Shown here: one piece after another, positions 1 through 64,000 of the stretch
Layout of the letters: every line of letters begins with the position of its first letter
Numbering within the stretch: the stretch's first letter is position 1
Virus record (IMG/VR): IMGVR_UViG_3300021197_001931
Span: 62,001-126,000 of that record
Strand: one strand, 5' to 3'
Length of the DNA: 64,000 nucleotides
DNA from: a virus
Position numbers and translations under genes: made by a program
Notes under the pieces: model-generated
Told to the model about the DNA's origin: nothing
What the model saw: only the letters and a program-made list of their open reading frames with translations
The model's database searches: none

Positions 1-3000
1 TATCCACCACCAGGCGGGGGCTCTGGGCCCACTTTGCCCGACCTAGGTCCATCCGCAACGGAGCCATCGATTGCTGGTGATTTTCCGGGATTAAGAAATG
101 GCTCAGAGCATGCAAAAAATGTTATTGTTGTTGACAAAGAGAACGCCTCTTTGTCTCTAAGTCCAAATACAGACCCAATTAGAAGAGACTCGCTCGCCCA
201 TTGGGCCACCTTTGAAGAGAGTGGTTTACCGAATCAAACATTAGCTTGGATCAGAGATGGAAGACATGATAGCCTAGTAGAGTCTGCAAGAATAAACAAT
301 ATTGAATATAGAACGTCAACTGATGATGGTGTGCCATCTGAACTTTTTCCATATGGCGTTAGAGAAGAGACGATAAGAATTACGTATAAAGATAATTTCT
401 TAGGTGACGACCCAGAAGCTTTTCTTAGCTATCTTTTAGCAAATGGATTCGCCAACGTTGGTAGAGAATATTTTGACCACGCTTTAGAATATTTTGAAGC
501 GTTTACGCCAGAACAAAACCAAGCTCTTTATGGGGATACAAGCGGGATGTCCCACCAATTGACTTCCCAGGTCGCGTTTGATTACAATTTTTATACAAAA
601 TTATACGAAGAGAATGTAGGCAGATATACGATACCTGAGACAATATATCCCCATATATACACTTTTTATTTAGAAAAAGAAAGGGCACTAGAGGGAGGAG
701 ATAGTCCATTTTACGGCGATATAGTCGATGCTTCTTACCTTGACCCCAGAATTGATCAGGAAGGGTATAGTGAACAGTGGATATACCATGATTTTATCAC
801 ACTAAATAGGCCAATAGAAGAGCAGCGCATTTTTATAAATTTAATAAGAGAAACATCGGTTAGCTCTGAAAAAATTGGAGAAATAGATAGGGGAGAATAT
901 TTTGATGTTTGGGCAGATAGATATCCAAATGCCCTGGCAGGCTCTGTTGAAACAGCAGCTGGCTCAACGCTGATTCGAATCGGAATAGACAAACTTACAG
1001 ACAAGTATAAAAATGTAATTATACCTTTGACCACTGAGGATAGAATTCATTCAAGCTACAATTCGTATAAAGAGTTGTTCCCTATGTTTGCAGATATACA
1101 ATTTTCACAAACGTCTCCGAACAAAGTGGTTCAAAGCCTAACAGACACACCAGATGATGATGCTAATTTTTCAATTTTTAATAATTTAATGAGAGATGTT
1201 ATTTCTGATTTTATAGCCCTAAGCAGAGTTGGCGGGATAAACGTATTTTCAACAGTTAAGAATTTTGCAGAAAACCACGAACAAGCATACCCAGACTCAC
1301 TAGGTAACCCTTCTCTTTTGCCTACTGCTGGAAACGCAACTAGAAGAGTTTTTAATTTGGGAGATTGGGCTCTCGGAGAAGAATCCATTGATTACAACGA
1401 ATCAGATTACATATTTTTACAAAATTTTGCTTCTGAAGAAGCTGAAACAACATTATCTGATCTGATTACAATAAGAAGAAATTCTGATGTCTTAGTTGAG
1501 GATTTTGTTTTAGCAGACATCCTGCCTAATTTAAGAAATACATTACTTAATGCGTACAACAATCACCGGAGAACTTATAGAGACATATTGTCTGGAAATA
1601 GGGCCTACTCTGAAGATGTGTTTTTTAAAGTTAGCAAATTTGCTATTTCGCCAAGCGGAGTCCGCTCTTCGACGCCCATTCAAAGTTTTTATCTTGTGAA
1701 TGACGAGCATAATAGAAGTGTGGTTAATCTTATAGATACGCAGTTAAAGTATGGCGAAACATATGAATATGAAATTAACACATGTAGGCTGGTGTATGGG
1801 ACCAAGACACGAATAACATCTGCTAGATATTTTAGACCTGATAGTTTTAGAATACGAACAGATGGGGAGCCTGGCTTTATGGTTTCTGGCGTGTTTAGGC
1901 CCGTTGTTGCTGGTGAAGTTTCTTTTATAGATGAAGCAACCACGCCAACAACCCCACCAATCGGCCCAGGCGGAGGCCCTGGCTCAGGGGGGACACCCCC
2001 AATTAGTTTCGAACCACTCCCAGCTGAGTTTTATTCCTCTGGGGGCCAAATAAATTTGGTTGATGTTGACATTCAACTTGTGCCTTCAATACAGCTCATT
2101 GAACTTCCTTATGTTTCATCTATAACGGCTGGGATTAACGTTTTGCGAAGAACTATGTTGGACGACCCTCCCATGCCACCAGAGGTTGAGGTGCTCCCAT
2201 ATACTGGTGTTAATGACCATCTTCTATTTTTACTAAATACTGGAGCTGGCTCAAGAGAGTTCTTGCCAATATCTTTCAATAGCGAAGAACAAAATTTTAT
2301 AGATAGGATTAGGCTAAACAATCCAGGGTCGGATACAGATGAAATTTTATATGAGAACGATGATCCATCAACTATATTTGAAGTTTATAGATTAGAGAGA
2401 AAACCCACTTCGTATAATGATTTTAAAGGAAACCTTTTAGCCGAGGTTAGCTCTATAGATGAATTAATAGGATACAGGCAAGCGTCGTCAGTTGGGTATC
2501 GAAACTTTATTCAGCCAAATACGGTATATTATTACATGTTTAGGGCGGTTGATATTCATGGGCACGTATCTCATCCAAGCCCAGTGTATCAAATTGAATT
2601 AATAGACGATCAAGGGGCAGTATATCCGATCATAAGAAGCTTTGAGTTTGAGTCGCAATTACAAAGAAAGTCTAAAATTAAAAAATTAAATAGATTTTTA
2701 AAAATTAGTCCCACTTTTTTGCAAAGTGTTCTGGGAGATCTAAGCATAACCTCTGGTCCCCCGGCTACTGCACCAAGGGAAGATAGTCTTCCTCTTGGGG
2801 TTCAAACCCTAAGTCTTTGGGACAAAAGTTTTAAAATTAGGTTGACAGGACGAAAAACTGGTAGGAAAATTGACTTAAATATCAATTTTAATAAAGAATA
2901 TGATAATACGCTTCCTGACGAGGCTCCTGACATTGTTTATGATGAGGCTACCAGCCCAGCGGAGCCAGTCACGACTACACCAGAATCGACATATACACCA

Positions 3001-3372
3001 CCGGATGTCCCCGATGAATCTGAAGTCAGCCCTCCTTTGAAGGAAACTGAGTTTATACCTGGCACGCTGCCCCCAGAATTGCGACCTGATACTAGCGCGC
3101 CTCCTTTAAAGGAAGTTGAGCTTACACTTGGCACACTTCCCCCAGAATTGCGACCTGATACTAGCGCGCCTAGTATGATTCCACGCGAAACATTAGGAAA
3201 CGTAAACACTCGGCGCCCACCAGGAGATCCAAGCTTTGGTAGAGATTCAATGCCTGCCGGCGGCAGAGTCTTTCGGGATTTTCCTCCCGCTCCTCCCCCA
3301 CGCACTCCCCCGCGGACCCATCAACAGTCATCAGTTGATGATCCGAAGAATCGCCGCTACCGGGACGATTAA
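1..3372 (+). CDS. Large virion structural protein, 5'-truncated by the window edge
   Basis: The reading frame is open from base 1 (encoding a Pro/Gly-rich YPPPGGGSGPT stretch), so the TTG at 34 is probably not the real start and the protein begins upstream. About 1,120 residues are visible. The middle holds two stretches that look like fibronectin-III-type beta sandwiches (for example TYEYEINTCRLVYG and NTVYYYMFRAVDIHGH), separated by a Gly/Pro linker near 1963-2010. The C-terminal ~160 residues are Pro-rich and low complexity, with a 23-residue unit repeated in tandem (see repeat entry) and a basic end. No enzyme motif is seen. Position next to other virion genes suggests a baseplate or fibre-associated component; the exact role is unknown. 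Confidence 0.6.
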   Translation, partial: YPPPGGGSGPTLPDLGPSATEPSIAGDFPGLRNGSEHAKNVIVVDKENASLSLSPNTDPIRRDSLAHWATFEESGLPNQTLAWIRDGRHDSLVESARINNIEYRTSTDDGVPSELFPYGVREETIRITYKDNFLGDDPEAFLSYLLANGFANVGREYFDHALEYFEAFTPEQNQALYGDTSGMSHQLTSQVAFDYNFYTKLYEENVGRYTIPETIYPHIYTFYLEKERALEGGDSPFYGDIVDASYLDPRIDQEGYSEQWIYHDFITLNRPIEEQRIFINLIRETSVSSEKIGEIDRGEYFDVWADRYPNALAGSVETAAGSTLIRIGIDKLTDKYKNVIIPLTTEDRIHSSYNSYKELFPMFADIQFSQTSPNKVVQSLTDTPDDDANFSIFNNLMRDVISDFIALSRVGGINVFSTVKNFAENHEQAYPDSLGNPSLLPTAGNATRRVFNLGDWALGEESIDYNESDYIFLQNFASEEAETTLSDLITIRRNSDVLVEDFVLADILPNLRNTLLNAYNNHRRTYRDILSGNRAYSEDVFFKVSKFAISPSGVRSSTPIQSFYLVNDEHNRSVVNLIDTQLKYGETYEYEINTCRLVYGTKTRITSARYFRPDSFRIRTDGEPGFMVSGVFRPVVAGEVSFIDEATTPTTPPIGPGGGPGSGGTPPISFEPLPAEFYSSGGQINLVDVDIQLVPSIQLIELPYVSSITAGINVLRRTMLDDPPMPPEVEVLPYTGVNDHLLFLLNTGAGSREFLPISFNSEEQNFIDRIRLNNPGSDTDEILYENDDPSTIFEVYRLERKPTSYNDFKGNLLAEVSSIDELIGYRQASSVGYRNFIQPNTVYYYMFRAVDIHGHVSHPSPVYQIELIDDQGAVYPIIRSFEFESQLQRKSKIKKLNRFLKISPTFLQSVLGDLSITSGPPATAPREDSLPLGVQTLSLWDKSFKIRLTGRKTGRKIDLNINFNKEYDNTLPDEAPDIVYDEATSPAEPVTTTPESTYTPPDVPDESEVSPPLKETEFIPGTLPPELRPDTSAPPLKEVELTLGTLPPELRPDTSAPSMIPRETLGNVNTRRPPGDPSFGRDSMPAGGRVFRDFPPAPPPRTPPRTHQQSSVDDPKNRRYRDD
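3031..3168 (+). repeat. Tandem 69-base coding repeat, two units
   Basis: Two consecutive 69-base units start at 3031 and 3100 and encode 23-residue repeats beginning PPLKE and ending LPPELRPDTSA. The second halves of the units are almost identical at the DNA level while the first halves have diverged, which indicates a fairly recent in-frame duplication in the Pro-rich tail of the first gene. Confidence 0.9.
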
Positions 3373-3383
3373 TAGGTATGAGA

Positions 3384-3390
3384 CTATTTA
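3384..3390 (+). promoter_or_regulatory. Candidate late promoter element CTATTTA
   Basis: CTATTTA sits in the 78-base gap before the gene at 3451, 60 bases upstream of its start. It is one of eight + strand copies found at gene starts of virion or lysis genes in this window. The role as a -10 element is inferred from position only. Confidence 0.45.
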
Positions 3391-3450
3391 AAAGAAAAAC
3401 GGGAAAAATGATTAGAAAATCACTAATTATATTTATAACGAGGAAATAAT

Positions 3451-4380
3451 ATGGCTTTTTTGAACAATTCAGGAGATATTATTCTTGATGCAGTCTTGAC
3501 TGATCTAGGTAGACAACGCCTAGCCAGAGGTGACGGCAGCTTTAGAATTACAAAGTTTGCTTTAGCGGACGACGAGATTGATTACACTCTTTACAATAAG
3601 AACCATCCCAGCGGCAGCGCTTATTACGACCTTGAGATTTTGCAGACACCAGTCCTAGAGGCGTTCACAAACAACACATCTTTCTTAAAATCAAAGCTAG
3701 TAACAATACCCCGATCAAATATTTTATATTTACCAGTGCTAAAACTGGCCCAGGGGGCACAAAAAAGGGAACCCTTTTATTCAAGCGTAAATGCATATCT
3801 TGTCGCCGTAAATGAGGCAACACAAGATTCAAAAATTTCTAATTCTATCAAAATGGATGTTGATGGAATCCTTTATGGAGCAAGTGGTTTTGAGAACAAT
3901 AATCCCATCACTATTCACCAGGGGCTGGATACAGATGAGATTTCTTCAAATCGAGCCCTCGATTCAAGCTTGATCGAAACATCTTATATGATTGAGGTAG
4001 ACAACAGACTGGGCAGCATAGTTAGCCCTCAAGGCGTCCCAGCAACCTACTCTTTCCTTGATGATGACAACATTGCCACATATTATTTTAGCATCAAATC
4101 TGACAGGAGTTATTTTGAAAATATAACAAATCCAAAAGTCTTGTCTTCGTTGGCTGGCCCACGAGGTTCGAGTCTTGTATTTAAAATAGCTTCTTCGGTG
4201 GAACTCGCTACTAGTACCCACTTGTTTACAAAACTAGGCGGAAACACGATGTCCGTGGATGCTGCATCTGGCGGAGGAACTGTCAATGTAAATTATATTG
4301 ACGCCACAGTTAGAGTTACGGGCGTAAACACAGGATATAGACTAGATATTCCAATTAGATTTATTAGATCACCATCTTAA
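3451..4380 (+). CDS. Virion structural protein (fibre/baseplate-associated family of T4-like marine phages)
   Basis: A 309-residue protein. Its N-terminus, MAFLNNSGDIILDAVLTDLG followed by an FALADDEIDYTLYN-like segment, matches from memory a family of structural proteins in marine T4-like phages; its biochemical role is not established. No signal peptide or transmembrane segment is visible, and the sequence is Ser/Asn-rich with beta character. The start is supported by GAGGAAA 7-13 bases upstream. It opens a run of three adjacent virion-type genes (3451, 4393, 5545) behind a CTATTTA element. Function beyond virion component is not claimed. Confidence 0.6.
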   Translation: MAFLNNSGDIILDAVLTDLGRQRLARGDGSFRITKFALADDEIDYTLYNKNHPSGSAYYDLEILQTPVLEAFTNNTSFLKSKLVTIPRSNILYLPVLKLAQGAQKREPFYSSVNAYLVAVNEATQDSKISNSIKMDVDGILYGASGFENNNPITIHQGLDTDEISSNRALDSSLIETSYMIEVDNRLGSIVSPQGVPATYSFLDDDNIATYYFSIKSDRSYFENITNPKVLSSLAGPRGSSLVFKIASSVELATSTHLFTKLGGNTMSVDAASGGGTVNVNYIDATVRVTGVNTGYRLDIPIRFIRSPS

Positions 4381-4392
4381 AAAGGATAGAAA

Positions 4393-5523
4393 ATGGCTAC
4401 CACATTTAAAACATTAGGCGCAAAAGACGTTACGTCGACAAGATCTCTCTTACACGAAGCAATTCCAATTACTGGATCGATAGTTTCGGGAACCTATGTT
4501 CAAGGAGGATACGCGGGCACTGAAACAAATATTAGGGACTATACACACGGTATGTTCCAAAGTGTGTATGATTATCCGTATTTAAGCTCATCTGCAAATC
4601 ATATTTTTGATTTAACAATGGGGTATTCCGCCAATTCTGCTCTTTCTAAGTCATCTCTTGTAGCGCAAAATGCAAAAAAGATTAATATCTATAATCAAAT
4701 GGCCCAAGTCCTCATGGGTTTTGATCACACAGGGTCCGTCCATGAATTTGATGAAGACGGAGATCTAAGTGGTGGCTCTAAAATGCGCGAGTGCTTCTTT
4801 GTTAATTTCGCAAGATTGTTGACAAAGGATGAAATTAAAAAGGGCACGTTTGCTTTGACTCTAGGAGTTAGTGGTGCATATAACGATTTTGGCGCATTTG
4901 TCCAGAGAGTACAATTAGCAGATACGAATGCAGCCACAAGCTTTAAAGTGAACTCTCCTGCTGGAGAATATTCAATATTGTATGCAACAAATGTGGCCGG
5001 AACAGAGCTAATCAACCCAACAGCAGGAACAACAGCTATTAAAGCAGGGCTGATATTTTATCAAGCCGGCGTTGCAGTAATAACTGGATCTATTTTTGCT
5101 AGCCAGCAAACTGAGCCTCTTGGGCTTCTATCTGGCTCAGGTGGCCCTGGAGAGCCTCTCCGATTTAACGCCTCTGAAGAAACTGTAAGTGCTGTTATGT
5201 CTGGGTCTACGATCTCTGCTGCCGCTGAAGGATTTAGGCATAGGTATGAAAACCTTAACTTTAATAACACAACAGAGCTAAATTCAACAATCTATTTCTG
5301 TAGAGCGAACAATAATGATTTTAATTATTCTTCAAACCCATCTTACTTATCAGCTAGTAAACTACGGGTAAAAGATAATGCTTCTGACCCTCCGCTTGCT
5401 TATGCAACAACTGTTGGGTTGTATAGTCCCGATAACGAACTTTTAGCAACTGCAAAACTTTCTGAACCAATTAAAAAGGACCCAACTGACGAATTTACAC
5501 TAAGAGTGCGTTTAGATTATTAA
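4393..5523 (+). CDS. Virion structural protein, paralogue of the next gene
   Basis: A 376-residue beta-rich, Ser/Gly/Thr-rich protein with no enzyme motif. Its C-terminal ~75 residues align with the end of the following gene: both have an NYSSNPSY motif, then a (V)G(L/I)(Y/F) strand, then an A(K)(L/V)xxPxKK segment, and both end in a short LRVRLDY / FKLKLDF tail. This indicates duplication of a terminal domain, perhaps a shared attachment or trimerisation module. AAGGA precedes the ATG. The likely role is a fibre or head/tail surface protein. Confidence 0.6.
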   Translation: MATTFKTLGAKDVTSTRSLLHEAIPITGSIVSGTYVQGGYAGTETNIRDYTHGMFQSVYDYPYLSSSANHIFDLTMGYSANSALSKSSLVAQNAKKINIYNQMAQVLMGFDHTGSVHEFDEDGDLSGGSKMRECFFVNFARLLTKDEIKKGTFALTLGVSGAYNDFGAFVQRVQLADTNAATSFKVNSPAGEYSILYATNVAGTELINPTAGTTAIKAGLIFYQAGVAVITGSIFASQQTEPLGLLSGSGGPGEPLRFNASEETVSAVMSGSTISAAAEGFRHRYENLNFNNTTELNSTIYFCRANNNDFNYSSNPSYLSASKLRVKDNASDPPLAYATTVGLYSPDNELLATAKLSEPIKKDPTDEFTLRVRLDY

Positions 5524-5545
5524 CATAAGCTATTTATTTATGTTA
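5521..5545 (+). repeat. 8-bp inverted repeat enclosing a CTATTTA element
   Basis: TAACATAA (5521-5528) and TTATGTTA (5538-5545) are perfect inverted copies. The 9-base interval between them contains CTATTTA at 5530-5536. The left arm includes the TAA stop of the upstream gene and the right arm reaches the first base of the next ATG. It could be an operator-like dyad or an RNA hairpin. Confidence 0.6.
5530..5536 (+). promoter_or_regulatory. Candidate late promoter element CTATTTA
   Basis: The heptamer ends only 8 bases before the ATG at 5545, inside the inverted repeat 5521-5545. If it is a -10 element, the transcript would start at or next to the ATG, so the mRNA would be leaderless. That agrees with the absence of any Shine-Dalgarno sequence before 5545. 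Confidence 0.4.
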
Positions 5546-6774
5546 TGCCATATTATAAATTCAAACAAAGCGATATTTACTTTAATCGCATAAAAGCACA
5601 CCCGCAAAAGAAGTTTTTTGTCTACAACTCTTCAATCTTTTTAGATAATCAATCCAAAATTAGTGGAACTTTTACAGGAAGTATACCAAACGCACCTACG
5701 GGATATGTCAGCCTGTATGAGCTTAATGTTGACAGACACGACCTCAGCATGGGTCCAGCCCCAGCTTTAATAAATCCGTTTGTTGAGCGTGATTCAAACC
5801 TAACTGCATTTCGAACTATAAGCACTTCAAGTTTTTATAGGACAGAAATAGGAGAAAGTGTAACGGGGTCTTACCCTCTTACTGCAAGCATAGAGAGAGA
5901 TTTATTTGAAGCTTGTCCTGTCGGTGAAAGCCGCAATCGAGCAAATAAAATAAATGCTTTAAAGACAACATTGGATTATTATACTCCACTAAGCAATCAG
6001 TATGAGTTTAGTTCTTCAAACGGAAATTGGGATAAAGGCCAGCAGGCCATAAATTTAATTAGCATTCCGTCAATCTTTTACGGCTCTACAATAAAAAAGG
6101 GAACAGTTGACTTAAAGTTCTATATAACTGGAACCTTGATAGGTGAGCTTCGAGATGAGAACTACAATGGCGAACTAATACAAGTCGGGCCACCAGGGAG
6201 TAATGGGTCAGGAAGCGTAGCTGGGGTTGCTCTATATGATGAGGGGTTCCTAATGCTAACAGGAAGTTGGCCACTAGAGCACGCTGGTTATGATTATACA
6301 AACGCCAACAAGGCTTCAAAGTCTTCATGGTTATATTTCAATGTTGGGGCAAACGATAATATACCCGCGCACCCCGGTAATACAACAAACCCGGCGATAT
6401 CAAGACTATCCGCCAGCTATGACTCTCAGTTTTCTGGCACCAATTACGTTCCCGTTAAGACAATGTTGGCTCATGCTCCAAGAAATGAGCTTAATTACTC
6501 AAGTAACCCATCATACATAGACCAGTCTAGCGCAGGCGCATTTGTTTTTTATACTAGTTCTGCTGGATATATAGAAAATGATAAACAAGGAATTAAAAAT
6601 ACTATAAAATCACCGTATGTAAGCCCTACTGGTAGTTACATGCCTCAAACTTTCATATCAAAGGTTGGAATTTTTGATAAAGATAAGAATTTGATTGCTA
6701 TAGCTAAGGTTGCAACTCCGGTTAAAAAAACAGAAGAGAGAGAGCTTACGTTTAAATTAAAACTGGATTTTTAA
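5545..6774 (+). CDS. Virion structural protein, paralogue of the preceding gene
   Basis: A 409-residue beta-rich protein sharing its C-terminal domain (NYSSNPSY ... KVGIFDKDKNLIAIAKV ... LKLDF) with the gene at 4393. No catalytic motif, signal sequence or membrane segment is visible. There is no Shine-Dalgarno sequence: the ATG follows an AT-rich CTATTTATTTATGTT stretch. Its stop TAA overlaps the ATG of the RuvC-like gene at 6774, so translation of the two may be coupled. Confidence 0.6.
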   Translation: MPYYKFKQSDIYFNRIKAHPQKKFFVYNSSIFLDNQSKISGTFTGSIPNAPTGYVSLYELNVDRHDLSMGPAPALINPFVERDSNLTAFRTISTSSFYRTEIGESVTGSYPLTASIERDLFEACPVGESRNRANKINALKTTLDYYTPLSNQYEFSSSNGNWDKGQQAINLISIPSIFYGSTIKKGTVDLKFYITGTLIGELRDENYNGELIQVGPPGSNGSGSVAGVALYDEGFLMLTGSWPLEHAGYDYTNANKASKSSWLYFNVGANDNIPAHPGNTTNPAISRLSASYDSQFSGTNYVPVKTMLAHAPRNELNYSSNPSYIDQSSAGAFVFYTSSAGYIENDKQGIKNTIKSPYVSPTGSYMPQTFISKVGIFDKDKNLIAIAKVATPVKKTEERELTFKLKLDF

Positions 6775-7313
6775 TGATTTTAGGATTAGATGTAAGCACC
6801 AGCATAACCGGGGCAACAGTTGTTAATGAAGACGGAGATGTCGTCTGTAATGTAGCCTGGGATACTAGGAATAAAAAGTATTTCCCAACACTCATCTCAA
6901 AAGCCACTTGGATTGAAGAGCGGCTGATTGATATTCAAAAAAAATATAAAGTTAAAGAAATCTATATAGAGCAATCTCTGCATTCTTTTAGATCTGGGTT
7001 TTCATCGGCCCAAACTTTATCAACCCTATCTCGTTATAACGGCATAATATCTTGGATATGTTATCAAGTATTTTTGTTAGAGCCAATGTATGTGGCTGCC
7101 ACTACTGCTAGAAAATCTTGTGGGATCAAGGTTCCAAAGGGCTCAAAGGCAAAGCAAGTTGTGCTTGAATACCTGCTTGACAATGAACCAGAGTTCAGCA
7201 TAGAATATACTCGACAAGGCAATCCAAAGCCGGATTCCTACGATCGAGCAGACAGTATTGTCATTGCTAAGGCTGGTTATAACTTATGGAAGAACAAAAA
7301 CTCTCCATCTTAA
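6774..7313 (+). CDS. RuvC-like Holliday junction resolvase (RNase H fold)
   Basis: A 179-residue protein with the acidic residues of the RuvC / RNase H-like nuclease family: D6 in LGLDVSTSITG on the first strand, E66 in IYIEQS, and D157/D160 in YDRADSIVIA near the C-terminus. Length is normal for RuvC (about 170 residues). By family knowledge it would cut branched DNA, resolving recombination and replication intermediates before packaging, a job done by endonuclease VII in T4. The gene overlaps the previous stop by one base and the following primase gene by 28 bases, linking it to DNA metabolism rather than to the upstream fibre genes. Confidence 0.85.
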   Translation: MILGLDVSTSITGATVVNEDGDVVCNVAWDTRNKKYFPTLISKATWIEERLIDIQKKYKVKEIYIEQSLHSFRSGFSSAQTLSTLSRYNGIISWICYQVFLLEPMYVAATTARKSCGIKVPKGSKAKQVVLEYLLDNEPEFSIEYTRQGNPKPDSYDRADSIVIAKAGYNLWKNKNSPS

Positions 7314-8221
7314 AAGCAGTTCTCGGAAGGTTTCGAAGGACCGGTTCCGAATATCTTTTTGCCTGCCCATTTTGTAAACATCACAAGCCAAAATTCTCTG
7401 TTAATCTTAATCGAGGAGCAAAGTGTTGGGTATGTGACTGGAAAAGCCCTGATGTTCGCCGTGTAATACGACGTGTGGGCTCTTTCGATCAACTGCAGGA
7501 GTGGGATGCGATTACTGGTCGCGTCTCTCTGAGCGCGTTTGACGAGCTTTTTGGAGACTATGAAGATGTGGTGGCCGAAGAGACCATAAAATTGCCAGAC
7601 TCTTTCATATCCTTGGCCAATAGAAATATTTCCTTGTCCTCTTTGGCTGCTAGACAATACTTAAAAAGTAGAGGCCTAACAGAAAAGGACCTTGTAAATT
7701 GGAAGATTGGATTTTGTACTAGCGGTGAGTATGCAAACCGTGTTATAATCCCGTCGTTCAACATGAATGGAGAGGTAAACTATTTCATTGCTCGTGCGTA
7801 TAACGATGATTGGATGCGATATAAGAATCCACCAGTCAGTAGAGACATTGTTTTTAATGAGTTGTTTCTTGATTGGGACAGCGACCTAACAATAGTTGAA
7901 GGAGCCTTTGATGCCATTGTTGCTGGGCCCAATGCCGTTCCTATTCTGGGGTCAACCTTGAATGAGCGGTCTAAATTGTTCCAAGCGATTGTCAAACATG
8001 ACACACCAATATATATTGCTCTTGACCCTGACGCAGAAAAGAAGTCAAACAAACTTATTTCAGCACTGATGAAGTACGATGTTGAGCTTTATAAGGTTGA
8101 CATCTCTGGATATGATGATGTAGGGTCAATGACCAAGCGAGAGTATCAAAAGAGAAAAGAACAGGCACTCTTCATGTCTTCGGACAATTATCTTTACTAT
8201 CGCGCTCTAAGCGCGGTTTAG
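7286..8221 (+). CDS. DnaG-type DNA primase (zinc finger plus TOPRIM), gp61-like
   Basis: A 311-residue protein with a CHC2-like zinc ribbon at the N-terminus (C27-x2-C30 and C47-x2-C50) and a TOPRIM domain in the second half: LTIVEGAFDAIVAG supplies the conserved Glu and YIALDPDAEKK the Asp-x-Asp motif. It would make RNA primers for lagging-strand synthesis, working with the DnaB-like helicase encoded at 55141. At 311 residues it is about half the length of bacterial DnaG, as usual for phage primases, and has no helicase domain of its own. It overlaps the RuvC-like gene by 28 bases. Confidence 0.85.
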   Translation: MEEQKLSILKAVLGRFRRTGSEYLFACPFCKHHKPKFSVNLNRGAKCWVCDWKSPDVRRVIRRVGSFDQLQEWDAITGRVSLSAFDELFGDYEDVVAEETIKLPDSFISLANRNISLSSLAARQYLKSRGLTEKDLVNWKIGFCTSGEYANRVIIPSFNMNGEVNYFIARAYNDDWMRYKNPPVSRDIVFNELFLDWDSDLTIVEGAFDAIVAGPNAVPILGSTLNERSKLFQAIVKHDTPIYIALDPDAEKKSNKLISALMKYDVELYKVDISGYDDVGSMTKREYQKRKEQALFMSSDNYLYYRALSAV

Positions 8222-8228
8222 GAGCCTT

Positions 8229-11200
8229 ATGACATTCAAAATCGCACACTGTGCGGACGTGCATATTAAAAATCTCAAGTATCATTATGAGTATAGGCAC
8301 GTTTTTGCACAAATGTATGATATTTTACGTGATGAGAACGTAGATTGTATCTATATTGGGGGCGATATAGCCCACACAAAGACCCAAATTTCACCTGAAT
8401 TTGTTGAAATTTGCTCTGACTTCTTTACAAATCTGGCCAATATTGCCCCAACTTATGTGATTCTTGGCAATCACGACGGCAATTTGCGTAACTCAACCAG
8501 ACAAGATGCAATTACTCCCATTGTAAAGGCACTTAAAAACCCAAATCTGCACCTTCTTCGTGGATCTGGAGAACACCAGGTAAGTGACGACATTACTTTT
8601 AATGTCTTGTCCATCTTCGACGAGGACGGCTGGGTTAAACCTAGCGACCCCAACAAGATTAACATTGCTCTTTACCATGGTGCGATTGCTGGTGTCGAAA
8701 CAGATACTGGCTTTGTCTTAACTCATGGAGATCATGATTGCTCAATCTTTGAGGATCACGACTTTGCTATGCTTGGAGACATACATAAAACAAATCAAAT
8801 CGTAGATACCGAGGGACGTGTAAGATACTGCGGTTCAATCGTACAACAAAATCATGGTGAGACTAATGATAAAGGATTTTTGACTTGGGAAATTGATAGT
8901 AAAGATGATTTTACTGTCAAGCACCATAAACTTATTAATCCCAAGCCCTTTGTGACGCTCATCCTAACTCCAAAGGGCAGGCTTCCAAATAAAGCCAAAG
9001 TTCCGCCCAATGCTCGCTTGAGGCTTATTGGCAATAATAATATTCCTATCGACAAGCTTCGCAAAGCCATCGATAGTGCAAAGCACAAGTATTCTCCTGA
9101 AAGTGTGACTTTCCTTAATAAGTCTCTTGACTCACGAGGTAATGTTGAAAAACTTACGAGTGGTCTCAATAAGGAAAACCTAAGAGACATGGCAGTTCAG
9201 GAAAAGCTAATCACAGAGTATCTAAAAGATTTTGAGATTAACCAAAAAACTCTTGATCAAATATTTGCCTTAAATCGCAAATACAATTCTATGATTAATA
9301 CTGAAAATGATGTTTCGCGCAATGTTAATTGGAAGCTAAACTCTTTGGAGTGGGACAACCTTTTTAATTATGGTGAAGGTAACAAGATTGACTTTGATAA
9401 GCTAAATGGCATCGTAGGCATTTTTGGAAAGAACTACTCTGGTAAGAGCAGTATTATTGATAGCCTTCTCTATGGCATGTTCAATTCTACCTCAAAAAAC
9501 GAACGAAAAAATCTAAATGTTATTAATCAAAATAGAGATGATGGCAATGCTGTGCTCGTGGCCACCATTGGTGATGACAAGTACAAGATAACTAGAGACT
9601 CGGAGAAGTACACCAAAAAAGTCAAGGGTAACGAGGTTACCGAGGCCAAAACCAATGTAAACTTTGCCAAGATTGATGGCGATGACGAACAGAGTCTAAA
9701 TGGCATGACACGAGCAGAAACAGACCATAATATCAAAAAGACTTTTGGAACAATGGAAGATTTTCTCTTAACATCGATGGCTGCTCAATTTGGGGCCCTG
9801 TCTTTTATTGGCGAAGGATCAACAAAAAGAAAAGAGATTCTTGCCAAGTTTTTGGACCTAGTTGTGTTCGAAGACAAGTTTAAACTTGCCAAGAAAGATT
9901 CGTCAGAACTTAAGGCTGCCTTGAAGCGTTTAGAGGGCAACGATTATACAGAGAGGATCACGGAAGTATCATCTAAATTTCAAGAGAACAAAGACCTTTT
10001 AGATTCTTGCTCTGAAGAGTCAGAGAGTCTTAAAAGACAATTGGCATCTAAAAATGCTGAGTTATCTGAGTTAAAGTCGCGCATCGCTGCAGCACCAGAT
10101 TCGGCATCCAAGTTAGTCATGGCACGAGAACGTCTTGGATACTGTGATAAAGAAATAGATTCGCTAAAAAAGAAAGAGCAGCAACTGTCGGAAAAGGTCA
10201 CTACTAAAAATGATGCTCGAACAAAGATTGCAGAATTTTTAAGCAGCCTTAATATTATGGATTTGAAGGAGCAGCAAGAGTTTCTTGAGGTCAAGACTGA
10301 CGAACTCCAAGGGCTCTTATCCCAAATTAAGAAAAGCGAAGGCTTAATTAAAAATGATGAAAAGAAGCTAAAGCTTCTTTCTGAAGTTCCATGCGGAAAT
10401 GAGTTTCCTAAGTGTAAATTTATCAAGGACGCCCATAAAGCAAAGGGCACGCTTGAAGATAATAAAGGCAGCCTTGCAGATCTAAATAAAAAACATGATT
10501 CAGTTTCTGCTGAAATAGGTGTCTCTGACATTGAAAATGTTCGTGGTCTTATACGAAAGCACGAACAACTTTCTCTAAAAAACACACAGCTAAAAAAAGA
10601 CCTAGAGTACATCTCATTAGAGATGCAGACAGTTATTTCCCGCAGAAACGAATTGCTTGTAAATCGAGAGGGCCTGTTTAAGGAAGTAGAATCTTTCGAG
10701 AAAGACAAAGAGGGTTTAAAAAAGGCCAAAGATTATAATGCGGAAAGATCATCTCTAGATTCTGATATCAAAAGATTGAACAAGAAGCTAGAAAGTTGTG
10801 AAGTTCGTTTGAGAGAGTTTTATCTCCAGCATGGATCATATGAGCAGAAGCTAATTAATCTTCGTGAGCAAAAGCAAGAGCTAGAAGATTTAAGAACGGA
10901 ATATTCTGCGTATGATCTTTATATGAAGTGTATGCATAGTAATGGAATTGCCTATGATATTATTAAGAAGAAGCTTCCTGCTATTAACGAGGAGATTTCA
11001 AAAGTTCTAACAAATGTGGTAGACTTTGAAGTGTACATGGAAAGTGGAGATAAAAGGCTAGATATTTTTATTAAACACCCACGTTACATTGGCAGACCAA
11101 TTGAAATGGGCTCTGGAGCAGAAAAGACTGTGGCCTCGATGGCAATTAGGCTTGCGTTGCTAACAGTATCTAGCTTGCCTAAGAGCGATGTGTTTATTTT

Positions 11201-11381
11201 AGATGAGCCTGGTACCGCTTTAGACAAGGACAACATGGATGGGTTTGTTAGAATTTTAGATATGATTAAATCAAAATTTAAAACAATTCTACTTATTTCG
11301 CATCTTGATTATTTAAAGGATTGCGTAGACACGCAGGTAGTCATTGACAAACAAGATGGGTACGCTTTAGTTAGCAACTAA
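8229..11381 (+). CDS. Single-chain SbcD-SbcC (Mre11-Rad50, gp47-gp46) fusion nuclease
   Basis: A 1,050-residue protein joining two normally separate subunits. Residues 1 to about 240 are the Mre11/SbcD/gp47 phosphoesterase (CADVHI, GGDIAH, LGNHDG, YHGAIAG, LGDIHK). Residues from about 370 are Rad50/SbcC/gp46: Walker A GIFGKNYSGKSS at about 397-408, long coiled coils, a hook with C722 and C729 spaced C-x6-C, signature GSGAEKT near 961, and Walker B VFILDEP near 988-994. It would process DNA ends for recombination-dependent replication with UvsX and gp32. The frame is continuous with no internal stop. AGGAG overlaps the upstream stop codon and precedes the ATG. Confidence 0.92.
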   Translation: MTFKIAHCADVHIKNLKYHYEYRHVFAQMYDILRDENVDCIYIGGDIAHTKTQISPEFVEICSDFFTNLANIAPTYVILGNHDGNLRNSTRQDAITPIVKALKNPNLHLLRGSGEHQVSDDITFNVLSIFDEDGWVKPSDPNKINIALYHGAIAGVETDTGFVLTHGDHDCSIFEDHDFAMLGDIHKTNQIVDTEGRVRYCGSIVQQNHGETNDKGFLTWEIDSKDDFTVKHHKLINPKPFVTLILTPKGRLPNKAKVPPNARLRLIGNNNIPIDKLRKAIDSAKHKYSPESVTFLNKSLDSRGNVEKLTSGLNKENLRDMAVQEKLITEYLKDFEINQKTLDQIFALNRKYNSMINTENDVSRNVNWKLNSLEWDNLFNYGEGNKIDFDKLNGIVGIFGKNYSGKSSIIDSLLYGMFNSTSKNERKNLNVINQNRDDGNAVLVATIGDDKYKITRDSEKYTKKVKGNEVTEAKTNVNFAKIDGDDEQSLNGMTRAETDHNIKKTFGTMEDFLLTSMAAQFGALSFIGEGSTKRKEILAKFLDLVVFEDKFKLAKKDSSELKAALKRLEGNDYTERITEVSSKFQENKDLLDSCSEESESLKRQLASKNAELSELKSRIAAAPDSASKLVMARERLGYCDKEIDSLKKKEQQLSEKVTTKNDARTKIAEFLSSLNIMDLKEQQEFLEVKTDELQGLLSQIKKSEGLIKNDEKKLKLLSEVPCGNEFPKCKFIKDAHKAKGTLEDNKGSLADLNKKHDSVSAEIGVSDIENVRGLIRKHEQLSLKNTQLKKDLEYISLEMQTVISRRNELLVNREGLFKEVESFEKDKEGLKKAKDYNAERSSLDSDIKRLNKKLESCEVRLREFYLQHGSYEQKLINLREQKQELEDLRTEYSAYDLYMKCMHSNGIAYDIIKKKLPAINEEISKVLTNVVDFEVYMESGDKRLDIFIKHPRYIGRPIEMGSGAEKTVASMAIRLALLTVSSLPKSDVFILDEPGTALDKDNMDGFVRILDMIKSKFKTILLISHLDYLKDCVDTQVVIDKQDGYALVSN

Positions 11382-11388
11382 CTATTTA
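11382..11388 (+). promoter_or_regulatory. Candidate late promoter element CTATTTA
   Basis: CTATTTA directly follows the stop of the SbcD-SbcC gene and lies 21 bases before the ATG of the small membrane-protein gene at 11410. A short dyad AGTTAG-CAA-CTAACT (11368-11383) overlaps its left edge. It would separate the DNA-metabolism genes from the putative lysis and packaging genes. Confidence 0.5.
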
Positions 11389-11409
11389 TTAAATGTCTAC
11401 GGAGGCAAT

Positions 11410-11616
11410 ATGACAGAAGCACAAATACAAAAAGCTCCTTTGGCTGATAGAATTCTTGGCAAGTTAACTTCAAGAAAGCTATTGGTTTGGGGCACGGCCA
11501 CGGCCCTGGCATTTCTAGGGTTTGTGACATCTAGTGATTGGGTGACAATTTCAGTGGTATACATCGGCTCTCAAGGCGTTGTTGACACTGTAGTCGCTCT
11601 GAAGAATGCGGGTTAG
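11410..11616 (+). CDS. Small membrane protein, possible holin
   Basis: A 68-residue protein with a basic start, a hydrophobic segment at about 23-43 (LLVWGTATALAFLGFVT) and a second, weaker one at about 45-64 (WVTISVVYIGSQGVVDTVVAL). Two short membrane segments and this length fit class II holins, but many small phage membrane proteins look alike. A good ribosome site (CGGAGG) precedes the ATG, and a CTATTTA element lies 21 bases upstream. It is followed by two more membrane-associated genes with overlapping ends, which supports a lysis-cassette reading. No endolysin is recognisable nearby. Confidence 0.45.
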   Translation: MTEAQIQKAPLADRILGKLTSRKLLVWGTATALAFLGFVTSSDWVTISVVYIGSQGVVDTVVALKNAG

Positions 11617-12025
11617 TGTGAGCTTGCTCACAATAAAAACTCTCCTATTAAAAGCATGGGCATGGACCAAAACTCATTGGTATGTGCCTGTGCTTTTTAT
11701 TACCGCTGCCTTACTTACCATTTTTACCAAAGGTGACGCTGTTAATCCCATTTTGGATCTAATGGACAAGAACCGCAAGAACTATGAAAATAGAGTCAAA
11801 GTTCTAGAAGAAAGTCGTGAGAATGAAATAAGAAGGTCAGAAGAAGTCAGGATAAAATTTGATGAAACGATACGACAGATTGAGCGACAACATGATGAGT
11901 CTAGTAGTTCACTTGATAGAGAAAGGCGTAAAAGGGTTAAGGAGCTTGTGGAAAACTTTCATCAAGATCCTGGATCCCTCTCAGAAGCTTTAGAAAAGGA
12001 ATTCGGGTTTAAGAATGTTGAGTAG
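11606..12025 (+). CDS. Inner-membrane coiled-coil protein, possible Rz-like i-spanin
   Basis: A 139-residue protein with one N-terminal membrane segment (about 24-42, WYVPVLFITAALLTIF) followed by a highly charged coiled coil (about 55-115, rich in E, R and K). This is the topology of Rz-type inner-membrane spanins, which span the periplasm and disrupt the outer membrane at lysis in Gram-negative hosts. The gene overlaps the holin candidate by 11 bases and the next gene by 11 bases. Sequence identity to a named spanin cannot be claimed; the assignment rests on topology and context. Confidence 0.45.
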   Translation: MRVSVSLLTIKTLLLKAWAWTKTHWYVPVLFITAALLTIFTKGDAVNPILDLMDKNRKNYENRVKVLEESRENEIRRSEEVRIKFDETIRQIERQHDESSSSLDRERRKRVKELVENFHQDPGSLSEALEKEFGFKNVE

Positions 12026-12467
12026 AATCCTAGTATTGATAGCAATTTTTAGTTTATTTCCAGTAGACCTGTTAGCACAAGAAGAGCCACAGTTTACTCA
12101 GCTAGAAGAAGGTGAACCAGCACCATTTGCTGGCACCTTATTCAACCCAACTGCAACTGCACAGTTGATTGCAGATCGTGAGTTTCGACTCACGGACTGT
12201 GACTTGCGTGTAAATTATGAGATTAATCTCTTAACGGCTCGCCGCGACTTGGAATACAATCTCTTACAAGTGCGGTATGATTCACTTGAAGAGCGTAGTA
12301 CAGCACTCTCTAGCCTAAAAGATCAAGAAATAATTGATCTTCGAGAGGCTGTTCGCAAGCACCCTAACCGTCATAGCCATTGGTTTTTTGCGGGAGGATT
12401 TGTTGCTGGCGCAGTTACCTCAATTGCAATCTTCTTTGCAGCAAGAGAAATTAATCAGGGGTCGTAG
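12015..12467 (+). CDS. Exported protein with signal peptide and C-terminal membrane anchor
   Basis: A 150-residue protein with an N-terminal signal sequence (MLSRILVLIAIFSLFPVDLLAQ, likely cleaved after LLA-Q), a charged helical middle with PAPFAGTLFNP near residue 40, and a C-terminal membrane segment (about 122-141, WFFAGGFVAGAVTSIAIFF). This would place a helical domain in the periplasm. There is no lipobox cysteine, so it is not a classical o-spanin or unimolecular spanin lipoprotein. It probably acts with the overlapping upstream gene in envelope disruption; the function is inferred from context only. Confidence 0.45.
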   Translation: MLSRILVLIAIFSLFPVDLLAQEEPQFTQLEEGEPAPFAGTLFNPTATAQLIADREFRLTDCDLRVNYEINLLTARRDLEYNLLQVRYDSLEERSTALSSLKDQEIIDLREAVRKHPNRHSHWFFAGGFVAGAVTSIAIFFAAREINQGS

Positions 12468-12859
12468 TGAGTAACAAAGACTGGAACAAAATAGCAAAAA
12501 TAGAACAGGCCATCAGTAAGAAATATGGCAACGATGCAATTCAAAATCCTAAAGACAATTGGACTGATGAAAAAGAAGAAGAATATCTTAAACAGATGCG
12601 CAAATTGTCAGAAAAGGAATATGGCTTAATTGAGAAAGATCAGAAAGTAGAGGTTAATGGTGTTTTAGTACCCAAGAAACTACTTAATAAAGAGTCTAAT
12701 CGCACCTGTGCTGTGTGTAACGTTTATTCATTCGATGTTCGTGATGATGTTTACATGAACAAACATGATTGTTGCTATAAGTGCTATATACAGTGGGTAG
12801 AGGACCGAGAAGAAAGATGGCAATCTGGATGGAGACCAAATAATGGCAACGACACTTGA
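12467..12859 (+). CDS. Small zinc-ribbon-like protein of unknown function
   Basis: A 130-residue hydrophilic protein starting with GTG that overlaps the upstream TAG stop (TAGTG). The C-terminal half contains paired cysteines (CAVC, then CCYKC about 25 residues later) that could bind one zinc ion. The rest is charged and helical. The position just before the packaging genes is compatible with a packaging accessory or regulatory role, but nothing in the sequence proves it. Confidence 0.55.
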   Translation: MSNKDWNKIAKIEQAISKKYGNDAIQNPKDNWTDEKEEEYLKQMRKLSEKEYGLIEKDQKVEVNGVLVPKKLLNKESNRTCAVCNVYSFDVRDDVYMNKHDCCYKCYIQWVEDREERWQSGWRPNNGNDT

Positions 12860-13352
12860 GATTATCCGAGGAATTTCACAAGCAGCGGCAAACATAGGAT
12901 ACGACGGAGCCCACGAGGGCATTCATGGCGACGGTGAGCCCAGAAGCGCGGGACTGCGAAGAGAAGAGGGCCACATGATTAACGACCGTCGAGTGATTGA
13001 TGGGTTTGGCGTTAAGTTTATGGGTAACGTACTCTGTATCACTTATTCTAGTGAATTGCAGCTTAAAGAAGTGTACGCTAATGGTTTTGAGAGCGAAATA
13101 GAGCAAAGAATAGCTGAAGTAGCAAAGTTCTTAAAAAAGGAGTATAAGGCTGTTACCGGATCCACCCTATCCTTAACAAAGATGGGGGATGCTGATATGA
13201 TTGTTCAAAACAGATCAAAGGTTTGGACTTGGGTTCAAGCACAATGCATGTTTAAAATTGGAGGCATTCAAGAGGTTGTTGAAGTTACCGAAGAAGAGAA
13301 AGACTTAAGAGATCGATTTAAAGATTTCCTCAGCTTGGGAAACAGCAATTAA
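12843..13352 (+). CDS. Conserved-looking hypothetical protein upstream of the terminase
   Basis: A 169-residue soluble protein with no motif that I recognise. It overlaps the previous gene by 17 bases and ends 9 bases before the large terminase ATG. A small terminase subunit is often encoded here, and an alpha-helical C-terminal part would suit that, but the central segment (VKFMGNVLCITYSSELQLKEVY) looks like a beta-strand-rich domain instead. Candidate small terminase at low confidence, otherwise unknown. Confidence 0.55.
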   Translation: MATTLEIIRGISQAAANIGYDGAHEGIHGDGEPRSAGLRREEGHMINDRRVIDGFGVKFMGNVLCITYSSELQLKEVYANGFESEIEQRIAEVAKFLKKEYKAVTGSTLSLTKMGDADMIVQNRSKVWTWVQAQCMFKIGGIQEVVEVTEEEKDLRDRFKDFLSLGNSN

Positions 13353-13361
13353 AAATGAAGA

Positions 13362-14960
13362 ATGGCTTATCAACTTACCAAGAAAGAAATTTATAGAGAA
13401 GTTTTAAAGTGTGGTAAGGACCCTGTTTACTTTATAAACAATTATGCAAGAATATCCCATCCGCAAAGAGGACTAATTCCATTTAAAACTTATGACTTTC
13501 AGTCGGACCTTCTAAGCGATTTTAACAACTACCGTTTTAATATTATTTTAAAAGCCAGGCAATTAGGTATCTCAACTATTACAGCGGGATACATTGTCTG
13601 GCTTATGCTTTTTCATCGTGATAAAAATGTGTTAGTCATCGCAACCAAGTTTGGAACAGCTTCGAATCTTGTTAAGAAAGTAAAAAACATTTTAAAGAAT
13701 GTACCAGACTTTCTACAAATTTCAGATATTACTATTGATAATCGATCTTCTTTTGAACTTTCAAATGGATCTCAAATAAAAGCCTCATCAACCTCTGGTG
13801 ATGCAGGTCGTTCAGAAGCATTGTCTTTACTAGTGATTGATGAGGCCGCGCACGTAGAGGGCCTCAAAGAATTATGGACTGGCTTGTATCCAACTCTTTC
13901 AACTGGTGGAAGATGTATAGCCCTGTCTACACCCAATGGCGTGGGTAATTGGTTCCACAAAGCATACACGGAAGCGGAACAGGGCATAAATGATTTTTAT
14001 CCAACAAATCTGCCTTGGCAAGTGCACCCCGATAGGGACCAGGGGTGGTTTGAAAAAGAGACAAGAAACATGTCTCGTCGACAAATTGCCCAAGAATTGG
14101 AATGCAACTTCAATACGTCAGGTGAGACAGTGGTTCATCCTGATGATATAAAAAGAATCTTTGATTCTGTAAGGGATCCAAAACATAGGACTGGCTTTGA
14201 CAGAAACTATTGGATTTGGGAAGAACACAAGGAAGACTGCACCTATATGCTTGTTGCAGACGTTGCTCGCGGCGATGGAAAGGATTATTCTGTGTTTCAT
14301 GTTATAAAACTTGAAACTATGGAAGTTATCGCAGAGTACCAAGGAAAGCCAGCACCAGATGTTTATGCTAGTATGTTATATTCGTCAGGGAAAGAATATG
14401 GTAATTGCTTGTTAGTGGTTGAAAATAACTCTGTTGGATTTGCAGTTTTGGATAAATTAAGAGACTTGGAATATCCAAATATTTATTACTCTATCAAATC
14501 AACACATGAATATATAAACCAGCTTGAGGCAGAATCTATGTCTAATTCTGTGGCTGGGTTCACAACATCCCAGAAGACTCGTCCATTAATCGTGGCAAAA
14601 TTGGAAGAATTCATTAGAAATAAACTAATTACTCTATATTCTTTGCGGACGGCTAATGAGTTTAAGACATTTGTCTGGAATAACGGACGCCCACAAGCTA
14701 TGAGGAGTTATAACGACGATTTAATAATGGCTTTGGCGATCGCGTGTTGGGTTCGAGACACAGCCCTTGAGACAAGCCAGAGAGATATAGAATATCAAAA
14801 AGCGTTTTTAGGATCTATGATAATGTCCAATACTAAAATAAATACTACAATCCCTGGTATGCATGGCTATAATCCTAAATATGATTTTGAAAATGATTTA
14901 AAAAAGAAAGATAATATACAACAAGTTGATAAAGAATTTGTTTGGCTATTCAAAGGATAA
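13362..14960 (+). CDS. Terminase large subunit (gp17-like packaging ATPase-nuclease)
   Basis: A 532-residue protein with both terminase domains. ATPase: deviant Walker A KARQLGIST (about 64-72), Walker B LLVIDE ending at D160-E161, and a coupling LSTPNG motif near 189-193. Nuclease: ADVARGDGKDYS with D300 and D308, VVENNS with E354, and a C-terminal YNDDLIMALA. It cuts concatemeric DNA and drives it into the prohead through the portal encoded immediately downstream. Length is slightly shorter than T4 gp17 (610). The gene is followed after 5 bases by the portal gene. Confidence 0.95.
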   Translation: MAYQLTKKEIYREVLKCGKDPVYFINNYARISHPQRGLIPFKTYDFQSDLLSDFNNYRFNIILKARQLGISTITAGYIVWLMLFHRDKNVLVIATKFGTASNLVKKVKNILKNVPDFLQISDITIDNRSSFELSNGSQIKASSTSGDAGRSEALSLLVIDEAAHVEGLKELWTGLYPTLSTGGRCIALSTPNGVGNWFHKAYTEAEQGINDFYPTNLPWQVHPDRDQGWFEKETRNMSRRQIAQELECNFNTSGETVVHPDDIKRIFDSVRDPKHRTGFDRNYWIWEEHKEDCTYMLVADVARGDGKDYSVFHVIKLETMEVIAEYQGKPAPDVYASMLYSSGKEYGNCLLVVENNSVGFAVLDKLRDLEYPNIYYSIKSTHEYINQLEAESMSNSVAGFTTSQKTRPLIVAKLEEFIRNKLITLYSLRTANEFKTFVWNNGRPQAMRSYNDDLIMALAIACWVRDTALETSQRDIEYQKAFLGSMIMSNTKINTTIPGMHGYNPKYDFENDLKKKDNIQQVDKEFVWLFKG

Positions 14961-14965
14961 AATAA

Positions 14966-16948
14966 ATGGCAGATTATAAAGACAATCCAAAAAATCCACA
15001 AAATAGACTGTTTAAGCAATTAACCAGAGTGTTTTCTGGGCCAATGATAAGGTACAGAAGTCAAACTGGGAGACGTATAAAGCGAAGAGATATGGACAAA
15101 TATGCCAATAGCTTTAAGTCTGCTAGCGGCCAACAATTTAAAAAGTCAGAATATCATTCCTATGAAAAACTTCAAGCACACGCCTATACTAACCAAAACC
15201 GATCGGAAAGATATTCCGACTTCGATCAGATGGAATATATGCCAGAGATAGCATCAGCCCTAGACATTTACGCAGATGAAATGTCAACGTCGTCAGAATT
15301 AACCCCACTATTAAATATACGGTGCCACAATGATGAAATAAAGGCTGTTTTAGAAACTTTATATCATAATGTTCTAAACATAGATTTCAATTTATTTGGA
15401 TGGTGTAGATCAATGTGCAAGTTTGGAGATTATTTTTTATATCTCGACATTGATGAAGATCAGGGAATTAGATCTGCGATTGGATTACCGGCAGAAGAGA
15501 TAGAAAGGCTAGAAGGAGAAGACAAAACAAATCCAAACTATGTTCAATATCAATGGAATTCAGCGGGAATGACTTTTGAAAACTGGCAGGTGGGACACTT
15601 TAGAATCTTAGGAAATGATAAGTATGCCCCATATGGAACTTCGGTTCTTGAGCCTGCTAGGCGTATATGGAGACAACTAACACTACTTGAGGATGCTATG
15701 ATGGCATATAGAATCGTTCGATCACCAGAAAGGCGCGTATTCTATATTGATGTTGGAAATATAAATGCAACGGACGTTGAGCAATACATGCAAAAAGTCA
15801 TGACTCAAATGAAGAGAAACCAGCTTGTTGATAGTGACACTGGACGAGTTGATTTACGTTACAATCCAATGTCAGTAGAGGAAGACTATTTCATCCCAGT
15901 CCGTGGCGGAACATCATCTAAAATTGAAACACTGCCTGGTGGAGCTGCGTCGAGCGATATAGACGATGTTAAATATCTACGTGACAAACTGTTTGCCGCC
16001 CTTAAGGTCCCACAGTCATATCTAACACAAGGCGAGGAAGGGAGTGAGGATAAGACAACACTGGCGCAAAAGGATATTAGGTTTGCCAGAACAATTCAAA
16101 GGCTGCAACGATCAATCGTTTCGGAACTAGAAAAGATCGGGATTATCCATCTATACACTCTTGGGTTTAGAGGTGATGATATTATCTCCTTTGACCTGTC
16201 CCTAAACAACCCTTCAAAGCTTGCGGAACTTCAAGAGCTGGAATATTGGAAAACTAAATTTGATGTGGCTGGAGCGGCTACAGAAGGATTCTTTAGTCGT
16301 CGTTGGATTGCAGAACACCTATTCCACCTCTCGGAAGATGAATTCTTGCGAAACACCAGAGAGCTTGTATACGATAAGAAATATGACGCCCTACTTCAAG
16401 CACAATTTGAAGCAGCCACTTCTGAGGCAGCAGGAATGGACACGGGAGCAGGAGCTGATAACCTAGGCGACGACATGGCTGAGCCGCCCGCCGACGAGAC
16501 CCCTGATTTAGACGCTGCGCTTGGCGGTGAAGAGCCTGCTGCTGGCACAAGTATAGAGGATATTGTTAATAGGCCTCTAGTTGGCCCAGGAGGCGATGCT
16601 CCTGGCAAGAGGGACGTCTCCAAGGCAATGAGGCAAGATGGTATGACAACTACTTCAAAGTCTAAAGGAAAATGGTATCTACCGGTGTCTAATGATGCAA
16701 GAAAAGACAGTGGCCCCAGGCTTCGTAGCTACAAAGCAAAGTGGGGAAATGAAAAGACTAAAGCAACAATGAGAAATATCGCTCCTGGCGCCCAAGAGTT
16801 GTTAGGACTAGGAAAAGGTATTTATGAGAATATAGAATCTACTTATGATATGGAAGAGAAAAAAATTATTGACTCTCATTTTGAAATTAGAAGACTAGTA
16901 GAAAACCTGGAGCAAAATAAAGATGTTAACGAAGACGAGACACAATAA
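14966..16948 (+). CDS. Portal protein (gp20-like)
   Basis: A 660-residue protein with features of T4-type portals: an N-terminal basic segment, YMPEIASALDIYADEMSTSS, a long helical stem region (YLRDKLFAALKVPQSYL, DKTTLAQKDIRFARTIQRLQ), and an acidic, Ala/Gly/Pro-rich C-terminal tail from about residue 490. It would form the dodecameric vertex for DNA packaging, and for prohead assembly with the protease and scaffold encoded downstream. AAAGGA precedes the ATG. The 3' end overlaps the next gene by 26 bases. Confidence 0.92.
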   Translation: MADYKDNPKNPQNRLFKQLTRVFSGPMIRYRSQTGRRIKRRDMDKYANSFKSASGQQFKKSEYHSYEKLQAHAYTNQNRSERYSDFDQMEYMPEIASALDIYADEMSTSSELTPLLNIRCHNDEIKAVLETLYHNVLNIDFNLFGWCRSMCKFGDYFLYLDIDEDQGIRSAIGLPAEEIERLEGEDKTNPNYVQYQWNSAGMTFENWQVGHFRILGNDKYAPYGTSVLEPARRIWRQLTLLEDAMMAYRIVRSPERRVFYIDVGNINATDVEQYMQKVMTQMKRNQLVDSDTGRVDLRYNPMSVEEDYFIPVRGGTSSKIETLPGGAASSDIDDVKYLRDKLFAALKVPQSYLTQGEEGSEDKTTLAQKDIRFARTIQRLQRSIVSELEKIGIIHLYTLGFRGDDIISFDLSLNNPSKLAELQELEYWKTKFDVAGAATEGFFSRRWIAEHLFHLSEDEFLRNTRELVYDKKYDALLQAQFEAATSEAAGMDTGAGADNLGDDMAEPPADETPDLDAALGGEEPAAGTSIEDIVNRPLVGPGGDAPGKRDVSKAMRQDGMTTTSKSKGKWYLPVSNDARKDSGPRLRSYKAKWGNEKTKATMRNIAPGAQELLGLGKGIYENIESTYDMEEKKIIDSHFEIRRLVENLEQNKDVNEDETQ

Positions 16949-17759
16949 AAAAAGAAATACCGCTTTTCTTTATGAGGCCCTCGTTAGAGAGCTTACTAAG
17001 AGTATAGTGTCAAAGAATAATAATAAAAAAAATATCATAATCTCAATTATGAAAGAGCATTTTGCAAAAGAAACTGCCCTTAGAAAAGAGCTAGAGCTGT
17101 TTAAAGATCTTTATGAAAGTACATCTATTCACCCTTACATGTGTGAAAAGCTAATACAAGAGGTAAAAAGGTCTCATTCCAATCTTGACTCAAAGCAAAT
17201 ATTTGATGAACAAACTGCATTGATAAATAAAATAAACAAACTTTTGTCAAAAAATGTTTTTTCTAATTTTGTTCCAAACTATAAGAACTTAGCTACGATA
17301 GCACAGATACTAAATCCAGATGTTTCCGCAAAGAGCAGAGTAATTCTTGAAGGGAGTCTGGTAAGCTGCATGTCATTGGACTCAAAGCAAGGGGCTCGTG
17401 AAATGGTGCCAATTGATAACATCGTTTATTCAACATTTGTTAAAAAATTCAATGAGCAATACGGCAATGGTCTCTTGGAGGAGCAAAAAGAGCTATTAAG
17501 CAAATATATTGCATCATTTCATGATAATGCGATAGAACTAAAAATTTTCTTAAACGAAGAGATTTCAAATTTAAGGAAGGCTCTGATCGTAGCTAACGAA
17601 AAGGCCACAGAGGAAAACAACGCTGCATTGTGTAGCAAAATCACAGAGGTTATAAATGTTGTTGATGAATCTTCAAAGTCTGAGATAACCATAGAAACTA
17701 TAACTAAAATTTTAAAAATTCAAAGTCTTGTAAAGGAACTTGAGATTAATGGCAATTAG
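16923..17759 (+). CDS. Head-cluster protein of unknown function, helical
   Basis: A 278-residue, Lys/Asn/Glu-rich, almost entirely helical protein starting MLTKTRHNKKRNTAFLYEAL. It has no membrane segment and no catalytic motif. I recall similar proteins between portal and protease in marine T4-like phages, the position of the small core genes in T4, so a role in prohead core or assembly is plausible. It overlaps the portal gene by 26 bases and the following gene by 11. Confidence 0.5.
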   Translation: MLTKTRHNKKRNTAFLYEALVRELTKSIVSKNNNKKNIIISIMKEHFAKETALRKELELFKDLYESTSIHPYMCEKLIQEVKRSHSNLDSKQIFDEQTALINKINKLLSKNVFSNFVPNYKNLATIAQILNPDVSAKSRVILEGSLVSCMSLDSKQGAREMVPIDNIVYSTFVKKFNEQYGNGLLEEQKELLSKYIASFHDNAIELKIFLNEEISNLRKALIVANEKATEENNAALCSKITEVINVVDESSKSEITIETITKILKIQSLVKELEINGN

Positions 17760-18318
17760 AGTCAAAATTGGAAAAGCTGAAGACGAGGGCACTACCGCTA
17801 GTCAGCTAGCAAAAACGCCAGATGTAAAGGTGCGCCTTGATATTAGAAAAACTTTGGACGGTAACCTGATAATATCAGACCACCCAGATATAACCATTGT
17901 TATAATTCCTACAAAAAGAAAAATATTGTCTTTGGCCAAACAATTAAATAGTGGAGTTGTGTATGGGGCACAAAATAGATTGTTCGATTTTTTAATTGAC
18001 AAGGGGGTAGTAAGCCCCACATCTGTGGAGGGTGGTTCCATATATGCTTCAATGGAGGCCACAATACCAGAGGCCCCCAATATACCAGCAGTAAAAGTTG
18101 CAATTATCAATGTTGCCAGATGGCTTGAAAGCGAAAAACCCTCTATTGATTTCTTAGATAATTACGAAGATGTTTTTGTACTAGACTTAACAGACCCAGA
18201 CGCCGTTCACTCAACGGAACTTGGGCAAGTCCCCCATGCGGCAGAAAAAGGATCTATAAAGCCGTCGCTAGCCAGAGGCCCCTATGGACTATCCATGTAT
18301 AACTACTATGGTTATTAG
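17749..18318 (+). CDS. Head-cluster protein of unknown function
   Basis: A 189-residue protein if started at the ATG at 17749 (MAIRVKIGKAEDEG), which has AAGGA 11 bases upstream; a TTG at 17740 in the same frame would add only three residues. The middle contains beta-alpha segments (LIISDHPDITIVIIPTKRKI) and the end is Tyr/Gly-rich (GPYGLSMYNYYGY). Function unknown. It overlaps the upstream gene by 11 bases and sits between portal and protease, so it is probably a head assembly or virion protein. Confidence 0.55.
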   Translation: MAIRVKIGKAEDEGTTASQLAKTPDVKVRLDIRKTLDGNLIISDHPDITIVIIPTKRKILSLAKQLNSGVVYGAQNRLFDFLIDKGVVSPTSVEGGSIYASMEATIPEAPNIPAVKVAIINVARWLESEKPSIDFLDNYEDVFVLDLTDPDAVHSTELGQVPHAAEKGSIKPSLARGPYGLSMYNYYGY

Positions 18319-18326
18319 AGGGTAGA

Positions 18327-18650
18327 ATGAATCTAGTTTACTTTATTCTATGTGCTTTTGGGTTGACCAATATTTTAGTCTATGGATCTATCTTCAACAA
18401 AATAAGACCTAAGCATCATTTCTTTCATTGCCCTATGTGTGTTGGCTTCTGGGTTGGTGTTTTTTTGTTGGTGACTAACCGTTTAACAGAACTATTTACG
18501 TTTGAGCATAGTTTATACAATGCTTTTGTATTGGGGTGTTTAAGCTCTGGTACATCATATATACTTGCCATGCTAGTTGGCGACAAAGGAGTAAGAAGTG
18601 AGATTCACAAACCTGAAGTGGGGACTACAACCAGTCCGTCGCTGTTGTAA
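18327..18650 (+). CDS. DUF1360-like small membrane protein with CPMC motif
   Basis: A 107-residue protein with hydrophobic segments near 3-22, 36-51 and 66-85 and a HCPMCVGFWVG motif between the first and second, which resembles DUF1360-type membrane proteins. Such genes recur near the prohead protease in marine T4-like phages as I recall; their role is unknown. The C-terminus after about residue 92 looks degenerate (VGTTTSPSLL), while the +1 frame continues with QPVRRCCKGSK to a stop at 18687, so a frameshift near 18617-18640 is possible (see findings). Confidence 0.55.
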   Translation: MNLVYFILCAFGLTNILVYGSIFNKIRPKHHFFHCPMCVGFWVGVFLLVTNRLTELFTFEHSLYNAFVLGCLSSGTSYILAMLVGDKGVRSEIHKPEVGTTTSPSLL

Positions 18651-18664
18651 AGGATCGAAACTCA

Positions 18665-18681
18665 TGCGGGTGGCGCCCGCA
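18665..18681 (+). other. GC-rich hairpin upstream of the protease gene
   Basis: TGCGGG (18665-18670) and CCCGCA (18676-18681) form a 6-bp stem with a 5-base loop in the 46-base gap before the protease gene. There is no U-tract, so this is not an ordinary terminator. It may be an RNA-processing or translational element, or simply part of a +1-frame coding extension of the upstream gene. Confidence 0.4.
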
Positions 18682-18696
18682 ATATAGGTATTAAAA

Positions 18697-19296
18697 ATGG
18701 CTAAACAATTATTAAGAGAATATTACGAACTTTGTGATGGTGGAATTTGTCAGGACCTCTTAACAGAGTCCGAAAAAGCTATGGTACGCGAAGGCCACAT
18801 GATCCTTACAGGCGTTTGCCAAAGGGCTATGGTTGAAAATGGAAATCGTCGAATCTATAGTGAACGAATTCTTGCAAGAGAAGTTGAAAAGTATCAATCA
18901 CTAATTGAACAAAAGAGATCTCTTGGAGAGCTTGACCACCCTGATAGCTCAGTTGTTAGTCTTGAGAAGGTGTCTCACATGATTATATCCCTCTGGATGG
19001 AGGGCAATGATGTGTATGCAAAACTATTGGTGCTACCAACACCAGCGGGCAATATTTTAAAGGCCCTTGTTAATAGTGGATGTTCAATTGGCATTTCATC
19101 TCGTGGAATGGGCTCTGTTAGAGAGCAGGGTGGGCAGACAATTGTTGAAGATGACTTTCAACTAATTTGCTTTGATATGGTTTCCGAGGCGTCCACCCCT
19201 GGTGCTTACATGGAGCAAAAGCATGAGGGAATGTCCTCTTTGAGAGAGGGCGGCAATAAACTAAATCAACTCTTTAACGATATTTTAAGGGATTAA
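18697..19296 (+). CDS. Prohead maturation protease (gp21-like)
   Basis: A 199-residue serine protease of the gp21/herpes-assemblin type. The catalytic His is H81 in GELDHPDSSVVSLEKVSH and the nucleophile lies in the GISSRGMGS motif (S134/S135). Length matches T4 gp21 (212). It would digest the scaffold and trim head proteins in the prohead before packaging; the scaffold and capsid genes are 10-12 kb downstream, with additional genes inserted between. It ends one base before the next ATG. Confidence 0.9.
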   Translation: MAKQLLREYYELCDGGICQDLLTESEKAMVREGHMILTGVCQRAMVENGNRRIYSERILAREVEKYQSLIEQKRSLGELDHPDSSVVSLEKVSHMIISLWMEGNDVYAKLLVLPTPAGNILKALVNSGCSIGISSRGMGSVREQGGQTIVEDDFQLICFDMVSEASTPGAYMEQKHEGMSSLREGGNKLNQLFNDILRD

Positions 19297-19297
19297 A

Positions 19298-21307
19298 ATG
19301 AATACAAAAACAGAGAGTATTTCTACAATTCTTGAGGGTTTTGAAAAAGACATCGAACGAAGTCGTGCAAGAACCAAGAAATTTTTATCTCAACTTGAGC
19401 CAGTGCTTTTTGGACCTGAAGGGGAGTTTGCAAAAATTGATCGGAGAAAAGCTTTGGCAAAAAAAGCCAAAGAGGCCGAGACCCAAGACAAGCAGCCACA
19501 GGGCCAACCTGCAACAAAAGAAGAGCCCCCGCAAGGCGCTGCTATATTCTTACAACGAGGCGATAGAAAAAATTTAACTGATGCTTTTAAAGGTGTGAAA
19601 GTTGATGGCTCTTTAAAAAGAATTGTCATAAACAGTGTCATGGATCAACTAAAGGCCATGGATGTTGCAATCCTTGAAGCTACCCACAGCAGCATTACTA
19701 TACAAACAAAAGCAATCGTTGACGACCTTAAAAAGGCCGGTGCCAACTCTCAGCAGATTAAAGCTCTGCTTGGGGCACTCGGCCAATGGGCGAATACCCA
19801 AGATTTTCCAAAAATAAAAATAGCAAAAACAAAGATTCCGACTCGTAGGGCAAAAGCTAAGAAGGCCGCAGTTGAGCCAGAACCAGCTCCCGCCGCAGCA
19901 GAAAAGGAAGAGTCTTTAGACAAGGATGCAATTCTTGATGCTATAAAAGATAAGATGAATCGCCCATTCTCTGTGAAGTTGGGACCTCGCCGGTACCGAC
20001 CAACTACAATGAAATCAGTTCCAGAGAAGCTACACGATGTTATTCTTAAATCTGTTGAAAAGAAGTTAGATGCTGGTGAAAAGAAAATATCAATGAGCGA
20101 TATTTTTACAGGGTTAGAAACAGTAAAGCTTACCGATGATGAGACAAAGATAGCCGGCACCGTGGGTAAAGAGGGGCTAGAGAAAGCCGGTGATACGCAA
20201 TTAAAAAGACTCTCAAAGGCCCTAAAGGAGGCCGGTATTAGTATTGTGAATGATGGACAAGACATTGATCCAAAGAGTCTTTCTGTTATTCAAGCATTGT
20301 CTGCTGGCCGAGACGTCCGCGCAGAACTAGAAGTAGGTATAACAAACAGAACTATTGCTCGTCAGTCAGTTCAGGCCAAAGGTGAGGAAATTAAAGTTGC
20401 AGGGGCTACACCTTCAACATCGACAAAGAAAAAACCGCGCGCTAGAGATCTAATAGCTAAAATTGAGAAAGCAAAAACCCTAGAAGATCTTGGAGCCTTG
20501 GTGCCAGACGATGAAAAACGAATAACTGTCTTGAGGGCCCGTGATGATAGGCGTGGCGAGATTAAGAAGGCCCAAGGTGAGGAAATTAAAGTTGCAGGGG
20601 CCATCCTAACAGTCAAGAAAGGCAAGCCTGATGAAGTTAGAGTCGCAAAACCAGAGGACAAAAAAGAGTTTGAAGAAGCCGCTGAGGAAGCAGCTGAGGA
20701 GGTTGTCCCCTCCAAAGAGACAGAAGATAAAATTGAAAAAACATCCACTCCTGTCGAAGACCTTGCACCCAAAGAAAAAGAGCAAGCTAAAAAAAGCATA
20801 AAGCCAGAAGACGTTACGGTGCTTATAGATTCTAAAACAATTGATGATGTTGTGAAAGCAGTTATGGACGCTTATAAGGAACAAGAGGGTATTAAGGGGC
20901 AACAGTACAAGATAACCGAAAAGGACGCCAAGGAATCAGTTACAAAGGTACTTCGATCCCTCTTGGACCCAGAAAATACAAAGATATTGAAAGCCCTGGT
21001 GGATGGGGAATTTAAACAATATGGGCCAATTCCGACCAAAAAGCTTGTAGGCATAGTAAACAACTCACTAAATATATCTCTTGACGGAGAAGAGGAAGAA
21101 GTAGAAGACGAGGAAGAAATAAAAGTTCCCGACTTTATGTCAAGGCTTGACGCCATACTTGCTGGTGGTTCCTCTAAAGATACCGATAATGTCAAAGAGA
21201 TACCAGCGTTAGAGCCAGCCCTTCAAGAAACAAAGACAGTTCAAGACTATATAAATGAAAGTCACGAAGATAAATTTAACAAACTACTGAAAGCATTTAC
21301 AAAATAG
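19298..21307 (+). CDS. Large Lys/Glu-rich head-cluster protein with internal repeats
   Basis: A 669-residue, highly charged protein (Lys, Glu and Ala dominate) with acidic low-complexity stretches (EEAAEEAAEE near 452, EEEEVEDEEEI near 600) and a repeated KGEEIKVAGA / QGEEIKVAGA element. No enzyme motif or membrane segment is present. Placed directly behind the protease, and with the composition of prohead core proteins, it may be an internal head or core protein cleaved during maturation. The identity is unknown; this is an inference from composition and position. Confidence 0.5.
   Translation: MNTKTESISTILEGFEKDIERSRARTKKFLSQLEPVLFGPEGEFAKIDRRKALAKKAKEAETQDKQPQGQPATKEEPPQGAAIFLQRGDRKNLTDAFKGVKVDGSLKRIVINSVMDQLKAMDVAILEATHSSITIQTKAIVDDLKKAGANSQQIKALLGALGQWANTQDFPKIKIAKTKIPTRRAKAKKAAVEPEPAPAAAEKEESLDKDAILDAIKDKMNRPFSVKLGPRRYRPTTMKSVPEKLHDVILKSVEKKLDAGEKKISMSDIFTGLETVKLTDDETKIAGTVGKEGLEKAGDTQLKRLSKALKEAGISIVNDGQDIDPKSLSVIQALSAGRDVRAELEVGITNRTIARQSVQAKGEEIKVAGATPSTSTKKKPRARDLIAKIEKAKTLEDLGALVPDDEKRITVLRARDDRRGEIKKAQGEEIKVAGAILTVKKGKPDEVRVAKPEDKKEFEEAAEEAAEEVVPSKETEDKIEKTSTPVEDLAPKEKEQAKKSIKPEDVTVLIDSKTIDDVVKAVMDAYKEQEGIKGQQYKITEKDAKESVTKVLRSLLDPENTKILKALVDGEFKQYGPIPTKKLVGIVNNSLNISLDGEEEEVEDEEEIKVPDFMSRLDAILAGGSSKDTDNVKEIPALEPALQETKTVQDYINESHEDKFNKLLKAFTK
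20379..20601 (+). repeat. 28-base direct repeat, two copies 195 bases apart
   Basis: An identical 28-base sequence occurs at 20379-20406 and 20574-20601, in the same reading frame (65 codons apart), encoding GEEIKVAGA inside the 669-residue gene. Perfect DNA identity over 28 bases with different flanks suggests a recent partial duplication or gene conversion. Confidence 0.9.
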
Positions 21308-21315
21308 GATCTTAA

Positions 21316-21750
21316 ATGAAGAAACAAGAATTAAAAAAGCTTTTAAAGCCACTTATTAAAGAATGCATTAAAGAGGTAATCCTCGAAGAAGGTGTCCTCT
21401 CTAATGTTGTGTCTGAGGTCGTTCAAGGCCTTGGCGCACCAAGAATCGTAGAAGCTAAAGCGGCTCCGGTTCAGCAGCAGTCTTCTATCGAAGACATGCA
21501 AAGAGCGGCAGAACAAAAAAGAGCGCAATTAAGCGAACAGAAAAATAAACTTCTTTCTGCAATAAATACAGAGGCATATGGAGGAATAGATTTGTTTGAG
21601 GGGACAGAGCCCCTTTCGGGTGGAGGGAAGGTCTCATCTGGACCACAAGCGCAAGGGCCCTTATCAAATATTGACGCAAACGACCCTGGGGTGGACATAA
21701 GTGGAATTATGGGGATAGCAGGCGGAAGATGGGCCGCACATTTAAAATAA
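21316..21750 (+). CDS. Small head-cluster protein of unknown function
   Basis: A 144-residue protein with a basic amphipathic N-terminus (MKKQELKKLLKPLIKECIKE), a coiled-coil-like middle around residues 55-83, and a Gly/Pro/Asp-rich C-terminus (DPGVDISGIMGIAGGRWAAH). I recall this architecture, with the DPGVDISG motif, in head clusters of marine T4-like phages. Function unknown; a virion or core component is likely. AGGA precedes the ATG at good spacing. Confidence 0.5.
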   Translation: MKKQELKKLLKPLIKECIKEVILEEGVLSNVVSEVVQGLGAPRIVEAKAAPVQQQSSIEDMQRAAEQKRAQLSEQKNKLLSAINTEAYGGIDLFEGTEPLSGGGKVSSGPQAQGPLSNIDANDPGVDISGIMGIAGGRWAAHLK

Positions 21751-21760
21751 CGGAAATAAA

Positions 21761-22021
21761 ATGACAATTAATGCAAAAGTAACACCAAAGAATAGACATG
21801 AATCTTCAGATAGAATGATTAGAAGATTTATCAAGAAAACAAAAAAGATTAAATTAATGGATGAGTTAAGAGAGCGAAGGTATTACGTAAAGCCCTCTGA
21901 AATAAAAAGGTCAGAAAAAAGAAGAAGAATTGCAGAAAATGCAAAACGAGTGCGTCAAGAAAAAGCTATTTTGCTTGAAGAGTCTAATTATAGTAATAAG
22001 CGTTCCAAAAACAGGAGATAA
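21761..22021 (+). CDS. rpsU-like: Ribosomal protein bS21 homologue
   Basis: An 86-residue, very basic protein whose core, from SSDRMIRRFIKKTKK through LMDELRERRYYVKPSE to KRSEKRRRIAENAKR, follows the bS21 pattern: a RRF helix, a charged turn, (L/V)..E.R.R.(Y/F)Y.KPSE, then a long Lys/Arg helix. Cellular bS21 is about 71 residues and sits on the 30S platform near the anti-Shine-Dalgarno end of 16S rRNA. Phage copies are known in some cultured and metagenomic phages. Here it lies inside the head gene cluster, 10 bases after the previous gene and 2 bases before the next, so it is probably co-expressed with late proteins. Confidence 0.75.
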   Translation: MTINAKVTPKNRHESSDRMIRRFIKKTKKIKLMDELRERRYYVKPSEIKRSEKRRRIAENAKRVRQEKAILLEESNYSNKRSKNRR

Positions 22022-22023
22022 AA

Positions 22024-22497
22024 ATGGCAAATCCTTCAGACACTATGTCCGTACTGAAAAACTATAGAGTTGGTCTAAATAATGTTGGTTCTTATCAAGT
22101 AGCAGGAAAGCCCTACATTACAGGGTCAGATGCAGGACCAGTCGGTGGTGAAAGTTATTATGCATTTCCATCAGTAACAAACAACATAACAGTTACAAAC
22201 TATTCAGTGTTAGATACAGCACTTCCAAATCAGCGACAATGTGAGGAAATAAGGGTTCATTTTAATTCAACTGGCTCTAGTGCAGTGGTCGCTGGTCACC
22301 ACTATTATATATTATCCGGAACTGTTCAATCAATTGACTTAAACGTAAAGTGTAAAGAAATTTATATTTCGTCTCCTGATGCAGGCTCCCCAAGAAAATA
22401 TAGAATTGCAGCTAGCCTTACACAAATTCCTGTTGAGAGAATGTATGCGTTGACTGGATCTGGTTTAACAACTGATGTCCGTGGCCCGCATAGCTAA
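22024..22497 (+). CDS. Virion structural protein, small
   Basis: A 157-residue beta-rich protein (SYQVAGKPYITGS, NNITVTNYSVLD, HHYYILSGTV) with no enzyme motif. Composition and context suggest a head surface or decoration protein or a fibre adaptor. AGGAG precedes the ATG. It lies between bS21 and a long fibre-like gene. Function is unknown beyond a likely virion role. Confidence 0.5.
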   Translation: MANPSDTMSVLKNYRVGLNNVGSYQVAGKPYITGSDAGPVGGESYYAFPSVTNNITVTNYSVLDTALPNQRQCEEIRVHFNSTGSSAVVAGHHYYILSGTVQSIDLNVKCKEIYISSPDAGSPRKYRIAASLTQIPVERMYALTGSGLTTDVRGPHS

Positions 22498-22511
22498 TTT
22501 AGGAGTAACTA

Positions 22512-24605
22512 ATGCCAGATTATGGATGGGCATATATAAACTTAGATGTTCTAAAAACTATTCAAGGGCCGTCTGAGGTAACTGGCACAATTGCCATTAT
22601 AATAGATGATACGACCTTTTCTGGTTCTCAGTTCCTGGCCTATGCAACGGCTTCTAATAAAGTTGGCATTGGTTTAGATTTCCCAACTGTTGTGCCAACT
22701 CACCAGTTACATGTTTCTGCTAGTGCTGGTGAAGAAGTCGCAGCTAACTTCACGGGCGACATCCTCGTTTCAGGGTCTGCTTTTATTTCTGGCACCCTAA
22801 GAGTAGAAAATATCCAAGCGAAAACTGTAATTTCTTCTAGCCATTTGCTGGTCAGGGATCCAGTTATAGGGCTTGGATTTGGTGATGGGTCTAATCAAAC
22901 TGGATCGGTTGGCGATCGAGGCATCATTTTTGGATTAGCAGGCAATTTAAACCAAGCGATTATTTGGGACCAAAGTTCTGGTAGTTTTATTGTGGGTAAA
23001 GTCGGTTCTCAGGGCCCAGACAGTGACTCATACACAATGGCTGACGCGGATTTGTCAACCTTTAAAGTCGGCGTATTAACAGCATCCGCAGGTCTTGTCA
23101 CAAACACGGTATCAGCATCTCACAATGTAAGTATTGTTGGAAATGTTGCTACAGAGGGCACGTTAAGCGTATCTGGATCAACAGTTTTGGGTCACGCTAG
23201 TTCAAATAACACAACCATAACTGGGCAAACTATAAATATACCCAATGTGGCAGCTGGAACTGATAATACTGTAGTTATCTACAATGGAAGTACACTTCTC
23301 ACTGACGAAATAGATTCAAAAGTTTGGGACGGTAACTTAATAGATGTTACAGGAACTCCGTCAGATAATCAAGTGGTAACTTTTGCAGACGCTGACACAG
23401 TACAGGGAGAATCAAATCTAACGTTTGATGGTTCTACTTTAACAGTTGGTAATGATATTTCGGTCGCTGGAAAATTAGTACATACGGGAGATACAGACAC
23501 CCATGTAAAATTTGATGCTGATAAGATAGAGCTTATTGCCGGAAATGAAACACTATTAACGTTAACAGAAGATTCTCAAGACATAGTAATCGTGGGCGAC
23601 GGCGGTGATGTAGACTTCCAAGTAAAAACAAGCGGAAACAACAATACCATTTTTGCACAAGGAAGCACAGATAGAGTTGGATTAGGCACAAGTTCACCAA
23701 ATGCAGTGCTAGAAATAAGCAGATCTGTTGGAATGGCCAAGCCAATGTTCCAAGTAGTCCATGGAGGCACACATAATAATATTTCTGATGGTAAGCCCCT
23801 TATTATCGTGACTGGTTCTACCCCCGATGGATTTACTGGGGTTGTTGGAATTAATACCGAGAACCCCAAGGGGGTCTTGCATGTGGCTGGTGCAGGAAAG
23901 ACGGCGTTGATAGCTAACGCTGAAGGGAAGGTCATAATAGGAAAAGATACCAGCACAATAGGGTCGACCTTTGAAGTGCAATCAGACCTAAATACCGATG
24001 CTATAGCTAAGTTTGTTAATACACAAAATGTAACTGGTGATGAGGGCCCATTTGTAATCTTCCATATTTCCGGTTCTTCTGATGGTGGAGGACACTTTGG
24101 AAGCCACCACTCTGGTAGTAACATGCACCTATCAGGGACCTCTTTCCTTACGGCTGTGACTGCTTCGGTAGGGTTTAGCGGGTCTATTGGTAACTTTGGA
24201 ACTCTCAACATTAATAGCGTTGCGATTACTCAGGGAACTGTCGACGGGACTACAATCGGCGGAACAACCCCAGGTGTGGTCAATCAGACTGCTGGAACTG
24301 TTAAATATCGTTCTAAAGACAATGGAGACAGCCCATATAGCGTTGTTGCAAGCGATTATATAATTGGCGTTGACACAAGTGGTGGCGCAGTGCAAATAAA
24401 CCTACAGGCCGCTAGTTCCGCTGGCACTGGAAGAATGTTAATAATTAAGGATATTAAAGGAACTGCTGGAGCAAACAACATCACAATCGAGCCGAACGGT
24501 TCTGAGTTTATTGACAGGCAGGCTAATTTAATTATAGCTGCTAACTCTGGATCTGTCATGCTATTCTGTGATGGATCTGAGTATTTTATTGCAGGAACAA
24601 GATAA
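22512..24605 (+). CDS. Fibre-like virion protein with shared C-terminal beta domain
   Basis: A 697-residue Ser/Gly/Thr/Val-rich protein made of repeated short beta strands (SGSAFISGTLRVENIQ, SGSTVLGHASSNNTTITG, DGSTLTVGNDISVAGKLV), typical of trimeric phage fibres. The last ~90 residues form a compact domain (IGVDTSGGAVQINL, LIIKDIKGTAGANNITIEP, VMLFCDGSEYFIAG) also found at the ends of the genes at 26687 and 27279. AGGAG precedes the ATG. It probably forms a head or tail fibre. Its stop overlaps the next ATG by one base. Confidence 0.65.
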   Translation: MPDYGWAYINLDVLKTIQGPSEVTGTIAIIIDDTTFSGSQFLAYATASNKVGIGLDFPTVVPTHQLHVSASAGEEVAANFTGDILVSGSAFISGTLRVENIQAKTVISSSHLLVRDPVIGLGFGDGSNQTGSVGDRGIIFGLAGNLNQAIIWDQSSGSFIVGKVGSQGPDSDSYTMADADLSTFKVGVLTASAGLVTNTVSASHNVSIVGNVATEGTLSVSGSTVLGHASSNNTTITGQTINIPNVAAGTDNTVVIYNGSTLLTDEIDSKVWDGNLIDVTGTPSDNQVVTFADADTVQGESNLTFDGSTLTVGNDISVAGKLVHTGDTDTHVKFDADKIELIAGNETLLTLTEDSQDIVIVGDGGDVDFQVKTSGNNNTIFAQGSTDRVGLGTSSPNAVLEISRSVGMAKPMFQVVHGGTHNNISDGKPLIIVTGSTPDGFTGVVGINTENPKGVLHVAGAGKTALIANAEGKVIIGKDTSTIGSTFEVQSDLNTDAIAKFVNTQNVTGDEGPFVIFHISGSSDGGGHFGSHHSGSNMHLSGTSFLTAVTASVGFSGSIGNFGTLNINSVAITQGTVDGTTIGGTTPGVVNQTAGTVKYRSKDNGDSPYSVVASDYIIGVDTSGGAVQINLQAASSAGTGRMLIIKDIKGTAGANNITIEPNGSEFIDRQANLIIAANSGSVMLFCDGSEYFIAGTR

Positions 24606-25456
24606 TGACAATACTGACTGGCTCATTGACCAGTCTGACGCTAAGCGGCAGTAGTCTGGTACAAAGAAAAAATACTGGTGCTGAGGTCCTCATGGATCTT
24701 GATTTTACCAAACTTCCAAATCAAAGTTTGACTGATGATGCAACTAATAGTATTGGAGGATTTCCATTTTATATAGATAAAGTAAGTTCGCCTGAATGGG
24801 TGAATATTGTCAATGGTACCGGATTAGCTTTCCGTGGAACACAAAATAAGCTTTTAAGAGTTTTTTTAGATCTAACTGGAACGTTTCCACAAATAGACAC
24901 AACAGATAGAATAAGAGTGGTAGCTCAATATTTTGTTACTACATTTGGTGGCGTTGGTGGCCCGGGGAATACGATATACGCTGGGCTTTCTAATGGGTAT
25001 GTCGCTGCTGACGAGGGGACACAAACATACGATTCTTATGTGTTTTCTTATGCTGAGCGAAACAACTCTGTTGTATCGGATAAATTTATTTTCGGTGCAA
25101 TACACTCAATGGGAGGCGGTACTGCTGTGAATACTCACAACGTAGTAAGCCCAGCTAGCGCAGCGCCTACTATAGTAAGATTAGAATTAGACGGAGTTCA
25201 AGATAATTGGTATACAGCCGGTGATTTTAATATATCTTCTTCTAATGGTTTGACAGATTTCCCAACCCCCGGTGGTATAACTTATAGAACTAGACAACGA
25301 ATGCAGACTAACACAAGTATGCCAAGGCTAACAAACGATTATGTGGCCCCATTTACAGGCAGCTTCCACGTATGGCTGCAATTCTCTCCTAATATTTCAG
25401 AGATGTCAGCTTCGATACAGAGGCTAAGCATATTTAGATATGGAGTGGACCAATGA
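24605..25456 (+). CDS. Virion surface protein, first copy of a duplicated pair (A1)
   Basis: A 283-residue beta-rich protein paralogous to the gene at 25634. Matching blocks are a SGSSLV start, EVLMDLDFTKLPNQSL versus EVVFDLNFREMVNQSL, PEWVNIVNGTGL versus PPWASIVNGQGL, a DRIRVVAQ/DRLRMIAE strand, and a final SASIQRLSIFRYG versus SASLTRLTLLRYG. No catalytic motif. It may be an adhesin or lectin-like tip protein carried by the adjacent fibre. Start and stop both overlap neighbours (TAATG upstream, ATGA downstream), implying translational coupling. Confidence 0.6.
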   Translation: MTILTGSLTSLTLSGSSLVQRKNTGAEVLMDLDFTKLPNQSLTDDATNSIGGFPFYIDKVSSPEWVNIVNGTGLAFRGTQNKLLRVFLDLTGTFPQIDTTDRIRVVAQYFVTTFGGVGGPGNTIYAGLSNGYVAADEGTQTYDSYVFSYAERNNSVVSDKFIFGAIHSMGGGTAVNTHNVVSPASAAPTIVRLELDGVQDNWYTAGDFNISSSNGLTDFPTPGGITYRTRQRMQTNTSMPRLTNDYVAPFTGSFHVWLQFSPNISEMSASIQRLSIFRYGVDQ

Positions 25457-25632
25457 AAACAGCCAACATAAGAATACAAAAGATTTGTGAATCTTTAAAT
25501 TCTGCTTTATCTGATGCGGCGTTTTTTCAAATTATAATTTCGTTGCAAGAATTTGACAATATTACCACCGATAACGCACGTATTGCTTTAGTTGATCAGA
25601 TTATTGCTGCCGTAAACGAGGCAAGAGGATAA
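25453..25632 (+). CDS. Small helical protein, first copy of a duplicated pair (B1)
   Basis: A 59-residue protein (MKTANIRIQKICESLNSALS ... ending AAVNEARG) reading continuously from ATG 25453 to TAA 25630-25632. It overlaps the previous stop as ATGA. Its second half, EFDNITTDNARIALVDQIIA, aligns with ELDNIATDEQKLALWQQISD of the gene at 26500, so it is the small partner in a duplicated two-gene unit. It is predicted helical, with no signal or membrane segment. A chaperone or a small virion subunit bound to the larger partner are both possible. Confidence 0.65.
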   Translation: MKTANIRIQKICESLNSALSDAAFFQIIISLQEFDNITTDNARIALVDQIIAAVNEARG

Positions 25633-25633
25633 A

Positions 25634-26500
25634 ATGAGTTTTTCAATTACGGGCAGTAGTTTGGTATTAGGAGATGATAAAGGTGCTTCTGAGGTTGTAT
25701 TTGATTTAAATTTTAGAGAAATGGTGAACCAATCTTTATCTGCTGGTGTTAATACCCTAAGCGATGGAACAAAAATATTTGTAACCCTAGTTGATAGTCC
25801 CCCTTGGGCATCTATTGTTAATGGACAGGGCCTAAGCGCTCGATGTCTCACAAATGACCAAGTAATAGTTTCGTTGGATTTAACTGGAGCCATAAACGCT
25901 GGGAAAACCGCCACTGACCCTGGTCGGTTTAACCCAAGAGATAGATTAAGAATGATAGCAGAAATTAGTGGTACCACGATTTCTGGTGCTGGGGCCAACG
26001 GAGATGGTTTTTACTCAACAATTGGAAATGGGATAACAACAGAAGTAGGAACTGGAGATTTTTCTGGAACGCCTATTTCCACCGAGGGGGTGTTTGCAGC
26101 CATTCACGTAGATTCAAACAATGGTAATAAACTAACACCTAGAATTTGGTCTAGAATAGGCGGCACATATGCCGAAAAGGACTATACTGGAGTTGACGAG
26201 AGGGTCGTCACACCCGGAGTTACGCATGTGGTGTTAGAAACAGATATTTTTGAAGGATCTTGTTGGACAAGATATAAGACTGGCTCAACCTCACTAGACC
26301 CACATGTTGGCGGATTACCAGTCCCTACAGAGCTAACAACTTATGGTAGAGCAAGACTTCTCGCTAGTGGCGGAGTAGTTGTGGACAATAGCCCTTTTAC
26401 CGGATCTGTTATAGGAAATCTTACCTTTTGGGCACCGGTTACCGAGGTATCTGCTTCCTTAACAAGATTGACATTACTAAGATATGGAAATATTAAATAA
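25634..26500 (+). CDS. Virion surface protein, second copy of a duplicated pair (A2)
   Basis: A 288-residue beta-rich protein paralogous to the gene at 24605 over its whole length, with the middle more diverged than the ends. AGAGGA just upstream overlaps the end of B1. No catalytic motif is visible. Its stop overlaps the ATG of B2 (TAATG), repeating the organisation of the first pair. The duplication followed by divergence fits host-range or surface-recognition proteins, but the role is inferred. Confidence 0.6.
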   Translation: MSFSITGSSLVLGDDKGASEVVFDLNFREMVNQSLSAGVNTLSDGTKIFVTLVDSPPWASIVNGQGLSARCLTNDQVIVSLDLTGAINAGKTATDPGRFNPRDRLRMIAEISGTTISGAGANGDGFYSTIGNGITTEVGTGDFSGTPISTEGVFAAIHVDSNNGNKLTPRIWSRIGGTYAEKDYTGVDERVVTPGVTHVVLETDIFEGSCWTRYKTGSTSLDPHVGGLPVPTELTTYGRARLLASGGVVVDNSPFTGSVIGNLTFWAPVTEVSASLTRLTLLRYGNIK

Positions 26501-26682
26501 TGAATATTATAGATACAAGTATTGTAAATAAATATACAAGCATGGCTGGACTCCCTACAGAGACCGTAGAGCAAGAAATCAATATTACTCTTGAAGAATT
26601 AGACAATATCGCCACTGATGAACAGAAACTTGCCTTATGGCAACAAATTTCTGATGCAATTACTGCTGCACGCGGTAGTTAG
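26500..26682 (+). CDS. Small helical protein, second copy of a duplicated pair (B2)
   Basis: A 60-residue protein paralogous to B1 at 25453 in its second half (ELDNIATDEQKLALWQQISD, then AARG at the end). The N-terminal half has diverged. It overlaps the A2 stop by one base. The conserved A-B order in both copies indicates that the two proteins work together. Confidence 0.65.
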   Translation: MNIIDTSIVNKYTSMAGLPTETVEQEINITLEELDNIATDEQKLALWQQISDAITAARGS

Positions 26683-26686
26683 TATT

Positions 26687-27166
26687 ATGGGACGTGGAAG
26701 TAGAAGCAGATTTAAATACTACATGCCAGAAATACCTGTTGAGCAATTTGATATTTATGGTATCACCATGCCCGCTGCTGGGCCCTTTGCTGAAAAGTTT
26801 GAGTATATTCCCCCAACTGTTGATGACAATCTGCTAACAGAAGCAGAATTTGAAGATAAATTTAAAGTTGATGAAGCTTCAAAGCTTCAATCATATTCAG
26901 CTGATATAACTTTGGTTCCAACAGAACACTTTGTAGGCGTGGACACCAATGCTTCAGCTATTACGATTACGCTACCAACAGCAGCAAGTATCAGCTCAGG
27001 AAAACAGTTAGTTATAAAGGACGAAGGCGGTTCTGCTGGTACAAATAGTATTACTATTACCACATATGATGGATCCTTAATAGATGGAGAAACATCAGTA
27101 AAACTAGAATCTGATTATGCTGCCATAAACATTTACTATAACGGTAGTGGTTGGCACATCTATTAA
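26687..27166 (+). CDS. Small virion protein with the shared C-terminal beta domain
   Basis: A 159-residue protein if started at ATG 26687 (MGRGSRSRFKYYMPE), directly after the B2 stop. An in-frame ATG at 26618 lies inside B2 and gives an unlikely N-terminus. The C-terminal half carries the same domain as the genes at 22512 and 27279 (FVGVDTNASAITITLP, LVIKDEGGSAGTNSITI, YYNGSGWHIY). No Shine-Dalgarno sequence is visible. It is probably a fibre or adaptor subunit sharing an assembly domain with its neighbours. Confidence 0.6.
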   Translation: MGRGSRSRFKYYMPEIPVEQFDIYGITMPAAGPFAEKFEYIPPTVDDNLLTEAEFEDKFKVDEASKLQSYSADITLVPTEHFVGVDTNASAITITLPTAASISSGKQLVIKDEGGSAGTNSITITTYDGSLIDGETSVKLESDYAAINIYYNGSGWHIY

Positions 27167-27227
27167 CATAAATTTAACAAAAATATTTAAATAGATTCTC
27201 TAAAACCGCGTCTATATACCATTGCCA

Positions 27228-27255
27228 GGTCTAGGGGAAACCTTAGACCTTTTTT
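27228..27255 (+). terminator. Hairpin with U-tract, terminator or attenuator before the 27279 gene
   Basis: GGTCTAGG pairs with CCTTAGACC (one bulged A) around a GGAAA-type loop and is followed by six T. It has the form of a Rho-independent terminator, but only 23 bases separate it from the ATG of the next gene, with no promoter-like element in between. Either transcription of that gene starts upstream and reads through, or this is a leader attenuator. Confidence 0.6.
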
Positions 27256-27278
27256 GAACTCATAGGAGGGTTTTTTTA

Positions 27279-29489
27279 ATGGCTTATAAAACAATTATCG
27301 GTACTCTTAAGACTGCCGGTACTCTTGATGTCTCCGCTGGTGACATTGATCTCGCAGCAGGTTCTGTCGACAACGCAGACCTCGCTGGCTCTATTGCTAA
27401 CTCCAAGCTAGCAAATTCCGCCGTCACAGTTACTGCTGGTGACGGACTCTCAGGTGGTGGTTCCGTTTCTCTCGGTTCTTCCGTCTCAGTTGCTGTTGAC
27501 CTTAACGAACTAACTGCTGCTACGGTTGACGTTGCCAATGACAGTCTTGCCCTAATTGATGCCACTGATAATGGCTCCAAGAAAGAGAGCATTGCTGATC
27601 TTATGACTGCCGTCGCTGGTGATGGCCTCAAAGCCGCCTCTGGTGTGCTAGCCATGGATCTTAATGAACTAAGTGCCGCTGCAGTCGCAGTTAGTGCTGA
27701 CAGCATCGCCATTATCGATGCCACTGACAACAGCTCTAAAAAAGAGAGCATCGCTGATCTCGTCACCGCCATGGCTGGTGATGGTCTCGCTGCTTCTTCT
27801 GGCGTCCTCGCCGTTGGCGTTGACGACAGCACTGTTGAGCTAAACTCCGATGCTCTTCGTGTTAAGGCTGCTGGTATTAACGTGTCTCACCTCAACTCCG
27901 CAGTTGCCGGTAACGGACTTTCTGGTGGAGCTGGTTCTGCTCTTGCTGTTGCGGTAAGTGGCGCTGTTCACGTTACCTCCGATAAGGTTGCACTTAGTGG
28001 CGCTATTGCTGGTGCGGGCCTCAAATGGCTTGGCGATGTTGATATCATCACCGGACTTGAGCTTGACCTCTCTGAGTATAGCCGCGTCGATGTTGCCGCT
28101 GGTGACCACTTCCTCATGCTTGACTCAGACGGCTCCAGCGTTCAGCTAGAGCGTTTTGACAAGCTTGCCAACGCCATGGCTGGTGACGGTCTGGAAGATT
28201 CTAGTGGCGTCCTTGCTGTCAAGGTTGACGACACTGGTATTGAAATTGACTCTGATACTGTACGTCTCAAGGACAACGGTGTCACCCTAGCCAAGATGGC
28301 TGGTCTCGCACGAGGCAAGTTCATCTATGGTGACGCTTCTGGTGACCCCGCAGCCCTATCTGTTGGTTCTGCTCACCAGTTCCTCCAAGCTGACGGCACC
28401 GACCTCGCTTGGGTCTCAATGAGTGGTGACGTCACCCTTGCCGCTGGTGTTGCCTCAATCGGTGCCACCAAGGTTACTGACGCAATGATGAACGACGACG
28501 TTGCTACCGGTCTTGCTGGCAATGGTCTTTCCGCTGCCTCTGGTGTCCTCGCCCTCGACCTCAATGAGCTAAGTGCTGCTGCGGTTGATCGTGCGAACGA
28601 CTCCATCGTTATCATTGATGCAACTGACAACAGCTCCAAGAAGGAGAGCATTGCCGACCTCGCCTCAGCTTTCGCTGATGGTGACGGCATTGAAGCTGCC
28701 GATGGTAAGCTTAGCGTCAAGGTCGACGATAGCTCTGTTGAAATCAACTCTGACGCTCTTCGCGTCAAGGCTTCTGGTATCACCAACGCAATGCTCGCTG
28801 GTTCCATCGCGAACGCCAAGCTTTCCAACAGTGCCGTCACTGTTGGTAGCACGAGCCTTTCACTCGGTGGTAGCGCAACTGCTTTCTCCGGTCTAACCGG
28901 TCTTGATTTCACCGCTGCTGACGCCAGTATTGCTGCTAGTCTCGGTGCAAACACCCTAACCATCGGTGGTGGTTCTTCACACGTCAAAATTGCCGGTGAC
29001 CTTCAGGTCGTTGGTACACTTGAGACTGTTAGTGCCACAGATCTTAGGGTTGAGGACCTAACCATTGAGGTTGCCAGAGGTGCTGCCAACTCTTCAGCTG
29101 CCGATGGCGCCGGTCTAAAGATTGATGGCGCTGACAAGTCCTTGACTTGGAGCGACAGCGACTCAGCGTTCAAGTTTGATGCTGACCTCTATGCAGCTGC
29201 TGGCCTAACTGGTCGCCTACACGCTATCAGCTCTGACGCTACCCTAACCCAAGGACACTTCTTGGTCAAGGTCTCCACCTCTGGTGGTGCCGTCGCAGTG
29301 ACGCTGCCCAGCAGCATGCCTACTGGTAAGGTCTTCGTGATCAAGGACGACGGTTCTGCCGCATCCAACGCGATTACGATTAATACCGCCGGATCAGAGA
29401 CCATTGATGGTGCCGCAAGCATCCAGATCATCTCTGCCTACGGTGCTGCTAACCTTATGTTTGATGGCAGCAACTACCTAGTCTGGTAA
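27279..29489 (+). CDS. Abundant repetitive virion protein, fibre or decoration
   Basis: A 736-residue Ala/Ser/Asp/Gly-rich protein. A ~53-residue unit (DLNEL.AA.V...DSI.IIDATDN.SKKESIADL ... AGDGL..SSGVLA) occurs twice in tandem near residues 74-180 and again near 428-480, with related VDDS..E.NSDALRVK segments between. The C-terminal ~90 residues are the beta domain shared with the genes at 22512 and 26687. Codon use is strikingly C-ending and the base composition is G+C-rich (37 of 60 in the line at 28501), unlike most neighbours, with a strong AGGAGG site. These point to very high expression. It is likely a major fibre or head-surface protein. Confidence 0.65.
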   Translation: MAYKTIIGTLKTAGTLDVSAGDIDLAAGSVDNADLAGSIANSKLANSAVTVTAGDGLSGGGSVSLGSSVSVAVDLNELTAATVDVANDSLALIDATDNGSKKESIADLMTAVAGDGLKAASGVLAMDLNELSAAAVAVSADSIAIIDATDNSSKKESIADLVTAMAGDGLAASSGVLAVGVDDSTVELNSDALRVKAAGINVSHLNSAVAGNGLSGGAGSALAVAVSGAVHVTSDKVALSGAIAGAGLKWLGDVDIITGLELDLSEYSRVDVAAGDHFLMLDSDGSSVQLERFDKLANAMAGDGLEDSSGVLAVKVDDTGIEIDSDTVRLKDNGVTLAKMAGLARGKFIYGDASGDPAALSVGSAHQFLQADGTDLAWVSMSGDVTLAAGVASIGATKVTDAMMNDDVATGLAGNGLSAASGVLALDLNELSAAAVDRANDSIVIIDATDNSSKKESIADLASAFADGDGIEAADGKLSVKVDDSSVEINSDALRVKASGITNAMLAGSIANAKLSNSAVTVGSTSLSLGGSATAFSGLTGLDFTAADASIAASLGANTLTIGGGSSHVKIAGDLQVVGTLETVSATDLRVEDLTIEVARGAANSSAADGAGLKIDGADKSLTWSDSDSAFKFDADLYAAAGLTGRLHAISSDATLTQGHFLVKVSTSGGAVAVTLPSSMPTGKVFVIKDDGSAASNAITINTAGSETIDGAASIQIISAYGAANLMFDGSNYLVW

Positions 29490-29513
29490 ATTAAGCTATC
29501 ACTTAGCTTGGAG

Positions 29514-29544
29514 GGGCGTCCATTTGGGCGCCCTTCTTTTTTTT
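29514..29544 (+). terminator. Rho-independent terminator
   Basis: GGGCGTCC and GGGCGCCC form an 8-bp stem (one G-U pair) with an ATTT loop, followed by TTC and eight T. It lies 25 bases after the stop of the 27279 gene and 20 bases before a CTATTTA element. Confidence 0.88.
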
Positions 29545-29564
29545 GACTTTAAAGGCCTAAAGCA

Positions 29565-29571
29565 CTATTTA
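29565..29571 (+). promoter_or_regulatory. Candidate late promoter element CTATTTA
   Basis: It lies between the terminator at 29514-29544 and the scaffold gene at 29623, 51 bases before the ATG. A terminator followed directly by this motif is the layout expected for a transcription-unit boundary. Confidence 0.55.
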
Positions 29572-29622
29572 CCTTTGATACAAATACATTTTGTTCACTA
29601 TTGATTCATTAGGAGATTATAA

Positions 29623-30741
29623 ATGTCATCAATGCTGGAGAAAGCTATCGTCGATGCAACAGCATTACGAGAGGCGGCACTTAAGAACGCAGAGGCTTCT
29701 ATTATAGAGAAGTACGCCCCAGAAATCAAGAACGCAGTTGAAACTCTTCTTGAGCAAGAACTTGGTGCTGATATTGGCATGGACGACATGCAACAAGAGG
29801 CAGAGGTGTCTGAGGATGAGGGCGACGAAGTTGACGTCCCTGCTGCCTTTTTGGAAGGTCTAGGCGGAAATCCCAAAGATGGAGAAGACGTTGAGCTAGA
29901 GCTTACACTAGAGGCCCTTACAGAGATGGCTAAAGAACTCACAACAGAAGAAGAAGATGAAACCCTAGAGGAAGGCGAAGAAGAAGTCCTTGAAGAGGAC
30001 GAGGAAACTCTAGAGGAAGAAGACGGGATGACTAGCGTCAAGGCTGGTGCGGATGACAATCCAGAAGAGACAAAAATGGATCACCTACCACCGGATGTTT
30101 TGAAAAATATTGCCAACAAAAAAGGCGTGAAGAAGGAATCCACTGAATCTGATGATGTCATTCTTGATCTTGACGAAGATGACATTGCAAAACTGGTCGA
30201 AGAACTCGTTGTTGATATCACACCTCAAAAGAGCGGATGGGCTGGCACACCAGAATCCGAGATGCAGTATAACATTGAGCTAGAACTAGCTAGCAGAGCT
30301 GCAACTGAGGCCCGTGAAGAGAACGAGGCATTAAAGAAAGCCATCGAAGAGCTTTCTGAATCCAAAGAACGTCTTGAGGGATCTAATAAATCCCTTAAGG
30401 AGGCAGTTTTGAAAATGAAAGACTTATTTGACGAGGTAAGTGTTTCAAACGCAAAACTATTATATACGAATCGTATTTTGAGTAGCCCCTCCTTGAATGA
30501 GCGACAAAAAGAGAACATTGTCGAAGCTATCTCCAAAGCCGGTTCGGTAAATGAAGCGAAGGTCATATATGATACACTTCAAAGCACAGGGGGCACAACT
30601 TCCAAGAAGTCAATGCCAAAATCCCTAAGCGAAGCAATTCAAAGATCTTCATCTACTGTTCTTCCCAGGCGTAAGTCTGAAAGAACTACCGATACTGCTA
30701 TTGACAGATTGCAAATTCTTGCAGGTATTAAACATAAATAA
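29623..30741 (+). CDS. Prohead core scaffold protein (gp22-like)
   Basis: A 372-residue, strongly acidic protein. After a helical N-terminus (EKAIVDATALREAALKNAEA) come Glu-rich low-complexity runs (about 100-140), then a long coiled coil (about 225-270), a helical SLNERQKENIVEAISKA segment, and a basic C-terminus. This composition, and its location immediately upstream of the capsid gene, fit the gp22 scaffold, which the gp21 protease degrades after assembly. AGGAG precedes the ATG, and a CTATTTA element lies upstream. Direct sequence similarity to T4 gp22 is weak by eye. Confidence 0.75.
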   Translation: MSSMLEKAIVDATALREAALKNAEASIIEKYAPEIKNAVETLLEQELGADIGMDDMQQEAEVSEDEGDEVDVPAAFLEGLGGNPKDGEDVELELTLEALTEMAKELTTEEEDETLEEGEEEVLEEDEETLEEEDGMTSVKAGADDNPEETKMDHLPPDVLKNIANKKGVKKESTESDDVILDLDEDDIAKLVEELVVDITPQKSGWAGTPESEMQYNIELELASRAATEAREENEALKKAIEELSESKERLEGSNKSLKEAVLKMKDLFDEVSVSNAKLLYTNRILSSPSLNERQKENIVEAISKAGSVNEAKVIYDTLQSTGGTTSKKSMPKSLSEAIQRSSSTVLPRRKSERTTDTAIDRLQILAGIKHK

Positions 30742-30746
30742 ATTAA

Positions 30747-30758
30747 TAAGGAGGTGAT
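30747..30758 (+). promoter_or_regulatory. Full-length Shine-Dalgarno site of the capsid gene
   Basis: TAAGGAGGTGAT is complementary over 12 bases to the standard bacterial 16S rRNA 3' tail. The GGAGG core ends 10 bases before the ATG at 30765. It is the longest ribosome-binding match seen in this window and belongs to the major capsid gene. Confidence 0.9.
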
Positions 30759-30764
30759 ACTTTT

Positions 30765-32579
30765 ATGTCTGTTTTAAATAAATTAACTGAAGGTATTGTT
30801 AACCGTGATATGAAGAAGGAAGGCGCTGCTCTTCTCTCCAAGTGGGAAAAGACTGGTCTTCTCGAAGGTCTCGATAACGATACTAAGAAAAATGGCATGG
30901 CTCGACTATTAGAGAACCAAGCCAAAGAACTTCTACGTGAGGCCGCTAGCTCCATGGCTGGTGGTGACGTTGAGGGTTTTGCTGCTGTAGCATTCCCCAT
31001 CGTTCGTCGCGTATTCGGTGGGCTCATTGCTAACGACCTCGTGTCCGTGCAACCCATGAGCCTACCCTCTGGTCTAATCTTCTTCCTCGACTTCACTTAT
31101 GGTGGAATCAACGGAGATAGCAGAAGACTAGATAATGCTACTGGAGCTTCATTGTATGGTGGTGGACGAGTTGGCTCTCAGATCACCGGAGGTGTTGATC
31201 TAACGGCGGGTAACGCTGAGTTAGGCTTCTACGCTCTAAACAATGGCTACGCTTCACCCACGGCATCTTTCTCTGTTCCTGCAAATGGAACGGGAGGTGG
31301 CCCTGGTCTTGTACCCCTGGTTTCCGGAACAATCCAAGATAATGGTATTCCGCAAATTGAAGGTATTGGCCAAGACGACAACGCAACTTACAAGGTTGAG
31401 AGAATTCTACAATTTGACGCTGATCTAACAAGCGGTTCAGCGTTCCTAGTTTGCTCACTTCAAAAGAATGAGTTGTCTTCTTCAAATGGTTCAAGCTTTA
31501 ACTTTGATAACTTGGTTGCACTAAGTCTCACAGGAACAGGCGTCACTGACAACCTAGGTACTGGCGACTATGCACGACTCGTTCGTCGTCTAACGACTGA
31601 GGACTTTAATGACTCAAACAACATTCTTCTTACCTTTGAGACCACCGGATCAGCTGTGGCTGGTTCACCTACTCTCTTGTCCGAGTTGGTTACAGCAGGT
31701 GTTTCAGTCTTGAAGGGGCCGATTGTTGACAACTTCACTGCCGCCGATTCAATTGGTGGTGTTCAAGGTGCAACTGATTGGGCTCTAGAGAATGAGACAG
31801 ATATCCCCGAAATCAACATCAAGGTTGATAGCATTGCCGTCACTGCAGTGACCAAGAAGCTCAAGGCGAAGTGGACCCCTGAGCTTGGTCAAGACCTTAA
31901 TGCTTATCACAACCTAGATGCTGAGGTCGAGCTTACGAGCATTCTCTCTGAGCAAATTGCCCTAGAGATTGACCGTGAGATCCTAGAAGACCTAATCAAG
32001 GGTGCCGAGGCTGGTACACTCTACTGGTCACGTTCACCTGGTCTCTTCGTGAATCGCGAGACTGGTCAAGAAGTAGGAGCTTCATCTGCAGCCCCTGACT
32101 TCACCGGTACCGTTTCCGAGTGGTATGAGACTCTTCTAGAGACCATTAACGATGTCTCTGCTAGAATCCACCGCAAGACTCTAAGAGGCGGAGCTAACTT
32201 CATCGTGTGTTCACCTGAAGTTGCTTCTATCCTTGAGTTCACGGCTGGATTCAGAGCTGCTGTCACCGTTGATGGAGACAGAGGAACAGCTGGCGCGGTT
32301 AGAACCGGTCAACTTTCTAAGAAGTTGGATGTCTATGTTGATCCCTACTTCCCCCGTAACGTGGTCCTCGTTGGCCGCAGAGGCGGAAGCTTCCTAGAGA
32401 GTGGATATGTTTACGCTCCTTACGTCCCGCTACAAGTCACTCCCACCATCTTCGGTGTTGAGGACTTCGTACCCCGTAAGGGCGTGATGACACGCTACGC
32501 TAAGAAGATGGTCCGTCCTGATATGTACGGTCTAGTCATCTGCCGTGGCCTAATTGGTGAGGCTGGCGCAGTCAGCTAA
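30765..32579 (+). CDS. Major capsid protein (gp23-like)
   Basis: A 604-residue HK97-fold capsid protein of the gp23 type. The N-terminus holds a helical delta-like region (MARLLENQAKELLREA) and FPIVRRVFGGLIANDLVSVQPM. The C-terminal half has RGGANFIVCSPEVASIL, YVDPYFPRNVVLVGRRG, GYVYAPYVPL and a final KKMVRPDMYGLVICRGLI. It is longer than T4 gp23 (521); the extra length is a beta-rich insertion at about residues 125-320. Protease processing near residue 65-70 is expected by analogy. Codon use is biased and the ribosome site is maximal, consistent with it being the most abundant virion protein. Confidence 0.95.
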   Translation: MSVLNKLTEGIVNRDMKKEGAALLSKWEKTGLLEGLDNDTKKNGMARLLENQAKELLREAASSMAGGDVEGFAAVAFPIVRRVFGGLIANDLVSVQPMSLPSGLIFFLDFTYGGINGDSRRLDNATGASLYGGGRVGSQITGGVDLTAGNAELGFYALNNGYASPTASFSVPANGTGGGPGLVPLVSGTIQDNGIPQIEGIGQDDNATYKVERILQFDADLTSGSAFLVCSLQKNELSSSNGSSFNFDNLVALSLTGTGVTDNLGTGDYARLVRRLTTEDFNDSNNILLTFETTGSAVAGSPTLLSELVTAGVSVLKGPIVDNFTAADSIGGVQGATDWALENETDIPEINIKVDSIAVTAVTKKLKAKWTPELGQDLNAYHNLDAEVELTSILSEQIALEIDREILEDLIKGAEAGTLYWSRSPGLFVNRETGQEVGASSAAPDFTGTVSEWYETLLETINDVSARIHRKTLRGGANFIVCSPEVASILEFTAGFRAAVTVDGDRGTAGAVRTGQLSKKLDVYVDPYFPRNVVLVGRRGGSFLESGYVYAPYVPLQVTPTIFGVEDFVPRKGVMTRYAKKMVRPDMYGLVICRGLIGEAGAVS

Positions 32580-32605
32580 TCACTGATTAGTTAAAAAACA
32601 GTCAA

Positions 32606-32637
32606 ACCCTCAGTTCTTTTCGGAGAGCTGAGGGTTT
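32606..32637 (+). terminator. Rho-independent terminator after the capsid gene
   Basis: CCCTCAG and CTGAGGG form the outer stem (extended by TCT/AGA inside, loop TTTTCGG) and TTTTGT follows. It lies 27 bases after the capsid stop codon and just before the CTATTTA element at 32652. Confidence 0.82.
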
Positions 32638-32651
32638 TGTCTTTCTATGGG

Positions 32652-32658
32652 CTATTTA
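32652..32658 (+). promoter_or_regulatory. Candidate late promoter element CTATTTA
   Basis: It lies 14 bases after the capsid terminator and 102 bases before the gene at 32761, leaving room for a structured leader (see next entry). Confidence 0.5.
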
Positions 32659-32674
32659 CAATTACCTGGTTATT

Positions 32675-32714
32675 GGGCGGGCTTTGACCCGTCTCCGCTT
32701 TGTTAAACAAAGCG
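32675..32714 (+). other. Structured leader: two hairpins upstream of the 32761 gene
   Basis: CGGG/CCCG (32678-32681 with 32688-32691) forms a small hairpin. It is followed by a near-perfect palindrome CGCTTTGTT-A-AACAAAGCG (32696-32714, 9-bp arms; the innermost pairs would open as loop). Neither has a U-tract. They lie in the expected 5' leader and may stabilise the mRNA of a highly expressed virion gene, or bind a regulator as DNA. Confidence 0.5.
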
Positions 32715-32760
32715 CGAACATGATTATAAATGGCGAAAAGCCAAGGGAGGGTTTCTAACT

Positions 32761-33414
32761 ATGGGAAGTAAAAGATTGGGTCTTGCGAGAACGCAAGCAC
32801 TATTAGAGAATTTGAAGAGAAGCTTGGCGCTGGGCGCCACCGAGGTCACCTGCAAAAAAGTGACGTGCAGCAATGGTGTTGTTGTTGATGCTGACGGCGT
32901 TAACATCGGCGCCGGCGGGCTGCAAGTTGATGCTGGTGGAATTATTGATAAAAATGTAACTAAGCAGTCCGGTACTGGCGCAGAGGACTTGACTTCAACG
33001 GCTGCCAACCTTATCTGGTGGTCTAGCGCAGCACAGGCTGGCGATATTACATTGCCCCAAGCGACAGCTAGCAACGTAGGCATGATCATCAGAGTTTTCG
33101 CTTGCGCTGACTGGAGTGGGACCGAATTTAAGCTTGGATTTGCAAATGGAGGCTCAACAGTTATGACGGGCAATTTGCAACTTGGAGCCATTGATGCCGC
33201 CGCCGGCGACGAGAACATTTCATTTAAAGTAACAACCAATACAAAATCAATTCGTATTGACAGTGACGCTGTAGACAGAGCTGGTGGAGCAATTGGCTCA
33301 ATGTACACCTTCTACTATCTTGAGGCAAACTTGGTCTTTGTTGAGGCTAAGGGACTAATCACTACTGGCACCCCGGCACCGAGCGCGAACGCTTCTACCA
33401 CTGGCGGAGTCTAA
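32761..33414 (+). CDS. Abundant virion protein, possible head decoration protein
   Basis: A 217-residue protein starting MGSKRLGLARTQALLENLKR, followed by a Gly/Asp/Val-rich beta region and an Ala/Ser/Thr-rich C-terminus. A protein with this N-terminus is conserved next to the capsid gene in marine T4-like phages, as I recall. It forms its own transcription unit: terminator and CTATTTA upstream, structured leader, GGGAGGG ribosome site, strong terminator downstream. This suggests high expression, as for a decoration or vertex protein. The exact role is not proven. Confidence 0.6.
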   Translation: MGSKRLGLARTQALLENLKRSLALGATEVTCKKVTCSNGVVVDADGVNIGAGGLQVDAGGIIDKNVTKQSGTGAEDLTSTAANLIWWSSAAQAGDITLPQATASNVGMIIRVFACADWSGTEFKLGFANGGSTVMTGNLQLGAIDAAAGDENISFKVTTNTKSIRIDSDAVDRAGGAIGSMYTFYYLEANLVFVEAKGLITTGTPAPSANASTTGGV

Positions 33415-33442
33415 TAACAATATTTTTTATATTGTGAATACT

Positions 33443-33471
33443 AAAAGCCCCCTCAACAGAGGGGGCTTTTT
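33443..33471 (+). terminator. Strong Rho-independent terminator
   Basis: AAAGCCCCCTC and GAGGGGGCTTT form an 11-bp perfect stem with an AACA loop, followed by a T-rich tail. It ends the unit of the 32761 gene and is followed 14 bases later by CTATTTA. Confidence 0.93.
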
Positions 33472-33484
33472 CTTTTATTAACAA

Positions 33485-33491
33485 CTATTTA
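33485..33491 (+). promoter_or_regulatory. Candidate late promoter element CTATTTA
   Basis: Located 14 bases after a strong terminator and 26 bases before the ATG at 33518, at the start of the neck and tail cluster. Confidence 0.55.
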
Positions 33492-33517
33492 TTATATCAC
33501 AATCTGAAAGGGAAAAG

Positions 33518-33748
33518 ATGGAAATCATAACATGTGACCATACTATGGAGCTTACTAGCGATCAAGTTTGGAATATTCTTAAAGTGGAATTAATTGATGG
33601 ATTAGATAGCGGAGAGCTGTCAGAGGATGAGTTTGCGGACCAGATGAAGACGCTCCGCAATGTTGTCAACACTAATGAATTCAAATTGGTTATCGCTTCA
33701 AAGAATCAGGTGGCCACGGCTGGCGATGCTTCTGTTAGAAAGCTTTGA
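33518..33748 (+). CDS. Small acidic protein of unknown function
   Basis: A 76-residue acidic, helical protein (LTSDQVWNILKVELIDGLDSG). It is preceded by AAAGGGA and by a terminator-CTATTTA boundary, so it opens a transcription unit that continues into the basic protein and neck genes. No motif is recognised. A small virion or assembly factor is possible. Confidence 0.5.
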   Translation: MEIITCDHTMELTSDQVWNILKVELIDGLDSGELSEDEFADQMKTLRNVVNTNEFKLVIASKNQVATAGDASVRKL

Positions 33749-33771
33749 TAAATACACACTACGGAGGATTC

Positions 33772-34164
33772 ATGGGAAAGAAAAGAAGATATAGAAAATA
33801 TCCACATAAGTTTGGAAAAAAGTACGGTTTAAAATATGGCCTCAACAAAGACGCCAAAGAGCATGATGAGACAGTTGCTAAGACAATCTTGAGAACAGAA
33901 TCAACTGTATTGGCCTCTCCGGAGCCCGTCATTGAACCTGTCATTGAACCTGTCATTGAACCTGTTGTATTAGCTACACCAGAACCTATTAATGAGGTTT
34001 CAGTTACTGAGGTTGTGAAAGAGGACCCGGTGATAAAGGCTGTCAAGAAGACAACTACTCGCCGAAAAACAACAAGAAATCTAAAAAAAACCTCTGAGGT
34101 GTCTACAGCTACACCTAAGAAAACTAGAAGAAAAAGAACAACTAGACCAAAAACAGCAAGCTAG
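33772..34164 (+). CDS. Highly basic histone H1-like / nucleoid-type protein
   Basis: A 130-residue protein from ATG 33772, which has a perfect ACGGAGGA site 4 bases upstream; an in-frame TTG at 33745 overlaps the previous gene and is less likely. The N-terminus (MGKKRRYRKYPHKFGKKYG) and the C-terminus (KKTTTRRKTTRNLKK, KKTRRKRTTRPK) are extremely basic. The middle is an acidic Pro-Val-Ile-Glu repeat. Basic Lys/Arg/Thr/Pro tails of this sort bind DNA non-specifically, so it may be an internal head protein that condenses DNA. Ribosome or RNA binding is an alternative. Confidence 0.55.
   Translation: MGKKRRYRKYPHKFGKKYGLKYGLNKDAKEHDETVAKTILRTESTVLASPEPVIEPVIEPVIEPVVLATPEPINEVSVTEVVKEDPVIKAVKKTTTRRKTTRNLKKTSEVSTATPKKTRRKRTTRPKTAS
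33922..33969 (+). repeat. 12-base tandem coding repeat
   Basis: The unit GTCATTGAACCT is repeated three times perfectly, with degenerate flanking copies, in frame, encoding EPVI repeated within the basic protein gene. The copy number is likely to vary between relatives by slippage. Confidence 0.9.
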
Positions 34165-34213
34165 AAGATCTTTATAGTTATTGTAACTAATTATGTAGAG
34201 GAGAATTCTAAGC

Positions 34214-35485
34214 ATGTCTGTCCCTACATTATCGCCCAAACAGAGCACAAGCCCAATCGTATTGCCGGCGACGGGGAGCGAGGCAAAGGTCTCCGCTGCA
34301 GTACCCCTTGGTATGTACACTGGCTCGGCGGAGTTTTTGTCGGGAGCCGCTTCTCAAGTCAAGTATACATATAGAAAGCTAGGCGGGGATGTTCTAGATA
34401 TTGAACTAACGCCAGAAAATGTGTATGCAAACTTTGAGGAGGCTGTTTTAGAATACTCTTATTTAATTAATACCCATCAAGGTAAAAATATTTTATCAAC
34501 AATTCTTGGTGCTACGACTGGGACTTTTGACCACAGAGGGGAGCTTAGACCCGGTGATAGTTTGTCTTCTAGTTTGGGTGGCAAAGGAGTAGAACTAAGA
34601 TACCCTCAGATTCGTTTTGAATACGCAAGAAGAGTTGGCAATGCTGTGGCTTTTGATGCTGGCTTGGGTGGAGTTGTGAGGGAATATTCAGCATCGATTG
34701 AGATAAAACAAGAAGTCCAGGACTATGATCTACAATCTATTGTTGCGACAGCTGCAGCGGCGGGAGGTGTTGACTTTGCCTCAATTGACACAAGCAAGAG
34801 GATTATAGTTAATAGGGTTTTCTATAAGACTCCGCGCTCCATGTGGAGATTCTATGGTTACTACGGCGGCTTAAATGTGGTTGGCAACCTTGCAACATAT
34901 GGGCAATATGCTGATGATTCCACTTTTGAGCTTATTCCTGTTTGGCAAAACAAGCTCCAGGCAATGAACTTTGAGGATATGATCTATACTAGAACTTCTC
35001 ATTTTTCTTACGAATTAAGAGATAACAGATTACGAATCTTTCCACAACCGCTCACTAGTGAGATTGGGCAGATGTGGTTTACTTTTCAAGTTCTAGATGA
35101 TGCTTGGAATGTAGACACTACTAGAAAAGATGGAGTTGATGGTGTAAATAATCTCAATACTATACCATTTTCAAATATTCCATATGAAAACATTAACTCT
35201 GTTGGCAAGCAATGGATTCGCAGATTTGCACTTGCTTTATCAAAAGAAACCCTTGGCCAGATTAGAGGAAAATTTGGAACTATACCGATTCCAGGAGAGA
35301 GTTTAACCCTGAATGCCTCTGATTTATTGTCTCAAGCTCAAACAGAGCAAACATCATTAAGAGATGAATTAAAATCCGTTCTAGATGAAATGGTGTATAC
35401 GGCACTTGCTGAGAAGGACGCTGCCATGGCAAACAACATGACCACCATAAAGCAGCAAGCTCCACTGCCAATTTTCCAAGGATAG
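34214..35485 (+). CDS. Neck / head-completion protein (gp13-like)
   Basis: A 423-residue protein with a Pro/Ser-rich N-terminus, a central beta region (SMWRFYGYYGGLNVVG), and a helical C-terminal region (IRRFALALSKETLGQIRGKFGTI, IPGESLTLNASDLLSQAQTE) that resembles the end of gp13-type neck proteins of T4-like phages. Its position directly before gp14-like, gp15-like and sheath genes supports this. It would seal the packaged head and form the tail-docking surface. GAGGAG precedes the ATG. The specific gp13 name is tentative. Confidence 0.55.
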   Translation: MSVPTLSPKQSTSPIVLPATGSEAKVSAAVPLGMYTGSAEFLSGAASQVKYTYRKLGGDVLDIELTPENVYANFEEAVLEYSYLINTHQGKNILSTILGATTGTFDHRGELRPGDSLSSSLGGKGVELRYPQIRFEYARRVGNAVAFDAGLGGVVREYSASIEIKQEVQDYDLQSIVATAAAAGGVDFASIDTSKRIIVNRVFYKTPRSMWRFYGYYGGLNVVGNLATYGQYADDSTFELIPVWQNKLQAMNFEDMIYTRTSHFSYELRDNRLRIFPQPLTSEIGQMWFTFQVLDDAWNVDTTRKDGVDGVNNLNTIPFSNIPYENINSVGKQWIRRFALALSKETLGQIRGKFGTIPIPGESLTLNASDLLSQAQTEQTSLRDELKSVLDEMVYTALAEKDAAMANNMTTIKQQAPLPIFQG

Positions 35486-35494
35486 GGGGCAAAG

Positions 35495-35986
35495 ATGTCA
35501 AGTAATAAATGGAAACAACCGGATAATCCACCTCCTCCATTGTTTATTGGTAAAAAAGAAAGAGATTTAATAAAGCAAGTTAATGATGAGCTTATTGAGA
35601 GAGTTGTTGGTCAGGCGGTACTATATTATCCGATAGACGTGGAAACAACTAATTTTCATCCAATCTATGGAGAAGCGATTGAAAAAAACTTTCTTCCTCC
35701 AATTAGAGTTTATGCACTCGTTGAATGGAATGCGTATGGCACAGAATACTCAGACAATATAGGTGTCGATCAAAGGGTTGAAATAACTGTTCACTTTCAC
35801 GAAAGAAGGTTGCAAGAGGATCAAAACATATACGTGAGAACTGGTGATTTTGTCCTCTATGGCGGAGTTTATTACGAATTAGTTGATTGGGCTGAACCTA
35901 GAAAAATATATGGCCAAGTGGAACATAGCATTGAAATATCAGCAAAATGTGTAAGGGCTCGTCCTGGAGTGTTTAATGGCAGCTAA
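35495..35986 (+). CDS. Neck / head-tail connector protein (gp14-like)
   Basis: A 163-residue beta-rich protein (VYALVEWNAYGTEY, VEITVHFHERRL, GDFVLYGGVYYELVDW) following the gp13-like gene. The GD.V.Y.G..YE.V pattern and the position match connector or stopper proteins, and gp14 in the T4 gene order. It is shorter than T4 gp14 (256). It overlaps the next gene by 11 bases. Confidence 0.5.
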   Translation: MSSNKWKQPDNPPPPLFIGKKERDLIKQVNDELIERVVGQAVLYYPIDVETTNFHPIYGEAIEKNFLPPIRVYALVEWNAYGTEYSDNIGVDQRVEITVHFHERRLQEDQNIYVRTGDFVLYGGVYYELVDWAEPRKIYGQVEHSIEISAKCVRARPGVFNGS

Positions 35987-36830
35987 AATTAAAAAAATTA
36001 TGCCCTCCACTCTGGAGACCATTGATAAAGCATTTTATGATTGGGTTGATGACAATTTAAATGTTTTCTCAACCACAAATGAAGGTTGGAAGAAGGTCCC
36101 TCTTATCTGGGTGTCGGCAGAGAGATCCTTTCAGGTGAAAACCGATAAGGACCTAAGAGACGATTATGGCGTGTTAAAGCTTCCACTTATAACAATTGAG
36201 AGAAAATCTATTGTAAAGGACCCAAATAGAAAAGGAATCTATCAAGCAAATATACCACCCAAAAATGATCCCAAAGGTGGAGCGGTTGTGTTATCCACCA
36301 GGATTAATCAAACCAAGACGGGCGATTTTGCAAACGCAGATTCTTACAAAACAAAAGCTAGCTTTTCTTCCCAGGGAGATGGTTTTGGCCAACAGAATTT
36401 TAAATTTCAAAATAAAAAAATAGTATATGAAACTTTAACTATACCAGTGCCAACGTATGTAAATGTAACCTACTCTGTTATGCTTAAGGGTGAATACTTT
36501 CAACAAATAAATGAAATGCTAACACCTTTTCTCGTAAAGACAGGCCAGATAAACAATTTCTTTATCACATCTGATGGGCACAAATTTGAAGGCTTTTTGC
36601 CTCAAGACTTTTCACAAAACAATAATGTCTCCAATCTTGGAGGTGATGAGAGAGTATTTGAGACAAAAATGGATATTAGGGTGCTTGGATATCTGTTGGG
36701 CGCAGACAATAATGATGATCGCCCCAAGATAGCCGTTAGGGAAAATTTTGTAGAAGTCAAATTTCCTAGAGAACGTGTTATCTTGGGAGATATACCAACT
36801 ACTGTTTCTGGTGCCTTTTATCGAGAGTAA
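35976..36830 (+). CDS. Tail completion / sheath terminator protein (gp15-like)
   Basis: A 284-residue protein, close to T4 gp15 in length (272). It contains VPLIWVSAERSFQVKTDKD, LKLPLITIERKSI, and a later VPTYVNVTYSVMLKGEYFQQINEMLTPFL segment in which strands and a helix follow the order of gp15-type tail terminators. It lies immediately upstream of the tail sheath gene. It would cap the tail tube and sheath and bind the neck. The identification rests on position, length and a general pattern. Confidence 0.55.
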   Translation: MAAKIKKIMPSTLETIDKAFYDWVDDNLNVFSTTNEGWKKVPLIWVSAERSFQVKTDKDLRDDYGVLKLPLITIERKSIVKDPNRKGIYQANIPPKNDPKGGAVVLSTRINQTKTGDFANADSYKTKASFSSQGDGFGQQNFKFQNKKIVYETLTIPVPTYVNVTYSVMLKGEYFQQINEMLTPFLVKTGQINNFFITSDGHKFEGFLPQDFSQNNNVSNLGGDERVFETKMDIRVLGYLLGADNNDDRPKIAVRENFVEVKFPRERVILGDIPTTVSGAFYRE

Positions 36831-36855
36831 TTTTGGACTTTGCGCTCAAGAGTTA

Positions 36856-36862
36856 CTATTTA
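36856..36862 (+). promoter_or_regulatory. Candidate late promoter element CTATTTA
   Basis: Located in the 94-base gap between the gp15-like gene and the sheath gene, 62 bases before the sheath ATG. Confidence 0.5.
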
Positions 36863-36924
36863 CTACGAGAACCACAAGTAATAATTACTAAGGTATACAA
36901 ATTTGAGCAAGGAGAAATTAAATA

Positions 36925-39864
36925 ATGGCAAGTGGAGCTAGAAGATTTAAGTTCATTTCCCCTGGTGTTTATTTAAACGAGATTGATCGTTCACAATTGC
37001 CAGCAGAATCGACAGCCATAGGCCCAGTCATCATTGGACGAACAAAGAGAGGCCCAGCAATGGTGCCCACAAAGGTCGCGTCTTTTGAAGAATTTGTGAG
37101 AGTCTTTGGTGAACCAGTACCTGGTGCTGGCGGTGGAGACAACTGGAGAGAGGGCACTTTTGACGGCCCCACTTACGGCGCTTACGCTGCTCAAGCTTGG
37201 TTGAATTCAGGAGAAGCCCCTGTGACCATGATGCGCTTGCTTGGTACTCATCACGACGATCGCGTTACAGCTGGGTCCGCTGGTTGGGATGTTACAGGAC
37301 AGCCAACGATGGAAAAAGGAAAGAATGGCGGAGCTTATGGGCTGTTCCTAGTCGACTCTGGGTCTCAGGCAACACATAACACTGGTACCTTGGCTGCTGT
37401 TTGGTATATGGAACAAGGGACCTCAATGAGATTGAGTGGAAACTTTGTTGGCTTCAACAGACCAGTAGATGGCTCAGATGGCGGAGAGCTAGTTACTCAT
37501 GGCGCCGGTACAGCTCTCATGTTCAAGAGCAGCGGCGAAAAGGCAGAATTTGTTATGGAGGTTTTTAAAGATGGAACTCCCATTAGCAATGGCACCTTGT
37601 CAGAGAAAGTTTGCTTCAACTTTGATAGAGATAGTGAAAAGTTTATTCGTAAAGTGTTCAACACGAACCCTTCCCAGACAAACTCTGATGTTGTAACCAC
37701 TAGTAACAACCCAAACTATTTTACTTACTGGTTGGGTGAAACATTTGAAGGGTTTGTTTCAACACAAGTCACGGGATCAACTAGCACCGCCACAGAGGCA
37801 GGAAATGTTCATGGTGTGCTTCTAGGATTAGAGGGGACAGCCGACGCCACACTAGAGTATGCAGATCACCAAATTACATTCCAAAACGCCGAAACTCCTT
37901 ATTTTAGATCGCAAGATTTGGGAATCTTCTCTAACTTTGAATTAACAAATAATGTACAATTATTTAAACTCGTTGCTTTAGAATATGGCGAATGGGCAAA
38001 TAGAAATATTAAAGTTTCAATTGAGAATCTAAAGGCAGCCGATTATCCAGATGTTGATCCCTACGGAACATTCTCAGTTGTTCTTCGATCGGTTCGTGAT
38101 CGTGATGAGAAAGTTAACGTGCTGGAGAGATTTGATAACGTAAACCTTAATCCCAATTCTGCTGACTATATCGCTAGAAGAATTGGAGATTCATATTTCA
38201 CATGGAGCGACACAGACAGAAGGTTAAGGCAATTTGGAGCATATCCGAATAATTCTGATTATGTTCGTGTCGTTGTTCCTGAGAGTGTCGACGAAGGGGC
38301 CATAAATCCAGAGCTTCTTCCGTTTGGTTATACTGGGCCGCCTAGATTTAAAGGATTCTCCATTGGAAGTGGAAGTTCAATTCCGTTTGTTTTGGGAGAA
38401 CACGGCGGCACCAGCCAAGCTCCAGTAAAGGGTGCAGCCACGATTGCTTTTAGTGGTTCTCAGAATGCTGAGCAGTTTGTCGGCGCTATCGCAGATAACG
38501 GTGGACAGCTGAGCGCTAGCTTCTTATTCCCCTCTATGAGACTCAGGAATAGTGCAAGCGATGGCTATCTAACAGACGAGACTGACGCCTACTTCGGTCT
38601 TCAAACTACAAGAAACGCATCTAGCACGCTGTTTGACTTTAGCTATTATGATCTGACTAGAGCACTTCCAAAGGGCATTGATTCATTTACTGCCGGAACA
38701 GCCACTGATCACTCCTTCGGGTTTAGTATGGACGACGTAGTTTCTGGAACCTCTGGTTATCACTACGATTCAGGCTCAAGAAAGCGTGGCGAATCTTATA
38801 CATCTCTAACTGGAAGGGGATATAAAGACCTATTATCTGCTGGATATGATAGATTTACATCTCCAATGTTTGGTGGGTTTGATGGACTCGATGTGACGGA
38901 GAAAGAGCCTTTCAGAAACACTGGCCTATCAGGCAAAACAAGACTGAACAGCTACGCATATAACACCATTGAAAGAGCAATAGATTCTGTTGCTAGTCCC
39001 GAGTTTGTTGAGGCTAACATAATGGCCATTCCTGGAATTTACAATTCTACCTTAACAGACCGTCTCATCAATACGTGTGAGGATAGAGGAGACGCTCTTG
39101 CAATTATCGACCTTGAGAATGATTGGGTTCCCTTTACGGAAGGTACAGCCGCCGTATCAGCAAGGCTTCCCAATGTATCTAGCGCCATTACGAGCCTAAA
39201 GAGTAGAAGTTTAAACTCTAGCTATGGTTGCGCATTCTTCCCATGGCTCCAAGTCAAAGACACGGCGACAGGTCGCTTGATCAATTCCCCTCCCTCAGTC
39301 GCAGCCTTGGGAACCTTTGGAAGCTCTCAAGCGAGATCAGAGATTTGGTTTGCCCCAGCAGGGTTTACAAGAGGTGGACTTACTGATGGTGCTGCTGGTG
39401 TGCCGGTTACAAACGTAAAGCTCAGACTGACTTCAAAAGACAGGGATGATCTTTATGCGGTAAATATTAATCCGATTGCCACATTCCCGAATGAAGGTAT
39501 TGTAATTTTCGGACAAAAGACACTGCAAGCTTCTAGGTCTGCGTTAGATAGAATCAACGTGCGTCGTTTGATGATCTTTGTTAAGAAAGAGATTTCAAAG
39601 ATTGCAAATGGTATTCTGTTTGAGCCTAATGTCCAGGCAACATGGGATCGTTTTACTGCTGCAGTAAACCCCTTCCTGGGCGACGTTAAGGCAAGATTTG
39701 GCCTCACAGACTTTAGGGTTGTTCTTGACACCACTACAACTACAGATGATCTAATCGATAGAAATATTCTATACGCGAAGATTTATCTCAAGCCAGCTCG
39801 TGCCATTGAGTTTATCGCGCTAGACTTTATTATCACAAGAACTGGTGCTTCATTTGATGACTAG
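36925..39864 (+). CDS. Contractile tail sheath protein (gp18-like)
   Basis: A 979-residue protein. The N-terminus (FKFISPGVYLNEIDRSQLP, GPVIIGRTKRGPAM) and C-terminus (WFAPAGFTRGGL, NVRRLMIFVKKEI, LFEPNVQATWDRF, ILYAKIYLKPARAIEFIALDF) are classic sheath domains that interlock with neighbouring subunits. It is about 320 residues longer than T4 gp18 (659). The extra sequence lies in the middle and probably forms surface-exposed domains. AAGGAG precedes the ATG. It establishes the phage as contractile-tailed (myovirus morphotype). Confidence 0.95.
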   Translation: MASGARRFKFISPGVYLNEIDRSQLPAESTAIGPVIIGRTKRGPAMVPTKVASFEEFVRVFGEPVPGAGGGDNWREGTFDGPTYGAYAAQAWLNSGEAPVTMMRLLGTHHDDRVTAGSAGWDVTGQPTMEKGKNGGAYGLFLVDSGSQATHNTGTLAAVWYMEQGTSMRLSGNFVGFNRPVDGSDGGELVTHGAGTALMFKSSGEKAEFVMEVFKDGTPISNGTLSEKVCFNFDRDSEKFIRKVFNTNPSQTNSDVVTTSNNPNYFTYWLGETFEGFVSTQVTGSTSTATEAGNVHGVLLGLEGTADATLEYADHQITFQNAETPYFRSQDLGIFSNFELTNNVQLFKLVALEYGEWANRNIKVSIENLKAADYPDVDPYGTFSVVLRSVRDRDEKVNVLERFDNVNLNPNSADYIARRIGDSYFTWSDTDRRLRQFGAYPNNSDYVRVVVPESVDEGAINPELLPFGYTGPPRFKGFSIGSGSSIPFVLGEHGGTSQAPVKGAATIAFSGSQNAEQFVGAIADNGGQLSASFLFPSMRLRNSASDGYLTDETDAYFGLQTTRNASSTLFDFSYYDLTRALPKGIDSFTAGTATDHSFGFSMDDVVSGTSGYHYDSGSRKRGESYTSLTGRGYKDLLSAGYDRFTSPMFGGFDGLDVTEKEPFRNTGLSGKTRLNSYAYNTIERAIDSVASPEFVEANIMAIPGIYNSTLTDRLINTCEDRGDALAIIDLENDWVPFTEGTAAVSARLPNVSSAITSLKSRSLNSSYGCAFFPWLQVKDTATGRLINSPPSVAALGTFGSSQARSEIWFAPAGFTRGGLTDGAAGVPVTNVKLRLTSKDRDDLYAVNINPIATFPNEGIVIFGQKTLQASRSALDRINVRRLMIFVKKEISKIANGILFEPNVQATWDRFTAAVNPFLGDVKARFGLTDFRVVLDTTTTTDDLIDRNILYAKIYLKPARAIEFIALDFIITRTGASFDD

Positions 39865-39883
39865 AGAAAAACAATAGTTAATA

Positions 39884-39890
39884 CTATTTA
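39884..39890 (+). promoter_or_regulatory. Candidate late promoter element CTATTTA
   Basis: Lies in the 48-base gap between sheath and tube genes, 22 bases before the tube ATG, inside an imperfect dyad (AGTTAA ... TTAAACT). It would allow separate transcription of the abundant tube protein. Confidence 0.5.
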
Positions 39891-39912
39891 AACTGTAAGG
39901 AGAAAACAAGAG

Positions 39913-40509
39913 ATGCCATTCTGGAGTTCTGGACAAGTTGAGCCAAAAAGACAATTTAGATTTTTAGTGAGTATTCCGAATATGGCCGATGCAGCGCAAT
40001 TCTATGCTCGCAGCGTCACTAAGCCTGGGTTTACTGTTACGCAAGCAAACCATAAATTTCTAAACCACACTTTCTACTATCCCGGTAAGGTTGAGTGGAA
40101 CACAGTTACTGTTTCTTTGGTTGACCCAGTTAGCCCAGATGCAACAGGTGACATTCTCTCTATTCTTAGAAGAAGTGGCTACAATGTGCCCTCTAACTTA
40201 GATGCGACATCTGGTAATGAATCAATGTCTACGATTGGCAAGGGCAATGCAAACGCAGCTCTTGGCGAGGTCGTAATTCGTGCCTTAGATGAAGATGGCA
40301 ATTTCCTAGAGGAGTGGACTCTAAATAACCCATTTATTGTTGGGGTTAGTTTCAACAACTATGATTATAGCGCGGAAGAGCTTTCTACAGTTGATTTGGA
40401 AATTCGTTATGATTGGGCTTCTTACGTAATCCCAGACGGTCGTCCTCAATCTCCTGGAGCGAGTTCTCTTAGAAGAATCTTCACGCCAGATAATCCTTCA
40501 CCTATTTAA
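39913..40509 (+). CDS. Tail tube protein (gp19-like)
   Basis: A 198-residue protein starting MPFWSSGQVEPKRQFRFLVS, with YARSVTKPGFTV, HTFYYPGKVEWNTVTVSLVDP and a central SILRRSGY segment, the pattern and order of gp19-type tube proteins. T4 gp19 has 163 residues. It stacks in hexameric rings inside the sheath. AAGGAG precedes the ATG, and the gene follows the sheath as in T4. Confidence 0.93.
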   Translation: MPFWSSGQVEPKRQFRFLVSIPNMADAAQFYARSVTKPGFTVTQANHKFLNHTFYYPGKVEWNTVTVSLVDPVSPDATGDILSILRRSGYNVPSNLDATSGNESMSTIGKGNANAALGEVVIRALDEDGNFLEEWTLNNPFIVGVSFNNYDYSAEELSTVDLEIRYDWASYVIPDGRPQSPGASSLRRIFTPDNPSPI

Positions 40510-40580
40510 TATTGCGTATATTAGTATTTAAAAACCAAATTTTATTGATATATAATGCCATGTAAAGTACGAGGTATAAA

Positions 40581-41435
40581 TTGGCAAGAAACAATTCGGG
40601 GCGCACAAAAAGCGCTAAACCTAAAAAAACAGTAGAACAAGAGGCCCCACCGCCTAAAACATCAGTATTAGATTTTGTGACGCCAACTGAATTTGTTGAG
40701 CTTCCAAGTAATGGTAGATTTTACAATACATCTCACCCATTGCATCGCCAAGAAACAGTTGAAATTAGATTCATGACTGCAAAGGATGAAGATATTTTAA
40801 CAAGCCAAACTCTTCTTCGCAAGGGCTTGGCTTTAGAAAAGTTTCTTCAAAATGTTTTAGTAAATAAATCAATTGACCCTTCAACCTTATTGGTGGGTGA
40901 TAGAAACGCTATCCTAGTAGCTGCTAGAATCACAGGGTATGGGTCAAATTATGAAACAAACACGCCATGTCCATCTTGCGGGAACAAGGACATTTTTTCA
41001 TTTAATTTAAATGACGGATCAATTTATTCAGGTGATGACTTGGGCGATATGGAGATTCATGAAACGGATCACTATACTTTTACGACGACACTTCCTATGA
41101 CAAAAGTTAACGCAGAATTTAGACTTTTAACTGGTGAAGATGAGTCATTTATTACTCGTAATAATGTTAGAAGAAAGAAAACTTCTGCCCTTGAAACAAG
41201 CCTAACCACTCAGATGGCTAGGTGTATTGTGTCTCTAAATGGTGACACAGATAGGTCTATTGTAAATCAGTTTGTTGAACTAATGCCGGCATTTGATTCA
41301 CGTCATATAAGAAGCGCTATCAAGAGAGTAACTCCAAACTTAGATTTAACACAAGCGTATAGGTGCTCAGAGTGTAATCATGAGCAAGAAATGGAGGTGC
41401 CGTTTACAACGGATTTCTTTTGGCCTAACAGATAA
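40581..41435 (+). CDS. T4_baseplate (gp26-like) family protein with zinc ribbon, TTG start
   Basis: A 284-residue protein. The core FVELPSNGRFYNTSHPL, VEIRFMTAKDEDILTS, LVGDRNAILVAARITGYG and the paired cysteines (CPSCG and CSEC) follow the T4 baseplate hub family that includes gp26 (Pfam T4_baseplate). It starts with TTG behind ACGAGGT. T4 gp26 has 208 residues. It lies between tube and tape measure, where many tailed phages encode tail assembly chaperones, and overlaps a +1-frame gene (41380) at its end. Confidence 0.75.
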   Translation: MARNNSGRTKSAKPKKTVEQEAPPPKTSVLDFVTPTEFVELPSNGRFYNTSHPLHRQETVEIRFMTAKDEDILTSQTLLRKGLALEKFLQNVLVNKSIDPSTLLVGDRNAILVAARITGYGSNYETNTPCPSCGNKDIFSFNLNDGSIYSGDDLGDMEIHETDHYTFTTTLPMTKVNAEFRLLTGEDESFITRNNVRRKKTSALETSLTTQMARCIVSLNGDTDRSIVNQFVELMPAFDSRHIRSAIKRVTPNLDLTQAYRCSECNHEQEMEVPFTTDFFWPNR

Positions 41436-41637
41436 ATATATTGAAAATGTTTACGAGCAGTTTTTCTTTTTAATGTATCATGGTAAGTGGGATTTTCAAC
41501 AATCCTATAATTTACCAGTTGGTTTGAGAGAATGGTTTACAAAAAGACTTCTAAAACAACTAGAAGACGAAAAAGAAGCAAGAGAAAATGCTTCAAGCAA
41601 CAAAAAGACCCACACTATACCATCTAACTTACCTTAA
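41380..41637 (+). CDS. Small tail-assembly protein overlapping the gp26-like gene in the +1 frame
   Basis: An 85-residue ORF. The first ~12 codons overlap the end of the gp26-like gene in a different frame and look non-conserved; after that, GLTDKYIENVYEQFFFLMYH and NLPVGLREWFTKRLLKQL form a plausible helical domain. No clear ribosome site precedes the ATG. It may be translated by reinitiation, or as a frameshift extension of the upstream gene, like the lambda G/GT pair. It ends at a strong terminator just before the tape measure gene. Confidence 0.6.
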   Translation: MSKKWRCRLQRISFGLTDKYIENVYEQFFFLMYHGKWDFQQSYNLPVGLREWFTKRLLKQLEDEKEARENASSNKKTHTIPSNLP

Positions 41638-41639
41638 CC

Positions 41640-41677
41640 ATAAAGCCGGGACACATGTTCTGGCTTTATTTTTATTT
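41640..41677 (+). terminator. Rho-independent terminator before the tape measure gene
   Basis: ATAAAGCCGGGACA pairs with TGTTCTGGCTTTAT (two G-U pairs, small loop) and is followed by TTTTTATTT. It begins 3 bases after the 41380 gene ends and closes the sheath-tube unit. Confidence 0.8.
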
Positions 41678-41733
41678 AAAACTAATTATTTAAGCAAAAG
41701 GGGTTAATAGACATACAGTCTAGAATATTTATT

Positions 41734-43596
41734 ATGGCCGATAGAAAAGAACAGTTAGAAAATCAAATTAAAGCCCTGAACGCCTCTAAAGAGCAGCTTA
41801 AAATCGAGGAGCGGCTGGCAGCCCAGCGTAAGGACTACGCTAGTGAAGCGGAAAAAATACTTGAACATCAACAAGAAGAGATAAAACTCTCACGAGCCAA
41901 CATAGAGCTGAAGAAAGAGCAGAAAAAACTCAGTGCAGGGCTGCGCGCTTCCATGGAGGCAGACTTAGCAGATCAAATAAATAAATATGAGCAGATTAAG
42001 AAAACGCAACAGGATATACAAAACATACAAAGCTCAACTGATGATCTTATGGGAAGCATTGCTTCAAAGATTGGTCTTTCCAACAAGGGTAGCGCTGAAT
42101 TTTTAAAAAACATATTGGGAGCAAAAGATCAAACTCAAGCTCTTAAAATCGCCTGGGGTAGAGCGGCAGCAAATATTGGAAAGTTTGCAACAGCAGCTGG
42201 AGTTGCCGCTGCAAGCGTAATGGCAATAGGCAAAGCGACAGCAGACGCTGTTGTAGAAATTGATCGAGTAAGGGCTGGTTTTGTTGGCGTTACTGCGGAT
42301 ACATCCGATGCGATGAAGATGGCCGAGAGACTTACCTTTAGCAACCTGGAATTGGCGATATCTTTTGGAGAAATGTCAAAAGCTCAAGTGCAACTTAGAA
42401 CGCAGTTCGCACAATTTGGATTCCTATCCGATAGTGTTAGGGAGAGCGTAACTCTACAGGGTGCGCAATTACAAAAACTTGGTGTTGATGCGGGAACAAC
42501 TGCAACAATCATGAACACTTTAACAATGTCTTTTGGTCAATCCGCGACTGAGGCTGCTGGGACTCAAAGGGAAATAATAGGTCTCGGCCAGGCCCTAAAA
42601 ATACCTCCTGCGATTATCGCCCGTGATTTTGCACAAGCGCTGCCGCATTTAGCACAGTTTGGCAATCAGGCAGTTCGAGTTTTTGAGGAACTTAGTGTTG
42701 CGGCACGGCAAGCTGGCGTTTCAGTTTCAGACTTAACGGGAATATTTGGAGACCAGTTTAATACTTTTGAAGGTGCTGTAGGTGCGGCTGGACGCCTTAA
42801 CCAAGCTCTTAGGTCAGATGTGTTTAGTGGCATGGAATTGTTGATGGCGGATACCGCTGAAAGACAAAGGATGATAAAAGAGGGCTTAAGGTTATCCGGA
42901 GTAGAGTTCCAGAACCTAGAGAGATATGAGAAGTTATACATTGCGAATGCTATAGGAATCAGAGATGTAGCGCAGGCTGCGGCTATTTTGGGTGATTCTC
43001 AAGAACAAGTTGCCATGCGTATTGGCGATACTAGTTTCTCAATGACAGAAATGGAAGAGATGACCAAGAGTGCTACTGCGACCATGGATAAGCTACAATT
43101 TGTATTTATACAGCTAGCAGTTGCAGTTACCCCACTTGCTGACCTTTTTGCTGTTATAATTCAAGGGTTTTTGGATTTTGTCAATGTCATTCCTGGTGGC
43201 ATGGGGACAATAGTTGCTCTGGTTGGTGCGCTTGCCGGATTTGCAACAGGAGGTCCAGTAGGAGCGGTAATTGGTATTGGATCTGCATTGTTAGGGGGTG
43301 CAGCTGCTACTGGTGTTGGGACAAGAGTTGGTGATGCACACTTTGGCCCAGGAGAAGTAAAGCAAATTGTTATGAATGACGGAAGCGTTGCCATTCCAAA
43401 TAAAAATGATAGCATAAACGCCGCAAAAGATCAACCTTTAGATATGATAAATGAGCTAAAAGAAATAAAAAATGCGATTCTTCAAAGCAATAATGGCGGG
43501 TCAAAGTTTGTATTAGAAATTGAGGGAAGAGCATTTGACGCACCAGTAAAAAGAATAATTAAAGACACCACTCTTGGCCCTGCGGGTCTTTTTTAA
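41734..43596 (+). CDS. Tail tape measure protein (gp29-like position)
   Basis: A 620-residue protein. An N-terminal coiled coil (about 1-95) is followed by an Ala-rich hydrophobic segment near 145-170 (FATAAGVAAASVMAIGKATA), a long helical central region, a second hydrophobic Gly/Ala-rich region near 455-535 (FVFIQLAVAVTPLADLFAV, GALAGFATGGPVGAVIGIG), and a short folded C-terminus. This is the usual tape measure pattern. Length is close to T4 gp29 (590). No Shine-Dalgarno site is present; AATATTTATT directly precedes the ATG. Confidence 0.8.
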   Translation: MADRKEQLENQIKALNASKEQLKIEERLAAQRKDYASEAEKILEHQQEEIKLSRANIELKKEQKKLSAGLRASMEADLADQINKYEQIKKTQQDIQNIQSSTDDLMGSIASKIGLSNKGSAEFLKNILGAKDQTQALKIAWGRAAANIGKFATAAGVAAASVMAIGKATADAVVEIDRVRAGFVGVTADTSDAMKMAERLTFSNLELAISFGEMSKAQVQLRTQFAQFGFLSDSVRESVTLQGAQLQKLGVDAGTTATIMNTLTMSFGQSATEAAGTQREIIGLGQALKIPPAIIARDFAQALPHLAQFGNQAVRVFEELSVAARQAGVSVSDLTGIFGDQFNTFEGAVGAAGRLNQALRSDVFSGMELLMADTAERQRMIKEGLRLSGVEFQNLERYEKLYIANAIGIRDVAQAAAILGDSQEQVAMRIGDTSFSMTEMEEMTKSATATMDKLQFVFIQLAVAVTPLADLFAVIIQGFLDFVNVIPGGMGTIVALVGALAGFATGGPVGAVIGIGSALLGGAAATGVGTRVGDAHFGPGEVKQIVMNDGSVAIPNKNDSINAAKDQPLDMINELKEIKNAILQSNNGGSKFVLEIEGRAFDAPVKRIIKDTTLGPAGLF

Positions 43597-43617
43597 AACT
43601 TTAGATTATATACTATT

Positions 43618-44511
43618 ATGGCAGAAACAATATTTAGCAATGGCGACAGTTCTGATAACTATGCAAACAAAAAAGCATTGTATCTTAGCTTTTTTCATTT
43701 AGCTAGCAAAAAAGAAGTTAATTTTAAGGCGTTCGTAACAAGCTATAGTGAGACACTGTCCACTGAGTGGAATCTAGAGCAAGTATTTGGACGCAATGAT
43801 CCTATTGCTACTTTTAAATCCACAGCAAGAAGAGTTTCTGTAAGCTGGGTCATTCCGGCTGCCTCTTTGGATGAGGCAAAAGTAAATTTAGGTAGATGTA
43901 ATCTTTTATCCCAATTTATGTATCCAGCCTATACTAACTTAGATGGAGACGCCTCAACTTTATCCAAACCTCCTTTGATGAGAATAAGATTTGCAAATTT
44001 AATAAAAAATTCTTCACTTGGTGATGATGCTGGTGCGAGGGTGTCTGGGCTCTTATCTGCGGTTAATGCGATAACAATTACTCCATCATTTGACGACACA
44101 AGTGGGTTTTTTGATCCTGGTCAGGGAAAACTTTTCCCTAAGTTGATAACCGTAAACTTGGACTTTACTGCGCTTCACGAGCATCAATTAGGATGGGGAA
44201 CATCCTCTGGGTTTGAATCACAAGAATTACAAGACTTTCCTTTTGGTAACGCAGTTGTACCTAGACCAGGCAATTCCCCAGAGGCTAGAGTGATCTCCCC
44301 AGCTGCGAATGGAGCTTCAAGTGGCGATGTGGATGATAGCGTGGCCCCTCCCAATGGAACACCGGCACAGCGCTCCAGTGAAGAATCAGAGAGAGTTAAT
44401 GCAGAAACTGAAGAAGAGGCGCTTCTTCTAACTGACGGCGCCGGGGCCGGCGGTATGGCACAGCCAAGCGATAGGGGCTGGTTGCGACCTAGGTCTGGAA
44501 CAACAGGGTAA
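43618..44511 (+). CDS. Baseplate tube-initiation / hub protein (gp48 or gp54-like position)
   Basis: A 297-residue protein with FKAFVTSYSETLSTEW, EQVFGRNDPIATFKSTARR and VSVSWVIPAASLDEA, a pattern of baseplate proteins that contact the tube end; the C-terminal ~90 residues are Pro/Ser/Glu-rich and disordered. It follows the tape measure gene, fitting a tube initiator or hub role. No Shine-Dalgarno site: the ATG follows TATATACTATT. The exact T4 equivalent is uncertain. Confidence 0.6.
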   Translation: MAETIFSNGDSSDNYANKKALYLSFFHLASKKEVNFKAFVTSYSETLSTEWNLEQVFGRNDPIATFKSTARRVSVSWVIPAASLDEAKVNLGRCNLLSQFMYPAYTNLDGDASTLSKPPLMRIRFANLIKNSSLGDDAGARVSGLLSAVNAITITPSFDDTSGFFDPGQGKLFPKLITVNLDFTALHEHQLGWGTSSGFESQELQDFPFGNAVVPRPGNSPEARVISPAANGASSGDVDDSVAPPNGTPAQRSSEESERVNAETEEEALLLTDGAGAGGMAQPSDRGWLRPRSGTTG

Positions 44512-44517
44512 TATATA

Positions 44518-44856
44518 ATGTCTAGATATGCAAATGAAACTCCATTTTTAAACGATTCAGAATTTTACGAAGAATTCTTCAAGGAAAGAAACGTAAAATA
44601 TATTAGACACTTTAGGAGTGGAAAAATACGCCACCCAACTATAAAAGAGAGAGCATCTCTTGAGAGAGTTAGGCATATCTGGAAAGTTGGGGATCGGTTT
44701 TATAAATTAGCTCACAGATATTATGGCGACCCATCCCTATGGTGGATTATTGCGTGGTTCAACTTAAGACCAACAGAGGGGCACTGTGAGACGGGAGATT
44801 TAATTAGAATCCCGTTGCCACTAGATAGGGTTCTGGAAATGTTGAGGTATGAATAG
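44518..44856 (+). CDS. Baseplate wedge protein with LysM-like domain (gp53-like)
   Basis: A 112-residue protein. The N-terminus holds RYANETPF and an IRHFRSGKIRHPT segment. The C-terminal half is LysM-like: VGDRFYKLAHRYYGDPSLWW, then IAWFN and an ETGDLIRIPLP closing strand. T4 gp53 and related baseplate proteins carry this domain. It begins 6 bases after the previous stop and ends immediately before the next ATG. Confidence 0.75.
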   Translation: MSRYANETPFLNDSEFYEEFFKERNVKYIRHFRSGKIRHPTIKERASLERVRHIWKVGDRFYKLAHRYYGDPSLWWIIAWFNLRPTEGHCETGDLIRIPLPLDRVLEMLRYE

Positions 44857-47800
44857 ATGGCACATGAAGACGGACACGATGAAGCTGAACCACAAGGAGG
44901 CAACGTTGGCCTTAGATTGTCCGACGATCAGTGGATCGTAAACAATGGCTATTCAGCAGACTACACAGCAAACTCAATTCGTCAAAGTCTAATCAACAGC
45001 ATTAATGAAGGCACAGCAATTAGAAGGGGAGTTTTCATAACCTTGCAAGAGTGGTTTGATTCTGAGGTTAGGACGAACAATGCTCGGTCATGGTTTGCAA
45101 ACGTATCAAATTTAAATATAACAATAGGTGGATCTCCTGACTTTCGACTTGCATATAACGCGACTCAGGCCGTCAACAATGGAGACATAAGGCCATTCGT
45201 TGCGGCTGGTTTCTCTGCGAGGGCGACTGCAATTATAGCTTCAAATCCCGACTCCTCTTTTCGAAATGTAGCTAGAAATGGCTACGTCCACAATAGAATT
45301 AGAAATATATACACGTTTCCCAGCGGCCCAGTGCCTCGTGACATTGTGGAGCAAGTACAGGGAAATTTGCAACAATTTTACGCTGACTCCGAGTCAGAGG
45401 TTAAAACAAGAGAGCAGCTAGATGAATTTATAAGAACAAAGTTTGTAGCGATTCTTGAAACACTGGGGGCGCCTGGTGATATAAATCAAGATCAGCAAGA
45501 TGCATATACCAGATGGGCCACTGGTGATTCAACACTTACAACGACAGATAATTTTCAAGTTGCAATTCGAAATTATCTATATCAACAATTTGCATGGCTT
45601 TATTATACACTCAGGGCTCAACAATTTGTAGATCCATCTCTTGGAAACGACGGCACGCAATTAATGAGTGAAGTGTTGCTCGACATGGACCTGAATGGCC
45701 TTGCCGAAATATATAAAAATGCCCGAATACGCGAGCTAGTCTCTGAGGCTCGTATTGATGCTACTGCAGATAATAGTATAGCCCAAGCTGCAGCGCGAGC
45801 GATTTTGGGCGACCAGGCTTTCGAGGACCTTACAGTAGTTGGACAACAGCTTGGCCTGATAGAAGAAGCAGAGACAGATGATATTGAAGAAACGTTAGAG
45901 GAGAATATAGAGGCACAAGTAGATAACACAAGAACAATACCTCCTGCGCAGTTGGCGCAACAAAGAAGGCTCGCAGAACAAGCATTTTTATTAGATTACT
46001 TAGACAGGTATGCCCTAATCAATAAAAAAAGAGGCGAAAGATATGTTACCCCCGATGGGGATCCTCACTTCATTATGGTTCATGGTCCTACCGATACCAT
46101 AGTAAATAAATTAATGTATAACCCTGCTCTAGAAGAATTAGATTCAATCAAAACATCTGAGTTATCTGGCCTTGTACCAAAAATACGATTATACAAATCA
46201 AGTTACCTACCAACCGAAGATTTTATTAGAGGTAGGGAAATAAGACACAACATACCTTTTAAAAGTTTTATAAATCCCCAAGAAATAGAAGACATGCTGA
46301 CTTCAGATTTTGATAGGGGCCAGGGAGTTGGCATAAAGAGTTTTGAATGGCGTCTTGAGGGGCGAGATCCTTTTGCGGCCCGTAGGGATATATTTGCTAG
46401 GTTGACACTATTTTTTCAAACTATGGATGAGTTTATAAAAACTCGAAATGCGCCAAATCCAAAGTTTGTTGATAATCAGCAAGATGTACCATTACAGGGC
46501 GGCGATGATCCATTTAGTTTTAGATATGTTGATTTAGTAAACATAGGAATGGCCCATCCTGAAAAGAATTTTATATGGGATCCAGACTATTACAAGATTG
46601 AGGCTGAAGTTGGTTGGCACGACCCTGGTGACAGGGGAGACAGTAGCACTTTTTTAAGTGAGGGAACAAGAAACGCCATAAAAAACTCTACTATGGTTCT
46701 TCATTTGGCTGCATATGACCACGAGATTGACATAAATGACGAAGGCAATGTAACTTTAACCATAGAATATCTCGCTTGGCAAGAGGGCGTTTATTTGGGC
46801 CCAGATTCCGATATTTTGTCAACCCCAGAAAGAAGAAGAGATAGACTCAGGTATGTCAAAATTTTAGCTGACAGGCAAAAAGGAAACTGCCCAGAACAAT
46901 ATATTGCAGATTTGCAGGAGGAATACAAGAAAAAAGTTAGAAGACAGAATACAGAGAGTTGGGGGAGGTTACTAAATGGATTATATGAAAACGATAGAAT
47001 ATTTTTTACGAAAGTAGATACAGACTTTTTGGATATTTACCTAAACGAGGGCCGTTCCGGTATTGTACAGCCAATGTTAGAAGAGCTTGGCCTGTCTACT
47101 CCTTTAGCTGAATTTGATCCGGCTGACCCCTCTAACACAGATGCGGCTGCTCCAGCATCCCAAGAAGAGTTGGAATCTAGGATGCCCGAGAGCGTAGATG
47201 GTGCTAATTTTGATGAAAACGAGACTATTTTAGAGTCTTTAAAGGAGCTTCAATATACTCAAGATGACGAGAACTATCATTTACAATTTTTTTATTTTGG
47301 AGATCTGCTTCAAACTGCTCTAGAGGTTGTTCACTCTGACCAAACTCCCCAAGAGGACTCATATGGAGCGAGAAACAAGCTAAAAGAAAATATGAGAATT
47401 CTATTGGGCCCAATCAGCTATGAATTAAACAGAAGAGTTACAGAAAGTGAGGCTCCAGAGAGTATAGCCTCTAAATACATACAAGAGTTAATATATGATA
47501 TAAATCTTGCTGACATTCCTATATCTGTCCACTACTTTATTGATTGGTTTTTAACCAAGGTTGTCGCCCAAGAAAGAACAATATATCCCGTCCTGTCCTT
47601 CATCAGAGAGGTAACTAGTGACCTAATAGCTAACGCTATGAGAACACAAAGCGGAGCAGAGAGAAATGTAGCCAGACAAGAGCTACAGCTTAGAACAAAT
47701 TTTTTTACTGCAGCTGGTTCTAGTAGAGGGCAGGAAGAGAAGCTGTTTCAATATCCATACTTAAATTCTGTCCCTAGCGGCGGTGGGGACTCAGTTTTTA

Positions 47801-48474
47801 TAGAAGAGGACCCCTCTTCGGTCTTCACCAGGGTCAACCTGGCGGGCCCTGGTATAAATTTGCCAAGGCCAATACTTTCAAAGCCTCAAATAAATCAAAA
47901 ATCCTATGATTATATGCTAGTTTACGCCATAAATACTGGGGCCACTGAAGACTTGGATGGTGATAGAGACAAAGACAGAGAAAGGGGAATTTACCATTTT
48001 GGCATAGGAAAACCATATGGCATAATTAAAAATATTAAATTCTCAAAAACAGATATTCCATTTTTAAGAGAAAGCAGGCTAGAGCAAGAGTTTTTAGGTC
48101 AATTGACTGGTCTAGCGGTTCTGGCGAACGTTTACAACGTTACTATAGAGTGCTACGGAACAACTATGTTCCACCCAGGCATGAAGATCTATGTCAACCC
48201 GCTTGGTCTATCTCCAAAGTTTGGCTCCCCAGTGCCCCGAAGTGGCAAATCGTCCCCCGCCAGCATTCTAGGAATTGGGGGATATCATGTCGTGACAAAA
48301 GTTCACTCCCGCATTGAGAGGGGCCTCTATGTAACTACGATAACTGCAATATGGGAGTCAGCGGGGGCTTCTTTGGCAGATTCGGGAACAAGTGTTGCTC
48401 AAATTGGTGAGGCTGATATTGATTGTGTTACAACACGTAAAGAAATTAAATCACTATTGACTTCAATTTCTTAG
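44857..48474 (+). CDS. Giant baseplate protein
   Basis: A 1,205-residue protein, the largest complete gene in the window. Mixed helical N-terminal half (an acidic segment near 345-370) and a C-terminal domain with TGLAVLANVYNVTIECYG, PGMKIYVNPLGL and GIGGYHVVTKVHSRIERGLY, a beta-barrel-like pattern that ends many hub or tube-associated baseplate proteins. It is a likely structural component of the hub or inner baseplate. No enzymatic motif is seen. GAGGT lies about 10 bases before the ATG. Confidence 0.65.
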   Translation: MAHEDGHDEAEPQGGNVGLRLSDDQWIVNNGYSADYTANSIRQSLINSINEGTAIRRGVFITLQEWFDSEVRTNNARSWFANVSNLNITIGGSPDFRLAYNATQAVNNGDIRPFVAAGFSARATAIIASNPDSSFRNVARNGYVHNRIRNIYTFPSGPVPRDIVEQVQGNLQQFYADSESEVKTREQLDEFIRTKFVAILETLGAPGDINQDQQDAYTRWATGDSTLTTTDNFQVAIRNYLYQQFAWLYYTLRAQQFVDPSLGNDGTQLMSEVLLDMDLNGLAEIYKNARIRELVSEARIDATADNSIAQAAARAILGDQAFEDLTVVGQQLGLIEEAETDDIEETLEENIEAQVDNTRTIPPAQLAQQRRLAEQAFLLDYLDRYALINKKRGERYVTPDGDPHFIMVHGPTDTIVNKLMYNPALEELDSIKTSELSGLVPKIRLYKSSYLPTEDFIRGREIRHNIPFKSFINPQEIEDMLTSDFDRGQGVGIKSFEWRLEGRDPFAARRDIFARLTLFFQTMDEFIKTRNAPNPKFVDNQQDVPLQGGDDPFSFRYVDLVNIGMAHPEKNFIWDPDYYKIEAEVGWHDPGDRGDSSTFLSEGTRNAIKNSTMVLHLAAYDHEIDINDEGNVTLTIEYLAWQEGVYLGPDSDILSTPERRRDRLRYVKILADRQKGNCPEQYIADLQEEYKKKVRRQNTESWGRLLNGLYENDRIFFTKVDTDFLDIYLNEGRSGIVQPMLEELGLSTPLAEFDPADPSNTDAAAPASQEELESRMPESVDGANFDENETILESLKELQYTQDDENYHLQFFYFGDLLQTALEVVHSDQTPQEDSYGARNKLKENMRILLGPISYELNRRVTESEAPESIASKYIQELIYDINLADIPISVHYFIDWFLTKVVAQERTIYPVLSFIREVTSDLIANAMRTQSGAERNVARQELQLRTNFFTAAGSSRGQEEKLFQYPYLNSVPSGGGDSVFIEEDPSSVFTRVNLAGPGINLPRPILSKPQINQKSYDYMLVYAINTGATEDLDGDRDKDRERGIYHFGIGKPYGIIKNIKFSKTDIPFLRESRLEQEFLGQLTGLAVLANVYNVTIECYGTTMFHPGMKIYVNPLGLSPKFGSPVPRSGKSSPASILGIGGYHVVTKVHSRIERGLYVTTITAIWESAGASLADSGTSVAQIGEADIDCVTTRKEIKSLLTSIS

Positions 48475-48492
48475 TATGAAATAATTATTATA

Positions 48493-49710
48493 ATGGCTAA
48501 CTTTCAAGGCAAAAACAAACAAACTATAAAAAAGTTATTTTATGAAAGACTAAAATATTCATCACAAGCTTTTCCATCAAACGAAAGCCTAGTAGGAGTG
48601 ATCAAAAACTTTCAATTTGCAGAAAGAGCAATGTATGGAAGAATGAATAAAGAACATATTGCAATTTCTTTAAATACGAGCGAAATGAAGAGCTTAAAAA
48701 GCACTAAAGACCCTAAAAAACAAACTATGGTTGTAAATTTTGTTGCAGATGCTTTTGAAAACTTTATAATTGAATTTCAAAAAGCATCTATTTCTGGGAA
48801 ACTAGACGCTGATGATCCTTACCTATTTGATGTCAAAGCCTATAGGGGCTTTATAGACCCAGTTAAGGGCTATCGAGATTACACTAGTAAAATTATTAAT
48901 ATTTTTAATACAAAGTTTTTAACAAAAGAGAGAAGAGAGACAATTAACGATTTTTCCTCTTTTTTTGTCTTATTTTCTTCATACTTGAGTGAGATCTCAG
49001 AATCGTTACCAATAACTTTTGGTTCATATATTACAAGCATTTATTCTGGAGCTTTAAACACGGGCCTAGCAATACATATTTCTGATTTAGATGCATCAAA
49101 TGATTCTGTAAAAGAAGAATTCATTAACAGCACTAATTTTCAATTCTATAAAGTGACTGCCGAAAAACATGGATTTTCAATAAACAAAAATGCCCCTTGG
49201 ATTTTAACTGCCGACATAGCCAGCCCATCCATGCTAAGGTATTCATCCCGATACGGATTTGATAGCGAAGACTCTATACTGTCTGGCTATTATTACAAGG
49301 CCTACACGAAGGACATTGGAAATTTAAAAAGTCTGTTCTATAGGGCCTATAGCCTGTTAATTAGCGAAAAGCCTAAAAACATAAAAGTTAACGATTTTGG
49401 TATGAGAGATGTGACCTGTAGGGCCGAATTGTCCTTACAAGAATTTGGGGAAAGTTACCCTGACAGAAAATGGGTTGACTTTTACGTTGATATTAGATAT
49501 GTTGAGCAACATAAACCTGTGAGTCTGGCTTTTATGAAAATCGTTAAACGAGAAGCAAAGTCGATACAAGCACTAAGTGGTACTGGGGCAGCTCAACAGT
49601 ATATCAACACAGTAATCCGAGGATTTGACAATCACAAAGGCTCTTTTGCTCAAAAAGTTGCAAAACAGCAGTTCAAAAAAGATAAAAAAATAACTAAACC
49701 AACATATTAA
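48493..49710 (+). CDS. Conserved-looking protein of unknown function between baseplate and replication genes
   Basis: A 405-residue Lys/Phe/Ser-rich protein without recognisable domain. Aromatic-rich central segments (YSSRYGFDSEDSILSGYYYK, LKSLFYRAYSLLI) and a basic C-terminus (KKDKKITKP) are visible. It is the last gene before the polymerase and overlaps its ATG by one base (TAATG). No Shine-Dalgarno site; AATAATTATTATA precedes the ATG, as for the baseplate genes, suggesting it belongs to that group. A virion protein is the better guess. Confidence 0.55.
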   Translation: MANFQGKNKQTIKKLFYERLKYSSQAFPSNESLVGVIKNFQFAERAMYGRMNKEHIAISLNTSEMKSLKSTKDPKKQTMVVNFVADAFENFIIEFQKASISGKLDADDPYLFDVKAYRGFIDPVKGYRDYTSKIINIFNTKFLTKERRETINDFSSFFVLFSSYLSEISESLPITFGSYITSIYSGALNTGLAIHISDLDASNDSVKEEFINSTNFQFYKVTAEKHGFSINKNAPWILTADIASPSMLRYSSRYGFDSEDSILSGYYYKAYTKDIGNLKSLFYRAYSLLISEKPKNIKVNDFGMRDVTCRAELSLQEFGESYPDRKWVDFYVDIRYVEQHKPVSLAFMKIVKREAKSIQALSGTGAAQQYINTVIRGFDNHKGSFAQKVAKQQFKKDKKITKPTY

Positions 49711-50903
49711 TGATTTTCCAAACACTCGATAACAAAAGGGAGTGTGTCGGTGTATTTCTCAATGGAGAACTACATTTTGATAACGTTCCTGATAATCTTA
49801 CTCGTACATGGTCTTATTCTTCGTTTCTAGAGGACTATGATGGTATCGAATATGCATTCCTGTATGCTAAGAGGCCCCTAGACGAGGCGTGCCCCAGACA
49901 CTTGGGTGATGAGTGGGATTCCATCAACAATCGCCTCAAAGCGTTTCTTACGGCCTTTAAGGAGTCTAAAATAGATTTGTCCAAAAACTGCTTTTTTGAC
50001 CTAGTTCCCCAGAAGTTTCTAAAGCAATACTGCTCTGTTCGCAACAAGATTACTGAGTATGTGATAAACAATTATCACAAACCAGAAAACTACGATTTTT
50101 TGGTAAACCTAGCAAAAATTACGCATGACATGAAGTTTAGGGATTTGAATATTGATAAAACTGAATTGCGTGACCTAATGCACGAGGAGAAAACTAGAAA
50201 ATTTGCTTATAAGCTGGGTCACATCTCACATTCTTGCAATTATAATATTTTTGGAACAAAGACAGGCAGATTGACCACCAAGAAGAACAGTTTTCCTATA
50301 CTTACAATGGATAAGAGATATAGAAAAATTATCAAGCCAACAAACGATTGGTTTGTATCTCTAGATTTTAATGGCGCTGAACTAAGAACTTTTCTAGCAC
50401 TCGCAGGAATTAGCCAGCCAGATGTAGATGTACATGAGTGGAATCGCATCAATGCTTATAATGAAGTTGGTAGCCGGAAAGAGGTAAAGGAAAGGTTTTT
50501 TGCGTGGCTTTACAATATGGAATCCAAGGATTACCTTTCTCATAGAATTTACGGCAAAAGTAGAGAAAAGGTCATAGAAGAGTATTATCAAAACAACAGC
50601 ATTACAAATCCCTTTGGCAGGTCTATTTCAGCAGACGATTATCATGCCATGAGTTATCTAATTCAAAGCACTTGTTCGGATGTTGTGCTGCGACAAATGA
50701 TTAAGTTGAACAAATACTTGCAGGATAAGGATTCTTTTGTTGCATTTTGTGTGCATGATGAAGTAGTCTTGGACCTTACCGATGTTGAGTGTAAGCTAAT
50801 CAATGTTTTGGTTGAATATTTTACAAATACGCCTTTAGGAAATTTTAAAGTTAATGTAAACTATGGCAAGAATTATGGAGAAATGAGAGAATGGATTCAA
50901 TAA
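49710..50903 (+). CDS. Minimal family A DNA polymerase (polymerase domain only)
   Basis: A 397-residue PolA-type polymerase. Motif A is SLDFNGAELR (D219, E224, R226). Motif B is R256-x3-K260-x3-F264-x3-Y268 followed by N instead of the usual G. IQSTCSDVVLRQMIK matches the helix before the palm, and motif C is CVHDEVVLD (H349, D350, E351). The N-terminal ~150 residues show no DEDD motifs of a 3'-5' exonuclease, and the protein is much shorter than Klenow (about 600). The 5'-3' exonuclease is a separate gene at 54150. Together with the DnaE gene at 62045 this gives the phage two polymerases. Confidence 0.88.
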   Translation: MIFQTLDNKRECVGVFLNGELHFDNVPDNLTRTWSYSSFLEDYDGIEYAFLYAKRPLDEACPRHLGDEWDSINNRLKAFLTAFKESKIDLSKNCFFDLVPQKFLKQYCSVRNKITEYVINNYHKPENYDFLVNLAKITHDMKFRDLNIDKTELRDLMHEEKTRKFAYKLGHISHSCNYNIFGTKTGRLTTKKNSFPILTMDKRYRKIIKPTNDWFVSLDFNGAELRTFLALAGISQPDVDVHEWNRINAYNEVGSRKEVKERFFAWLYNMESKDYLSHRIYGKSREKVIEEYYQNNSITNPFGRSISADDYHAMSYLIQSTCSDVVLRQMIKLNKYLQDKDSFVAFCVHDEVVLDLTDVECKLINVLVEYFTNTPLGNFKVNVNYGKNYGEMREWIQ

Positions 50904-51724
50904 TCGGATTAGGTGCAGCGGGTTGTAGAATAGCTGATAAATTCTCTCAATACCCTCAATATGATATTTATAAGATGGATGTCGGCCTCAAAAGAACTCC
51001 AAGAACATATGGCATAAAAAAAGCCAGCACCCCCGAAGAGTTTGAGCAATCAATCGGCAGCCTTAAGAGATTCTTCAAGCCGTTACAGGGTGAAGTTTTA
51101 TTTGTTGTTGGAGCTTCTGGCTTTGTTTCTGGTGCTTCTTTGAGGATTCTTGAACAAATAAAATCACACGACACTTCGATCTTGTGCGTTTGTTCAGACC
51201 CAGAATTACTAGGTGAGATGGATAAGATGCAACAGCGCTTAACTATAAATGTGTTTCAGCAATATGCTAGATCTGGAGTTTTTAATAAAGTGGTGTTGGC
51301 CTACAACAATCAGCTTGAAGATATTTTGGGAGATATTCCAGTGATAGGCTTTTATGACAAGTTGAATGATTTACTTATTTCTACAATTAATATCATAAAT
51401 GTGCTTGACCGCTCTGATAGTATTATGGATAATATTTCATCACCGCATGAGGTTAGTAGGCTGTGCACCTATGGAATCGTTGATTTTCAAACAGGGGAAG
51501 AGAAACTATTTTTTCCTGTTGACAGCGTTAGGGAAAAGGTCTATTATTATGCCATCAATGAGGAGAAATTAAGAGAGTCGAGCGATATTCGCAAGAAAAT
51601 AATTTCTCAAGTTAAGGAGAATTCTGTTGACACGAAGGTATCATATGGAATATACTCTACTCAATACGAAGAAGACTACGTTTATTGCGTAGCATATTCT
51701 TCAACGATACAACAATTAGATTAA
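50891..51724 (+). CDS. Divergent FtsZ/tubulin-superfamily protein
   Basis: A 277-residue protein. IIGLGAAGCRIADKF (residues 4-18) resembles the first glycine-rich loop of FtsZ. VVGASGFVSGASLRILEQI (72-90) occupies the place of the GGGTGTG loop. AYNNQLEDILGDI (137-149) and GFYDKLNDLLISTINII (153-169) match the purine-contact NDKL and F..aNDvL segments of FtsZ. Near 184-199 HEVSRLCTYGIVDF parallels the T7/H10 region, and TKVSYGIYSTQYEEDYVYCV near the end parallels the FtsZ C-terminal sheet. The GTP loop is altered, so activity is uncertain. It overlaps the polymerase gene by 13 bases. Confidence 0.6.
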   Translation: MDSIIGLGAAGCRIADKFSQYPQYDIYKMDVGLKRTPRTYGIKKASTPEEFEQSIGSLKRFFKPLQGEVLFVVGASGFVSGASLRILEQIKSHDTSILCVCSDPELLGEMDKMQQRLTINVFQQYARSGVFNKVVLAYNNQLEDILGDIPVIGFYDKLNDLLISTINIINVLDRSDSIMDNISSPHEVSRLCTYGIVDFQTGEEKLFFPVDSVREKVYYYAINEEKLRESSDIRKKIISQVKENSVDTKVSYGIYSTQYEEDYVYCVAYSSTIQQLD

Positions 51725-51731
51725 CCAGAAG

Positions 51732-51760
51732 TTGGGGATATTTGCCCAATTTACTATACA
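51732..51760 (+). promoter_or_regulatory. Weak sigma70-like promoter candidate before gp32
   Basis: TTGGGG, 17 bases, then TATACA, 12 bases before the gp32 ATG at 51773. The -35 box matches only in TTG and the -10 box in four of six positions. A TTGGG/CCCAA stem overlaps it. Offered because gp32 needs high expression; evidence is weak. Confidence 0.25.
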
Positions 51761-51772
51761 AGGAGAAAAATA

Positions 51773-52528
51773 ATGGGAATCAATCTAGACAAAATGCGAG
51801 AGAAGCTTGCCGCAGTTCAGAACCGTGGTGATTCAAGTAAGAGTGCTTTCTGGCGTCCAGTGGACGGCGACCAGACTATTCGAATTATTCCAACAGAGGA
51901 TGGAGACCCTTTCAAGGAGGTATATTTTCACTATAATGTAGCTAAGGGTGGAATTGTTTGTCCAAAGCGTAACTATGGTGATGACTGTCCGATTTGCGAG
52001 TTTGGATCAAAGCTGTGGCGTGAAGGGTCAGATAACAACGATGATGCTTCAAAGAGGATGGCAAAGAGCCTGTTTGCAAGGCAGCGATTCTTTAGCCCTG
52101 TAATGGTGCGAGGAGAAGAGCAAGAAGGTCCCCGATGGTGGGGCTATGGCAAGATGGCCTATGAGACACTTCTCAGCCTTGTTCTAAATCCTGATTATGG
52201 GGATATCACTGACCCAGAAGAAGGAACCGACCTTGTTCTTAGTTACGGCAAGCCACCTGGTGCTTCGTTCCCGCAAACAAAGATCCAGCCTCGACGTAGG
52301 ACTTCTCTCATGATGGAAGACGAAAACACAATTGCTGCAACTCTAAGCGCTATTCCGGACGTTGAACAGCTTTTTGAACGTAAGTCGACCCAAGAGGTCC
52401 AGGCGATACTTGACGAGTTTATGTCTAAGGACGTAGATGCGGAGGCCTCATCTTCGGAATCTGTTCACTATGGCAAGAACAGCGGAAATTCTGTTGATCA
52501 GGCATTTAAAGAGCTAATGAACGCATAG
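51773..52528 (+). CDS. Single-stranded DNA-binding protein (gp32-like)
   Basis: A 251-residue protein with gp32 features. The N-terminal basic cooperativity segment (MGINLDKMREKL) is followed by a core with WRPVDGDQTIRIIP, and a zinc site made of H53, C63, C72 and C75 (FHYN, CPKRNYGDDCPIC). The tail is acidic and Ser-rich. It would coat ssDNA during replication and recombination with UvsX, helicase and the polymerases. T4 gp32 has 301 residues. AAGGAG precedes the ATG. Confidence 0.88.
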   Translation: MGINLDKMREKLAAVQNRGDSSKSAFWRPVDGDQTIRIIPTEDGDPFKEVYFHYNVAKGGIVCPKRNYGDDCPICEFGSKLWREGSDNNDDASKRMAKSLFARQRFFSPVMVRGEEQEGPRWWGYGKMAYETLLSLVLNPDYGDITDPEEGTDLVLSYGKPPGASFPQTKIQPRRRTSLMMEDENTIAATLSAIPDVEQLFERKSTQEVQAILDEFMSKDVDAEASSSESVHYGKNSGNSVDQAFKELMNA

Positions 52529-52546
52529 TTCAAACACATTTGACTT

Positions 52547-52563
52547 GGGGCCCAGAGGGCCCC
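52547..52563 (+). other. Strong hairpin between gp32 and uvsX
   Basis: GGGGCCC and GGGCCCC form a 7-bp all-GC stem with an AGA loop, followed by TTGTCTT. It has no uninterrupted U-tract, so it may act as a partial terminator or an RNA-stabilising 3' end that lowers uvsX relative to gp32. It lies 17 bases before the uvsX ATG and just upstream of its GGAGG site. Confidence 0.6.
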
Positions 52564-52579
52564 TTGTCTTGGAGGGATA

Positions 52580-53695
52580 ATGGCAAGAGCGAGAAAAGTA
52601 AAAACTGGTAAGTTGTCAATGGATGAGATGCGTGGCTTGATTAATAAGCAGGCTGGCTGCGAGGTGGCGTTTAATTTAAATGAGGATAATCCCACAGAGG
52701 TAGAGGAGTGGATCCCAACTGGATCTAGGTGGCTTGATTCTATTGTTTGTCGAGGGCGTCTGGCAGGTATCCCGGTCGGTAAAGTAATTGAAATTGCCGG
52801 ATTAGAGGCCACAGGCAAATCATATATGGCTGCCCAGGTAGCAGCCAATGCTCAAAAGATGGGGATTGATGTTTTCTACTTTGATTCTGAATCAGCAATT
52901 GATCCAACTTTTCTAGTTCGATCAGGATGTGATCTGGACAATATGATGTATGTTCAGGCCTCATCAGTTGAGTTTGTGTTAGAAACCATAGAGATGCTCT
53001 TGTCGTCTAATGACAATAAGATGTTATTTATCTGGGACTCTTTAGCATTAACACCAGCTATTAGTGATATTGAGGGTGATTTTAATCCTCAATCTTCAAT
53101 GGCCATGAAGGCTAGAATTTTGTCCAAAGGTATGGCCAAATTGACACAGCCGATTGCTAATTCGAAATCAACATTTCTTGTGCTTAACCAGCTAAAGTCA
53201 AACATTACTAGAGTGGCTGCTGAAGCTCTAACTACTCCATATGTTACTCCTGGTGGTAAGTCTATGATTTACGCCTACTCCCTTAGAATTTGGCTAACGG
53301 GCCGCAAAGCTAAGAAGAGTTTTGTAGTGGATGAGAATGGGTTTAGAGTCGGAAGTGAGGTAAAAGTAAAGTTAGAAAAATCAAGGTTTGGAACCCAAGG
53401 GAGACAGTGCACTTTCAAAATTCTTTGGGGAGACGAGATTGGTATTCAGGATGATGAAAGTCTCTTTGAAGCTATTAAGTCTTCAAAGTACCTAGATCAA
53501 CGTGGTGCCTGGTATGAGTTGGATATGGGCAACGATACCAAAGAAAAATTTCAATCATCAAAGTGGGTTGAACTTATGCAAAATGATTCGTTTAAGCAGA
53601 GAGTTCACAACATAATGGATGAAGAGATTATTTTTAATTTTGAAAAACGAGAGGGAAGCGCAGAGGACTACTATAATATTGATCCCGAAGAGTAG
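52580..53695 (+). CDS. uvsX: UvsX/RecA-type recombinase
   Basis: A 371-residue RecA-fold ATPase. Walker A GLEATGKS at about 74-81, YFDSESAID, Walker B MLFIWDSLAL near 149-156, and a LVLNQLKSNI DNA-binding-loop-proximal motif. Length is close to T4 UvsX (391). It would form filaments on ssDNA coated by gp32 and catalyse strand invasion for recombination-dependent replication. CTTGGAGGGATA precedes the ATG. Confidence 0.92.
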   Translation: MARARKVKTGKLSMDEMRGLINKQAGCEVAFNLNEDNPTEVEEWIPTGSRWLDSIVCRGRLAGIPVGKVIEIAGLEATGKSYMAAQVAANAQKMGIDVFYFDSESAIDPTFLVRSGCDLDNMMYVQASSVEFVLETIEMLLSSNDNKMLFIWDSLALTPAISDIEGDFNPQSSMAMKARILSKGMAKLTQPIANSKSTFLVLNQLKSNITRVAAEALTTPYVTPGGKSMIYAYSLRIWLTGRKAKKSFVVDENGFRVGSEVKVKLEKSRFGTQGRQCTFKILWGDEIGIQDDESLFEAIKSSKYLDQRGAWYELDMGNDTKEKFQSSKWVELMQNDSFKQRVHNIMDEEIIFNFEKREGSAEDYYNIDPEE

Positions 53696-53706
53696 TCTAA
53701 AAAGCG

Positions 53707-53735
53707 TTGACTTCACCCCCTCCTTGATGTATATT
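53707..53735 (+). promoter_or_regulatory. Sigma70-type promoter within a hairpin
   Basis: TTGACT (53707-53712), a 17-base spacer, and TATATT (53730-53735) match the host housekeeping promoter consensus in 5 of 6 bases each (TTGACA, TATAAT). The predicted start is near 53742. It would drive the downstream deaminase, exonuclease, helicase and reductase genes, independent of read-through from uvsX. Confidence 0.75.
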
Positions 53736-53756
53736 ACATGCATATCAAGGAGGGGG
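53716..53756 (+). other. 13-bp perfect inverted repeat covering promoter and ribosome site
   Basis: CCCCCTCCTTGAT (53716-53728) and ATCAAGGAGGGGG (53744-53756) are exact inverted copies with a 15-base loop holding the -10 box. The right arm contains the AAGGAGG ribosome site of the gene at 53758. Transcripts reading through from uvsX would fold and hide the site; transcripts from the internal promoter start after the left arm and leave it free. Confidence 0.85.
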
Positions 53757-53757
53757 C

Positions 53758-54153
53758 ATGGTTATTTCCGGCAGACACAAGAGACATATTAAGTTGGCCA
53801 AGAGGGTCGCATATCAGTCTGATTTCCACGAGTATCGTCATGGCGCAGTTCTGGTAAAGGGCAATCGTGTACTAAATACATCAGCAAACAAGAATAGCTA
53901 TAAGCTATGGGGACAAAGGTTCCGCCACCGTGATTGTGGATACGCTACCCATCACGCAGAACTTGGATGTATTCTTGGCGTCGACAGGTCTATCACCCAA
54001 GGTGCAACAGTTTATGTAGCCCGTATCGGCAAGAAGGGGGAGTTTAGAATGTCTAAGCCCTGTTCGATGTGCGAATCAGCCATGAGACACGTAGGCATCA
54101 AAAAGGTTGTATACACTGTTGATGAAGAAGAGATTGGTTCCTTTAAGCTATGA
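53758..54153 (+). CDS. Zinc-dependent deaminase, dCMP/cytidine deaminase-like
   Basis: A 131-residue protein with the deaminase zinc signature: H66-A-E68 in THHAELGC and P101-C102-x2-C105 in SKPCSMCESAMRH, in the correct order and spacing. It is shorter than T4 dCMP deaminase (193) and lacks its extra allosteric region. Likely substrates are dCMP or a cytidine nucleoside, providing dUMP for the ThyX encoded at 59641; RNA or DNA base deamination cannot be excluded. Its translation may be controlled by the hairpin at 53716-53756. Its stop overlaps the next ATG by 4 bases. Confidence 0.75.
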   Translation: MVISGRHKRHIKLAKRVAYQSDFHEYRHGAVLVKGNRVLNTSANKNSYKLWGQRFRHRDCGYATHHAELGCILGVDRSITQGATVYVARIGKKGEFRMSKPCSMCESAMRHVGIKKVVYTVDEEEIGSFKL

Positions 54154-55106
54154 AGAGAGTTTTGATAATCGATGGCCTCAATTCTTATTATAGAGCTTAT
54201 ATTTGTGACCCCAGTGTTTCATCCCATGGCCAGCCTATAGGGGGTATAAAGGGGTTTATCAAAATTCTACAGAGAATGTGCCGCGAGGTAAAACCTGATA
54301 GAATTGTAATTTGTTGGGATGGTCCTGGTGGGAGTAGAAAAAGGCGCACACAGAATAAAAACTATAAATCAGGAAGAAAGCCAATAAAGCTAAACAGAAA
54401 TATACATGTTTTGTCTGTGGACGAAGAGCTAGAAAACAAAGTCTGGCAACAAACAGAGCTAGTAGACATGTTAAACGATATGCCGGTAATTCAACTTTTA
54501 TTTCCAGAGGTTGAGGCTGACGATATTATAAGCTGTGTTGCTCAGGCACCGGTGTTCTCAGGTTGGCAAAAAATCATTGTATCGTCCGATAAAGACTTTA
54601 TTCAACTATGTGATGACGATGTAATACTTTACAGGCCGTCACAAAAACAAATTTTAAATAAGCCAAGAATTATCGAGACTTACGGAATTCATCCAACTAA
54701 TTTTGCCCTAGCTAGAGCTATCGCAGGAGACCCTAGCGACAACATAAAGGGCGTGCAAGGCGTGGGTTTAACCACAGTATCAAAAAGATTTGTTTTTCTG
54801 AAAGAGGAAAAGTCTTTTACTTTTAAAGACATATATGATTTTTGCGATGAAGTAGAGAAAAAACTTAAGGTTCATACGTCTATTTTAGAGAACAAAAAGG
54901 TAATAGAAAATAATTATAAACTGATGCAGCTTTACTCTCCATCGATATCGGTCCAGAGTAGAAAAAAAGTAAATTATATACTTGAGAACGCAGACTTGTC
55001 TTTTAATAAAACAGCCATTATGAAGACAATGTATGGAATAGGATTCGGCGAATTAAACTGGTCGGATCTTTCCACAACCTTAAGAAGAATTTCGGTTGAA
55101 AAGTAA
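54150..55106 (+). CDS. 5'-3' exonuclease / flap nuclease (PolA N-domain, T4 RNase H-like)
   Basis: A 318-residue FEN-family nuclease. Metal-binding acids appear in LIIDGLNSYYRAY (D8), VICWDGPGGSRKR, PEVEADDIIS, VSSDKDFIQL and AGDPSDNIKG, and a helix-hairpin-helix GVQGVGLTTV follows. It would remove RNA primers and trim flaps. In bacterial Pol I this domain is fused to the polymerase; here it is encoded apart from the short family A polymerase at 49710. It overlaps the deaminase gene by 4 bases. Confidence 0.9.
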   Translation: MKRVLIIDGLNSYYRAYICDPSVSSHGQPIGGIKGFIKILQRMCREVKPDRIVICWDGPGGSRKRRTQNKNYKSGRKPIKLNRNIHVLSVDEELENKVWQQTELVDMLNDMPVIQLLFPEVEADDIISCVAQAPVFSGWQKIIVSSDKDFIQLCDDDVILYRPSQKQILNKPRIIETYGIHPTNFALARAIAGDPSDNIKGVQGVGLTTVSKRFVFLKEEKSFTFKDIYDFCDEVEKKLKVHTSILENKKVIENNYKLMQLYSPSISVQSRKKVNYILENADLSFNKTAIMKTMYGIGFGELNWSDLSTTLRRISVEK

Positions 55107-55140
55107 TAAATTTTGTGACATAGTATAAACAGGGGATCAA

Positions 55141-56523
55141 ATGAAGTTTAATGAGAAGGCCGATTTTAGTCGGTTTGGTAAGTCGTTTCAAGAAAGTTTG
55201 TGCCAACTTGTGTTGCAAGATAGGCCGTTTGCGGATCAAATCTCTGAGGTCCTTGATTACAGCTTCTTTGAGCTGAAATACCTTCAGACATTCGTAAGAA
55301 AGATATTTTCTTATCGTAACAAGTATGGGGTTCACCCTTCTAGTAAAATTATGATGACTATTTTGCGTTCTGACCTTGAGAACGAGACTGAGATAGTTCA
55401 AAAGCAAATTAGAGATTATTTTGCTAGGATTTATGAACAGGAAATCCAAGACTCGGATTATATTAAAGATACCTCTCTAGAATTTTGTAAGAAGCAGAAA
55501 CTTAAAGAGGCAATGCTTAAGTCTGTAGAACTGCTACAAAATTCTTCTTTTGAGGAGATTGCTAGTACAATCAACGAGGCCCTTCGTCTGGGGTCAGATA
55601 ATAATTTTGGTTATGATTATTTAAAAGACTTTGAGCAGAGATTCCTTTTTAAGGCACGAAACCCTATTGCTACTGGCTGGAAGGAAATGGATAATATCGT
55701 AAAAGATGGCCTTGGAAAGGGCGAGCTTGGTGTCGTAATCGCCCCTACTGGGGCTGGAAAGTCAATGGCCCTTGTTCATATTGGAGCCCAAGCAGTTAAG
55801 GCTGGCAAAACGGTCGTTTACTATACTTTGGAGCTTCAAGACACTGTGGTTGGCACTAGATTTGATAGTTGCATAACCGGACTGCCGCTGAATGATCTCA
55901 GGCCGTTGAAGGAAGAAGTGTTTGAGATGGTAAAGGATCTGCCTGGCAAACTTATCATCAAGGAATATCCAACAAGGTCTGCGAGCACAAACACGCTAAA
56001 AACACACATTGAAAAGTTGAAGAATCGAGATATTCATGTAGACATGGTAATTGTAGATTACGCAGACCTTCTTCGACCAGTTAATATCCGAAAAGAAAGA
56101 AGGCACGAACTTGAGAATCTTTATGAAGATTTGCGAGGGATGGCACAAGAGTTTAAATTTTGTGTCTGGACAGCTTCACAAACAAATCGTTCTGGGTTAA
56201 ACTCGGAAATCATCACAATGGAGTCAATATCAGAGGCGTTCAACAAATGCTTTGTTGCAGACTTTATTTTCTCCATCTCTCGCACTATTCAAGACAAGGC
56301 AGTGAATGGGGGTAGAGTATTTGTTGCTAAAAATAGAAATGGGCCAGATGGGATTGTTTTTCCGATATTCATGGATACATCAAATGTCTGCATTAAAGTT
56401 TTGCCTCAATTGGCAGAAGAAAACTTAAATGGAACAAACGCTCCATCATCAAAGGAACAATCGCAAGTTCTTTACGAAAAGTATAAGAAGTTCAAGAAGG
56501 GATCAAATGTAAATGTACAATGA
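55141..56523 (+). CDS. Replicative DNA helicase (DnaB / gp41-like)
   Basis: A 460-residue RecA-fold hexameric helicase. Walker A APTGAGKS at about 201-208, followed by YYTLELQDTVVGTRFDS, Walker B MVIVDYADLL near 302, and ASQTNRSG, a DnaB-type motif 3. The N-terminal ~170 residues form the helical domain that contacts primase. Length matches T4 gp41 (475). It partners with the primase at 7286. The gene ends inside the reductase gene with an 11-base overlap. Confidence 0.92.
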   Translation: MKFNEKADFSRFGKSFQESLCQLVLQDRPFADQISEVLDYSFFELKYLQTFVRKIFSYRNKYGVHPSSKIMMTILRSDLENETEIVQKQIRDYFARIYEQEIQDSDYIKDTSLEFCKKQKLKEAMLKSVELLQNSSFEEIASTINEALRLGSDNNFGYDYLKDFEQRFLFKARNPIATGWKEMDNIVKDGLGKGELGVVIAPTGAGKSMALVHIGAQAVKAGKTVVYYTLELQDTVVGTRFDSCITGLPLNDLRPLKEEVFEMVKDLPGKLIIKEYPTRSASTNTLKTHIEKLKNRDIHVDMVIVDYADLLRPVNIRKERRHELENLYEDLRGMAQEFKFCVWTASQTNRSGLNSEIITMESISEAFNKCFVADFIFSISRTIQDKAVNGGRVFVAKNRNGPDGIVFPIFMDTSNVCIKVLPQLAEENLNGTNAPSSKEQSQVLYEKYKKFKKGSNVNVQ

Positions 56524-58939
56524 AGAAGAAGTAAGAGAGAAAACTCTAGAATATTTTAATGGAGATGAGTTAGCCACTAATGTTTTTATGACAAAGTATT
56601 GTCTCAAAAACAAACAAAGCCAATTTACAGAGCTATCTCCTGACGACATGCACATTCGCATGGCAAAGGAGTTTTCTAGAATTGAAGAAAAATTTGGTGG
56701 CCCCTCCGCCCTCTCTTATGATAAAATTTATGAACTCTTAAAGGGATTTAATAAAGTGGTTCCGCAAGGGTCGCCAATGATGGGTATTGGAAATAATCAT
56801 GTTAATGTTTCTCTCTCAAATTGTGTCGTGGTGGACAGCCCAGCTGATAACGTTTCTTCCATCATGGATGCTGGTAAGCACCTCGCCAATCTATTTAAAC
56901 GGCGTTGTGGTGTTGGGCTTGACCTTTCTAATCTACGGCCACAAGACACTCCTGTCAATAACTCGGCTGGTACGACTACTGGCGCTTGGAGCTTTGCTGA
57001 TTTCTATTCTTACGTTTGTCGTATGATTGGCCAGAATGGTCGCCGTGGAGCACTGATGATTAGTCTTGACGTGCGCCATCCTGATGTTTTTGAATTTATT
57101 AAAATGAAGCATGACCTTGCAAAGGTCACTGGGGCAAATGTATCTGTTCGCATTACTGACGACTTTATGAGGGCGGTGATGGAGGATGGTAATTACCACC
57201 TTCATTTCCCAGTGGGTTCGCCTAATCCAACATATACTACGATTGTTAAGGCAAAAGAGGTGTGGCAAGAAATTGTTGAGTCTGCAACAAAAACAGCAGA
57301 ACCGGGTATCCTAATGTGGGACAACATAACAAAAAACCTACCAGCAGAAGCCTATGCTGACCAGGGCTTTAAAACCTTGACAACTAATCCGTGCGGAGAG
57401 ATCCCTCTCTCGGCCTACGATAGTTGCCGCCTTATTTCTGTAAATCTAAAAAACTTTGTAAGGGACCGATGGACGGACCACGCTACATTTGATTTTAAAG
57501 AATTTGCATCTATTGTCAGAAGTGCAATGAGATTGTCAGACGACCTTGTTGAACTAGAAATTGAAAAACTTAATAACATTTTAAACAAAGCTGACACACA
57601 AGATGAGAAAGATCTTTGGACGAATCTGCTAAATGCATGCCAGAACGGTCGTCGCACGGGATTGGGTACTCACGGGCTTGCTGACGCTATTGCCAACTTG
57701 GGCTTTGCTTATGATTCACCAGAGGCATTAGAGATCATTGATAAGATATATGAAACTTTAAAGATTAATGCTTACGGCGAAAGTGTGAATCTCTCTAAAG
57801 AAAGGGGCTCTTTCCCAATTTTTGACTGGGATACAGAAAAGGATAATAATTTCATTTCCTCTCTCCCCGCCGAACTAAGAGAAGCTATTAAAGAATTTGG
57901 ACGGAGAAATATTTCTATTTTGACCAATGCTCCTACTGGCAGTGTGTCAATCATGTCCCAAACAAGCTCCGGACTAGAGCCAGTATTTAGAAACTCTTAT
58001 ACTCGACGTCGAAAGCTCTCTCACAATGATACAAACGAGGTTGCCGACTTTGTTGATGAATTGGGAGATGGCTGGAAAGAATTTAAAGTGTTTCACCATA
58101 ACGTAGCAGAATATTTAGCTGAGTTTGGACTATCTGACATCGATGTACCACCTTTCTTCACTGAGAGTGATGGAATTGATTGGCAACAGAGAGTAAATAT
58201 CCAAGCAGTTATTCAGCGCCATATTGACCACTCGATTAGCTCCACTATTAATCTTCCAAAGGGAACTTCTCCTGATGTTGTTGCCGAGCTATATTTGGAG
58301 GGGTGGCGCCGTGGCTTAAAAGGAGTTACAGTTTATGTAGATGGTTCTCGCTCTGGCGTACTCGTTACTGAAACAGATGCAAAGCAAGAGGACTTTCCTC
58401 AACACAGCGCTCCTAAGAGGCCCAAAGAGCTTCCTTGTGATATTCACCACACAACTATCGGTGGCGAAAAATGGGTATTCCTAGTAGGGCTTTGGGAGGG
58501 AAAGCCGTATGAAGTTATGGGTGGATTGGCAAACTTGATTGAAATCCCAAGGAAATACAAGACTGGAACACTTGTCAAACATCCACGAAAAACAATGAAT
58601 TCTGTATATGATTTGAAATTTGGGGCAGACGAAGATGAAGTATTGATTAAAAATGTTGTAAAGGTTTTTGATAACCCTAACAATTCAATCTTCACTAGAA
58701 TGATCTCACTATCGCTAAGACACGGAGCAAAAATTAACTATGTTGTGGAGCAGCTTCAAAAAAATAGAGAAAGTGATATGTTTAGTTTTTCTAGATGTAT
58801 TGCTCGTACTCTCAAGAATTATATCAAGGATGGAGAACGGGCTTCTGAAAAGACTTGCCCCTCGTGTGGCTCCGAAGGATTGATCTATGTGGAGGGTTGT
58901 GCAACTTGCACCAGTTGCGGATATGCAAAATGTGGTTAA
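56513..58939 (+). CDS. nrdJ-like: Adenosylcobalamin-dependent (class II) ribonucleotide reductase
   Basis: An 808-residue class II reductase. Substrate-site and radical residues appear in GAWSFADFYSYV and NPCGEIPL (292-299, C294), with NAPTGSVSIMSQTSSGLEP in the barrel, and a C-terminal zinc/redox tail (CPSCG, CATCTSCGYAKCG). No separate small subunit is needed: the enzyme uses vitamin B12, so the host must supply or import cobalamin. It converts ribonucleotides to deoxyribonucleotides for phage DNA and works with the deaminase and ThyX. No intein or split is seen. Confidence 0.93.
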   Translation: MYNEEEVREKTLEYFNGDELATNVFMTKYCLKNKQSQFTELSPDDMHIRMAKEFSRIEEKFGGPSALSYDKIYELLKGFNKVVPQGSPMMGIGNNHVNVSLSNCVVVDSPADNVSSIMDAGKHLANLFKRRCGVGLDLSNLRPQDTPVNNSAGTTTGAWSFADFYSYVCRMIGQNGRRGALMISLDVRHPDVFEFIKMKHDLAKVTGANVSVRITDDFMRAVMEDGNYHLHFPVGSPNPTYTTIVKAKEVWQEIVESATKTAEPGILMWDNITKNLPAEAYADQGFKTLTTNPCGEIPLSAYDSCRLISVNLKNFVRDRWTDHATFDFKEFASIVRSAMRLSDDLVELEIEKLNNILNKADTQDEKDLWTNLLNACQNGRRTGLGTHGLADAIANLGFAYDSPEALEIIDKIYETLKINAYGESVNLSKERGSFPIFDWDTEKDNNFISSLPAELREAIKEFGRRNISILTNAPTGSVSIMSQTSSGLEPVFRNSYTRRRKLSHNDTNEVADFVDELGDGWKEFKVFHHNVAEYLAEFGLSDIDVPPFFTESDGIDWQQRVNIQAVIQRHIDHSISSTINLPKGTSPDVVAELYLEGWRRGLKGVTVYVDGSRSGVLVTETDAKQEDFPQHSAPKRPKELPCDIHHTTIGGEKWVFLVGLWEGKPYEVMGGLANLIEIPRKYKTGTLVKHPRKTMNSVYDLKFGADEDEVLIKNVVKVFDNPNNSIFTRMISLSLRHGAKINYVVEQLQKNRESDMFSFSRCIARTLKNYIKDGERASEKTCPSCGSEGLIYVEGCATCTSCGYAKCG

Positions 58940-58964
58940 GTTAGGCTAATCAATTTGCTATAAT
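58936..58964 (+). promoter_or_regulatory. Possible sigma70-type promoter before the 58981 gene
   Basis: A perfect TATAAT (58959-58964) lies 17 bases after TTAAGT (58936-58941), a poor -35 box with three matches. Transcription would begin near 58971, leaving almost no room before the GAGGAG site. It may be an accidental match. Confidence 0.4.
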
Positions 58965-58980
58965 GCGAGAGGAGAAGCAA

Positions 58981-59202
58981 ATGAGATTTAATCACTTATT
59001 ACCACGTCATCTTTCCGAGGGCCATTGCCCCGGAACAAAAAAAGTACATAGATGGAAGCCGGTGTCCATTACTGCCACGCAGGGGGACTATATGAGTGTC
59101 AGCTTTGTGTGCAGTAATTGCAAAGAAAGAGCTGCCAATTTTATAACCTGTGAGCAATATAAGATGCATGCAGAAAAACTAGAAAAGGAGTGTGAATTAT
59201 AA
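58981..59202 (+). CDS. Small zinc-binding protein of unknown function
   Basis: A 73-residue protein from ATG 58981, chosen over the in-frame ATG at 58963 because AGGAG lies 6 bases upstream and the earlier ATG overlaps a TATAAT box. GHCPGTKKVHRW and VCSNCKERA supply cysteines and histidines for one zinc site. The last base of its stop is the first base of the GroES-like gene region. Function unknown; it is encoded with nucleotide and chaperone genes. Confidence 0.5.
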   Translation: MRFNHLLPRHLSEGHCPGTKKVHRWKPVSITATQGDYMSVSFVCSNCKERAANFITCEQYKMHAEKLEKECEL

Positions 59203-59483
59203 TGTTAGAGCCAAGAAATCGTCATATTGTTGTTATTCCAAAAGAGGAACAAAACCAAGAGGAGGAGAGGGCAGTATTGTTACCTGAAAATTACCGTAAG
59301 CCACAGTCCGAACACACTGTTGTGTCCGTTGTTTCAGCAGCCCCTGATGTGTCCCAATTAGTAATGGCTGGCGATACTGTTGTTGTTGATAGGTCAATGC
59401 TAAAAGAGATCTCACTTGACGGATCAACATACCATTTAATCCTAGAAAATTATATTCTTGGAATTGTTCAAGCAGAGGTATAA
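59202..59483 (+). CDS. GroES-like co-chaperonin (gp31-like)
   Basis: A 93-residue protein with the GroES barrel pattern: LEPRNRHIVVIP start, a long charged region in place of the mobile loop (EEQNQEEERAVLLPENYRKP), GDTVVVDRSMLKEISLDG, and a closing YHLILENYILGIVQ strand. Length matches GroES (97). T4 gp31 replaces host GroES to fold the capsid protein; a similar use with host GroEL is likely, since no GroEL is encoded here. It is embedded in the nucleotide metabolism operon. Confidence 0.7.
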   Translation: MLEPRNRHIVVIPKEEQNQEEERAVLLPENYRKPQSEHTVVSVVSAAPDVSQLVMAGDTVVVDRSMLKEISLDGSTYHLILENYILGIVQAEV

Positions 59484-59644
59484 TGGCAAAGACAATTAAA
59501 GAACTAGCCGACTCAATCAGTAAGCGTGCAGTTATGTTGAGTGAGCCAAATAGGACTAGAAAGTCCCTTTGGCATCATAAAAATATGATTAAGCTAGAGA
59601 TAAAAAAAATACAAGAAATTATTAGTGCTACGGAGGATCAATGA
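59483..59644 (+). CDS. Small basic protein of unknown function
   Basis: A 53-residue protein (MAKTIKELADSISKRAVMLS, ending ISATEDQ) reading from ATG 59483, overlapping the GroES-like stop (TAATG), to TGA 59642-59644, overlapping the ThyX ATG (ATGA). It is Lys-rich and helical. Both ends are translationally coupled to neighbours, which supports it being real. An ACGGAGGA for thyX lies within its end. Confidence 0.55.
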   Translation: MAKTIKELADSISKRAVMLSEPNRTRKSLWHHKNMIKLEIKKIQEIISATEDQ

Positions 59645-60363
59645 GTAAGAGTATTGAGCTTTTTGGTGATGGCATCGGAAAGGTTGAGTACGTTCAACAT
59701 ATGGGCGAGGACATCACAGTTGTTAATTCAGCAAGAGTTTCTTTTGGAAAACAAAAAGAATTTGTCGATGATAAAGATAAGAAGCTAATTAAGTATCTTA
59801 TTAGGCACCGCCACACCTCAACTTTGGAGCATAACAGTGTCACTTTCCGTTTTTGCGTTCCTTTATTTATTCGTAGTCAGCACCACCGTCATCGCACTTG
59901 GTCGTATAATGAAATCTCCAGGCGATACACTGATGTCAACCTCAGCTTTTATGAACCATTGGCTTTCAGGACACAGCATAAGTCAAATCGACAAGCATCG
60001 AACGCAGAAGAACTAGTCGATCCAGATATTTACCATTCTCACCCAGAGATGACTCATCCGGTAAAATCCTCTGCCTCAACCTTGGTGAAAAAGCATCACA
60101 AAGATGCTTTGGATTTGTTTGATAGCCTCCTTGCGTCTGGAGTTTGCCGAGAGCAAGCACGAGGGGTTTTGCCACAAAATCTATATACCGAATACTACGG
60201 CACGGTTAATCTTAGTAATCTTTTAAAATTTATTGATTTACGAACTCACGACGGGGCACAGTGGGAAATACAACAGGTCGCTAAAGCGTGTCTGGAAATC
60301 GCCACTGACTTATGGCCAATTACGGTGGGTGCATACAGAGAAATAAGGCATGCAGAGGATTAG
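59641..60363 (+). CDS. thyX: Flavin-dependent thymidylate synthase ThyX
   Basis: A 240-residue enzyme with the ThyX signature RHR-x7-S at R83-H84-R85 ... S93 (RHRTWSYNEISRRY), VNSARVSFGK near the N-terminus, and SGVCREQARGVLP, which carries the dUMP-binding Arg. It methylates dUMP to dTMP using methylene-tetrahydrofolate, NADPH and FAD. ACGGAGGA precedes the ATG. Together with the reductase and the deaminase it forms a deoxynucleotide supply module. The end overlaps the next gene by 14 bases. Confidence 0.95.
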   Translation: MSKSIELFGDGIGKVEYVQHMGEDITVVNSARVSFGKQKEFVDDKDKKLIKYLIRHRHTSTLEHNSVTFRFCVPLFIRSQHHRHRTWSYNEISRRYTDVNLSFYEPLAFRTQHKSNRQASNAEELVDPDIYHSHPEMTHPVKSSASTLVKKHHKDALDLFDSLLASGVCREQARGVLPQNLYTEYYGTVNLSNLLKFIDLRTHDGAQWEIQQVAKACLEIATDLWPITVGAYREIRHAED

Positions 60364-61186
60364 GGATCATCTATATAAATTTGATGATTTGGTATTAGGC
60401 GGGACACTTCCTGCATTCCTGTATGCATATTGCAATAGCTTGCCGGTCCTATACGTTGATAAAAAAATTCCTCTTAGATTCGAAGTATCTAATAATAACA
60501 TTTTTGACAACGTTGACAAGGTAGGCCTATGGAATAGGCTTGGGGCTTTCTTGTCTCTGGCTGGGCTGCTTCCCTTTTCTGATAAGCTAACTGGCTTTAG
60601 GATACTTGAAAAAAACTATGCAGAAGCGTATACAGATTCTAGAAAGATAAAAATCTCATTTAATCGTCTTTTAATTTTTGATGAAGATAAAATACAGGGA
60701 CTAGAATCGCCTGTATTTAAGGCAAAGAGAGAATATAAAGTTTATGATTGGCTGATTACAAGGGGAATGTCTAGGCACCAGACAGAGTTACTAGAGTCGG
60801 GTGACAACTTTGTTAAGCAGGTACTTTTCTACCCCTCAGAGAGAAAGGGCACGCAAAAGACAACTAGAGATATGGTTGCGGTGTCTTACTTAACAGAGGA
60901 GCAGATAAACGATTTGGATTATTCAGAGAATTATGCTAGATTAAAAGCAAAGAACATGATGAAAGAGGCTGGCCTTCGTGGCTATTCAAATGGTTTTAGT
61001 AAAATAAAGCAGGCGACTCAGTATTATGCGATTGTATTAGAACACGACCGAAGAGAAGTAAAAACTGTAGGTAGGGACATTTATAAAAATACTGATACAA
61101 TCCTTCACAATGTCTGCAAAGAAGAGGAGATAAACATTGAGTATGTAAGCTCCCAATTGCAAACAATTAATAGACGGCTATGTTAA
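60350..61186 (+). CDS. Protein of unknown function with possible Rossmann-like N-terminus
   Basis: A 278-residue protein. The N-terminus DLVLGGTLPAFLYAYCNSLP (residues 13-32), followed by LYVDKK, resembles a beta-alpha-beta dinucleotide-binding start, but the GxGxxG pattern is incomplete. The rest is charged and helical, with SRHQTELLESGDNF and a DMVAVSYLTEEQI strand. It overlaps thyX by 14 bases and the next gene by 7, so it is probably in the same operon. It may be a nucleotide- or flavin-binding accessory protein; function not assigned. Confidence 0.5.
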   Translation: MQRIRDHLYKFDDLVLGGTLPAFLYAYCNSLPVLYVDKKIPLRFEVSNNNIFDNVDKVGLWNRLGAFLSLAGLLPFSDKLTGFRILEKNYAEAYTDSRKIKISFNRLLIFDEDKIQGLESPVFKAKREYKVYDWLITRGMSRHQTELLESGDNFVKQVLFYPSERKGTQKTTRDMVAVSYLTEEQINDLDYSENYARLKAKNMMKEAGLRGYSNGFSKIKQATQYYAIVLEHDRREVKTVGRDIYKNTDTILHNVCKEEEINIEYVSSQLQTINRRLC

Positions 61187-62052
61187 AAAATGGCCACCAA
61201 CATCCAAACTTATTTCATTTAGCTGGGATTGTGCCTGTGGCATCCCAAAAAATGGATTTTGGAATGGATTGGTCTGATTGCCTTATGCCAATTGCACCAG
61301 ACTTTACGGCTGTTGAGAACGCTGTTCTAGAGTGTGCATGGGCTGGGTGCGAAACAATATGGATAATCTGCAATGATGACGTTTCTCCCCTGATAAGGTA
61401 TCGAATAGGCGACTTTTTGATGGATCCGGTCTATTTTAACAGATTTGATGTTCATCCTAGTGAAAATAAAAGAAGAATACCGGTTTTTTACGTTCCTATT
61501 CACAATAGAGACAGAGGAAGAAGAGATTGTTTGGCATGGAGCGTTATTCATGGAGCAGCTAGGTGTTTTTCTGTTTGTTCTAGATTAAGCAGTCAATTAT
61601 CGCCGAGAAAATACTATGTATCGTTTCCACATGGAATCTATAGGGCAGATTTTCTAAGATCGCATAGAAAATCAATATCATCACCCAAACCATTCTTTTT
61701 GGCTCACCAAGGAAACACAATCAGGACGGGAGCCCAGCTTGGGTTCACTTTTGATGCTGATGACTGGAAAATATTTAGAGATGTGCTGAGACTTCGAAGA
61801 GACGATCTTATTAAAGCAGAGTTGTTGGAAAAAAAGAATGCTGCCTCCCAATTCACTCTTGACATGGTATTTAAAAACGGTAGAATTGAAGACGCCTTAG
61901 AAGCAGAAGTTCCTTGGTACTATCCCATAGATTCTTGGGATATGTACTGCTCTTTTTTGGGATCAAAAGATAGAAAAGAGCTTGCACGACCAGGGCCACA
62001 TATATTAAAATACAGAGAATACAACCGGATTGGATACGAACCAGATGACTAA
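61180..62052 (+). CDS. Possible nucleotidyltransferase-like protein
   Basis: A 290-residue protein. FHLAGIVPVASQKMDFGMDW, CLMPIAPDFTAVENAVLECA and AGCETIWIICNDDV follow the order of a nucleotide-diphospho-sugar transferase fold (G-rich loop, VE.A..ECA.AGC.TI helix and strand), but the canonical GxGTR loop is replaced by GIVPVAS. The C-terminal half (HQGNTIRTGAQLGFTFDADD) is unassigned. A similar gene next to replication genes is familiar from marine phages. It could modify nucleotides or sugars; confidence in function is low. Confidence 0.5.
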   Translation: MLKNGHQHPNLFHLAGIVPVASQKMDFGMDWSDCLMPIAPDFTAVENAVLECAWAGCETIWIICNDDVSPLIRYRIGDFLMDPVYFNRFDVHPSENKRRIPVFYVPIHNRDRGRRDCLAWSVIHGAARCFSVCSRLSSQLSPRKYYVSFPHGIYRADFLRSHRKSISSPKPFFLAHQGNTIRTGAQLGFTFDADDWKIFRDVLRLRRDDLIKAELLEKKNAASQFTLDMVFKNGRIEDALEAEVPWYYPIDSWDMYCSFLGSKDRKELARPGPHILKYREYNRIGYEPDD

Positions 62053-64000
62053 CAGAGCCGAACCAGGGATTCCTTTTGTTGGCCTGCACGCACACAGTGT
62101 TGCAGGTTCAATTTTTGATGGCCTAGGCTATCCTGATGAACATATGGAATTTGCTTATAAAAATGGAATGGATGCGCTAGCCCTTACAGACCATGGGAAC
62201 ATGAATGGCCTTTCTCATCAAGTTCTTCATGCAAAGAAGATGATGGAGGAGGGTAAAGACTTTAAGCCCATCTTTGGAATGGAGGCTTATTTTATTCCTT
62301 CAATCAGCGAATGGCGTGTAGAGTATGAGAGAGTGAAAGCTGAGAAGAAGACTAAGAAGAGTGACAGCGAAGTGTCTGGAGCGACCGTTGAGGATGAAGC
62401 TGCCTCCAAACGTGCCGTCAAGAGTGTCCTCAATCGTCGTCGCCATCTCGTGTTGTTGGCGCAAAACCAGAAAGGGTTGGAGAATCTATTTCTTCTCGTT
62501 TCAAACAGCTACAAGCCTGAAAACTTTTATCGCTATCCTCGTGTCGATTACGACCTACTAAACAAATATTCGGAGGGAATTATCGCTGCATCAGCGTGTC
62601 TTGGTGGCGTGTATGCTGGAAACTATTGGGCAAACCGAGATGAGGGCGAGGAGGCTGTCCTCAGCGCTATGCGCGAGACAACAAAGAAGATGGTCTCTAT
62701 TTTTGGTGATCGTTGGTATGGAGAGCTTCAATGGAACAATGTACCAGAACAACATGACCTAAACCAGTATATCATTAAGATGCATGAAGAGTTTGACATC
62801 CCCCTTATTTCAACGGCAGATAGTCACTACCCCAACAGGGACGCCTGGAAAGACCGTGAGCTTTACAAGCGATTGGGCTGGCTAGGAAAGGGCCGACCGG
62901 AGTGGGCTTCTGATGGAGAGCTTCCCTTGAGCGTTGAAGAGATTGGATACGAACTATATCCCAAGAATGGCGATGAGATGTGGGAATCTTATAAGAAATA
63001 TTCTAATCAAGTAGACGTTCAATATGATGATGATCTTGTGCGCAATTCAATTGTTGAGACATTTTTCATTGCTCACTCTCGCATCGATCGTTTTATGCCT
63101 GATACAACGGTCAGGCTGCCAGACTTTGTGGTTCCCGAAGACATATCAGAAGCCCAAGCAATACGCAAGATGTGCTTTGAGGGGCTACGTCGCCTTGGAA
63201 AGCAGGACGATGAGGAGTACACTAGTCGCCTGAACATTGAGCTTGACGTTATTGACGACAGAGGATTCAGTAAATATTTCCTTACAATGAAGGCCATTGC
63301 TGATCGAGCTAACGAAAGCATGCTTACAGGACCAGGCAGAGGTTCAGCTGCTGGGTCTTTGGTAGCTTATGCTCTAAATATAACTCAAGTTGACCCCCTC
63401 AAGTATGGGCTTCTCTTCTCTCGTTTCCTGCGCTCTGATGCCAAGGATTATCCTGATATTGATTATGATGTGGCTGAGCCAATGGCTCTTAAGGAAAAAC
63501 TTGTGGAGGAGTGGGGAGACACAACTGTAGTTCCTATTAGTAATTGGAATACCCTACAGCTTCGAAGTCTTGTTAAAGATATTAGTAAGCTTTACGAGAT
63601 CCCTTTTACAGAAGTGAATAAGGTCACGGGCAAGATGCTCTCTGAAGCAACCCCGCTTGCCAAGAAAGACCATGGAATTACAGCGGGTGTTTACAGTCCA
63701 ACTTTTGAGGAAGTGAAGAAATACAGCAAAACACTTCAAGATTTTCTAACACAATACCCCAAAGTGGCCAGTCATATTGATGTGTTGTATGGCCAGGTTA
63801 GAAGTTGCAGCAGGCACGCTGGTGGTGTTGTAATTGCTGATAACCTAGATAGATACATGCCACTCATTAACAGCAAAGGAGTCCGACAGACTCCCTGGTC
63901 AGAGGGGCAGAATGTGCGCCACTTGGAGCCAATGGGCTTTATTAAGTTTGATATTCTAGGCCTATCGACACTAAGAATGATTGAGGGGGCCATTACACAT
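62045..64000 (+). CDS. dnaE-like: DNA polymerase III alpha subunit (DnaE-type), 3'-truncated by the window edge
   Basis: Open for 652 codons from ATG 62045 (MTNRAEPGIPFVGLHAHS) to the right edge, so the gene continues beyond 64000. The PHP domain is visible (GLHAHS, LALTDHGNMNG, STADSHYPN), followed by family C palm motifs: GPGRGSAAGSLVAYAL, YPDIDYDVAEP with the catalytic D-x-D, and FIKFDILGLSTLRM. The third catalytic Asp is in the KFD motif. It overlaps the previous gene by 8 bases. It is probably a replicative polymerase working beside the short family A enzyme. Confidence 0.92.
   Translation, partial: MTNRAEPGIPFVGLHAHSVAGSIFDGLGYPDEHMEFAYKNGMDALALTDHGNMNGLSHQVLHAKKMMEEGKDFKPIFGMEAYFIPSISEWRVEYERVKAEKKTKKSDSEVSGATVEDEAASKRAVKSVLNRRRHLVLLAQNQKGLENLFLLVSNSYKPENFYRYPRVDYDLLNKYSEGIIAASACLGGVYAGNYWANRDEGEEAVLSAMRETTKKMVSIFGDRWYGELQWNNVPEQHDLNQYIIKMHEEFDIPLISTADSHYPNRDAWKDRELYKRLGWLGKGRPEWASDGELPLSVEEIGYELYPKNGDEMWESYKKYSNQVDVQYDDDLVRNSIVETFFIAHSRIDRFMPDTTVRLPDFVVPEDISEAQAIRKMCFEGLRRLGKQDDEEYTSRLNIELDVIDDRGFSKYFLTMKAIADRANESMLTGPGRGSAAGSLVAYALNITQVDPLKYGLLFSRFLRSDAKDYPDIDYDVAEPMALKEKLVEEWGDTTVVPISNWNTLQLRSLVKDISKLYEIPFTEVNKVTGKMLSEATPLAKKDHGITAGVYSPTFEEVKKYSKTLQDFLTQYPKVASHIDVLYGQVRSCSRHAGGVVIADNLDRYMPLINSKGVRQTPWSEGQNVRHLEPMGFIKFDILGLSTLRMIEGAITH

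Follow-up and report, generated by a model that had tools for sequence, protein, structure and literature searches.

The question raised by this locus is what a 277-residue protein with motifs reminiscent of FtsZ and tubulin is doing in the replication operon of a T4-related phage, directly between the genes for a DNA polymerase and a single-strand DNA-binding protein (SSB). The window, i.e., the whole 64,000-nucleotide stretch of DNA that we analysed, comes from a parent record of 161.7 kb.

The replication locus and its tubulin-like gene

The relevant genes of the window, with the evidence for each assignment, are the following.

49710..50903, + strand: family-A DNA polymerase, PolA (PF00476, E 2e-13; PHROG 17)
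50891..51724, + strand: predicted tubulin/FtsZ-superfamily protein, 277 aa (ORF; AlphaFold2 and Foldseek; HHalign; IMG/VR relatives)
51773..52528, + strand: gp32-like single-strand DNA-binding protein (PF08804, E 1e-15; PHROG 1192)
52580..53695, + strand: UvsX-like recombinase, same operon (PHROG 97, E 6e-53)
54150..55106, + strand: 5'-3' exonuclease, same operon (PF02739, E 1e-28)
55141..56523, + strand: DnaB-like replicative helicase, same operon (PHROG 19, E 2e-76)

The polymerase gene and the tubulin-like gene share 13 nt, at the end of the former and the start of the latter, and genes for dCMP deaminase and RNR also lie downstream of the tubulin-like gene. We considered and rejected T4 gp43 as the identity of the upstream polymerase, which PF00476 and PHROG 17 assign to family A. 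Two clade-conserved proteins encoded further upstream had no Pfam or PHROG match: a 405-residue protein (48493-49710) that lies upstream of polA in the same place across the clade, and a 1205-residue protein (44857-48474) that is probably structural, judging by its position.

The tubulin-like gene is under strong purifying selection, comparison with two close relatives giving dN/dS values of ~0.06 and ~0.09. The ORF and the segments GLGAAG, GASGFVSGAS, NNQL and GFYDKLNDLL, which the preliminary description of this DNA had read as FtsZ/tubulin motifs, are all present where it had placed them. The elements of the protein to which we refer below are as follows.

50906..50926, + strand: T1 loop GLGAAGC, residues 6-12, putative phosphate-binding loop (alignment to FtsZ T1; conservation)
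51113..51139, + strand: T4 loop ASGFVSGAS, residues 75-83, at the GGGTGTG position (family consensus GGSGxISGASL)
51251..51274, + strand: VFQQYARS helix, residues 121-128, a family-specific motif outside the pocket (conservation in 115 members)
51305..51307, + strand: Asn139, putative guanine-contact position, that of the Asn of FtsZ PND (aligned to FtsZ)
51350..51409, + strand: helix H7, residues 154-173, with Asn159 at a putative guanine-contact position (model secondary structure)
51410..51460, + strand: segment at the T7/H8 position, residues 174-190, a variable loop without helix H8 and without a conserved catalytic acid
51542..51559, + strand: YYYAIN, residues 218-223, conserved strand of the C-terminal domain (Y218 99%, Y220 98%)

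Two scans of IMG/VR confirmed at least 587 and at least 596 stretches that carry the family. A tblastn search of 50,697 phage records with the 277-residue protein and two of its distant relatives gave no match; a PhuZ query recovered the PhuZ phages from the phage records, whereas the 277-residue query recovered none of them. The protein alone had no significant match in Pfam or PHROG, and a direct profile search of the family against PDB sequences gave no match; among 69 aligned members there were six weak matches to Pfam Tubulin (the best at 0.0085) and nine to TrkA_N. In the prokaryotic GTDB genome set, none of 14 pattern matches was confirmed as a relative. Each record searched held a single copy of the gene, although the records of one subclade described below are fragments, so that a second copy elsewhere is possible in these.

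The parent record encodes a gp23-type capsid protein (PF07068, E 1.7e-62) whose nearest named matches are in Flavobacterium phage immuto, Microcystis phage Mel-JY01 and RM378 (41–51% identity), and because of these matches we classify the carrier as a Far-T4 phage. The uncultured 484-kb phage record LR756508, a jumbo-sized Far-T4 relative with the same replication operon, had the nearest gp23 of all (54% identity). Bacteria of the Flavobacteriales have been predicted as hosts of Far-T4 phages (PMC7198788, PMC13037479). The tubulin-like gene is a single-copy core gene in a clade of uncultured Far-T4 phages, of which there was no cultured member in the records searched.

Predicted fold and remote homology

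From the order of the motifs, the preliminary description had suggested a separate, strongly diverged FtsZ/tubulin family, and had proposed structure prediction with a structural search, and a profile–profile comparison, as ways of checking this. AlphaFold2 run on 16 members gave a best model with pLDDT 88.6 and pTM 0.88 (four others, 68–74), and a second run, led by another sequence (L072) and built on 79 members, gave five models with pLDDT 93.7–94.5 and pTM 0.91. Foldseek searches of the PDB at E ≤ 0.001 returned 544 and 528 matches for the two models, and the best 50 of the 544 and the best 50 of the 528 were all FtsZ or TubZ, with best E-values of 3.6e-13 and 1.2e-11 and, within the best 50 per model, TMq mostly of 0.65–0.73. 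In a viral structure library the top match was an uncultured Caudovirales "FtsZ" (A0A6J5RW92; TMq 0.80), and PhuZ of Noxifer was in fifth place at TMq 0.55, far above the epimerases and dehydrogenases. Naming secondary-structure elements by their order along the model, we found both models to run from S1-H1-S2 to H7 and then through a C-terminal domain of S7, S8, H10, S9 and S10, with no full helix at the H8 and H9 positions in either. The two-domain fold of the superfamily (Rossmann-like GTPase domain, central H7, C-terminal sheet domain) was therefore present in the models of both members, and the 277-residue protein is predicted to have the FtsZ/tubulin fold.

HHalign comparison of the family with eight PhuZ proteins scored 39.8 (E 9e-5, probability 59%) over residues 4-100, the N-terminal half, with 60 column-shuffled controls at 22.4 or below; comparison with ten FtsZ proteins scored 27.6 (E 0.006, probability 6%) over residues 4-187, with shuffled controls at 21.8 or below. 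Unrelated families of the same loci scored 10–21. The alignment with FtsZ was co-linear through T1, T4 and both putative guanine-contact asparagines and ended just past H7; the order of the motifs is therefore non-random, exceeding both the shuffled controls and the neighbouring families. Because the HHalign probabilities are modest, we take the predicted fold as the main evidence and the profiles as support, these being consistent with remote homology to PhuZ and FtsZ. Both checks thus agree with the proposal of a separate, strongly diverged family, with a predicted superfamily fold at 10–15% identity to FtsZ.

It could be argued that this is simply a Rossmann protein that binds NAD(P) and whose GxGxxG loop has been mistaken for that of a tubulin, as some members do have weak matches to TrkA_N and other NAD-binding Pfam families. 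We consider this highly improbable, as epimerases and dehydrogenases matched at E-values of 3e-3 or more and a TM of ~0.3 in the viral library, versus an E-value of 1e-12 and TM of 0.7–0.8 for FtsZ, and the FtsZ alignment spans the putative guanine-contact positions.

Putative nucleotide pocket and T7 region

Among 115 aligned members the T1 loop was strongly conserved (G6 99%, G8 100%, G11 97%, C12 95%), D30 was kept in 87%, and T4 was conserved at G75 (79%), G77 (85%) and S80 (89%), the family consensus lacking a strict GGGTGTG-type signature. N139 and N159 were each present in 106 of the 115 (92%), and HHalign placed the former on the Asn of the FtsZ "PND" and the latter on the N/D that opens H7, positions that contact guanine in FtsZ and tubulin. 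We infer from this conservation that most members probably bind a guanine nucleotide. Residues Q123, Y125, R127 and S128 of the helix motif, which lies outside the pocket, were conserved in 100%.

The T7 region differs from that of FtsZ and PhuZ. The T7 acids, which in the superfamily act catalytically on the next subunit, are invariant in our aligned comparison sets of FtsZ (D209/D212) and PhuZ (D201/D204), whereas across residues 168-195 of the family no column was acidic in more than 68% of the members, and the NxDxxD T7 loop of FtsZ was absent. The preliminary description had noted a T7/H10-like region near residue 187; this is indeed where T7 would lie, but the segment is a variable loop with no conserved T7 motif and no H8 after it. 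The same description had linked a possible pseudo-GTPase to the altered T4 loop, which is insufficient by itself, since that loop is PhuZ-like and the putative guanine-contact asparagines are retained; the part of the idea that stands is carried by the unconserved T7 acid and the H8 missing from the models, which argue against canonical GTP hydrolysis. The T4 loop of PhuZ, GGGSGSxIGP, also departs from GGGTGTG, and PhuZ is a GTPase with dynamic instability, its catalytic mutant D190A giving stable filaments (PMC4244570). Because an active GTPase has a similar loop, the altered T4 loop is no evidence against nucleotide binding. Some columns of the T7 region do have D or E in up to 68% of the members, so that hydrolysis of a non-canonical kind is possible.

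True loss of the pocket was confined to one subclade of the 115 members. Its nine members (L012, L014, L113, L114 and L116-L120) are set apart from the others by a branch with SH-aLRT 99; D30, N139 and N159 are changed in all nine, and G77 of T4 is replaced by an acidic residue in eight. They retain the motifs VLQEYARS and YYY(A/G)IN, and the two loci whose flanks were read (L012 and L014) retain the polA-SSB neighbourhood. This concerted change of guanine- and phosphate-contact positions suggests that the pocket acts as a single functional unit in the rest of the family, and that the protein can do without it in its core function. As the subclade lost the pocket and kept the gene, its position and its other motifs, a structural role for the protein is favoured.

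The same evidence bears on whether the protein might form a PhuZ-like cytomotive filament, which would polymerise with GTP, hydrolyse it in a non-canonical manner and centre or move the phage DNA. The tubulin fold, a T4 loop most like that of PhuZ, and PhuZ being the best profile match would all suit such a filament, but the T7 acid invariant in PhuZ is unconserved here, H8 is absent, there is no long PhuZ-type C-terminal tail, and one subclade survives without the pocket. In addition, a search of the parent record with the phiKZ chimallin (gp54) gave no match, which is a weak test, this sequence being too divergent for the result to prove absence. We regard a filament of this kind as unlikely.

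Gene position and the sister phages

Among 92 loci, all those with both flanks present had the gene between polA and SSB, so that its placement between polymerase and gp32 genes inside the replication operon, first described from the present sequence, is fixed across such loci; a few had extra sequence, up to ~2 kb, within the interval. In loci found via UvsX (n = 72, on contigs that partly overlap the earlier locus sets) the gene was present in 53, and in the other 19 the sequence upstream of SSB was too short for a decision. Between the polA stop and the tubulin-like start there was an overlap in 87 of 155 loci, and in 126 the two overlapped or were no more than 50 nt apart; judged by this spacing, the two genes are translationally coupled. 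Such a fixed place in the operon may mean shared timing rather than contact between the products.

This placement also bears on the possibility of a host division poison, i.e., an FtsZ-like decoy that, in the infected cell, would bind to the FtsZ filaments of the host or cap them. FtsZ is a known target of phages and tops the PDB matches, and filaments could be capped or stalled by a subunit that lacks the T7 acid; however, identity to FtsZ is only 10–15%, and the invariant position between polymerase and SSB suits replication better, making a decoy quite improbable.

The operon order in immuto is the same as in the carriers of the tubulin-like gene. In the Far-T4 phages immuto and Mel-JY01, however, the polA-SSB slot contains no tubulin, and is instead occupied by a protein of the gp002 type (~151 residues), as it is in 77 of 77 immuto-like loci, Mel-JY01 and LR756508 included; no tubulin was found in this slot of LR756508. 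Immuto gp002 itself (L163:1346-1801) has no function assigned, and further gp002-type loci are L164, L165 and L167-L246. Searches for gp002 at the loci of the tubulin-like family and in the parent record gave no match. A UvsX tree parted the carriers of the two proteins by one branch (98/95), and we use it for this split alone because its internal branches are very long; the LR756508 UvsX as a query recovered one near-identical locus. Two apparent resemblances were rejected: that of gp002 to the C-terminal domain of the tubulin-like protein, seen by eye (CTYNV..TLYTIN versus CTYGI..YYYAIN), scored 11.1 by HHalign, below the shuffles, and a 428-residue protein in the Mel-JY01 slot (L164:5406-6692), considered as a tubulin, matched an S-adenosylmethionine lyase model (Pfam E 4e-10).

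A DNA polymerase accessory (processivity or tethering) factor built on the tubulin fold would fit the overlap and close coupling with polA, the occurrence of a different protein in the slot in sister phages, and the finding that the parent record, for all its replication genes, gave no hit with the T4 sliding-clamp family PF02916. That search covered just the one clamp family, though, and the gp002 of the sister clade showed no homology to the tubulin-like protein; we think such a factor rather unlikely. Elsewhere in the parent record (~154.7–156.5 kb) lie an AAA ATPase, MoxR-like by eye, and then an ORF that resembles a partner of the VWA/metallopeptidase type (L320:1429-2511 and 2515-3231). 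This AAA match was rejected as a clamp loader, given its MoxR-like appearance and its metallopeptidase-like neighbour.

Proposed role

Our preferred reading, which we hold tentatively and with somewhat less than even confidence, is that the protein is a divergent core replication component of the tubulin/FtsZ superfamily that binds GTP or GDP and serves as a nucleotide-stabilised scaffold, not as a dynamic GTP-hydrolysing filament. The elements T1, T4 and T6/H7 are predicted to hold the GTP or GDP. The scaffold, which could be a monomer, a dimer or a stable non-dynamic polymer, would organise the polymerase, SSB and phage DNA. The scaffold role, the link to the replisome and the absence of a canonical GTPase are, like nucleotide binding, what we infer. 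A further proposition, possible but rather doubtful, is that a protein of the tubulin superfamily now serves a phage replication machine as a structural component without hydrolytic activity, that it is coupled to the polymerase and can be exchanged for a small, unrelated protein, as in the sister phages, and that one lineage gave up nucleotide binding entirely and kept the protein. The pocket-retaining and pocket-lost lineages would offer a natural split by which it becomes testable which functions of the tubulin fold need GTP.

Comparison with known systems

PhuZ (phiKZ gp39, 201phi2-1 gp59) shares with the family a phage-encoded tubulin fold and a non-GGGTGTG T4 loop, and is its best profile match, yet there is no detectable pairwise similarity between them. 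PhuZ has the invariant T7 Asp pair and a long C-terminal tail, neither of which occurs in the tubulin-like family; the phiKZ gene lies outside any polA-SSB operon, and PhuZ occurs together with a phage nucleus. FtsZ provides the best PDB fold matches (E 3.6e-13) and the co-linear T1, T4 and putative guanine-contact Asn, but the family, besides its low identity to FtsZ, is without GGGTGTG, the T7 NxDxxD and the C-terminal tail, and its models are without H8 and H9. TubZ, compared through the PDB fold search only, also matched in fold (4ei7 and 2xka, TMq 0.67 for each); the tubulin-like protein is ~100 residues shorter, and its neighbours in the 92 loci are replication genes. The uncultured Caudovirales phage "FtsZ" A0A6J5RW92, at TMq 0.80, has 452 residues versus 277 and 12% identity. 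The Far-T4 phage literature searched, which excluded preprints and most subscription papers, made no mention of tubulin or FtsZ. The phage tubulins that reviews describe are PhuZ, from jumbo phages that form a nucleus, and TubZ, from partition systems; to these two groups the family described here would add a third, a core gene tied to replication in a widespread T4-related clade.
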